A stretch of 33,258 nucleotides of DNA, from the IMG/VR virus record IMGVR_UViG_3300010885_048194, positions 1-33,258 of that record; one strand, given 5' to 3'. The notes under the pieces are model-generated. The model was not told the origin of the DNA, made no database searches, and worked only from the letters and a program-made list of their open reading frames with translations. Of this stretch, positions 1 through 33,258 are shown piece by piece. The position numbers were made by a program, and so were the translations under genes. Within the stretch, counting starts at the first letter, position 1, and each line of letters begins with the position of its first letter. Origin of the DNA: a virus.

Positions 1-209
1 CAAATGTTAGAAGTTTCAATCAACTGCACAAGGGTGTATCCTGCCTTGTTTCCACTACCAAATCTAACGATCTGTGGTTCACCATAAGCAACCATGTCAA
101 TATCCTTAACAAGTTGCTTAGTAAAATTAAAAATTGTATCATGATCATCAACAGCTGTAGCATCAAGATCAGCTGCGTCTACAATTAGATGATAACCCCA
201 ATATGCCAT
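1..209 (-). CDS. speD: S-adenosylmethionine decarboxylase-like protein (SpeD), partial
   Basis: The first 69 codons are visible; the rest lies beyond the window's left edge. The protein begins MAYWGYHLIVDAADL and ends in view with GYTLVQLIETSNI, the pattern of class I prokaryotic AdoMet decarboxylase homologues carried by T4-like phages. The family makes a pyruvoyl cofactor by self-cleavage at a Glu-Ser bond and decarboxylates AdoMet for spermidine synthesis. Here the expected E-S-H site reads E-T-S-N-I, so the cleavage residue is not obvious, and some SpeD homologues are known to decarboxylate ornithine or arginine instead. AGGAG lies 11 nt upstream of the chosen ATG (207-209). A nearer ATG at 212-214 is in another frame. 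This is the last gene seen in the minus-strand block. The family call is good; the substrate is unknown. Confidence 0.75.
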   Translation of the reverse strand, partial: MAYWGYHLIVDAADLDATAVDDHDTIFNFTKQLVKDIDMVAYGEPQIVRFGSGNKAGYTLVQLIETSNI

Positions 210-229
210 GTCATTTGAACTCCTATAAA

Positions 230-261
230 TGAAAAAAGAAAGCTCTTCGATTAGAAGAGCT
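230..261 (-). terminator. Rho-independent terminator after the DUF2693 gene
   Basis: Read on the minus strand, AGCTCTTC, a 5-nt loop and GAAGAGCT form a perfect 8-bp hairpin (241-248 with 254-261). It is followed by TTCTTTTTTC. It lies between the DUF2693-type gene and speD, so speD may be expressed partly by read-through or from another promoter. Confidence 0.75.
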
Positions 262-268
262 CTATTAT

Positions 269-544
269 TTATTCGTATCCTTCGATGTACTGTGCACTAA
301 GGATATTCTCTAGACGGAATGAACGCCATCCAAGATCATTGATAGACCATACAGGAAGAACATCAGGATTTTCCTTACGATGTGTCTCAGCTGCTTCAAG
401 GTCTTCATTCTTCATCTGTGGTGGCATACGAGAAGGATTCAACGTTGCACGCATTGTGCGAAGTGAACCATCAACTTTAGTAAAAGTAATATCAACAGCT
501 CCTCGTTGAAGGAGTTTTACCATTTCTTCACGATCAGTAACCAT
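269..544 (-). CDS. DUF2693 / WYL_2-type Sm-like SH3 beta-barrel protein
   Basis: This 91-aa protein has the signature of a small phage family (DUF2693, also listed as WYL_2 with an Sm-like SH3 fold). An N-terminal helix (about 1-15) leads into a short beta domain, VDITFTKVDGSLRTMRATLNPS (residues 17-38), and a C-terminal VWSINDLGWRSFRLENI segment. In this family the pattern V-W-(D/S)-(V/I)-x-x-x-G-W-R-S-F-R is the most conserved part. The fold suggests nucleic-acid or protein binding, but I know of no assigned function. Its ATG overlaps the glutaredoxin stop by one base (TAATG), so the two are probably translationally coupled. A hairpin terminator follows it. Confidence 0.75.
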   Translation of the reverse strand: MVTDREEMVKLLQRGAVDITFTKVDGSLRTMRATLNPSRMPPQMKNEDLEAAETHRKENPDVLPVWSINDLGWRSFRLENILSAQYIEGYE

Positions 545-804
545 TATTTTTCCTCATTCAAAAGTTTACGGGTGTCATTTAATTCTTCAGTAAGAATCTT
601 ATTTAACTCTGTGAATCCACCAATATGGAAACCATCAATAACAACGACTGGAAAAGTCCTAGCATTAGGAAACTTTTCCAGTAATTGTTCTCTGGTATAA
701 TCTACACCAAGTTTATATTCTGTAAACAGTTTATTTCGTGTACTGAGTAGTGTCTTTGCAGAGTTGCAGTATGTACAATTATCTTTACTATAGATCTCAA
801 TCAA
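544..804 (-). CDS. grx: Glutaredoxin (thiol-disulfide oxidoreductase)
   Basis: This is an 86-aa glutaredoxin/NrdH-type protein. The active-site C-T-Y-C is at residues 10-13 after the first beta strand (IEIYSKDN). T-F-P-V-V, with the cis-proline typical of the fold, comes near residue 50, followed by the GGFTEL glutathione-binding-like turn. Phage glutaredoxins usually supply electrons to the phage ribonucleotide reductase, which is not in this window. The start is TTG at 802-804, supported by GGAGAG 6 nt upstream (811-816) and by the lack of an in-frame ATG before the active site. The start lies 8 nt inside the preceding 35-aa ORF, suggesting coupled translation. Confidence 0.88.
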   Translation of the reverse strand: MIEIYSKDNCTYCNSAKTLLSTRNKLFTEYKLGVDYTREQLLEKFPNARTFPVVVIDGFHIGGFTELNKILTEELNDTRKLLNEEK

Positions 805-904
805 GTCGCTCTCTCCAATATTCTAGAACATCTGCCCAGATAGTAGGATCATATCCGGCAATAATCATGTATTCTTCAACGAGGATTTCAAGTTCGCTCT
901 TCAT
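797..904 (-). CDS. Small conserved-looking protein, 35 aa
   Basis: The ORF starts MKSELEILVEEYMIIAGY and ends EYWRERLD. AGGAGA lies 6 nt upstream (911-916), an ideal ribosome-binding site. It sits between the DUF932 gene and glutaredoxin and overlaps the latter by 8 nt, which is the usual look of a real gene in this operon. A longer reading of the same frame starting at 1015 runs back through the DUF932 gene and has no such site, so I start at 904. It is predicted to be one or two amphipathic acidic helices. I do not recognise it. Confidence 0.6.
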   Translation of the reverse strand: MKSELEILVEEYMIIAGYDPTIWADVLEYWRERLD

Positions 905-932
905 TATATATCTCCTGTGAAAGAGAGGCTGC

Positions 933-1892
933 TTACGCAGCCTCCGCCATTTCAATAGCAACTTCGAGAGCTTGAGTCTTGAGGTTGCGGTTGGTGCCAA
1001 ACCATGATGAGGCAAGGCGAGTATCCTGATTACGACCCATGACGTGGTCAGTCATGAATGTAACTGTGTTGAAAGCCTGCCACCAAGTTCCCTGAGCATA
1101 CTCTGCACCAGGCTGTTGATCTAGAACCTCAAGAGCAATACCAGCATTCTTGGAAAGCTCTTTCTTGGTGTTGTCAGTCGCACCAGTCACAGGGAAGATA
1201 CGCTTGAAGTAGTCGACGATCGACTCGTCATTGAACTTCTTGGAACCAAGGAAGCCGGCCATTTCTTTATACTTAGCCAACTTGTCAGCAGCGATACCAA
1301 GCATCAGCTTGGTGTTCTCAGGATCGAACTTGGTACGATGTGAGATCTTAGCCATACGCTCGACTGCAGTGTTGAGTGAGAGCGTCAGAGTGTTGTTACA
1401 CACCACACGGATGGGAGTGAAACGAACGTCAGTAGAGAAACCATACTTGTGGAAGTTAGAGAACAAGAGGTAGGACTCAACAACGTCACCCTTGAACAGT
1501 TCAAAGGATTCCTTGACCTTAGCAAGACCCCAAACGATCTGGCCATCACGGAGAGAACCAGCGGTATGCATTTCCATGTCACCAGAAAGAATAAAGTCAT
1601 TGAAGAACTCGAAAGCTTCTTGATTCTGGACTTCATTCCAGTCATCAGACACAACGTCGATGACCTTGTTATCAAGGCTGCGGACGAGAGCAGAGCGACC
1701 GACAGGAACTTTCTTGCCAGCGATCTCGGCGTAGGCCGGAACCTTAGAGACTGACCAGTCAAGGCCAGCAGCCTCGAGCATCTGGACAGGAGTCAGATCG
1801 GCAGGAACCTTGGTACCAAGACCATGCCATGGGGTTTCACCGGCATAAGCCATTTGGGCCTTACCGTTCATCATCTCAATCATATGTGCCAT
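933..1892 (-). CDS. DUF932 family phage/plasmid protein
   Basis: This 319-aa protein matches the DUF932 (phage/plasmid-related TIGR03299-like) family. It has an N-terminal GETPWHGLGTKVP segment, a central LVRSLDNKVIDVVSDDWNEVQN-type region (split here over residues 69-90), and an IRVVCNNTLTLSL core near residue 170. Phages and plasmids often encode it in early or accessory modules. No biochemical role is established as far as I know. The start ATG has GGAG 8 nt upstream. It is the first gene of the minus-strand accessory operon, directly downstream of the promoter at 1945-1973. Codon use is GC-richer (CGT/CGC for Arg) than in the late genes. Confidence 0.82.
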   Translation of the reverse strand: MAHMIEMMNGKAQMAYAGETPWHGLGTKVPADLTPVQMLEAAGLDWSVSKVPAYAEIAGKKVPVGRSALVRSLDNKVIDVVSDDWNEVQNQEAFEFFNDFILSGDMEMHTAGSLRDGQIVWGLAKVKESFELFKGDVVESYLLFSNFHKYGFSTDVRFTPIRVVCNNTLTLSLNTAVERMAKISHRTKFDPENTKLMLGIAADKLAKYKEMAGFLGSKKFNDESIVDYFKRIFPVTGATDNTKKELSKNAGIALEVLDQQPGAEYAQGTWWQAFNTVTFMTDHVMGRNQDTRLASSWFGTNRNLKTQALEVAIEMAEAA

Positions 1893-1944
1893 TTGAATTA
1901 CTCCAGTTTGAAGGGGTTAGTGTCTGTATTCAACTTACTATCTG

Positions 1945-1973
1945 ATACTATCAAGCTTTTTGTCGTTTGTAAA
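1945..1973 (-). promoter_or_regulatory. Sigma70-type promoter for the DUF932-to-speD operon
   Basis: On the minus strand TTTACA (1973-1968) and TAGTAT (1950-1945) are separated by exactly 17 bp, a close match to TTGACA-N17-TATAAT. Transcription would start near 1938, leaving a leader of about 45 nt before the DUF932 ATG. The -35 lies inside a small palindrome, GTTT-GT-AAAC (1965-1974), which could be an operator or chance. It suggests use of the unmodified host polymerase, i.e. early expression. Confidence 0.55.
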
Positions 1974-2086
1974 CAGCCAAATGCTATTTTTTATAAAAAA
2001 AATTAGTTTACTTTGCTGGTCAACATGATAATATATACATATGATCGGCTGGTACCGAAAATAACTGTGTACATTCCTGCCGTACT

Positions 2087-2095
2087 TGGTATAAT
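2087..2095 (+). promoter_or_regulatory. Possible extended -10 promoter for the rightward unit
   Basis: TGGTATAAT is a full extended -10 element (TGn plus TATAAT). No good -35 is visible at 16-18 bp. The predicted start near 2102 leaves a very short leader that still holds the GAGAGG ribosome-binding site (2104-2109) of the 2118 gene. The 1893-2117 gap thus appears to hold two divergent promoters and little else. Confidence 0.4.
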
Positions 2096-2117
2096 AATCT
2101 TATGAGAGGTGATAATA

Positions 2118-3260
2118 ATGGCTAGACGTCCTTCCTTAATCAAGCGTACCAAGGTCAAGAAACCGCGGGTCACAAAATCCGAGGCTTATCTCGTTAACCT
2201 AAAGTATATGGGTGAAGAACCCAATCTTAAAGGTGAGATTAACGAATCTCAATTGGGTAAAGCTCTCAACTGGTATAATACAATGGTCACGGTTGACGAG
2301 TGCAAAGAGTATACTCGCGACTGGCTCAAGACTAATAAACGTGATCGTGAAGCTAAGTTGATATCTAAAGTTCCTGACGCTTTTTTCCCTACAACTGTTG
2401 GTTCATTGACTCGTTTGATATCGCGTGGATGTACTCTTCAACTTTCTAACTATGCTTTCATTGAGAGCAAGTTGCAGGAAGCTTTCACACGTATTGTTGA
2501 GACTGACAAGCCTGAAGTTGTTGTAGAAAAAATCTCTATTCAAGATCGTATGCGTGAACGTGCACATGATATCATAGGTGAGATTGAAGGTATGATCGAT
2601 GATACTGACTATGGTACCAAGAGTGACTTCAGTCTTTATGATTATCTCAAGTCAAACGAAGTTCCTGCTATGTATATGTCACGTATCGTAGAGAAATATA
2701 TACCATGGCTCGGTGAGCTCATCGAAGCTCTTGATGGCAAGGATGATCAGCTTAAGGAAGCTTATGGCTACATGAAGAAAGCACAGATCAAGGAACGCAT
2801 CCTGTTCTTCGATCGTCTTATCGAGGATGCTGAGAAGTATGGCAACGTTGCTAAGAAGACTCGTGCGCCTCGTAAGCCTCGTCCTGTCTCTCTTGAAAAG
2901 AAACTAAAGTCATTCAAGTTCCAAAAAGAGAACAACGAGTTTAAGGTTGCGTCTGTTAATCCCGAGAAGGTTATTGGTGCACAAGAGCTCTGGACGTTTA
3001 ACACTAAGTACAAAACGGTTACAGTGTTCCGTGCACTTGATCGCGGTGGTCTTCAAGTCAAGGGTACTAGCATCATCAACTATGATGAGAAGACAAGCTC
3101 GACTCGAGGCACTGGACGTCAGACAGAAAAGATTGTACAAACCATTCTCAATGGTGGTAAGATTACATTGCGTAAGCTGATGGACGAACTCAAGGGCAAT
3201 CAATCCCTTCAGTTCCGTATCAATGAGAACACAATCCTGTTGAAGGTGGTGTCGCTATGA
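2118..3260 (+). CDS. Conserved-looking basic phage protein, function unknown
   Basis: This is a 380-aa protein, with Lys/Arg-rich segments at its N-terminus (MARRPSLIKRTKVKKPRV) and near residue 250 (AKKTRAPRKPRPVSLEKK). The middle part (about 130-235) is helical and acidic. The C-terminal part (about 255-380), with the motif NTKYKTVTVFRALDRGGLQVKG, looks like a compact beta-rich domain. I have the impression of similar proteins in T4-like phages of cyanobacteria and rhizobia, without known function. The basic patches suggest nucleic-acid binding, an inference only. I prefer ATG 2118 over the in-frame GTG 2109 because GAGAGG ends 8 nt before 2118. Arg codons are mainly CGT/CGC. It overlaps the next gene by ATGA. 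Confidence 0.72.
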   Translation: MARRPSLIKRTKVKKPRVTKSEAYLVNLKYMGEEPNLKGEINESQLGKALNWYNTMVTVDECKEYTRDWLKTNKRDREAKLISKVPDAFFPTTVGSLTRLISRGCTLQLSNYAFIESKLQEAFTRIVETDKPEVVVEKISIQDRMRERAHDIIGEIEGMIDDTDYGTKSDFSLYDYLKSNEVPAMYMSRIVEKYIPWLGELIEALDGKDDQLKEAYGYMKKAQIKERILFFDRLIEDAEKYGNVAKKTRAPRKPRPVSLEKKLKSFKFQKENNEFKVASVNPEKVIGAQELWTFNTKYKTVTVFRALDRGGLQVKGTSIINYDEKTSSTRGTGRQTEKIVQTILNGGKITLRKLMDELKGNQSLQFRINENTILLKVVSL

Positions 3261-3688
3261 ACATTGTAAATGAATGTAAGATGTTTACTCCTGAACAACT
3301 CAAACTTATAGAAGAGAAATACAATGGTAAGTTTGTGTTTGAGAGTTGCATCAAGGGTAAGAATGGTTGGTGCAATTTTCCATCAGCTATTTTCTATAGT
3401 GAAGAAGCACATCCAGAAGGATCAAACTACTTTGCTATCTGGTTCAATGACTCAGGTCATGCTATGATCTCAAATGGTATCACTGCGACTGAACCATTCT
3501 ACGGAATCATTGTTGACGACACTGCTTACTATAGCCGTTATCGTCACGACTATAAACAGTACGAAGGATTCTTCGTCGATGGTGGCCGCGACTACTCACG
3601 ATTTGGTGGTGAACGATTCTATGAGATTAAGAGTTGCACATTTAAAGTAGAAAAAGATAAATTAGCTGTGTACAATAATACACATTAA
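3257..3688 (+). CDS. Hypothetical phage protein, 143 aa
   Basis: The start overlaps the previous stop (ATGA), so the two are probably co-translated. The protein is rich in aromatic residues and Gly/Asp, with cysteines at 8, 30, 39 and 127. It appears beta-rich in the middle (GIIVDDTAYYSRYRHDYKQY), with no membrane segment or signal peptide. I do not recognise a family. It ends just before the TATAAATA box that precedes the tmRNA. The real-gene call rests on coupling, length and codon use. Confidence 0.7.
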   Translation: MNIVNECKMFTPEQLKLIEEKYNGKFVFESCIKGKNGWCNFPSAIFYSEEAHPEGSNYFAIWFNDSGHAMISNGITATEPFYGIIVDDTAYYSRYRHDYKQYEGFFVDGGRDYSRFGGERFYEIKSCTFKVEKDKLAVYNNTH

Positions 3689-3691
3689 TAG

Positions 3692-3699
3692 TATAAATA
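3692..3699 (+). promoter_or_regulatory. T4-type late promoter box upstream of the tmRNA
   Basis: TATAAATA is the exact T4 late promoter core. Using the T4 spacing (core at -13 to -6) transcription would begin near G3705, which is about where the tmRNA acceptor piece starts. An AT-rich genome produces some such octamers by chance, but this one lies in the short gap between a gene stop and an RNA gene. Confidence 0.55.
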
Positions 3700-3704
3700 A
3701 TTAT

Positions 3705-3771
3705 GCTGAGGTCGTTGAGGCGTATAGAATAAACGTTTCGGACGCGGGGGCAGTACCCGCCGCCTCCACCA
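3705..3771 (+). ncRNA. ssrA: tmRNA acceptor piece
   Basis: It includes TTTCGGACGCGGG, nearly identical to the same region of E. coli tmRNA. The T-stem GCGGG/CCCGC encloses a 7-nt loop (GGCAGTA), followed by the 3' acceptor strand CGCCTCC, discriminator A and encoded CCA. The loop is not the standard TTCRANY T-loop. The first bases (GCTGAGG, or TTATGCTGAGG from 3701) pair with CCTAAGC/CCTAAGCATGA at 3946-3956 in the coding piece, which would hold the two RNAs together. The 5' end is estimated from the late-promoter spacing. Confidence 0.85.
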
Positions 3772-3845
3772 CGGATACACTCTAAGTAGCAGGACAACAA
3801 GTTTCGGACTGCGGGTTAGGCGAGGCTGGTGAGTGTATCTTTGAT
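3772..3845 (+). other. Intervening segment removed from the tmRNA precursor
   Basis: A perfect 9-bp stem, GATACACTC (3774-3782) with GAGTGTATC (3831-3839), closes the loop between the CCA end and the first base of the coding piece. This is the expected precursor structure of permuted tmRNA. RNase P would cut before G3846. Inside the loop, GTTTCGGACTGCGGG (3801-3815) nearly repeats GTTTCGGACGCGGG of the acceptor piece (3735-3748). Confidence 0.8.
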
Positions 3846-3990
3846 GGGGGCGAAATAGGATCGACGTGCGTAGTAAAGGTACGAAGAGACCAAAAGCAAC
3901 GTATAGATGCAAACGATAATGCACCTTTCGCTATGGCAGTAGCTGCCTAAGCATGAGCTCGAGGGGAGCTTGGAAACAGAATCCCCTCAT
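3846..3990 (+). ncRNA. ssrA: tmRNA coding piece with tag reading frame
   Basis: GGGGGCG is the 5' acceptor strand. The resume codon is GCA at 3909-3911, preceded by TATAGAT, like the TAGTC/TAGTA context upstream of known resume codons. The frame runs to TAA at 3948-3950 and encodes ANDNAPFAMAVAA. The N-terminal ANDN corresponds to the SspB-contacting part of known tags, and the final AVAA corresponds to the ClpX degron. A 7-bp hairpin (3961-3967 with 3982-3988) follows; it may be the 3' terminal helix. The exact 3' end cannot be seen. Confidence 0.85.
3961..3988 (+). terminator. Hairpin at the end of the tmRNA (3' helix or weak terminator)
   Basis: GAGGGGA pairs perfectly with TCCCCTC across a 14-nt loop. 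The following ATTACTTCTAATATT is only moderately T-rich, so termination efficiency is doubtful. It may instead be a structural tmRNA helix. Confidence 0.45.
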
Positions 3991-4016
3991 TACTTCTAAT
4001 ATTAGGGTTTATTTAA

Positions 4017-5123
4017 ATGTTTAAATGTGGTTACTTATCGGGTTCATTATGGGTAGGTAATGATAATAGACATGTTTATCCATGTTGTTTTACTAACAAT
4101 AAAGAAACACGTTATAAACCACCATTAAATTTAAACGATGAATATCTTAATAATGAAATTCTTCTTGACATGAGAAGAACTGCTTTACGTGGTGATACAC
4201 CAACCTTATGTAAAGGTTGTGATTTTGAAAAAAATAAATCTTTATTTTTATTTAAAAACCGTGGAAATGTTAAAGAGTTTATAGACAATGAAGATATTGA
4301 ATTCTTGCATGTTAGTTTGGGAAATGTCTGTAACTTTAAATGTGTTATATGCTCACCAAATCAAAGCCATTTAATTTTAAAAGAAAAATATCCAGATAAT
4401 AATTCTTATATTAAGAATCAAGGTTACTTTGATTTTTTAATTGAGAATATACCTAAAATGAAAAATTTACATAGTATACAATTTACGGGCGGAGAACCTT
4501 TTTATAATAAAAAAATATTATTAGATATTCTAAGTAAACTTCCTGATAAGGTAGAAATACATCCATTGAGAACAAATGGAAGTATTTTTGATAAAGATAT
4601 TATGGAATCTGTTAAAAGATTTTCTAAAGTAAGATTGGCATTTAGTTACGATAGTTATGGTAAAACTATTGAGTATCAAAGACCCAATTGTATTTGGCCA
4701 GAGATGGAACAAACTTTAGAAAAATTTTTAAATTTTAGAGAACAAAATAAAAATATAATTATATCTAATGATTTTACTGTAACTTGGATTAATGTTGATA
4801 CTATTCCAGACTTTCATAAAAAATTTAAAGATATATTTGCTGAAATTAGATATCATCCAATCTTGTTTCCAACATATTGGATGATTAATTTATTAAAACC
4901 TGAATATCAAAAGGAGATTTTAAAGTCTCTTGTTTTAATTAAAGAAGCTGATCCTGTTAGAAAACATATAAATGAATACTTGAATAATGAAATTTCTGAA
5001 AAAGAAATAAATATTCTTTGGAATAATATTGAATATATGAAAAAACATAGAAACGTTTCTTTGGAAGAAAAAATACCACATATCATACCTTTTCTGAGAA
5101 AAACCAGTTTACAACTGTCATAA
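4017..5123 (+). CDS. Radical SAM protein with N-terminal cysteine cluster (twitch/SPASM-like)
   Basis: This is a 368-aa radical SAM enzyme. The [4Fe-4S]/AdoMet motif CNFKCVIC lies at residues 105-112, and the GGEP motif at 158-161. The region before the core has C4, C23-C24 and C65-x-x-C68 (YPCCF and LCKGC), resembling a SPASM/twitch auxiliary cluster placed at the N-terminus rather than the usual C-terminus. T4-like phages of marine bacteria carry similar twitch-type radical SAM proteins, whose substrates are unknown. The gene lies between the tmRNA and the tRNAs, is markedly AT-rich and uses AGA for Arg. It thus resembles the late structural genes in composition, unlike the two genes before the tmRNA. 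Its start follows AGGG by about 9 nt. The substrate is not predictable. Confidence 0.85.
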   Translation: MFKCGYLSGSLWVGNDNRHVYPCCFTNNKETRYKPPLNLNDEYLNNEILLDMRRTALRGDTPTLCKGCDFEKNKSLFLFKNRGNVKEFIDNEDIEFLHVSLGNVCNFKCVICSPNQSHLILKEKYPDNNSYIKNQGYFDFLIENIPKMKNLHSIQFTGGEPFYNKKILLDILSKLPDKVEIHPLRTNGSIFDKDIMESVKRFSKVRLAFSYDSYGKTIEYQRPNCIWPEMEQTLEKFLNFREQNKNIIISNDFTVTWINVDTIPDFHKKFKDIFAEIRYHPILFPTYWMINLLKPEYQKEILKSLVLIKEADPVRKHINEYLNNEISEKEINILWNNIEYMKKHRNVSLEEKIPHIIPFLRKTSLQLS

Positions 5124-5156
5124 AATATGGTATATATGAATAGATGAATTCTAATT

Positions 5157-5233
5157 GGTCACTTAGCTCAGCAGGATAGAGCAACAGCCTTCTAAGCTGT
5201 GGGTCGATGGTTCGAGTCCATCAGTGATCACCA
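5157..5233 (+). tRNA. tRNA-Arg (UCU)
   Basis: A standard 77-nt cloverleaf: acceptor GGTCACT/AGTGATC (one G-U), D arm GCTC...GAGC, anticodon stem ACAGC/GCTGT with loop CTTCTAA, T arm GATGG-TTCGAGT-CCATC, encoded CCA. The anticodon TCT (5191-5193) reads AGA/AGG. AGA is the dominant Arg codon in the late genes and the adjacent radical SAM gene. Confidence 0.95.
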
Positions 5234-5250
5234 TTTTTAGGGAGTTGTAT

Positions 5251-5364
5251 ATGTCTAACCGCTATAATCATTGGTTTTGGAATAGCAGATTGGTTGATCA
5301 CTTCGCCAGTCTTGTTGTGAGGTTAGACTCTTATATATGGCATAAACAATACAACAATCATTAA
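5251..5364 (+). CDS. Putative 37-aa protein between the tRNAs
   Basis: A short frame from ATG 5251 (MSNRYNHWFWNSRLVDHFA...) to TAA 5364, with AGGGAG (5239-5244) at a suitable distance. It is rich in Trp/His/Tyr and Asn. No family is recognised. It fills the space between the two tRNAs, where T4-like phages often carry tiny ORFs. It may not be translated. Confidence 0.45.
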   Translation: MSNRYNHWFWNSRLVDHFASLVVRLDSYIWHKQYNNH

Positions 5365-5371
5365 AGTTTAT

Positions 5372-5463
5372 GGGGGTGGGTGTTGGTACACGGGAGGGCC
5401 TTATAATCCCTTTAGCGCCCGATTAGCGTTCTTGACTCGGTTCGAATCCGGGCACCCCTACCA
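5372..5463 (+). tRNA. Class II tRNA with anticodon UAU (Leu-like body)
   Basis: The acceptor GGGGGTG/CACCCCT (first pair G-U), T arm CTCGG-TTCGAAT-CCGGG and encoded CCA are clear. The variable arm is long, with stem AGCGC/GCGTT, so this is class II (Leu/Ser/Tyr type). The anticodon stem is AGGG/CCCT around CCTTATAAT, which places TAT at 34-36 (5402-5404) and would read AUA (Ile). The 31-39 pair is C-T, the D arm is short (GTG-TTGGTA-CAC), and U8 is not evident. The anticodon loop aligns with tRNA-Leu(UAA) except at position 36. It may be functional with altered decoding, or degenerate. Confidence 0.65.
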
Positions 5464-5481
5464 AATTAAAGAAAGTAAATA

Positions 5482-5709
5482 ATGAAAGATCTTATTTTTA
5501 ATGTGAACTATATTCAAGAGATTGAGAACCTTGTGAGAGATAAGAACATAGAGTACATCGATGCTATAGTTCATTACTCTGAAAAATCAGGTTTAGAAAT
5601 TGAATTTCTTGCTAGCATTATTAAGAAAGATCCTGTGATGAAATCAAAACTTCAGTTCGAAGCCGAGAATCTAAACTTTATGAAGAAGAATGCACGACTT
5701 CCAATCTAG
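5482..5709 (+). CDS. 33: Late-transcription coactivator gp33
   Basis: This 75-aa protein matches the gp33 family of T4-like phages: helix with IEYIDAIVHYSEKSGLEIEFLASIIKK (positions about 23-49, given here in part), then MKSKLQFEAENLNFM and the C-terminus KKNARLPI. In T4, gp33 binds the beta-flap of host RNA polymerase and links the gp55 promoter-recognition subunit and the gp45 sliding clamp to late promoters. The T4 protein is 112 aa; this one lacks the T4 N-terminal extension, as marine T4-like versions do. It starts the gp33-acidic protein-gp59 cluster after the tRNAs. Its presence supports reading the TATAAATA boxes as late promoters. Confidence 0.82.
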   Translation: MKDLIFNVNYIQEIENLVRDKNIEYIDAIVHYSEKSGLEIEFLASIIKKDPVMKSKLQFEAENLNFMKKNARLPI

Positions 5710-5718
5710 GAGTAACAC

Positions 5719-6006
5719 ATGGCAAGAACTAGATCAGTTACGGTTACTACTGATGTTGATGTTGATATAGATCTTGATGACTTTGATACTGATGATCTGA
5801 TTGATGAATTGGATGATAGAGGTTATAAAGTATTAGACAGTGATGATCATGATCTAATTGATGCTGTTCAAGAAAAAGGATATACCGTTTACGGTAAGAA
5901 ATATGATCTCGTATGGGAGATCTACCAAGCATACCTATTAGATGACGATAAACAGTTTCGAGCTCATATGGCTCGCATATTGAGAGAAAATGGATTCAAA
6001 CCATAA
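5719..6006 (+). CDS. Acidic repeat protein of unknown function, 95 aa
   Basis: The N-terminal half is very acidic (TDVDVDIDLDDFDTDDLIDELDD). It then shows two copies of a pattern D-L-I-D-x-x-x-x-(R/K)-G-Y-(K/T)-V, near residues 25-38 and 45-57. The C-terminal third (residues 60-95) is predicted helical and mixed-charge. The acidic part could mimic nucleic acid or act as a flexible tail; that is inference. It lies between gp33 and gp59, and its end overlaps the favoured gp59 start by 17 nt. I do not recognise a named family. Confidence 0.72.
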   Translation: MARTRSVTVTTDVDVDIDLDDFDTDDLIDELDDRGYKVLDSDDHDLIDAVQEKGYTVYGKKYDLVWEIYQAYLLDDDKQFRAHMARILRENGFKP

Positions 6007-6583
6007 GATGACTGCCTTTGATTGTTACAAAGAGTATGTGGCTTTAAAGAACCACTTTACTCAAAAAGGCTATGACTACATTAAGTACAATGGAAAGACA
6101 AGCGTAAAGGCTGATTCTTTCTATGGCCGCAAAGATAAAATCTTCTTTGAAAAATTAGCTAAGCACAAAGATCCAAAAGGATTCCTTATTGCCAACCTTG
6201 TTGAGGATAGCAAACTGTGGATCAAGGATCTTGCTTACAATGAGCAAGCACAATCTAGGTACTCAAGCTGGATTGCTAGAAAAGAATCACTCACATATGT
6301 GATTAAAAGTGATTTATCAAAACTCAAAGACAATTTTGATGATAACTTCTTAATTGAAGACTATGATCATCCGCATCTTCTCAAACTTCTATTGAGAAAA
6401 GAAATATGCATTGAGACATTTGTTGTCTTGGTGGATATAACCCAATGCCACAAACATTGGAACAAGAAGATGAAAGACGATCCTATCTGGGATCAAGCTT
6501 TCTTTAAATACAAGAAGTACATATCGTTCATAAACTATGACAAAGAGAAAATAAAGTTAGCTATCGTGGATAAATTTAGCTAA
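5990..6583 (+). CDS. 59: DNA helicase loader gp59
   Basis: This is a 197-aa homologue of T4 gp59 (217 aa). It shares the block YDYIKYN...VKADSFYGRKDKIFFEKL (residues 28-57) with T4's YDVIKYN...RRDKYFFQKL, the ISNLV/IANLVED segment, and the C-terminal ETFVVLVDI region. gp59 loads the gp41 replicative helicase onto gp32-coated single-stranded DNA at forks and recombination intermediates. The neighbouring gp32 is its known partner, and the two genes are adjacent in T4 as well. Two in-frame starts exist: ATG 5990, with GAGAG just upstream, and ATG 6008, one base after the previous stop. I prefer 5990 weakly. Confidence 0.87.
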   Translation: MDSNHKMTAFDCYKEYVALKNHFTQKGYDYIKYNGKTSVKADSFYGRKDKIFFEKLAKHKDPKGFLIANLVEDSKLWIKDLAYNEQAQSRYSSWIARKESLTYVIKSDLSKLKDNFDDNFLIEDYDHPHLLKLLLRKEICIETFVVLVDITQCHKHWNKKMKDDPIWDQAFFKYKKYISFINYDKEKIKLAIVDKFS

Positions 6584-6584
6584 C
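6556..6584 (+). repeat. Inverted repeat at the gp59 stop
   Basis: GTTAGCTA (6556-6563) and TAGCTAAC (6577-6584) form a perfect 8-bp hairpin with a 13-nt loop, overlapping the gp59 stop codon. No U-run follows, so it is not a classic terminator. It could protect the 3' end of the mRNA or be a protein-binding site next to the gp32 promoter. Confidence 0.5.
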
Positions 6585-6589
6585 TGGAA

Positions 6590-6597
6590 TATAAATA
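6590..6597 (+). promoter_or_regulatory. T4-type late promoter box for gene 32
   Basis: An exact TATAAATA lies 5 nt after the inverted repeat. With T4 spacing, transcription would start near G6603, giving a 59-nt leader before the gp32 ATG. Confidence 0.6.
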
Positions 6598-6602
6598 AGT
6601 AT

Positions 6603-6661
6603 GCAGCGCTGCTGCTATACACTGTACACATCGCAATACAACGCTTATATGGAGAAATACA
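6603..6661 (+). promoter_or_regulatory. Structured leader of gene 32 (possible autoregulatory site)
   Basis: The predicted leader begins with GCAGC-GCT-GCTGC, a 5-bp hairpin with a 3-nt loop. AGCG (6606-6609) could also pair with CGCT (6642-6645). Then comes GGAGA (6651-6655), 6 nt before the ATG. In T4, gp32 represses its own translation by nucleating on a leader pseudoknot. This leader could work similarly, but the pseudoknot itself is not proven by eye. Confidence 0.35.
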
Positions 6662-7561
6662 ATGGTAGACTTTTCACAACTTAAGAAAGCATCTTCGCAG
6701 TCACTCGATAAACTTACTGCTGAACTTAATAAGCTTTCAAATCCCCAAGAACAAAAGAAGGGCGACGATCGTTTCTGGCAGCCTGCCGTAGATAAGGCTG
6801 GCAACGGTTATGCAGTCATTCGTTTCCTTCCTGCTCCTGCAGGAGAAGATATCCCGTTCGTTCGTCTCTTTGATCATGGCTTCAAAGGTCCATCAGGTAA
6901 ATGGTACATTGAGAACTCGCTTACTTCTATTGGCCAGAAGGATCCTGTTAGTGAGTACAACAGTTATCTGTGGAATCTTTCTAGCGATGACAACTCACCT
7001 TCTCGTAAGCAAGCACGTGCGCAGAAGCGCCGCCTTCATTACATCTCTAACATCTATGTTGTTAAAGATCCTGCTAATCCCGAGAATGAAGGTAAGGTAT
7101 TCTTGTACAAATATGGCAAGAAGATCTTTGATAAGCTTAACGATCTTATGAATCCTCAGTTCCCTGATGAAGCTCCGATCAATCCATTCGACTTATGGCA
7201 GGGAGCAAACTTTAACTTGAAGATTCGTAACCTTGAAGGTTATCGCAACTATGATAAGTCTGAATTTAGCAAGCCATCTGCTTTGCTAGATGATGATGAA
7301 GAGCTTGAAAAGCTTTGGAAGAAGGAATATGCACTACAAGCATTCTTTGCTCCTGAAAACTTTAAGAGCTATGATGACTTGAAGGCAAAGCTTAACACTG
7401 TTCTAGAAGTTGCTGGTACAACAGTTCGTAAGGCTGAAGAAGAAGATGTTCCGTGGGCTCGTACTGAGTCTGCACCTCGGTTTAAGACTTCATCTGCACC
7501 AAAGATTGATGAGGATGAAGAAGAAGACGAGATGGAATTCTTTAAGAAACTTAAAGCTTAA
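6662..7561 (+). CDS. 32: Single-stranded DNA-binding protein gp32
   Basis: This is a 299-aa gp32 homologue (T4: 301 aa). The N-terminal basic patch LKKASSQSL (7-15) corresponds to the LAST cooperativity motif. The core shows GNGYAVIRFLP (48-57) and DHGFK...KWYIENSL, then the second conserved block VVKDPANPENEGKVFLYKYGKKI. The C-terminal tail is acidic (DEDEEEDEMEFFKKLKA) and is the usual docking site for gp59, the polymerase and recombination proteins. The T4 zinc ligands Cys77, Cys87 and Cys90 are replaced by Ser86, Asp94 and Ser97, and the protein has no cysteine at all, so it is a zinc-free form. It is preceded by a late-type promoter and followed by a strong terminator. Confidence 0.94.
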   Translation: MVDFSQLKKASSQSLDKLTAELNKLSNPQEQKKGDDRFWQPAVDKAGNGYAVIRFLPAPAGEDIPFVRLFDHGFKGPSGKWYIENSLTSIGQKDPVSEYNSYLWNLSSDDNSPSRKQARAQKRRLHYISNIYVVKDPANPENEGKVFLYKYGKKIFDKLNDLMNPQFPDEAPINPFDLWQGANFNLKIRNLEGYRNYDKSEFSKPSALLDDDEELEKLWKKEYALQAFFAPENFKSYDDLKAKLNTVLEVAGTTVRKAEEEDVPWARTESAPRFKTSSAPKIDEDEEEDEMEFFKKLKA

Positions 7562-7566
7562 ACTTA

Positions 7567-7593
7567 AAGGGGGAGAAATCCCCCTTCTTTTTT
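7567..7593 (+). terminator. Strong Rho-independent terminator after gene 32, possibly bidirectional
   Basis: AAGGGGGA (7567-7574), a GAAA tetraloop (7575-7578), TCCCCCTT (7579-7586), then C and six T. It sits exactly between the convergent gp32 and tape-measure genes. The minus-strand side ends in TTTAAGTTT, so it may stop both transcripts. Confidence 0.9.
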
Positions 7594-10500
7594 ATGCAAC
7601 CATAGATCCGCCGGCAGCTCTTCTATTCATACTCATACTATTGCTTCCAGTACTTTCGACAAGAGAACCAGATACTCCAGAGGCCAATTGCTCCGCGAAT
7701 CCTCCCATTGGGACTGCAGTCAATGGCGTTCCTTCTTGACGACCACCAGCATTTGGAACTGTTCCACCTTGTAGTTCACCTTGTCCACCTGCAACTGTTA
7801 TATTTGGACCGGTTGAACTCTTAGATAACTCTGCATCAGCAGATCTTCTATTTAAATCTGCGCCTGTTTCAACAGGTGTAGTTGCAGGTTTAGCTGTATT
7901 TTCTGATGGTGGGCATGGTCCAGCGCCACTACCTCCAGCTGCAGGAGATGCTGATGCCATTGTTCCACCTGCGCCAGCACCTTCACTACCACCTGCTCCA
8001 CCTATACCTGGTGCTGCACTACCTGCTCCTGAACTTGGTGGTGCAGATGAACCTCCTCCTTCAGCGCCAGCGGCAGCTCCGCCTGCTGCACCTTGGCCGC
8101 CTGCACCAGCTGATGCCATTGCATCTTTACTTCCACCACCAACATATTCCCAGTGCCAAGGTTCGAATGGCTTTTGTAGAGGACCTTTAAATCCAAACTT
8201 GCTTGCATTCTGAACCATCCATTGGTAACCAGGACTTTTTTGGTTACTTCCGAAACTCATATCAAATGCAAGTCCCCAACCGTGATTTGATTTTCCTGGT
8301 GTAGCTGCTAAACCTGGTTTTCTTCTCTTAACATCTACCTGAGCTGCATAAGAACGATATGAATCTGTTATTCCAAGATCTACTTTATCATTTGTAGCTG
8401 CAGCTTTCATTGCTTTAAATGCGTCAGCAGCTACAGGTTGAGCTTTATGGCTGCCAATACCGACTGATGCAAGTCTGTCAGGTGACAACATACCATTTTG
8501 TCCAGTCTTGTCACCTGCGGCAGTTCCTGCACCTTCAACTGCAGGACCGCCTGAACCTGGTGGAGCAAGAGCAGGTGGGCCGCCTGCAGCTCCGCCACTA
8601 GGTGCACCACCCGGTGCACCACCCGGTGCAGCACCAGGAGCACCAGTAACACTACCCATTTGGTCAACACCTGGCATTCCGCCACCTGCTGGACTACCTC
8701 CTGCTGGAGTTGGACTACCACCTGTCGCAGCACCACCACCTTCAGCACCAGGAGTTGCAACAGAACCGCCACTTGGTGTTGCAGCTGGAGCACCAGTAAC
8801 ATTACCCATCTGATCAACACCAGCAGTGCCGGCACCACCTGTAGCACCAGCACCTCCAGCAAGATCTTTTTGTTCTTTATACTTTTTAAATTTAGCTTCT
8901 CTATCTGCTAAACCATTAAAGCCACCGTTAATTAACTTAGTAACAGCTCTTGTATTTTCAAAATCTCTTACTCGACTTTTAACTCTTGTTCTCCAGTAAG
9001 CAACAGCTAGTTTGGCTGCTATGTCAGGTTGTGAAGCAAGATCTGGATTATTTTCAAGGTCAGCGCCTATCATACCACCGAAAGCTCTATAGTTTGCTCT
9101 ACCGGTTAATTGTACATAACCTCTTCCTCTAAACTTATAACCGTCACCTGGTTGTGTGTTACCAAGATCTTTTCTTCCTTCATAACCTTTTTGTGCAGAA
9201 GTTGGTCCCCAAATTTCCTGAAGATATCTGAAGTCTCCACTTTCATGCGCCATTTGTGCCATGAACTGGGCTAACTCTGTTGCATCATTTATTCCTGCTG
9301 CTTTAGCTGCAGTCAACAATGATTGTTCTGAACCACCTCTTGCAGCTGTACCTCCTTTATCTCCACCAGCAGATGGTGTTACAGCACTAGGTGGACCAGA
9401 TGGAGTACCACCAGTTCCTGCGCCTGCACCACCTGGTGTTGTAGTTCCTGCACCAGTTGAAGTACCACCTTCTCCGCCAGCAGCAGCTTGCGGTGGTTGT
9501 TGTGCAGGTGGTTGTTCAATATTAGATGGAGGAGGTTCAGGAGCTTTACCTGTTTCAGGTTCACCTGCTTGAGATTTTTTCCATTCTTCTATATTACTTT
9601 TATCTGCTTCTAAAGCTTTCATATCTGGTGTACCACCATATATTTTTATGAAAGCTTCTATATATTCTGGTCCTGAACCTGTAAATGAACCACCATTTGC
9701 TTCAGCAACTTTTTTCCATACCCAAAATCTTAATTTTGATATTTCAATATCGATATTGTCTTTAATTCCTGCAGATGTTACTGCAGTTCTTAGACCTTGC
9801 ATAAATGAACTAAAGTCTTTAATTTTTCCTGATTTAACTGCAGCTATAAGATGCTCTCTTGGATCTTTAGAACTTATAGTAGCATCTTGCATAACAACTT
9901 CTGCATCTCTAGAATCAGCACCTGTATCAAATCTTTCTGTTGGAACAGGACTAGTCTTTTGATCTATAGCAGACTGCGCCATGGCAGCATCTTTAACATC
10001 AACAAAATTTTGTTGAACTGTGTCGATCTGTCTACCATCTTTAAGATTAATAATATTGCCTTTAATTCCGGCAACATCATCTTTTGTTAAACCAAATTTC
10101 TTTAATAATTCTGGAGGAGTTAATTTTTTATCTGGTAATGGTTTATCTTTAAATTTTTCTTGTTCTGCTTCAGGTCCTTGAATTACCTGTGATCTAGCAG
10201 CACCAAAATTCATCTTATTGTCAAACTCTTGTGCACCTTCAGGATTTTCGCGGCGTGCTTTTCCAGTTCTATAAGCTAAATAACCAAGACCACCAACCGC
10301 TGCAGCGCCTAATGCTAATGGCGCTGCAGCCGGCGCAACTGCCATAGCAGCCATTCTTGCACCAGTTCCTAAAGCAAATCTTCCAGCACTTCCTAAGAAT
10401 CTTCCGGCACCTCTTAAGAAACCACCACCTCTAGGTGCACCTCTTACACTAGGTCTTCCACCACCCCTAGTGCCTCTAGTACTTCTTCCTTTACGGTTGA

Positions 10501-11143
10501 TATCAATATTTGGTCCATCACCGCCATTTCCACCTTCTTCATCACCCATACCCTGCGCAGGCATAAATGAAGGACCCCCCGTATCTTCTGCTACAGCAGG
10601 TGCCTTACGATCCATTAGCATTCTATTAAGCATATTTTCCATTCTCTCTTGTGAGAATAGAATATCTTCTAGTTTTTGATCAATAGATCTAAGACTACCC
10701 TTCATGGTTCTAAGCATGTTAGCATTACTAGCATTACTGCTTTTTATATCTGATAACTGTTTAGAATCTTTTTCGGTTGCTGAATCTGTTTTTACTTTTT
10801 CTGCAGTGCTATTTTTCTTTTGGTCTTTTCCCATCGTGGCTATTTTGCCAAGAGGACCAAATTTTTCTGCTATAGCTTCTTTGCCTGCATTCTTGGCCAT
10901 CTGACCTAATGTTGGACCAGTTTTACCTTTTATTTTATCGCTGGCCTTTTGGCCCAAAATACCAAATTTTTCACCAATAGCATCAGCTACAGAAGCTCTG
11001 GCCATGCCTCTAACTCTTTGTCCTTTAGTTAGATTTGCTTCTGGATTATCCCAGTTTCTAGCATTCCTAGTACTTTCCATACGACTAGCACGTGATTCTA
11101 CTTGCTTTTGTCTCTCTGGTGTACGTTGCTTTTTATCTGCCAT
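7592..11143 (-). CDS. Tape-measure-like hub protein with GH19 and M15 peptidoglycan hydrolase domains
   Basis: This 1183-aa protein has several parts. Residues 1-180 are charged, with a coiled coil at about 128-180. A hydrophobic segment lies at about 262-292 and a mixed domain at 330-520. A Pro/Gly/Ala linker spans 530-605. A GH19 chitinase/lysozyme-like domain spans 605-760, with AHESGDF (E634) and a second acid in YEGRKDLGN (E655). After another Gly-rich linker (762-880), an M15 VanY-like peptidase spans 885-1002, with zinc ligands H954, D961 and the WHWE motif (H997). A Gly/Ala/Ser-rich tail follows. Hydrophobic segments and wall hydrolases are common in tape-measure proteins, and this gene directly follows a G/GT-like chaperone pair and gp48. 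It probably sets tail length and digests peptidoglycan on injection. T4's tape measure gp29 is about half this size and lacks such domains. Confidence 0.72.
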   Translation of the reverse strand: MADKKQRTPERQKQVESRASRMESTRNARNWDNPEANLTKGQRVRGMARASVADAIGEKFGILGQKASDKIKGKTGPTLGQMAKNAGKEAIAEKFGPLGKIATMGKDQKKNSTAEKVKTDSATEKDSKQLSDIKSSNASNANMLRTMKGSLRSIDQKLEDILFSQERMENMLNRMLMDRKAPAVAEDTGGPSFMPAQGMGDEEGGNGGDGPNIDINRKGRSTRGTRGGGRPSVRGAPRGGGFLRGAGRFLGSAGRFALGTGARMAAMAVAPAAAPLALGAAAVGGLGYLAYRTGKARRENPEGAQEFDNKMNFGAARSQVIQGPEAEQEKFKDKPLPDKKLTPPELLKKFGLTKDDVAGIKGNIINLKDGRQIDTVQQNFVDVKDAAMAQSAIDQKTSPVPTERFDTGADSRDAEVVMQDATISSKDPREHLIAAVKSGKIKDFSSFMQGLRTAVTSAGIKDNIDIEISKLRFWVWKKVAEANGGSFTGSGPEYIEAFIKIYGGTPDMKALEADKSNIEEWKKSQAGEPETGKAPEPPPSNIEQPPAQQPPQAAAGGEGGTSTGAGTTTPGGAGAGTGGTPSGPPSAVTPSAGGDKGGTAARGGSEQSLLTAAKAAGINDATELAQFMAQMAHESGDFRYLQEIWGPTSAQKGYEGRKDLGNTQPGDGYKFRGRGYVQLTGRANYRAFGGMIGADLENNPDLASQPDIAAKLAVAYWRTRVKSRVRDFENTRAVTKLINGGFNGLADREAKFKKYKEQKDLAGGAGATGGAGTAGVDQMGNVTGAPAATPSGGSVATPGAEGGGAATGGSPTPAGGSPAGGGMPGVDQMGSVTGAPGAAPGGAPGGAPSGGAAGGPPALAPPGSGGPAVEGAGTAAGDKTGQNGMLSPDRLASVGIGSHKAQPVAADAFKAMKAAATNDKVDLGITDSYRSYAAQVDVKRRKPGLAATPGKSNHGWGLAFDMSFGSNQKSPGYQWMVQNASKFGFKGPLQKPFEPWHWEYVGGGSKDAMASAGAGGQGAAGGAAAGAEGGGSSAPPSSGAGSAAPGIGGAGGSEGAGAGGTMASASPAAGGSGAGPCPPSENTAKPATTPVETGADLNRRSADAELSKSSTGPNITVAGGQGELQGGTVPNAGGRQEGTPLTAVPMGGFAEQLASGVSGSLVESTGSNSMSMNRRAAGGSMVA
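8642..8818 (-). repeat. Two copies of a GVDQMGxVTGAP motif in the tape-measure-like protein
   Basis: VDQMGNVTG (residues 776-784; DNA 8792-8818) and VDQMGSVTG (826-834; DNA 8642-8668) lie in the Gly/Ala/Pro linker between the GH19 and M15 domains. The surrounding low-complexity sequence varies while this core does not. The same motif ends the gp54-like protein (14678-14704). Confidence 0.75.
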
Positions 11144-11315
11144 TTCTCTTCGCTTTTTGTTCGTCTTCTATTTTCTTAAGATAATCATTCAGAAGAGCAA
11201 CATAAATGTCACGTTCAAATGGTATAATATTTTCAACTTCTTCTATTGAATATTTATGATGCTGAGCCAAGCTAAATACAGTCTTATAATAGTTCTCTAG
11301 AGTATTGTGACTCAG
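11133..11315 (-). CDS. Short ORF after gp26, probably expressed by -1 frameshift (tail chaperone C-terminal part)
   Basis: An open frame of about 60 codons, SHNTLENYYKTVFSLAQHH then KYSIEEVENIIPFERDIYVALL, fills the gap between gp26 and the tape-measure-like gene. It has no ATG, GTG or TTG before residue 16. Its first possible start is CTG at 11315-11313, inside the gp26 stop (CTGA). The frame is -1 relative to gp26 and is open from the U7 run at 11324-11330, so a gp26-fusion of about 298 aa could be made. The Y/W-S-x-E-E-V-x-x-(M/I)-P pattern resembles the T parts of G/GT tail chaperones. It overlaps the tape-measure ATG by 11 nt. It is too short for T4 gp51, so I give no symbol. Confidence 0.7.
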   Translation of the reverse strand: MSHNTLENYYKTVFSLAQHHKYSIEEVENIIPFERDIYVALLNDYLKKIEDEQKAKRNGR

Positions 11316-12028
11316 CGAAATGTAAAAAAATCATTTAACGTAGATAGTATAATCTTCCTATCGTTACCTAGTGAATTTTTATAGTCTATTTCATATTTAA
11401 GAGATGGTGTATTATTAAAGAAGTCCTTAATATTATCATATGCTTTTATCGGAAGACTTTCTAAAAATTCGTCTAATTCTTTTTCACTAGCATTTTTAAT
11501 ATCATGTATTTCATCACCAACAAAGATCTTATCAATGCAGGATTTTATAACATAATCTACTAATTCATTTAAATTTTCAGACTTTAAGAGCATCTGTTTA
11601 TCATCATACAACTTTGCTGATGGATACTTTAACTGAACACTGATCTTATCATCAATTTTTATTGTGTTAGATATTGATTCAGGATATGATACTTCTATCT
11701 TTTCTAAGTTAATTTGAAAATCATAAACTTTCTGATCTTCATTATCAATATATGAAACATTACTGATATTGCTTATTGAGAATGATCTTATCTTTAAGAA
11801 CAAATATTCTAAATCAAAGATAGTAAACTCATTAACATTTGTATTAGGTGTTACAATACAGTTATTAACAACCTGTTTAATGGCTGTAAAGATATCAGAT
11901 TCATCTTTGCTTTCTTTGGCAAAGAGAAGTATCTTCTCTTCCTTAACCAACATAGGTCTTAATCTAATCTTTTTCTTTAATGATGGTACATTCACATCAA
12001 TTGTTGGATGCGATATCTTAGGTAACAT
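11312..12028 (-). CDS. 26: gp26-like baseplate hub / tail chaperone protein
   Basis: This 238-aa protein has the start pattern of the T4 baseplate-protein family that includes gp26: MLPKISHPTIDVNVPSLKKK, then RLRPMLVKEEKILLFAKES and a central LEYLFLKIRSFSISN. T4 gp26 is about 208 aa and is needed for hub assembly. Its position, just before a tape-measure-like gene and with a -1 overlapping ORF, is the same as that of the G gene of lambda-type tails, so it may be a tape-measure chaperone. GGAGA lies 6 nt before the ATG. Its last codons contain the U7 slippery run. Confidence 0.78.
   Translation of the reverse strand: MLPKISHPTIDVNVPSLKKKIRLRPMLVKEEKILLFAKESKDESDIFTAIKQVVNNCIVTPNTNVNEFTIFDLEYLFLKIRSFSISNISNVSYIDNEDQKVYDFQINLEKIEVSYPESISNTIKIDDKISVQLKYPSAKLYDDKQMLLKSENLNELVDYVIKSCIDKIFVGDEIHDIKNASEKELDEFLESLPIKAYDNIKDFFNNTPSLKYEIDYKNSLGNDRKIILSTLNDFFTFR
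11324..11330 (-). other. Putative -1 ribosomal frameshift site (U UUU UUU)
   Basis: In the gp26 frame the codons read GAT TTT TTT ACA, so the heptamer is T_TTT_TTT, a valid X_XXY_YYZ slippery site five codons before the gp26 stop. Slipping back one base joins exactly the frame of the 60-codon ORF. Downstream, GAGT/ACTC can form a small hairpin around CACAAT, and GCTGAG can pair with CTCAGC further on as a possible stimulator. Confidence 0.6.
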
Positions 12029-12047
12029 AATATTTCTCCATTATTAA

Positions 12048-12929
12048 TTAATACTTAAAGTCTCCAGATAACCAATACTCTAGTTCTTGAAAACTTAATT
12101 TTAGTTGGATGCTTTCTGGTGCACCATTTTTATAAAAAGATGGTATGCCAGAAGCAGTATAATTTACAGAAACGTCAGTACATACTGCAGGTTTAAATTT
12201 AAAAAGATAGTCTGTGCCAACGAATGTAATATTAAATACTTTTGGAAATGTAAAGTAAGCTCCGCCAAAATCTATACCTGGTGCTGCCCAATTATTAAGT
12301 TGAATGATCATATCTCTAATTGCATCAGATTCGGCTTGCGATTTTGGTGCAAGCTTCCAATTCATCTCATGCTTTTTATATGCAGGACCTTTAAGCATTA
12401 TAACTTGAAAATTATTTTTAGTCATACCAAGTATCTGTGATGCAGCTCCTGCTATATTTCCACCACCAGTTATTTTACTAAGTGCTGTTGCTGCAGCGGA
12501 AGCTGTAGCTCCTGCACTTATTCCAGCAACAACAGAACCAGCACCAACACGTGTTTCTCCTTCTCTAGTAGCAGTACCTGTGGCAAGAGCTGCACCGCCG
12601 GCATCTGCTAATTCTTCTGGCGAATATTCAACATGGTTAGAGTCTGATAAACCGGCTGGTATAGGAAGAACAATTTGTCCTAGATTAGTTGTCTTGGCAA
12701 CATCGAATGGTCCTAATCTCTTAAAATCACCTACACCCATACTAACAAAAAATCTTGGTTCATCTTGTAAAAATTCGTATCTTTTTGGTGCACCAGTAGC
12801 TTCTTGCTGTTTAGAACCAATAACATCTGTTGGAGTCTGTGAAGAAACACCAACAGCCTTTGGTGTAACACCTTGATTTTGTGGCGCAGCAGTTGAATTA
12901 GATTGGTTGGTTTGCAAATTAGATGGCAT
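12048..12929 (-). CDS. 48: gp48-like tail tube cap protein
   Basis: This 293-aa protein (T4 gp48: 364 aa) starts with a low-complexity Asn/Gln/Ser/Pro segment (1-45). In the middle is a hydrophobic Gly/Ala/Ser-rich stretch (about 125-165, VVAGISAGATASAAATALSK). The C-terminal part is a tail-tube-like fold, with NWKLAPKSQAESDAIRDMI and a final beta region CTDVSVNY...PESIQLKLSFQELE, the pattern shared by gp48 and gp54. gp48 caps the baseplate and, with gp54, starts tail-tube growth. It is the first gene of the leftward hub operon. AGGA lies 6 nt before the ATG. Confidence 0.72.
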   Translation of the reverse strand: MPSNLQTNQSNSTAAPQNQGVTPKAVGVSSQTPTDVIGSKQQEATGAPKRYEFLQDEPRFFVSMGVGDFKRLGPFDVAKTTNLGQIVLPIPAGLSDSNHVEYSPEELADAGGAALATGTATREGETRVGAGSVVAGISAGATASAAATALSKITGGGNIAGAASQILGMTKNNFQVIMLKGPAYKKHEMNWKLAPKSQAESDAIRDMIIQLNNWAAPGIDFGGAYFTFPKVFNITFVGTDYLFKFKPAVCTDVSVNYTASGIPSFYKNGAPESIQLKLSFQELEYWLSGDFKY

Positions 12930-12938
12930 ATTTTTTCC

Positions 12939-12946
12939 TATAAATA
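12939..12946 (+). promoter_or_regulatory. Late-type promoter at the head of the baseplate operon
   Basis: An exact TATAAATA lies in the short gap between divergent gp48 and gp4. The predicted start (about 12952) coincides with the first base of the gp4 ATG, so the transcript would be leaderless. No ribosome-binding site is visible before gp4, which agrees. Confidence 0.5.
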
Positions 12947-12951
12947 TTTTT

Positions 12952-13392
12952 ATGTTGCATCAAGGCTTTTTCAAACCAAAGAATCCTCAGAAATATAAAG
13001 GTGACCCGACTACTATTATTTATAGATCTGGTTGGGAACTTAAATTTATGCTTTATGTAGACTCACATCCAGACATAATAGAATGGGGAAGTGAAGAATT
13101 CTTCATACCGTATAGATCTCCGATAGATGGTAAGATACATCGTTATTTTCCAGATTTTTATATAAAGAAAAAAGATAAAGATGGAAAAACACAAACATTG
13201 GTTGTAGAGATTAAACCACTTAAACAAACAATTGAACCACAAAGACAGAATAAAAAGACAAAAAGATATATCAATGAGGTTATGACTTGGGGAATAAATA
13301 GTTCTAAGTGGAAAGCTGCCAAGGATTTTTGCAAAGATCGTAATTGGCAGTTCCTTATCTTAACAGAAAAAGAGTTAAACATAAAATACTAA
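12952..13392 (+). CDS. 4: Head completion protein gp4 (nuclease-like fold)
   Basis: This 146-aa protein closely matches T4 gp4 (also called gp50, 150 aa): GFFKPKNPQKYKGDPTTIIY, then IIEWGSEE, IPYRSPIDGKIHRYFPDFY and VVEIKPLKQT. E29, D68 and E86-x-K88 have the spacing of a PD-(D/E)xK nuclease core. In T4 the protein finishes filled heads so that tails can join. I start at ATG 12952 because the family begins with this M-x-x-GFFKPKNP pattern; a longer in-frame reading from 12907 runs into gp48. It opens the rightward late operon and overlaps the next gene by TAATG. Confidence 0.88.
   Translation: MLHQGFFKPKNPQKYKGDPTTIIYRSGWELKFMLYVDSHPDIIEWGSEEFFIPYRSPIDGKIHRYFPDFYIKKKDKDGKTQTLVVEIKPLKQTIEPQRQNKKTKRYINEVMTWGINSSKWKAAKDFCKDRNWQFLILTEKELNIKY
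13017..13024 (-). promoter_or_regulatory. Possible late promoter for the leftward hub operon
   Basis: TATAAATA on the minus strand lies inside gp4, 88 bp upstream of the gp48 start. Transcription would begin near 13011, giving an 83-nt leader that includes the AGGA site of gp48. Being inside a gene in an AT-rich genome, it may be chance. Confidence 0.35.
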
Positions 13393-13982
13393 TGGCATAT
13401 ATTTTTCAGAAGTTATCAAAACAGGCAGGCAAGGCAAACATATCCCAGAAGGATGTGGCAGATGCCCGTGAATGGTTTAGAAATGAGGCTAGCAATATAA
13501 AAAGTGTTAACACAAACAGGTTGATGCAATCTGCTTTTGATAGTCCACAGATGAGTCCAGCGTCTATTGGCCAAATGTTTATGTTCTTTTATGATCCAAA
13601 AACAAAAGATTCTTTACCATATTATGATAGATTCCCTTTAATATTTCCAATTAATTTTTATAAGGATGGATTCCTAGGAATTAATCTACATTATATACCA
13701 CCTTATACGAGAGCCAAGCTTATGGATTCTCTATATTCTACTATAAATAATAAAAAGTATGATAGTACAACAAAACTTAGAATTAGTTATGAACTCTTAA
13801 ATGCGGCTGGAAGATTTAAAGAATTTAAACCGTGCATAAAAAGATATTTGTTTAGTCATGTTGTATCGAACTTTCAATATGTAAGTCCTGAAGATTGGGA
13901 TAAAGCAATTATGTTACCGACAGAAAGGTTTGTCGGTAAGTCAAAAGATAAAGTTTGGGCAGACTCAATGAGTAAGATCTAA
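13392..13982 (+). CDS. Conserved T4-like virion-associated protein, function uncertain
   Basis: This 196-aa protein starts MAYIFQKLSKQAGKANI and has a well-conserved-looking core, MFMFFYDPKTKDSLPYYDRF followed by PLIFPINFY and GINLHYIPPYTRAKLMDSLY. The C-terminal part contains PTERFVGKSKDKVWADS. I recall proteins of this type next to gp4 in T4-like phages of marine bacteria, with inconsistent annotation (including DNA end protector). I cannot confirm a gp2 relationship. The start is the ATG in TAATG with gp4; an upstream in-frame start at 13344 lies in gp4. Position suggests a head-completion or neck role. Confidence 0.7.
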   Translation: MAYIFQKLSKQAGKANISQKDVADAREWFRNEASNIKSVNTNRLMQSAFDSPQMSPASIGQMFMFFYDPKTKDSLPYYDRFPLIFPINFYKDGFLGINLHYIPPYTRAKLMDSLYSTINNKKYDSTTKLRISYELLNAAGRFKEFKPCIKRYLFSHVVSNFQYVSPEDWDKAIMLPTERFVGKSKDKVWADSMSKI

Positions 13983-14710
13983 TGTCATTTAATGTACAAA
14001 ATTTCGTATCAAGAGTAAACGAAGCTGGCGGATTAGTTCAGAATAACAAGTTTCAATTACTTGTTACACCGCCAGCTATTTTACAGTCATCAACTAATTA
14101 TAATGATGCTACAAAAACTAATATAACATCGGGCGCACGATCATTAGAATTTTTTTGTTCTAGTGCTGCCATTCCTGGTGTCAATTTAAATACACATGAA
14201 ATAAGAAGATATGGTTATGGTCCAATGGAAAAGAGACCATACTCTGTGTCATTTGCCGATGCAACATTTAATGTGTACTTTGATGCAAAAAGAAAAAACT
14301 ATGACTTTTTTCAGACATGGATCAGTAGCATCATGGATTATGATGTTAATAACAGTACAAACTCAAAGTTTTTATTAGAGTACAAGTCTGAATATAGATC
14401 AACAGTTGATCTATTTGTATATGATAACTCTGGTTTTATTGTTGCACACTATGTTATGGATGAAGCATTCCCTATTTCTATGGGTGATATACCTTTAAAC
14501 TGGGGCGATACAAATAGCGTAATAAAAATTCCTGTTACATTCACTTTCTTTACATGGAGAAATGAAGCTCTACAGAATAATGCTAGATTCGAACAAGTAT
14601 CATCTAGAGTACCTAATGTCTTTGGTGAAGTAGTAAAAAAAACCAATAGCAATAACACCGGTGGTAAAATGCCAGAAGTTGATGCTATGGGCAACGTTAC
14701 AGGATTTTAA
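13982..14710 (+). CDS. 54: gp54-like tail tube initiator protein
   Basis: This 242-aa protein (T4 gp54: 320 aa) has the tail-tube-like pattern shared by gp19, gp48 and gp54: NNKFQLLVTPPAIL near the start, LEFFCSSAAIPGVNLNTHEI, a PYSVSFADATFNVYFD core, and a closing NSVIKIPVTFTFFTWRNEAL strand pair. gp54 forms the first ring on which the tail tube polymerises. A disordered C-terminus (about 215-242) ends in PEVDAMGNVTGF, the motif found twice in the tape-measure-like protein. It overlaps the previous gene by TAATG. It could instead be a tube paralogue; gp54 fits the baseplate context best. Confidence 0.68.
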   Translation: MSFNVQNFVSRVNEAGGLVQNNKFQLLVTPPAILQSSTNYNDATKTNITSGARSLEFFCSSAAIPGVNLNTHEIRRYGYGPMEKRPYSVSFADATFNVYFDAKRKNYDFFQTWISSIMDYDVNNSTNSKFLLEYKSEYRSTVDLFVYDNSGFIVAHYVMDEAFPISMGDIPLNWGDTNSVIKIPVTFTFFTWRNEALQNNARFEQVSSRVPNVFGEVVKKTNSNNTGGKMPEVDAMGNVTGF

Positions 14711-14713
14711 TTT

Positions 14714-15601
14714 ATGGAAACGTATTTTACAAAATTCCCAAATACAGTGTATAATGATACATCTTGCACTGATATAACAAAGCGTGTAACTCTTTCTCAA
14801 AAAATTTTGAGAAGAAAAAACCTATTTTATCTCTATGAAATAGAAAATGGTTTAAGACCAGATCAAGTTTCAGAATTTTATTATGATGATCCAGCATATG
14901 AATGGCTAATATATCTTCAGAATGAAATAGTTGATCCATATTACGGATGGTATATTTCAGAAGATGATTTTAATAAGTTGATTATACAAAAATATGGATC
15001 TTATGAAAACTCTTTAAAGAAAACAAAGTATTATGAATTAGATTCGTATGGAGATTTGCCAGAAATAACACCAACATATTATGAAAATAACTTACCATAT
15101 GTTTTAAAAAAGTATTATTCTCCTGAATTTGCATCTACATCAGAACCAATCTCTTATAAAATTAGAGAAGAAGAATGGATACTTAATACAAATAAAATAG
15201 TTAAATTAAATTTAGGTTCATTTGTATCATCAAATGTTAATGGAAACTCTTTTACTGCTGGTGAATTAATAAACATAAAACAAAACTATTCATTATCTGA
15301 AATATCTGCAAATGCAGAAGTAGTTGTTGCTAATAGTACAACTGTTACAATAAAAAATATTGAAGGAGCAATCTCAAATAACTATTATGTTGTTCAATCT
15401 TCATCAAATACTATTGCTCAAGTATCAAATAGTCAACTATTGGTTCAAAATATACCTAACAATGAAACAATTTATTGGGTACCAGTCAGTTATTATGAAT
15501 ATGAAAGAAGAAAAAATGAGAAAAATAAGGCTATTAGGTTGCTTGATCAAAACTTTGCACTAGAAGCTGCAGAAACACTAAGAGTAAAGTTGTTGGATTA
15601 A
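14714..15601 (+). CDS. 53: Baseplate wedge protein gp53, with an inserted beta module
   Basis: This 295-aa protein (T4 gp53: 196 aa) shows the family features YFTKFPNTVY near the start, then GLRPDQVSEFYYDDPAYEWLI and DPYYGWYISEDDF. The C-terminal piece WVPVSYYEYERRKNEKNKAI is also typical. Gp53 is a LysM-like wedge protein that holds neighbouring wedges together. Residues about 168-250 (NGNSFTAGELINI... NAEVVVANSTTVTIKN) have no counterpart in T4 and look like a small beta module also seen in gp7, gp8 and the larger proteins downstream. The insert explains the extra length. Confidence 0.87.
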   Translation: METYFTKFPNTVYNDTSCTDITKRVTLSQKILRRKNLFYLYEIENGLRPDQVSEFYYDDPAYEWLIYLQNEIVDPYYGWYISEDDFNKLIIQKYGSYENSLKKTKYYELDSYGDLPEITPTYYENNLPYVLKKYYSPEFASTSEPISYKIREEEWILNTNKIVKLNLGSFVSSNVNGNSFTAGELINIKQNYSLSEISANAEVVVANSTTVTIKNIEGAISNNYYVVQSSSNTIAQVSNSQLLVQNIPNNETIYWVPVSYYEYERRKNEKNKAIRLLDQNFALEAAETLRVKLLD

Positions 15602-15605
15602 TATC

Positions 15606-16844
15606 ATGGGTATGCCAACTCCTGGTGAAGTTACTATAAGACAATTATCAGTGAATGGTACAGACCTGGGTCCGTATGTTCATGAGATGTCTATCTATGA
15701 AAGCATCTTTACACCGTTTAGGGCAGCTGAAATTACAATCGTTGATACGAATAATGTAATGAAGGGTCTTGAAATAAAAGGTAATGAAGATGTAGAGCTT
15801 AGTTTTGAAGCTGCTGGACAGATTTATACAGCAAAATTTAAAGTACTATCACCAGAAAATGGCAATTCATCTAATAACATGAGAATGCAGGGTCTTAAAT
15901 TAAATTTAGTTAGTGAAATATTCTTAAAGAATAAAACAACAACAATACAAAAATCTTTTAAAAATACAACTGGTACAGATGCTGTCAAAAAGATATTTGA
16001 TGAGTTAGGTGTTAAAGGAAGCTTAGAGGTATCTGATAGTAAAGGGTTTATTGGAGAAAATGAACCTTATATTTCATCAAACCAAACACCATTTGATGCT
16101 ATACACAACATAAGAACAAGATTAACTTCTGACAAGTATAAAACTGGAGCATATTGTTTCTTTGAAGATAAAGAGGGAAACTATATTTTTAAACAATTAG
16201 AAGAACTATTTGATACTATGTCACCACAAGCAGAATTTACACATAAATCAACGCAAGGTTCAAACATAAAGGATATGGAAGGCCAGAGTTATAACATAAT
16301 TGGTTTCCAAGAAAAAACCTCATTTAGTCCAGGTGGTAGATTTGATATTGGTGATGTTATGAATTCTAGAAAGTCTGCGCAGGTTAGTACGTATAGTACA
16401 TCTGAATCAAAGTTTAATAAAGGACAAATTAAAGATCCCGCCGAAGGAAAGAAGGGCGGCGAATATAAAGTTAATGATAACTATGGTAGCAGTGGTAAAC
16501 CAAGATCTACAACTATTATTCCACATGATAAAAGACTTGAAAAGAATTCTGTTCAAGCTGAAAAAAGCGCTGAAGAACAAAGATTTATTCAAGAAGTTAA
16601 GAATGGTCCACAGTGCACAATACAAGTTTTAATTGACTCTGGAATAAAATGCACAGTTGGAAAAGGTGTAAAGGCAGATATTTCACAACCTATAGGTGAC
16701 ATGACAACACCTCAAAGCGGTAATCCAGTTGGTGGAGATATGTTAGTAGTAAATTTAAGACACCATATTAAAATGTATGAGTCTAGACCTAAAGCTACAA
16801 CTATATTAGAACTAGCCAAAGGTGGATATAATAAAGGAACATAA
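15606..16844 (+). CDS. 27: Baseplate hub protein gp27
   Basis: This 412-aa protein (T4 gp27: 391 aa) starts with PTPGEVTIRQLSVNG and YVHEMSIYESIFTPFRAAEI, typical for the first tube-like domain of gp27. The second half contains the DAIHNIRTRLTSDKYK region. A Lys/Ser-rich stretch (about 265-325) is probably exposed. Gp27 forms the trimeric hub that joins the tail tube to the gp5 spike. ATG 15606 and 15612 are both possible starts. Next gene 3 nt downstream, gp5-like, is its direct structural partner. Confidence 0.86.
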   Translation: MGMPTPGEVTIRQLSVNGTDLGPYVHEMSIYESIFTPFRAAEITIVDTNNVMKGLEIKGNEDVELSFEAAGQIYTAKFKVLSPENGNSSNNMRMQGLKLNLVSEIFLKNKTTTIQKSFKNTTGTDAVKKIFDELGVKGSLEVSDSKGFIGENEPYISSNQTPFDAIHNIRTRLTSDKYKTGAYCFFEDKEGNYIFKQLEELFDTMSPQAEFTHKSTQGSNIKDMEGQSYNIIGFQEKTSFSPGGRFDIGDVMNSRKSAQVSTYSTSESKFNKGQIKDPAEGKKGGEYKVNDNYGSSGKPRSTTIIPHDKRLEKNSVQAEKSAEEQRFIQEVKNGPQCTIQVLIDSGIKCTVGKGVKADISQPIGDMTTPQSGNPVGGDMLVVNLRHHIKMYESRPKATTILELAKGGYNKGT

Positions 16845-16847
16845 TAT

Positions 16848-17831
16848 ATGAATTTCTTTTGGGCAGAAATAGTTGATGTTGAAAATGATGATGAAAAAGC
16901 AGGCCGCGCAAAGATTAGAATTATGGGAGACCAGACCGAATTAAAGGATGGTGAACTCAGATATGCTCGTCCTTTATTTCCAGTAACTTGTGCTTCTAAA
17001 GATGGTGCTGGTGCAACACCTGGTTATCAAAAAGGCACAAGAGTATTAGGAATGTTTATCGATAATGATAAACAAATTCCATACATATTATCAACAGCAC
17101 CTGGTGCCGGTAAACATGGAAGTCTTAGTCAAGAAGGAAGAGATATTCCTGGGGGAATATCAAAAGATCCTGGAAAATTTAATATTAAAACAGAAGATTT
17201 AAGATATATTGTATCTGCTACAGGTGAAAGAAAACTTGACACAAAAGGTATAACACAGTTTGCAAAAAAAGAAGCTAATGGACCTTCTAAATTTGGTGAT
17301 CTTAAAACTCTTGGCAGCAAAATACCAACTGGTTCAAATGCTATAGATCAGATTAAAAAGATAGATCCATCAAATGCTGCTGGTGCTTTAGGTGCTGGAG
17401 CTCTTACTATGATGAAGAGTTTACAAAATTCTCCTGCTGGAAAAGCACTTAACATGGTTGGCGCTGCTGCATTCAAGCAAGTTTTAAGTCAGATATCACA
17501 GAATAAAAAAGAAGATAATAGTAACAATTTATTATTACAACTAATAACATTATTAGAATTAGTAAATCAAGTTATAAAAACAATTGATTTTATAAAACCA
17601 ATAGATGGTTCTACATATAGATCAAACTCGAGTACTATTATAAAATCTACAGCTAATTTAAAAAATCAAATATTGTATAATAGCGAATGTACGAGAATAG
17701 CAGATCTTGGCGATAAGATAGCAGATACAGGATCTGCTAAATTAGTTCAGCATGTAACAATAATTAAGAATGATTCAATAAAATTAAGAGAAACTATATC
17801 TGCCCAAATTCAAAGTTTAAAGAAGGTATAA
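16848..17831 (+). CDS. 5: gp5 N-terminal OB-fold spike protein, without lysozyme domain
   Basis: This 327-aa protein begins FFWAEIVDVENDDEKAGRAK and continues with RPLFPVTCASK and RVLGMFIDNDKQIPYILS. That is the OB-fold by which gp5 binds gp27. T4 gp5 (575 aa) continues with a lysozyme and then a beta-helix. Here the rest (120-327) is Ala/Gly- and Lys-rich, then helical (LLLQLITLLELVNQVIK near 230), with no lysozyme motif. The needle is a separate gene directly downstream. AAGGAA precedes the ATG. Confidence 0.82.
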   Translation: MNFFWAEIVDVENDDEKAGRAKIRIMGDQTELKDGELRYARPLFPVTCASKDGAGATPGYQKGTRVLGMFIDNDKQIPYILSTAPGAGKHGSLSQEGRDIPGGISKDPGKFNIKTEDLRYIVSATGERKLDTKGITQFAKKEANGPSKFGDLKTLGSKIPTGSNAIDQIKKIDPSNAAGALGAGALTMMKSLQNSPAGKALNMVGAAAFKQVLSQISQNKKEDNSNNLLLQLITLLELVNQVIKTIDFIKPIDGSTYRSNSSTIIKSTANLKNQILYNSECTRIADLGDKIADTGSAKLVQHVTIIKNDSIKLRETISAQIQSLKKV

Positions 17832-17832
17832 T

Positions 17833-18360
17833 ATGACTATTCAAAGAGATGATGAAAGATTACCAGAAACAACTTTCAACGCAAAATATTCTAAAGTAAA
17901 TGTGCAAGAATCTCCAGGTGGTATTAGAACTACTATGGATGATACTGATGGTGCAAAGAGATATAGAGTTGAACATCCATCTGGCACGTATACAGAGATA
18001 TCTGATGATGGAAAATATGTATCTGTATGTGTTGCTAACAAGCAAGATTACTTGAAGGGTGGATTAACTCTTACCATTCAGGAAAATGGCGATATAAAAA
18101 TAGGTGGACACGCACGATTGGCCGTTGGTTCTGGCGCACATGTTGAAATCGGTGGTGATGCATCTATTGCAGTCGGCGGTGATGCTCTTGTTCATGCTCA
18201 TGGAAATCTTAAGATGGCAGGTGGTGATGTTTATATTGGTTCACGTGGAAATATGGATCTAAATTGTTCAGGAGATTTTAATCTTCTTGTGGGCGGCTCA
18301 ACGAATATTGGTTCAGATGGCAATATGAAAGCAACGGCACCAAGGATTGATCTAAACTAA
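17833..18360 (+). CDS. gp5 C-terminal beta-helix needle, separately encoded
   Basis: This is a 175-aa spike protein. Residues about 45-95 form the lead-in beta strands (YRVEHPSGTYTEISDDGKYV). From about 85 onward run G-rich strand repeats (GDIKIGGHARLAVGSGAHVEI, then GGDASIAVGGDALVHAHGN and GGDVYIGSRGN) typical of the triple-stranded beta-helix of T4 gp5C. It should trimerise into the membrane-piercing needle below the hub. It follows the OB-fold gene by one base and precedes the PAAR tip, so order matches spike assembly. Confidence 0.88.
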   Translation: MTIQRDDERLPETTFNAKYSKVNVQESPGGIRTTMDDTDGAKRYRVEHPSGTYTEISDDGKYVSVCVANKQDYLKGGLTLTIQENGDIKIGGHARLAVGSGAHVEIGGDASIAVGGDALVHAHGNLKMAGGDVYIGSRGNMDLNCSGDFNLLVGGSTNIGSDGNMKATAPRIDLN

Positions 18361-18557
18361 TGGCACATCTATTCGTCATACTAAAAGATGGTATTCTCTA
18401 TGAATACGATAAATATGAAGATATACCTGATTCATTTGATAATGTTATAAAGTTTATGCCAGAGATTCCAGATGGTCCTCACACACATGAACAGCACGAT
18501 GAGATTGATACGTGGAATTATAAACTACAAGAATTAATGAAAAGAGAAACAAAATAA
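18360..18557 (+). CDS. Small conserved-looking baseplate-operon protein, 65 aa
   Basis: The protein reads MAHLFVILKDGILYEYDKYED at the start and has an acidic, His-containing middle (PEIPDGPHTHEQHDEIDTW). It overlaps both neighbours by single bases (TAATG on each side). Its position between needle and PAAR tip suggests a small spike-assembly or chaperone-like role; I do not recognise a named family. No membrane segment is present. Confidence 0.68.
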   Translation: MAHLFVILKDGILYEYDKYEDIPDSFDNVIKFMPEIPDGPHTHEQHDEIDTWNYKLQELMKRETK

Positions 18558-18844
18558 TGCCAGCAGTAACAAGACAAGGTGATGCAGATGTTGCGCACTG
18601 CTCTGGGATGACAAGAAGTGGTTGTTCTGGAGATGTATTTGTTAATGGCATTGGCGTAAGTAGACAAGGTGATAATAACACTGTGCATTTATTGCCAGGT
18701 GACCCATGCCCTCCTCATTCTGCTCCTATAACAACAGGTTCTGGAAAAGTATTTATTAATGGAAAGGGTTGTGGTAGAGTTGGTGATGCAATTTCTGGTT
18801 GTACATCCGTTGCAGCCGGCTCAGGAAACGTATTTGCAGGATAA
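18557..18844 (+). CDS. 5.4: PAAR-type spike tip protein (gp5.4-like)
   Basis: This 95-aa protein has the PAAR layout: two G-rich halves, each with VFVNG or VFING turns and a GxGxxRxGD-type ending (IGVSRQGD, KGCGRVGD). Metal ligands are suggested by HC near residue 14, H in NNTVHLL and H in PCPPHS. PAAR proteins cap phage and T6SS spikes with a sharp metal-bound cone; in T4 this is gp5.4. It contains several cysteines, as in metal-binding members of the family. Confidence 0.9.
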   Translation: MPAVTRQGDADVAHCSGMTRSGCSGDVFVNGIGVSRQGDNNTVHLLPGDPCPPHSAPITTGSGKVFINGKGCGRVGDAISGCTSVAAGSGNVFAG

Positions 18845-18848
18845 TTAA

Positions 18849-19268
18849 ATGGCTCGTTCAGATAGATATACCGGTTTAACAGATAAACCAATATATTATG
18901 CAGATTTTACTAATAATCTGGATTTAAATAGTTTAACTGGTTATCTTGCAAAAACAACAAATGAAAACGCTGTAAAAAATTCAATTAAAAATCTTATCCT
19001 AACCGGTAATGGTGAAAGATTTTTTGATTCAACTATTGGATCAAAAATTGCAACACTATTATTTGATCCAATTGATCCAGTTACTACAGAATCAGTAAGA
19101 ATTACTATACAAGAAGCATTAGATAACCATGAGCCTAGAGCTAAGATTGTTGATTTGGTTGTGCAACCGGACGCCAATAACAATGCATACCTTGTAAAGA
19201 TTGTATTTAAAATCATAAATATACCAGAAGAAATAACATTAGATCTAATTTTAAATAGAGTAAGATAA
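18849..19268 (+). CDS. 25: Baseplate wedge protein gp25
   Basis: This 139-aa protein (T4: 132 aa) has the gp25/TssE features: a central NLILTGNGERFFDSTIGSKI segment, an ITIQEALDNHEPR segment with the E-P-R motif, and the closing YLVKIVFKI strand. Gp25 starts sheath assembly and joins the wedge core to gp6 and gp53. It overlaps gp6 by TAATG, matching their direct contact in the baseplate. Confidence 0.93.
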   Translation: MARSDRYTGLTDKPIYYADFTNNLDLNSLTGYLAKTTNENAVKNSIKNLILTGNGERFFDSTIGSKIATLLFDPIDPVTTESVRITIQEALDNHEPRAKIVDLVVQPDANNNAYLVKIVFKIINIPEEITLDLILNRVR

Positions 19269-21061
19269 TGGCAAATAGTTCATTAAACCTAGTAGGTTTA
19301 GATTTCACAACACTAAAAAATGACTTTAAAAACTTTTTAAGATCACAAGAAGTTTTTAAAGATTATGATTTTGAAGGTTCAAATATCTCGGTGTTAATGG
19401 ACTTAATGGCTTATAACACTTATAAGAATGCATTCTATTTAAACATGGCTGTATCTGAAGCTTTCTTAGATTCATCACAGTTAGAAGCTTCTGTTCTTTC
19501 ACATGCTAAAGAACTTAATTATGTTCCAAGATCTGCTAGATCATCTAGATGTAAAATACGTGTTGACTTCCAGGCTTCTGGAGATACACAACCATATCTG
19601 ATAGAAAAAGGATCTTCATTTACATCAGTTATTAAAAATACTTCTTATATTTTTACAGTGCCAGAAAGTACTATCTTATCTTCTGCTAACACTTCATACA
19701 GTTTTGAAACATATGTGTATGAGGGTATATATTTAAAAGAATCATTTATTGTAGATTATAATCAGGAAATTCAGAGATTTGTTGCTACAAATAAAAATAT
19801 AGATACTGAAAGTTTGACTGTTACTGTATATGAAGATGGATCTGATATTGGTGAAAGTTATTCATTAGCATCATCGCTATTGGGTTTAACAAATACTTCA
19901 AAGGTTTTCTTTTTACAAGCAAGCGATTTAGGAAACTATGAAGTTATTTTTGGTGATGGAATTATCGGTAAAAAACCAAAAGACAGATCTACTATAATAA
20001 TAGACTATAGAATTTCAAATGGTTCTGGTGCAAATGGTGCAAAAGAATTTAGTATAAACTTTGATCCTACATCTGGTGATTTTTTAGAAACTCCTGAAGT
20101 TACAGTTTTAGAAGAGTCAATTGGTGGTCTTGAAAAAGAATCCTTAAACTCTGTCAAGTACTATGCTCCAAGACATTTTCAGATACAAGAAAGAGCTATT
20201 ACACCATCTGACTATGAAATTATTTTAAAAACACAGTTTCCTGAAATTAATACTATTTCAGTTTATGGTGGTGAAGAGATAAATCCACCAAGATTTGGTA
20301 AAGTCTTTATAGCTATTGACGTATCTGATGTTGATGGTATACCAGAAAATAGAAAAAATGAATATTATTCTTTCATAAAAAGAAGATCGCCGCTATCAAT
20401 TGATCCTATCATAGTTGAACCTATATTTACATATATTGCAGTAACAAGTAAAGTTAGATATAATGTTAATATATCTAAAGCTACACCAGAAAGATTAAAA
20501 TCTCTTGTAACAAAATCTATCAATGATTATAATACTGAATATTTAAATGATTTTAATTCAACTTTAAGATATAGTAAGTTTAATTATTCTATAGATTCTT
20601 CAGATAACAGTATAGTTAGCAATCTAACAGAGTTACAGATTTATAAAAAAATAAAACCAACTATCGGTATTGGTCAAAACTTTGATATAAATTTCAACGT
20701 TCCTTTAATTAATGATCTTCCAGAACTTTTAGAACAACATAATGCAAATGATAGACATACTATAGGTAGTTCTCTTTTTGTGTATAATGGTTTAGATTGT
20801 TTAATAGAAGATAATGGTGATGGTATTCTTAGAATTGTACAACCAATAGGCAATTTACATAAAAAGGTAATAGACATTGGTACTGTAGATTATGATAAAG
20901 GTGTCATTAAGTTGGTTAATTTAAAAATTGATTCATATGAAGGAAATGAAATAAAGATTTATGCTAAACCAAGAGATAATGATATTACTGTTGGAAAAAA
21001 TACTATATTAACAATAGAACCATCTGAAATTAAAATTATTGTTGAGTCGGTTAGAGTATAA
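19268..21061 (+). CDS. 6: Baseplate wedge protein gp6
   Basis: This 597-aa protein (T4: 660 aa) starts with the gp6/gpJ pattern FKNFLRSQEVFKDYDFEGSN and MDLMAYNTYKNAFYLNMAVSE, then FLDSSQLEASVLSHAKELNY. Further on come FGDGIIGKKPKDRS (about 230) and an ITPSDYEIILKTQFPEINTI region (about 315). Gp6 forms the continuous ring that clasps wedges together and drives the baseplate switch. Gene order gp25-gp6-gp7-gp8 without gaps is the conserved wedge cluster. Confidence 0.92.
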   Translation: MANSSLNLVGLDFTTLKNDFKNFLRSQEVFKDYDFEGSNISVLMDLMAYNTYKNAFYLNMAVSEAFLDSSQLEASVLSHAKELNYVPRSARSSRCKIRVDFQASGDTQPYLIEKGSSFTSVIKNTSYIFTVPESTILSSANTSYSFETYVYEGIYLKESFIVDYNQEIQRFVATNKNIDTESLTVTVYEDGSDIGESYSLASSLLGLTNTSKVFFLQASDLGNYEVIFGDGIIGKKPKDRSTIIIDYRISNGSGANGAKEFSINFDPTSGDFLETPEVTVLEESIGGLEKESLNSVKYYAPRHFQIQERAITPSDYEIILKTQFPEINTISVYGGEEINPPRFGKVFIAIDVSDVDGIPENRKNEYYSFIKRRSPLSIDPIIVEPIFTYIAVTSKVRYNVNISKATPERLKSLVTKSINDYNTEYLNDFNSTLRYSKFNYSIDSSDNSIVSNLTELQIYKKIKPTIGIGQNFDINFNVPLINDLPELLEQHNANDRHTIGSSLFVYNGLDCLIEDNGDGILRIVQPIGNLHKKVIDIGTVDYDKGVIKLVNLKIDSYEGNEIKIYAKPRDNDITVGKNTILTIEPSEIKIIVESVRV

Positions 21062-23553
21062 TGGAAGTTATACAGAAAAATATTTCAAATTTTATAGAGA
21101 ATCAGTTTCCATCTATCTATAGAGAAGAAGGACCTGTGTTTGTTGAATTTGTTAAAGAATATTATAAGTGGTTAGAAACAGAAGGTCCTCTTCACTATTC
21201 TAGAAATTTCTTTGAATATAAAGATCTAGATGAAACTACTGAACAATTTTTATTATATTTTAAAGAAAAATATTTAAAGAATATTCAATTTGAAACTACA
21301 ACAAATACTAGACAACTCTTAAAACATACATTAGACTTATATAGATCTAAAGGTACTGATAGAGCTATAGATTTATTATTCAAACTTGTATTTGGCGTAC
21401 CATCAGAAGTATATTATCCTGGTGAAGATTTGTTCTCTCTTTCATCAGGTGTATGGAAAAAACAAAAATATTTAGAATTAAATATTAGTAAAGAAAATGT
21501 AAAATTATCAGGAAAAAGTATAACTGGACAAAGCAGCGGTGCTACTGCTTATGTAGATGCTGTTGTTAGAAAGAGGATAAAAGGACGTCTTATTGATGTA
21601 GTTTATATTTCGTCTTTAAATGGAAATTTTAAAACTGATGAAGCTATTAACAGCACTGATGATATATTGGGTGAAGGAAAAAAACCATATATAATTGGAT
21701 CATTAAATGAAGTATTAGTAAATACATATGGTGTTGGTAGTGGTTATGCAATAGGTGATATAGTAGATTTAAATTCAGGTTATGGTACTGGTGCAAAAGC
21801 AAGAGTATCTAGTGTTGCCAACACTATTGGAACTGTAGCTTTTGAATTAGGAAATGGTGGATACGCATATACGGCAAATGCAGAGATTTTAATATCCGAT
21901 AAAGTTTTAACACTAAGTAATGTTGTTACTTCTAATCTTACTGTTAACAACTATTTTGAAATATTTAATTCAGTTAAACAACCATTAGCTAATATAAATT
22001 TTAAAAATGCTACTGGAACATTCACCGCTGATGAGTATATCTATACATACTATCCAAACAATGTTGTACGCGGTGTAGGAAAAATCATATCAACTTCTAC
22101 AAATACTGCAACAAACGGTCAGATCTTTATCATAAAGTATTCTGGCAATTTACAATCAAACGTATTTTATACAACTGGAAATACAATATCAGCAAACCAA
22201 TCTGTTTCAAATGGTTATGCTGATAGAACAGTTACCGCAAATGTTATTGGCGTATCTAGCAATATTAGAATTTATAGTGTTAACAGTAATAATACTTTTT
22301 TCGCTAATAATATTGTATATCAAGTTGATCCTAGTTCTAACACTGTTATAGCAAATGGTACTATTATAAAGTATACTACTACTATTGGTTCAAATGGTGT
22401 ATTAACTTTGGCAAATACATATGGTGTATTTAGAAGAAGTTTACCGATTTATAGTAATAATCTTATAGCAAATGTTGGTTCTGTTGAATTAAAAATAGGT
22501 GTTATTGATCCATCTTTTGTATATTCAACACATTCTAATAACTATGTTTATTCTAATTCACAAAACTATAATACAAGTGCAGTTTTAAAATCTGTAAGTA
22601 CTGGATCTGGCGCATCATTTTCTATATCAAATGACTTAATATATACAGAATATGTTGATATTAATACTAATCTTATTGACCAAGTAAAATCAAATTCATT
22701 AATTGGTGTTTGGTCATTTAATAGTATGCCAACAGCAAATTTAAGTACAACTATAAAAAATGCTTTAAATTATTCTAATACACAAATTGGAAAAATATAT
22801 GCACTAACAGGATTTAATCCAGGTTTTAATTATAGTGCTCCACCATTTGTTTTAGTGTATGAACCAAAAACATATCGTTATCTCAAACAGGATGTTATCT
22901 TGACTGTAGCAAATGTGACAGCAAGTTATATTGTCGGAGAGTATGTAACACAAGATAGTAATGATTCTAGAGGTATAGTTAAGTTTGCAAATTCAACTAC
23001 TTTGATATTAGAAAGATTAAGATTCAAGAATCCTAATAATTTTATTATAACAACAAATAACGCAACAAGAATATACGGTGAAACTGGTGGTTCTTATGCT
23101 AATGTAACTAATGTTCAAATACAAACCACATCTGATTATCTTGGATTTAATGCTGTAATTAATGATGAAACACAAACATCAAACGGTGCTATAAATGAGT
23201 TGCAGATATTAGATTCTGGTTACGGGTTTATGAAAAATGATATTGTTAGTATTACTTCTGCAAATAATGAATCATTAGCTTCAGGTAAGGCTGTATTATT
23301 AACGCAAGGTCAAGCCAGTGGATTCTATACAAAAAATGATGGATTCTTAAGTGACAGTAAAAAACTATTTGATGGTATCTATTATCAAGATTATTCATAT
23401 GAAATCCAGTCTTCTGTAAAACTTAATAAATATGAAGAGATGTTAAAACAAGTTCTTCACTTGGCTGGAACAAAGTATTTCGCAAGATTCATATATTCTG
23501 ATATATTAAATGCTCAAGTTAATATATTAGATACAGATATAACGGTAGAATAA
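21061..23553 (+). CDS. 7: Baseplate wedge protein gp7-like, with repeated beta modules
   Basis: This 830-aa protein matches the C-terminal third of T4 gp7 (1032 aa). FVEFVKEYYKWLETEGP, then TRQLLKHTLDLYRSKGTDRA and IDLLFKLVFGVPSEVYYPG align with T4 FCEAYIQYLSDGYG, DFYSTKGIEASYKFLFKVLYNEEVEIE. The T4 N-terminal part is missing. The rest (about 150-780) consists of beta modules such as GQSSGATAYVDAV, GTFTADEYIY and SYIVGEYVTQDSND. A conserved C-terminal block (YEEMLKQVLHLAGTKYFARF) ends the protein. It starts in TAATG with gp6. Gp7 anchors the wedge to gp6, gp8 and gp10. Confidence 0.78.
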   Translation: MEVIQKNISNFIENQFPSIYREEGPVFVEFVKEYYKWLETEGPLHYSRNFFEYKDLDETTEQFLLYFKEKYLKNIQFETTTNTRQLLKHTLDLYRSKGTDRAIDLLFKLVFGVPSEVYYPGEDLFSLSSGVWKKQKYLELNISKENVKLSGKSITGQSSGATAYVDAVVRKRIKGRLIDVVYISSLNGNFKTDEAINSTDDILGEGKKPYIIGSLNEVLVNTYGVGSGYAIGDIVDLNSGYGTGAKARVSSVANTIGTVAFELGNGGYAYTANAEILISDKVLTLSNVVTSNLTVNNYFEIFNSVKQPLANINFKNATGTFTADEYIYTYYPNNVVRGVGKIISTSTNTATNGQIFIIKYSGNLQSNVFYTTGNTISANQSVSNGYADRTVTANVIGVSSNIRIYSVNSNNTFFANNIVYQVDPSSNTVIANGTIIKYTTTIGSNGVLTLANTYGVFRRSLPIYSNNLIANVGSVELKIGVIDPSFVYSTHSNNYVYSNSQNYNTSAVLKSVSTGSGASFSISNDLIYTEYVDINTNLIDQVKSNSLIGVWSFNSMPTANLSTTIKNALNYSNTQIGKIYALTGFNPGFNYSAPPFVLVYEPKTYRYLKQDVILTVANVTASYIVGEYVTQDSNDSRGIVKFANSTTLILERLRFKNPNNFIITTNNATRIYGETGGSYANVTNVQIQTTSDYLGFNAVINDETQTSNGAINELQILDSGYGFMKNDIVSITSANNESLASGKAVLLTQGQASGFYTKNDGFLSDSKKLFDGIYYQDYSYEIQSSVKLNKYEEMLKQVLHLAGTKYFARFIYSDILNAQVNILDTDITVE

Positions 23554-25598
23554 TGGCAACGAAAAAAGTTACTATACATAATAAACATCATATAGCTACG
23601 CAGTTCTTAGAGTCTGTTTCTGAAACAACTAATACTGCTTACTATGTGTTTGTCGGCGATCAATATGATAGAGCCCAACTCAGAACAATTTCTGATAGTG
23701 ATAGGGATATCATATTTGACACATATCAAAATATGATTATGGGTAAAAGAGTAACTCCTAATAATATGAAACTATCGATTAGAAATGTACCATATGTTTC
23801 TAATACAAAATATGCTATGTATGATGATCAAGACCAATTTCTTTATACAAAAGATTATTATGCTGTTGTTAATGCAGCTTCATATTATCATGTATATAAG
23901 TGTTTAGACAATAATGCTAATGGTTATTCAACTATTACACCTGATATTTCACATATTGTTGGTGGAAATACAGATCTATATGAAACTTCTGATGGATATC
24001 GTTGGAAATATATGTATTCCGTTTCTTCTGCTGATAAAACAAAGTTTTCAAATGAAAGTTATTTTCCAATAGTAGCTAATAGTACTGTAACAAACGCTGC
24101 TGTAGATGGTTCTTTACAAATTATAAAAGTAATTGACGGTGGAAGAAGATATGATAATTATACTGAAGGAACATTTATCGGTACTCAAATAAAAGTAAAT
24201 GGCAATTCTACTTTATATGAGATAGCAAATAGTTCATTAAGTACATCTAATGGATTTTATACTGATTGTTTAATATACATTTCAAGCGGAACTGGTGTTG
24301 GACAATATAAAAAGATTACTGATTATTTTACTAATTCTAATGGAAATTATATAGGAATTGAATCTGCCTTTACTATATCGCCAACAAACGGCTCTGAGTA
24401 TGAAATATATCCTAATATTAAAATAGTAAGTTCAGGAACTGAAACAATCAATGCAGTAGGTAGAGCACTGATCAATTCTACATCAAGTAATAGTGTTTAT
24501 AAAATAGAAATGCTTGATCATGGCGCCGGATATACGTATCACACTGCTACTGTGCAGGCTAACTCAATAGTAAAGGCTTCTAACGGATTTGTTGAAGCAA
24601 GTATTAGACCAATATATTCTCCGCCAGGCGGACATGGATATGAAATAGAAAATGAATTATATTGTACTTCAGCTATAATAAGTGTAGAGTTCTCAAATAG
24701 TGAGAGCAATACCATACTAACATCAAATAAGTTTAATCAGGTTGGTCTATTAAAAGATCCGATGTTTAATAATGTAAAGTTAACTTTTAATAATCTTGTT
24801 GGTAATTTTACATCAAATGAAAAATTAGTTAAAGTACATCCAGTTAGAATTAATATAAATGCTGTATCAAATTCTACAACAGCAAACATTAATTGTTCAA
24901 CTGCCGATTTTGTTAATCAAGTTACTGCTGGTGAAAAACTAATAATAATGAAGTCTGATTCTTCTGATTATTCGTTGGTAACAGTTAATTCTATAGTAAA
25001 TTCATCACAGATAACTCTTACTTCTAATAGCAATTTTACATCAAATAATGTATGGATATACATTCCAAATATAACATCTAATGCTTATGTTAAGGATATC
25101 CTACAGGCCAATTCTATGATACTTGCAAATACTCAAGGAATTTTTGCAACAGGTGATTTAGTTATTGGTGAGCAGTCAGGCGCCTTTGCTAATATTAATA
25201 CAGTTATTATTAGTGATGTATCTAAAGGATTCAGTACATTTATACAGCTTAATAAGTTTACTGGAAATTTGGTTTCCGGAGCTTTCACAGAAAATGAGAT
25301 AATATATCAAACAAACACATCTGTTGCTACCGGCACCCTGCATTCTACTATAAATACTGTTAGTAATGGTGTCATACTTTATGTATCAAACAGCACTGGA
25401 AACTTCCAATTTGGTAATGTTGGAAATGTTTCTTATACTGTTATTGGATCAAATAGTTCTGCTATAGCCCATGTCTCTAATTCTTATATTGGGGAACTTG
25501 TGTTTGGTTCTGGTGAAATTCTTTATCTCAATAACATTGAAGCTGTTGAAAGAAGTAACACGCAAAAAGAAACTTTTAAAATAATTTTTGAATTCTAA
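23553..25598 (+). CDS. 8: Baseplate wedge protein gp8-like, enlarged
   Basis: This 681-aa protein is twice the length of T4 gp8 (334 aa). The first 180 residues match gp8: HHIATQFLESVSETTNTAYYVFVGD, YYHVYKCLDNN and DGYRWKYMYSVSSADK. The last 25 residues (ILYLNNIEAVERSNTQKETF) parallel T4's MIYMENRPPIIMAMDQTEEINILF. The middle is made of beta modules (FTSNEKLVKV, GIFATGDLVIGEQSGAFANI). It begins in TAATG with gp7. Gp8 is a wedge dimer between gp7 and gp10 in T4. Confidence 0.82.
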   Translation: MATKKVTIHNKHHIATQFLESVSETTNTAYYVFVGDQYDRAQLRTISDSDRDIIFDTYQNMIMGKRVTPNNMKLSIRNVPYVSNTKYAMYDDQDQFLYTKDYYAVVNAASYYHVYKCLDNNANGYSTITPDISHIVGGNTDLYETSDGYRWKYMYSVSSADKTKFSNESYFPIVANSTVTNAAVDGSLQIIKVIDGGRRYDNYTEGTFIGTQIKVNGNSTLYEIANSSLSTSNGFYTDCLIYISSGTGVGQYKKITDYFTNSNGNYIGIESAFTISPTNGSEYEIYPNIKIVSSGTETINAVGRALINSTSSNSVYKIEMLDHGAGYTYHTATVQANSIVKASNGFVEASIRPIYSPPGGHGYEIENELYCTSAIISVEFSNSESNTILTSNKFNQVGLLKDPMFNNVKLTFNNLVGNFTSNEKLVKVHPVRININAVSNSTTANINCSTADFVNQVTAGEKLIIMKSDSSDYSLVTVNSIVNSSQITLTSNSNFTSNNVWIYIPNITSNAYVKDILQANSMILANTQGIFATGDLVIGEQSGAFANINTVIISDVSKGFSTFIQLNKFTGNLVSGAFTENEIIYQTNTSVATGTLHSTINTVSNGVILYVSNSTGNFQFGNVGNVSYTVIGSNSSAIAHVSNSYIGELVFGSGEILYLNNIEAVERSNTQKETFKIIFEF

Positions 25599-25607
25599 GG
25601 GGTTTAA

Positions 25608-28600
25608 ATGGCTATCGAAACAGATCTCAACGTATCTCCATATTTTGATGATTATGATGAGACAAAGAATTTTCATAGAGTTTTGTTCAAGCCTGGAGTA
25701 TCTGTTCAGGTTAGAGAACTTAACCAAATGCAGGCCATATTACAATCACAAGTCGAAAGATTTGGGAATAATATTTTTAAGCGTGGTACTATTATTGATG
25801 GATGTAACTTCTCATATACCAACACTATTAAATATGTAAAGCTTTTAGATAATGATATTGATAATAACCCAGTATCGGTTGATTATTTAAATCAAAAATT
25901 TAGAATTAAAAATTCTAATAATGTTGTAGCACAAATTGTTGATGTTTCTGATGGTTATGAATCAACTGAACCAAACCTAAAAACTCTTTATCTTACTTAT
26001 TTAAACGCCGGATCTTCTGGCAATGAATATAGTTTTGCCCCTGATCAAGAATTAACTGTATATCCAAAAGATTATAATCTTGGTTCAATCATTATTAATA
26101 ATGGCGGTATTGCTTTCTCAAATTCTGATAGCATTGTTATTACACCGGCTATAATTGTAGACACTACGACTGGTTCATTCACTAATGGCCAATATATTAT
26201 TGACCAAAGCACAGGTGCAAATTTAGAAATTATAGAGGCAGATAATACAACCCTAGCTTCATCTGGTTATAGTATCTTAAAAATTAAACCTAGAGATGTT
26301 GATCTTGCAAATTCTTCTGCTACTGCAAATTCTTGGACAACAGGTTCTAACACAGAAATAAGAAATGTTAGCAATACAACCGTAGCCACTATTGTTGGTA
26401 AAATTGGTGTTGGTGCTACAGCTACATTAAAAACAACTGCTGCCGGTAAAGTATCAGAAATTGCTATAGTTAGTAGAGGTATAAACTATAGTATTGTTCC
26501 TAATATTAGAGTAAGATCACCAAATAATAATGGTGGTCTTGCATCATTAAGTCTAGAAGCCAGAAATTATGTTCAAAAAATAAAAGTGGCTTCAGGAACT
26601 GAAGCTATAGGAAATAGTTATCAATTTTCTGTTGGACCTGGTATCATTTACCAAAAAGGTCACTTTATTAAAGTTTATCCACAATCTATTATTGTATCAA
26701 AATATGATAATGTTCCTAATAATGTATCAGTATCATTTAAAACTTCAGAAGATATTATTAGTTCAAACATTGATACATCATTACTCGATAACGCTCTTGG
26801 TACACAAAATGAAACGGCACCAGGTGCTGATAGATTAAAGCTTACAGCAAATCTAGTTATTTCTAATACCGATTTAGCTGAAGCAAACGCAGAAGCATAT
26901 ATCCTTACGAGTTTCTCAGAAGGTGGACCATATAGACAAAATCAATTTACTGCCTACAACGTTATCAATGACGAGATGGCAGAAAGAACAAGAGATTCAA
27001 GTGGCAATTTCGTACTAGATCAATTTAATGTAACTACAAGATCTCCTGCAAATTCTGCATTTGAAGGAAACACAGTTTCTGTTATTGTTGATCCAGGTAG
27101 AGGATATATTAATGGTTATAGAGTTGTAACAGATACAAACTATGTGCAAGATATTAAAAAAGGTATTGACACAGTTACAACAAACACATTTAGTATTAGC
27201 TTAGGTTATCAGAATTTTGTTAGAATATCAGATGTTGCTGGTCTTTTCCAGTTTAATACTGGTGACCAAGTAGAACTATATGATACTGCAAGAGATTATA
27301 TCTCTAATACTTCTTTGACTATAACCGAAACAATTGCTCCTACTGGAAGTAGAATTGGTTATGCAAGAATGAGATCTATGATCTTAGAAAATGGAACTGC
27401 TGGAACCAATTCGGCCGTATATAGACTTTATCTTTTTGATATAGATATAGATTCTGGCAAAAACTTTAGAGATGTTAAGAGTATTTACTATAACGGTGCA
27501 GCAGTTGATGGTATTGCAGATGTTGTTTTAGATCAAGATCCTACCACAGAACTTCAAGTAGCAAACATTAAAGGTCGTGGTAAACTATTATTTGATACTA
27601 CAAAGTTCCTAAAAAATGCTAATAATGTAAAGTATATTTACAGAACAACAACTTCAAATGCGTCTTTAAATGCAGCATCAGGAAGCGTTACACTTTCATT
27701 AGCTGCAACACCGGATGAGTTTTTTCCATACAATGGCACATTAAGTGATGAACAACTTAAAGAAATATACATTGCTCCTGCACAAGAAGGTTTGATTGCA
27801 AACGCAGCTATTACTGGAACATCAAACGCACAAACCACTTCTGCAAATCTTGTTGGTACTGGAACAAGCTTTATTGCAGATCTTAGAATTGGAGATTATG
27901 TTTATGTGTATGCTAATAGTACAGCATACGCTAAAAGATTAGTAACAAACATTGTTAACAATACATTTATTCAATTAAATTCTAATCTATCATTCTCAAA
28001 TACTACTTCTTATGTTAAGAGATATTATCCTAAATATGTTCCAATTCCATTTGGTGATAGAGATGGTTACTCTGCTAATGTAGATTCTAATAATAACATC
28101 TTAACAATTAATATGAATCTTCCTGTTCAAACTCCTAGCAATTCAAATATGATTGTTGCGTATAATGTTAGAAGAGATGGTGCAATACAAGGCACAAAGA
28201 CAGCTCAAAGAAACGTATTTGTTAAACTGTCAATGGCCAATAATGAAGCAAATAATACAGGACCATGGCATCTGGGTGTTTCTGATATTTTCAGACTTAA
28301 GAAAGTTTATTTAGGAACTAATAGTTCTGTAAATACAAATAGCACAAATGTTACTGAATATTTTTATGTTGATCATAATCAAACTGCAGATTATTATGAT
28401 CAAGGTTATCTCTATATAAAACCAGATATTAATTTTAGACCTAATACTTCAAATTGGTTACTTGTACAAGTAGATAGATTTAACACATCTACTAATGGGT
28501 ATTATACACCTGTATCATATCTATCAGCAAATGCTGCGCAAATATCTAATGTTGATTCTAAATCATTAGATAATTTAACAACACAGATTAATACACTTGA

Positions 28601-29933
28601 AGTGCCAGAAATGGTAACAGATCTGAATATGTATTATGATCTACTAACAACCTTTGACTTTAGACCTGCAGTTATATCTGCAGCGAATCTAACATCAAAT
28701 GTTGCTGCAGCTACAGTCAATCCTCCAAGTAATACTATACTCAACCTTGGTTCTTCTGAAAAGAAATTCCCATATCCTGGTTCAATTTTAACAGGAACTA
28801 TTGAATATTATACAGGAAGAACTGATGCTGTTTATATTAATAAAAATAACACAATTAGTATTAAGTCTGGATCATTAGATGAGTCTGGCCATGATACTAA
28901 GTTACCACAAAAAACTCGTGATAGCATAAGAATCTCTATGCTAAAGATTCCAGCATATCCAACTATTCCACAAAATCCATCAGCAAATGTTCAAACAATT
29001 TTAAATAAAAGAATTGCTAGCGAAAGATTATTGTATGGAAGAATTAATAATAAAATAGTTAGGGATGTAATCACTGGAAACGACATTAAAGATATACAAC
29101 CAAAAGCATATAAAATGAGAGATATTGCTCGTATTGATCAGCGAGTAAAGAATCTAGAATATGCTGTATCTTTAAGTTTATCAGAAAGTCAATTAAAGAA
29201 TAAAGTAATTCCAAGTTCAATATCACCGGATATTAACAGATTTAAATATGGTTTCTTTATTGATGACTTTACAAATAATAATTTTAGCGATGAAAAAAAT
29301 CCAGAATTTACATCGTTCTTAGATATACAAAATAAATTATTATATCCACTCACTGAAGTGTTGCCAATAAGTCTAGATACAGGTGATATATACGATCTTC
29401 CATATGAAGAAGTTACACTAGTATCACAAAACATTGCTACTGAACCAGTAGTAGCTACTGAACCAGTATCTGGTGGCGGTGGAGGTGGCGGCGGTGGCGG
29501 TGGAGGCGGTGGAGGCGGTGGAGGAGATGACGGCACTGTTATAACTCCAGATGGTGATGGCGGTGACACTATTGTCTATGATGCGGAAGATGGTGGTGAT
29601 ACTGGTGATACTGGTGATACTGGTGATACTGGTGATTATCCACCTGAGCCAAATGATGGTCTTCCTGACCATTATGAACCTGATGGTGGCGGAGAAGTTA
29701 TTAATCCAGTAACAGGTGATGATCCTCTTGAAAATGGATGGGCAGGAAATGAACATGGCGACCCAGAAGATAACGATGATGAAGATGACGCACCAGATGA
29801 CGATGATGATGATGATGACGGCGGCGGCGAAGGTGGCGACGGCGGTGGCGGCGGTGGCGGCGATGGCGGTGGCGGCGATGGCGGCGATGGCGGTGGCGGC
29901 GATGGCGGTGGCGGTGGCGGTGGTGATGAATAA
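25608..29933 (+). CDS. Large DUF4815-type baseplate/tail structural protein with Gly/Asp-rich tail
   Basis: This 1441-aa protein begins with the DUF4815-like pattern NVSPYFDDYDETKNFHRVLF, PGVSVQVRELNQMQAILQSQ and VERFGNNIFKRGTIIDGC. A conserved virion-protein core runs to about residue 1285 (DFRPAVISAANL, RIDQRVKNLEYAVSLSL), including several beta modules (GSFTNGQYIIDQSTGANLEI). The last 155 residues are low-complexity: 18 consecutive glycines, four TGD repeats, then Asp- and Gly-runs ending GGGGGGGDE. Homologues in T4-like phages of marine bacteria are structural. It may replace T4 gp9/gp10-level parts. AAGGGG precedes the ATG. Confidence 0.75.
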   Translation: MAIETDLNVSPYFDDYDETKNFHRVLFKPGVSVQVRELNQMQAILQSQVERFGNNIFKRGTIIDGCNFSYTNTIKYVKLLDNDIDNNPVSVDYLNQKFRIKNSNNVVAQIVDVSDGYESTEPNLKTLYLTYLNAGSSGNEYSFAPDQELTVYPKDYNLGSIIINNGGIAFSNSDSIVITPAIIVDTTTGSFTNGQYIIDQSTGANLEIIEADNTTLASSGYSILKIKPRDVDLANSSATANSWTTGSNTEIRNVSNTTVATIVGKIGVGATATLKTTAAGKVSEIAIVSRGINYSIVPNIRVRSPNNNGGLASLSLEARNYVQKIKVASGTEAIGNSYQFSVGPGIIYQKGHFIKVYPQSIIVSKYDNVPNNVSVSFKTSEDIISSNIDTSLLDNALGTQNETAPGADRLKLTANLVISNTDLAEANAEAYILTSFSEGGPYRQNQFTAYNVINDEMAERTRDSSGNFVLDQFNVTTRSPANSAFEGNTVSVIVDPGRGYINGYRVVTDTNYVQDIKKGIDTVTTNTFSISLGYQNFVRISDVAGLFQFNTGDQVELYDTARDYISNTSLTITETIAPTGSRIGYARMRSMILENGTAGTNSAVYRLYLFDIDIDSGKNFRDVKSIYYNGAAVDGIADVVLDQDPTTELQVANIKGRGKLLFDTTKFLKNANNVKYIYRTTTSNASLNAASGSVTLSLAATPDEFFPYNGTLSDEQLKEIYIAPAQEGLIANAAITGTSNAQTTSANLVGTGTSFIADLRIGDYVYVYANSTAYAKRLVTNIVNNTFIQLNSNLSFSNTTSYVKRYYPKYVPIPFGDRDGYSANVDSNNNILTINMNLPVQTPSNSNMIVAYNVRRDGAIQGTKTAQRNVFVKLSMANNEANNTGPWHLGVSDIFRLKKVYLGTNSSVNTNSTNVTEYFYVDHNQTADYYDQGYLYIKPDINFRPNTSNWLLVQVDRFNTSTNGYYTPVSYLSANAAQISNVDSKSLDNLTTQINTLEVPEMVTDLNMYYDLLTTFDFRPAVISAANLTSNVAAATVNPPSNTILNLGSSEKKFPYPGSILTGTIEYYTGRTDAVYINKNNTISIKSGSLDESGHDTKLPQKTRDSIRISMLKIPAYPTIPQNPSANVQTILNKRIASERLLYGRINNKIVRDVITGNDIKDIQPKAYKMRDIARIDQRVKNLEYAVSLSLSESQLKNKVIPSSISPDINRFKYGFFIDDFTNNNFSDEKNPEFTSFLDIQNKLLYPLTEVLPISLDTGDIYDLPYEEVTLVSQNIATEPVVATEPVSGGGGGGGGGGGGGGGGGGDDGTVITPDGDGGDTIVYDAEDGGDTGDTGDTGDTGDYPPEPNDGLPDHYEPDGGGEVINPVTGDDPLENGWAGNEHGDPEDNDDEDDAPDDDDDDDDGGGEGGDGGGGGGGDGGGGDGGDGGGGDGGGGGGGDE
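29472..29525 (+). repeat. 18-codon polyglycine run
   Basis: Eighteen GGN codons in a row, using GGT, GGC and GGA in mixed order, so it is not a simple single-codon slippage product. It begins the low-complexity tail of the DUF4815-type protein and is far more GC-rich than the surrounding genes. Confidence 0.9.
29592..29636 (+). repeat. 9-bp tandem repeat ACTGGTGAT (four exact copies plus one variant)
   Basis: Four perfect ACTGGTGAT units (29601-29636) after a GGTGGTGAT variant encode (TGD)4. Perfect identity at the DNA level suggests recent expansion or contraction. Confidence 0.9.
29790..29930 (+). repeat. Asp-run and GGC/GGT/GAT-rich tail
   Basis: Codons for a run of eight Asp are followed by about 100 bp of GGC/GGT with interspersed GAT/GAC, encoding GGDGGGGDGG-type repeats to the C-terminus. 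It is a sharp GC-rich island in AT-rich sequence. Confidence 0.85.
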
Positions 29934-29970
29934 TACTAAATAGCATGTAAAGAAAATAGGGAAATATTAA

Positions 29971-32688
29971 ATGTCAAAGTTTTATATAAGTCATTACAAA
30001 AATCCTTCACTTTTTAAGTTGAAAAAAACAACTGTAGAGATTCTAGTTTATGGCTTAAAACCAAATACACAGCATTTCTTTTATGAAGAAGATATAACAG
30101 ATATAACAGAAAATACTTTGCAAATTAGTAAAGGAACTAATTTTAAAGCAGCTTATGATTATTATTATAACAATAATAAGAGTTTAAATAAAGATAGTTC
30201 TGGTAATAATATTCCTTATAATTCTGATCATATAAACAGAAAAATATTTTTTGATGATTATAATTTTATTGGTGCAACAACGAGATCTGAGAATGTAATT
30301 TCTATTGGTACTATTGGTGATCCTTTGATTACCGATGAAAATGGCATTTTAGCATTTTATTTCTTTGTTCCTGAAGTTTCAGAAAGTGATGAATTAAAAA
30401 AAAGCAAACTAAAATTAGATAACTTTGCAACTTTCTTAAACAAAAAATTTATTGTAAAAACACCAGATGGTACTAGCAAAAAAACACTTATTTTAGGAAG
30501 AAAATTATTAAAAAATTATAACATTGATACTGTTGATAACAATAATTTTTCTACAACAACATCAGCTGCACCTACATTTGCTTTAGCTCAGACATTTTTT
30601 GTTGATCCTTCTTCTGCAGGAAATGCAACAGAAGTTAATATTACTAGTATTGAACTTTTCTTCAAATCAATCCCAGGAGCAATAAGTTCATCAGGTATTA
30701 AAAATCCTGGTGTAACACTCTATTTGGTTCCTGTAAAAAATAAAGTTCCAGTAACAAGCAGTTTATCTTCTATGCCATCTGCTAGATTAGAACATGATCA
30801 AATAACAACTAGTACAGATGCATCAGCTTCTTCTAAATTTATTTTTTCAGATTCAATTCCTATAAAAACAAATACAGAATATGCTATAGTTGTAAGATAT
30901 GATGGCAATGCTTCAGAGTATAAGTTATATACAGCTAAAGAAAATGAATGGCTGTTAGGAACAAAAACTCTTTCTGGCGGGGTTAATGGACAGTATATTG
31001 GTAATTATTTTACATATTCTGCATATACAACAAACTGGATACCTTCAAAAGATATTGATCTAAAATTTAAAGTCAATGCAGCTAGATATGCATATAGCGG
31101 TGAATTAGTATCTAACGTTACAAGTTTAGAAGTAAGAAATAGATCTTATGAATTTATGCACTTCAATGAATTGAATTCCACAACCAATTTTTATGGTGGA
31201 GAAAAAGTATTTCAAGTTAAATCAAATTTAACCGGAACAATTTCTGTAAGCAATAGTTCTACAACAGTTACAGGCACAGGAACATTATTTGATTCTGTGT
31301 TTGTTCAAGGGTCTGATCCTGAATATATAGCAATTAATAATGGCTCGAATGTTGAATTAAGAGAAGTTGTTGCTGTTACTTCTAATACGATATTAACTAT
31401 CGATAGACCTACTCCATTTACAAACTCTACTAGTACTTTTTATAAAACACCTGTAGCATGGGTTCATTCATTAAAGAATTCATATCTAGATGGTGGTAGA
31501 GCCAAGCTGTTAATGCTTTATTATTCTCAAGCTAATAGCGATTTATATTTTACAAATAACGCTACTATAGTTGGAGATGTGTCTGGTGCTTCTGTTTCAA
31601 ACGTTAATATAGTAGATTTTAGAGTTAATAGAATGGTTGCAGCTATTGATACTATCAATCCTGCACAGTCTAACTTTGACGCCGAAGCAAAATTCAATTA
31701 TACTATAGCCGCAAATGGTGATACTATAGTAGATCCAACACCATATACTCAGTCTATTAAAATGTTTAATCAATATTTCTATAAGAAAGAAGATGCAATT
31801 GTTGTACCTTCTAGATCTAGAGAAATCATTACATTAAATACTTCTCCAATATATTCTTATGAACAAAGTAATGCTGTTGCTATTACTATAACACCAACAT
31901 TTGAAAACGATTATACTTCACCAAAAATACAAAGTAATCTAGCTAGTGTGGCTCTATATCGTTATGTCATTAATAATGACTATACAAATGAACATACTAA
32001 GTATGGAAATGCATTTAGTAAACATATAACTACACGAATTACATTAGATCGTACGGTATCTGGTGAAGATTTACTTGTGTATGTTACTGGTTATAGACCA
32101 CGTGGAACAAACTATAAAGTTTATGCTAAGCTTTATAATAATAAAGATAAAGATGCATTTGATGATAAAGATTGGACACTTCTAGAATTTAAATCTGCAG
32201 ATGGAAGATTTTCAACATCAAACACAGATATTATTGAATATACATATGGATTACCTCAATATCCAAATACAACGTTTACTTCAAATGGTGTAGTAACTAC
32301 TACTCTAAATCAAACAAATGTTGTTGGTGTTGGAACAACTTTCACAAGCAATTTTGCTAATAATGATCTTGTAAAGATTTATCCTGCATTGTTCCCAAAT
32401 ACCTATGAGATAGGTGTTATTTCAAGCATAACAAATAACACACTTATGACACTTCAGACAGAAATATCAAATGTTAGTGTTACTGGTTCAGGTCTTAAGA
32501 TAGATAAACTATATAAAAACCAAGCATTTAATAATATAACAAATGATAATGTTGTTAGATATTATAGCACTAGTATGACAGAATTTGATAAGTTTGATAG
32601 TTTTTCATTGAAAATTGTATTCTTATCTAATGATCAATATATTACACCATTTATAAGTGGTCTAAGAGCAGTAGCGGCTTCTACATGA
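29971..32688 (+). CDS. Large virion structural protein (tail/baseplate periphery)
   Basis: This 905-aa protein follows the DUF4815-type gene after a 37-bp gap that holds little but the AGGGA site. Residues 1-170 include an RKIFFDDYNFIGAT and IGDPLITDENGILAFYFFVP region. Residues about 200-370 look like a carbohydrate-binding-type jelly-roll (FALAQTFFVDPSS, SIELFFKSIPG, GVTLYLVPVKN, NTEYAIVVRYDG). Later beta modules include GTLFDSVFVQGSDPEYIAI and TTFTSNFANNDLVKIYP. The C-terminus ends SFSLKIVFLSNDQYITP and FISGLRAVAAS. Similar proteins sit here in T4-like phages of marine bacteria, presumably linking the baseplate to fibres. No enzymatic motif is seen. Confidence 0.72.
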   Translation: MSKFYISHYKNPSLFKLKKTTVEILVYGLKPNTQHFFYEEDITDITENTLQISKGTNFKAAYDYYYNNNKSLNKDSSGNNIPYNSDHINRKIFFDDYNFIGATTRSENVISIGTIGDPLITDENGILAFYFFVPEVSESDELKKSKLKLDNFATFLNKKFIVKTPDGTSKKTLILGRKLLKNYNIDTVDNNNFSTTTSAAPTFALAQTFFVDPSSAGNATEVNITSIELFFKSIPGAISSSGIKNPGVTLYLVPVKNKVPVTSSLSSMPSARLEHDQITTSTDASASSKFIFSDSIPIKTNTEYAIVVRYDGNASEYKLYTAKENEWLLGTKTLSGGVNGQYIGNYFTYSAYTTNWIPSKDIDLKFKVNAARYAYSGELVSNVTSLEVRNRSYEFMHFNELNSTTNFYGGEKVFQVKSNLTGTISVSNSSTTVTGTGTLFDSVFVQGSDPEYIAINNGSNVELREVVAVTSNTILTIDRPTPFTNSTSTFYKTPVAWVHSLKNSYLDGGRAKLLMLYYSQANSDLYFTNNATIVGDVSGASVSNVNIVDFRVNRMVAAIDTINPAQSNFDAEAKFNYTIAANGDTIVDPTPYTQSIKMFNQYFYKKEDAIVVPSRSREIITLNTSPIYSYEQSNAVAITITPTFENDYTSPKIQSNLASVALYRYVINNDYTNEHTKYGNAFSKHITTRITLDRTVSGEDLLVYVTGYRPRGTNYKVYAKLYNNKDKDAFDDKDWTLLEFKSADGRFSTSNTDIIEYTYGLPQYPNTTFTSNGVVTTTLNQTNVVGVGTTFTSNFANNDLVKIYPALFPNTYEIGVISSITNNTLMTLQTEISNVSVTGSGLKIDKLYKNQAFNNITNDNVVRYYSTSMTEFDKFDSFSLKIVFLSNDQYITPFISGLRAVAAST

Positions 32689-32936
32689 TTGATGAAGAAA
32701 TAATTAATAAAAAGAATAAGTTTAAAAAGAGATATCAAAAAACTTCTTCCTTAGGTTTGTTTAAAGATAGGAAGACTGGATTCATAATAAATAGAAATAA
32801 AAATGAATTACTATTAACCAAAGCTGCAATGAATAATGCTAAAATTAATATAGTTAATAGTGAAAAGGTGAGAAATTTAGAAAAAGAAATAGAAGAACTA
32901 AAACAATTGTTAACTAAAGTCGTAGAACGGAATTAA
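32685..32936 (+). CDS. Small coiled-coil protein, 83 aa
   Basis: It overlaps the preceding gene by ATGA. The first half is basic (NKKNKFKKRYQKTSSLGLFKD), and the last 30 residues form a clear coiled coil (VRNLEKEIEELKQLLTKVVE). Its position just before a fibre gene suggests a structural or fibre-assembly factor, but no family is recognised. Confidence 0.7.
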   Translation: MIDEEIINKKNKFKKRYQKTSSLGLFKDRKTGFIINRNKNELLLTKAAMNNAKINIVNSEKVRNLEKEIEELKQLLTKVVERN

Positions 32937-32939
32937 TTT

Positions 32940-33258
32940 ATGGCTAAAACACTTCCATCTATCAATACAGCATCTGATACATTTCAGAATTGGGTTGATA
33001 GAACGAATGCTATTATAACTCTTATAGACACGGAAGTTGTAACAGCAAATACGGCTGGTGCTGTTACTTCTGGTAATGGTTTTGTTAATGGTTATTTTGG
33101 TGCAAACACTTTAGTTGCAACCAATATAAAAGGCGGAAATGTAACCACAAATAGTGTTATAACTTTTCAAACAAATACAACTTTTAGTGCTAATGTTTTA
33201 GTAAGTCAACAACTTGCTGTTACAAACACTGTATCATTTGCAAACACATTAGCCGTAA
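32940..33258 (+). CDS. Tail-fibre-like protein, N-terminal part (truncated by window end)
   Basis: 106 codons from ATG 32940 remain open to the right edge. It starts MAKTLPSINTASDTFQNWVD then RTNAIITLIDTEVVTANTAG, like the baseplate-attachment ends of T4-like marine-phage fibres. It continues with short Asn/Thr-rich repeats (TTNSVITFQTNTTFSANVLV, then AVTNTVSFANTLAV) typical of beta-structured shafts. The receptor-binding part is beyond the window. Confidence 0.68.
   Translation, partial: MAKTLPSINTASDTFQNWVDRTNAIITLIDTEVVTANTAGAVTSGNGFVNGYFGANTLVATNIKGGNVTTNSVITFQTNTTFSANVLVSQQLAVTNTVSFANTLAV

Follow-up and report, generated by a model that had tools for sequence, protein, structure and literature searches.

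In an uncultivated T4-like phage, the gp26 gene very probably (at about 0.93) encodes a two-form tail assembly chaperone of the G/GT type, with programmed -1 ribosomal frameshifting carrying gp26 into a gp51 segment. This reading builds on a conserved slip site, conserved coding in the -1 frame, a stem-loop, the gp51 identity of the extension and the paralogy of the T4 proteins, all of them established by sequence comparison. The DNA analyzed, here called the window, is the whole 33,258-nt IMG/VR virus record IMGVR_UViG_3300010885_048194. The locus has the coding capacity for a short form and a C-terminally extended long form, and its features are arranged as follows.

11312..12028, minus strand: gp26, the short form (TAC-N like), 238 aa, in the 0 frame; PF12322 and phrog_150
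11324..11330, minus strand: slippery heptamer T_TTT_TTT, in 0-frame phase
11312..11314, minus strand: 0-frame stop codon TGA of gp26, three codons past the slip site, sharing bases with the 5' arm of the stem
11308..11316, minus strand: 5' arm of the stem, GCUGAGUCA, 7 nt past the heptamer
11261..11269, minus strand: 3' arm of the stem, UGGCUCAGC
11133..11324, minus strand: -1 extension, with 63 aa past the slip (YISLSH...KRNGR) and a stop codon, the C-terminal segment of gp51; phrog_634 and in-phase homologs
11268..11270, minus strand: TTG, first start candidate of the -1 frame, within a conserved peptide and overlapping the 3' arm of the stem
7592..11143, minus strand: tape-measure candidate, 1183 aa, with a coil-like N-terminus, a hydrophobic stretch and GH19 and VanY domains; from position and architecture

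Most ribosomes would make gp26 and stop after 238 aa. A presumed minority, aided by the stem-loop that begins 7 nt downstream, would slip back one base on U_UUU_UUU. These ribosomes would read past the UGA and on through the gp51-like C-terminal segment. The predicted gp26-gp51 fusion has 298 aa, in agreement with the length of about 298 aa proposed in an earlier note on this DNA. In lambda, the short form of the G/GT chaperone coats the tape measure and the long form recruits tube subunits. By analogy, the short form of the present phage would coat the tape-measure/hub assembly, and the extension would recruit tail-tube subunits.

The gp26 of the window matches the profiles PF12322 T4_baseplate (2e-50) and phrog_150, baseplate hub (1.4e-50). 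The remaining genes of the window include T4-like tail tube, baseplate hub and wedge genes. Among them, a gp5-like hub/tail lysozyme (phrog_430) is found as two adjoining ORFs on the plus strand, 16848-17828 and 17833-18357, which match parts 18-118 and 325-485 of a profile of 868 positions. The 3' end of gp26 reads GAT TTT TTT ACA TTT CGC TGA. Immediately 5' of the T7 run stands a TGA in the -1 frame, so that the run is exactly where this frame becomes open. From there it continues without a stop for 65 codons (FFYISLSH...KRNGR), close to the 63 or so anticipated, and ends at a stop codon at 11133-11135, leaving an overlap of 11 nt with the next gene (ATG at 11141-11143). The earlier note had not recognized the identity of the extension. 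The segment matches phrog_634 (PHROG 634), 'baseplate hub assembly catalyst', at 5.9e-25, and corresponds to the C-terminus of T4 gp51. Its weaker matches to the C-termini of phrog_150 and phrog_23772 suggest that some members of these families carry both parts in one frame. Homologous in-phase extensions were obtained from 49 representative loci.

The comparison covered 175 related loci with 122 distinct gp26 proteins, whose identities fall to about 27%. The loci come from freshwater and marine T4-like phages, cyanophages, and Vibrio, Aeromonas, Caulobacter, Sinorhizobium and Pelagibacter phages. The patterns used to collect the loci left the slip site out. Every one of the 175 loci has an in-frame NNT TTT TTY (T_TTT_TTY) with an open -1 frame, which bears out the view that T_TTT_TTT in gp26 is a valid slippery site in the correct phase. 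The gp26 stop codon follows 1-8 codons after the heptamer, mostly 1-3, with a single case of 8. Other Phe-Phe pairs in the same gp26 genes are slippery in only 2 of 93 cases. Under a codon-usage null, the conservation of the heptamer has a log10 P of about -42 for 122 sequences and about -7 for 17 clusters below 50% identity, values that are indicative only, since the sequences are treated as independent. All 80 IMG/VR relatives found with the gp26 of the window keep GAT TTT TTT (once as TTT TTC), and their -1 frame is interrupted only by contig ends or comparable truncations. The isolates S-PM2, P-RSM6, P-TIM68, ValKK3, Aeh1, phiM12, Cr30 and Mosig share this layout, with T_TTT_TTY. The window contains fewer T7 runs than expected (16 against 33), and a chance abundance of such runs was rejected as a trivial source of the slip site. 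In the clade of the window, purifying selection acts on the -1 frame ahead of any possible start codon, with 3901 synonymous against 1784 nonsynonymous single-base codon differences, and conserved -1 coding extends back to the slip site.

In the window, GCUGAGUCA pairs with UGGCUCAGC over 9 bp at -14.2 kcal/mol, and the spacer of 7 nt lies inside the 5-9 nt expected for a stimulator of -1 frameshifting. Taken alone against dinucleotide shuffles, this stem is moderately strong, with a z of only -1.74, and the case for it therefore comes from comparison across relatives. When the sequences of the window clade were shuffled with the codons of the -1 frame exchanged synonymously, z was -17.3, and -15.8 in a repeat with region controls; the mean folding energy, -15.3 kcal/mol for the native sequences, was higher after shuffling, at about -8 kcal/mol. 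Three control regions (the 72 nt that follow, the 72 nt on the upstream side and the middle of gp26) gave z values of -0.8 to -1.6, one of them -0.8 and two -1.6. Covariation was observed in the same clade: three pairs are changed on both sides, and 34 double-change cells were counted versus 8.9 after shuffling. Sliding one arm of the stem lowered pairing from 85% to 22-40%. Read in its simplest register, the 9-bp stem is disrupted in roughly a third of the sequences of the window clade, and some of these sequences have an alternative partner. No consensus structure came out of RNAalifold for this clade, probably because part of it uses other partners, and this outcome is in line with lineage-specific stems. 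The stem was thereafter judged by counts of the named stem and by the codon-shuffle test. The cyanophages have different stems with the same folding signal (z -14.9 with codon shuffles) and a less uniform spacing between heptamer and stem. Their loci also fold in excess 72-144 nt past the slip site (z -8.4 in this next stretch of 72 nt), on the basis of which the structured region of the cyanophages may be longer, or may form a pseudoknot.

T4 itself shows another arrangement of the same two products. In alignments to the fused profile, T4 gp26 (208 aa) reaches the FF junction and stops there (E 9e-22), whereas T4 gp51 (249 aa) aligns across the junction to the C-terminus (E 2e-20). The gp26 and gp51 of T4-like phages are paralogs (E 5e-17). 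Since gp51 spans the junction, gp26 ends there and the two are paralogous, T4 is, by this comparison, a phage that makes the two forms from two genes, 26 for the short and 51 for the long form. The T4 proteins are thus homologous to the short form and the fused long form of the window. They are encoded by two paralogous genes on opposite strands without a frameshift, whereas the phage of the window has one locus and a predicted frameshift. Both T4 proteins are listed as hub assembly chaperones, and gp51 is needed for assembly and is not in the particle (PMC3004832). The link between gp26 and tail chaperones drawn in the earlier note holds up in the comparative data, the T4 paralogy among them. 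Besides T4 gp51, the Campylobacter phage CPt10 has a natural long form in one frame. In one T4-like locus (3001-3746), gp51 is broken, with an ORF of 120 aa although homology reaches residue 247, and BFVD holds gp51 pieces of 120 and 107 aa for Klebsiella phage KPV15. AlphaFold models were good for the gp26 of the window (pLDDT 89.5) and for a T4-like gp51 (86.7). A Foldseek search of the PDB gave nothing significant, the HK97 tail assembly chaperone 2OB9 having the top probability of 0.33 (E = 1.5), and PDB sequence searches with the gp51 and gp26 profiles gave nothing useful.

Three other explanations of the locus have to be considered. The -1 ORF could be a separate small gene, gp51, with its own internal start or with termination-reinitiation after the gp26 stop. 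It is listed as its own CDS in most of the deposited records inspected, an ATG lies 11 nt past the slip in 36 of 120 loci (part of the cyanophage clade), where a separate protein could also be made, and the gp26 stop of Vibrio ValKK3 lies in a TAATG. However, up to 54 nt past the slip, the -1 frame has no ATG in 67 of the 120 loci and no ATG, GTG or TTG in 38, and a start with a Shine-Dalgarno-like motif is present in only 7. In the comparison of relatives that the earlier note had proposed as a check, the slip site is conserved while the start codon is not. Its statement that the short ORF lacks a nearby start also holds, the first ATG, GTG or TTG in the -1 frame of the window being the TTG at 11270-11268, 45 codons from the end of the frame and within both the conserved peptide and the stem. 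Even loci with a -1-frame ATG keep the heptamer unchanged, the -1 coding is conserved back to the slip site, and T4 gp51 is a full-length fusion rather than a C-terminal fragment. Taken together, a separate gene is very improbable.

Transcriptional slippage, in which RNA polymerase adds an extra U on the T7 run of some mRNAs that are then read in the -1 frame, would suit the seven consecutive Ts found in nearly all of the window clade. The cyanophage, Vibrio and Aeromonas relatives, however, have only T6 followed by C, still in the phase T_TTT_TTC, and a selected stem at a fixed 7-nt spacing fits a ribosomal stimulator and is not needed by a polymerase, which makes this explanation very improbable. 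The splitting of a single gene by an assembly or homopolymer error would account for the homopolymer at the break and for the T4 gp51 and CPt10 homologs in one frame. The chance of such an error is close to nil, as the identical break recurs in 175 loci including finished isolate genomes; the latter rule out a sequencing error. Within the frameshift reading, we lean slightly, at odds a little better than even, towards a broader proposal: gp26-gp51 frameshifting in T4-like phages is driven by a selected, covarying stem about 7 nt past the slip site, its sequence and fold were replaced between clades with the slip site and approximate position kept fixed, and the separate genes of T4 reflect a duplication that made the frameshift unnecessary.

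The layout of the locus resembles that of lambda G/GT, with a small tail gene, a -1 slip near its 3' end, a startless extension and a tape measure, here a candidate, as the next gene. The likeness is one of layout, and the window differs in its U_UUU_UUU slip site, its long gp26 domain (238 aa) and its covarying stem-loop. The slip site of lambda G/GT differs from U_UUU_UUU. The lambda frameshift and its conserved relatives were reportedly treated by Xu, Hendrix and Duda in 2004.

The tail assembly chaperones of T4-like phages were identified by Vladimirov, Gautam and Davidson (2022, Virology 566:9-15), a study considered here as it is represented in PMC10885494 and PMC12846349. According to these accounts, some T4-like phages have a short gene and a long fusion gene instead of a frameshift (PMC10885494), and poly-T -1 slip signals occur in T4-like chaperone genes (PMC12846349). 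The gp26/gp51 homologs fit both arrangements, and the present phage is an uncultivated relative. The idea of a frameshifted chaperone is thus already published, T4-like phages included, as far as these accounts convey the study, and the earlier note, which knew of no such frameshifting described for T4-type phages, has to be corrected on this point. The assignment of gp26 as the short and gp51 as the long form is drawn from the present alignments, and the covarying stimulatory stem may be new to description. In Pakpunavirus Adele and the Vandenendeviridae, too, the short chaperone gene ends with a poly-T motif and has a conserved -1 frameshift there. The next ORF is likewise annotated as a separate gene, but the phage family is another one and the motif is GTTTTT (PMC12846349).

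These results indicate that what stands as a small gp51 ORF in cyanophage genomes and related ones is one half of a frameshift product, a half that is routinely annotated as a gene of its own or missed, as in Aeromonas phage Aeh1. In the deposited record of this phage, the -1 extension ORF (1835-2002 of the locus) is unannotated, with the slip site and the -1 frame intact. The covarying RNA element offers a tractable handle on how the ratio of short to long form is set.

Regarding the G/GT-like gene order claimed in the earlier note, the small gene and the frameshift extension stand, and the tape measure is a candidate assigned from position and architecture (7592-11143). A PHROG search of the genes downstream identified none confidently as a tape measure. 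Relatives of the next gene in Cr30 and phiM12 carry a tape-measure annotation, and in some loci a small membrane gene intervenes. In five loci, the position right after the -1 ORF, where the window has its tape-measure candidate, is taken by a predicted membrane (holin-like) gene of 155-170 aa. The candidate has a GH19 chitinase-like domain at residues ~612-804 and a VanY D,D-carboxypeptidase domain at ~899-1002, and because of these two domains, cell-wall cutting may reside on this protein.
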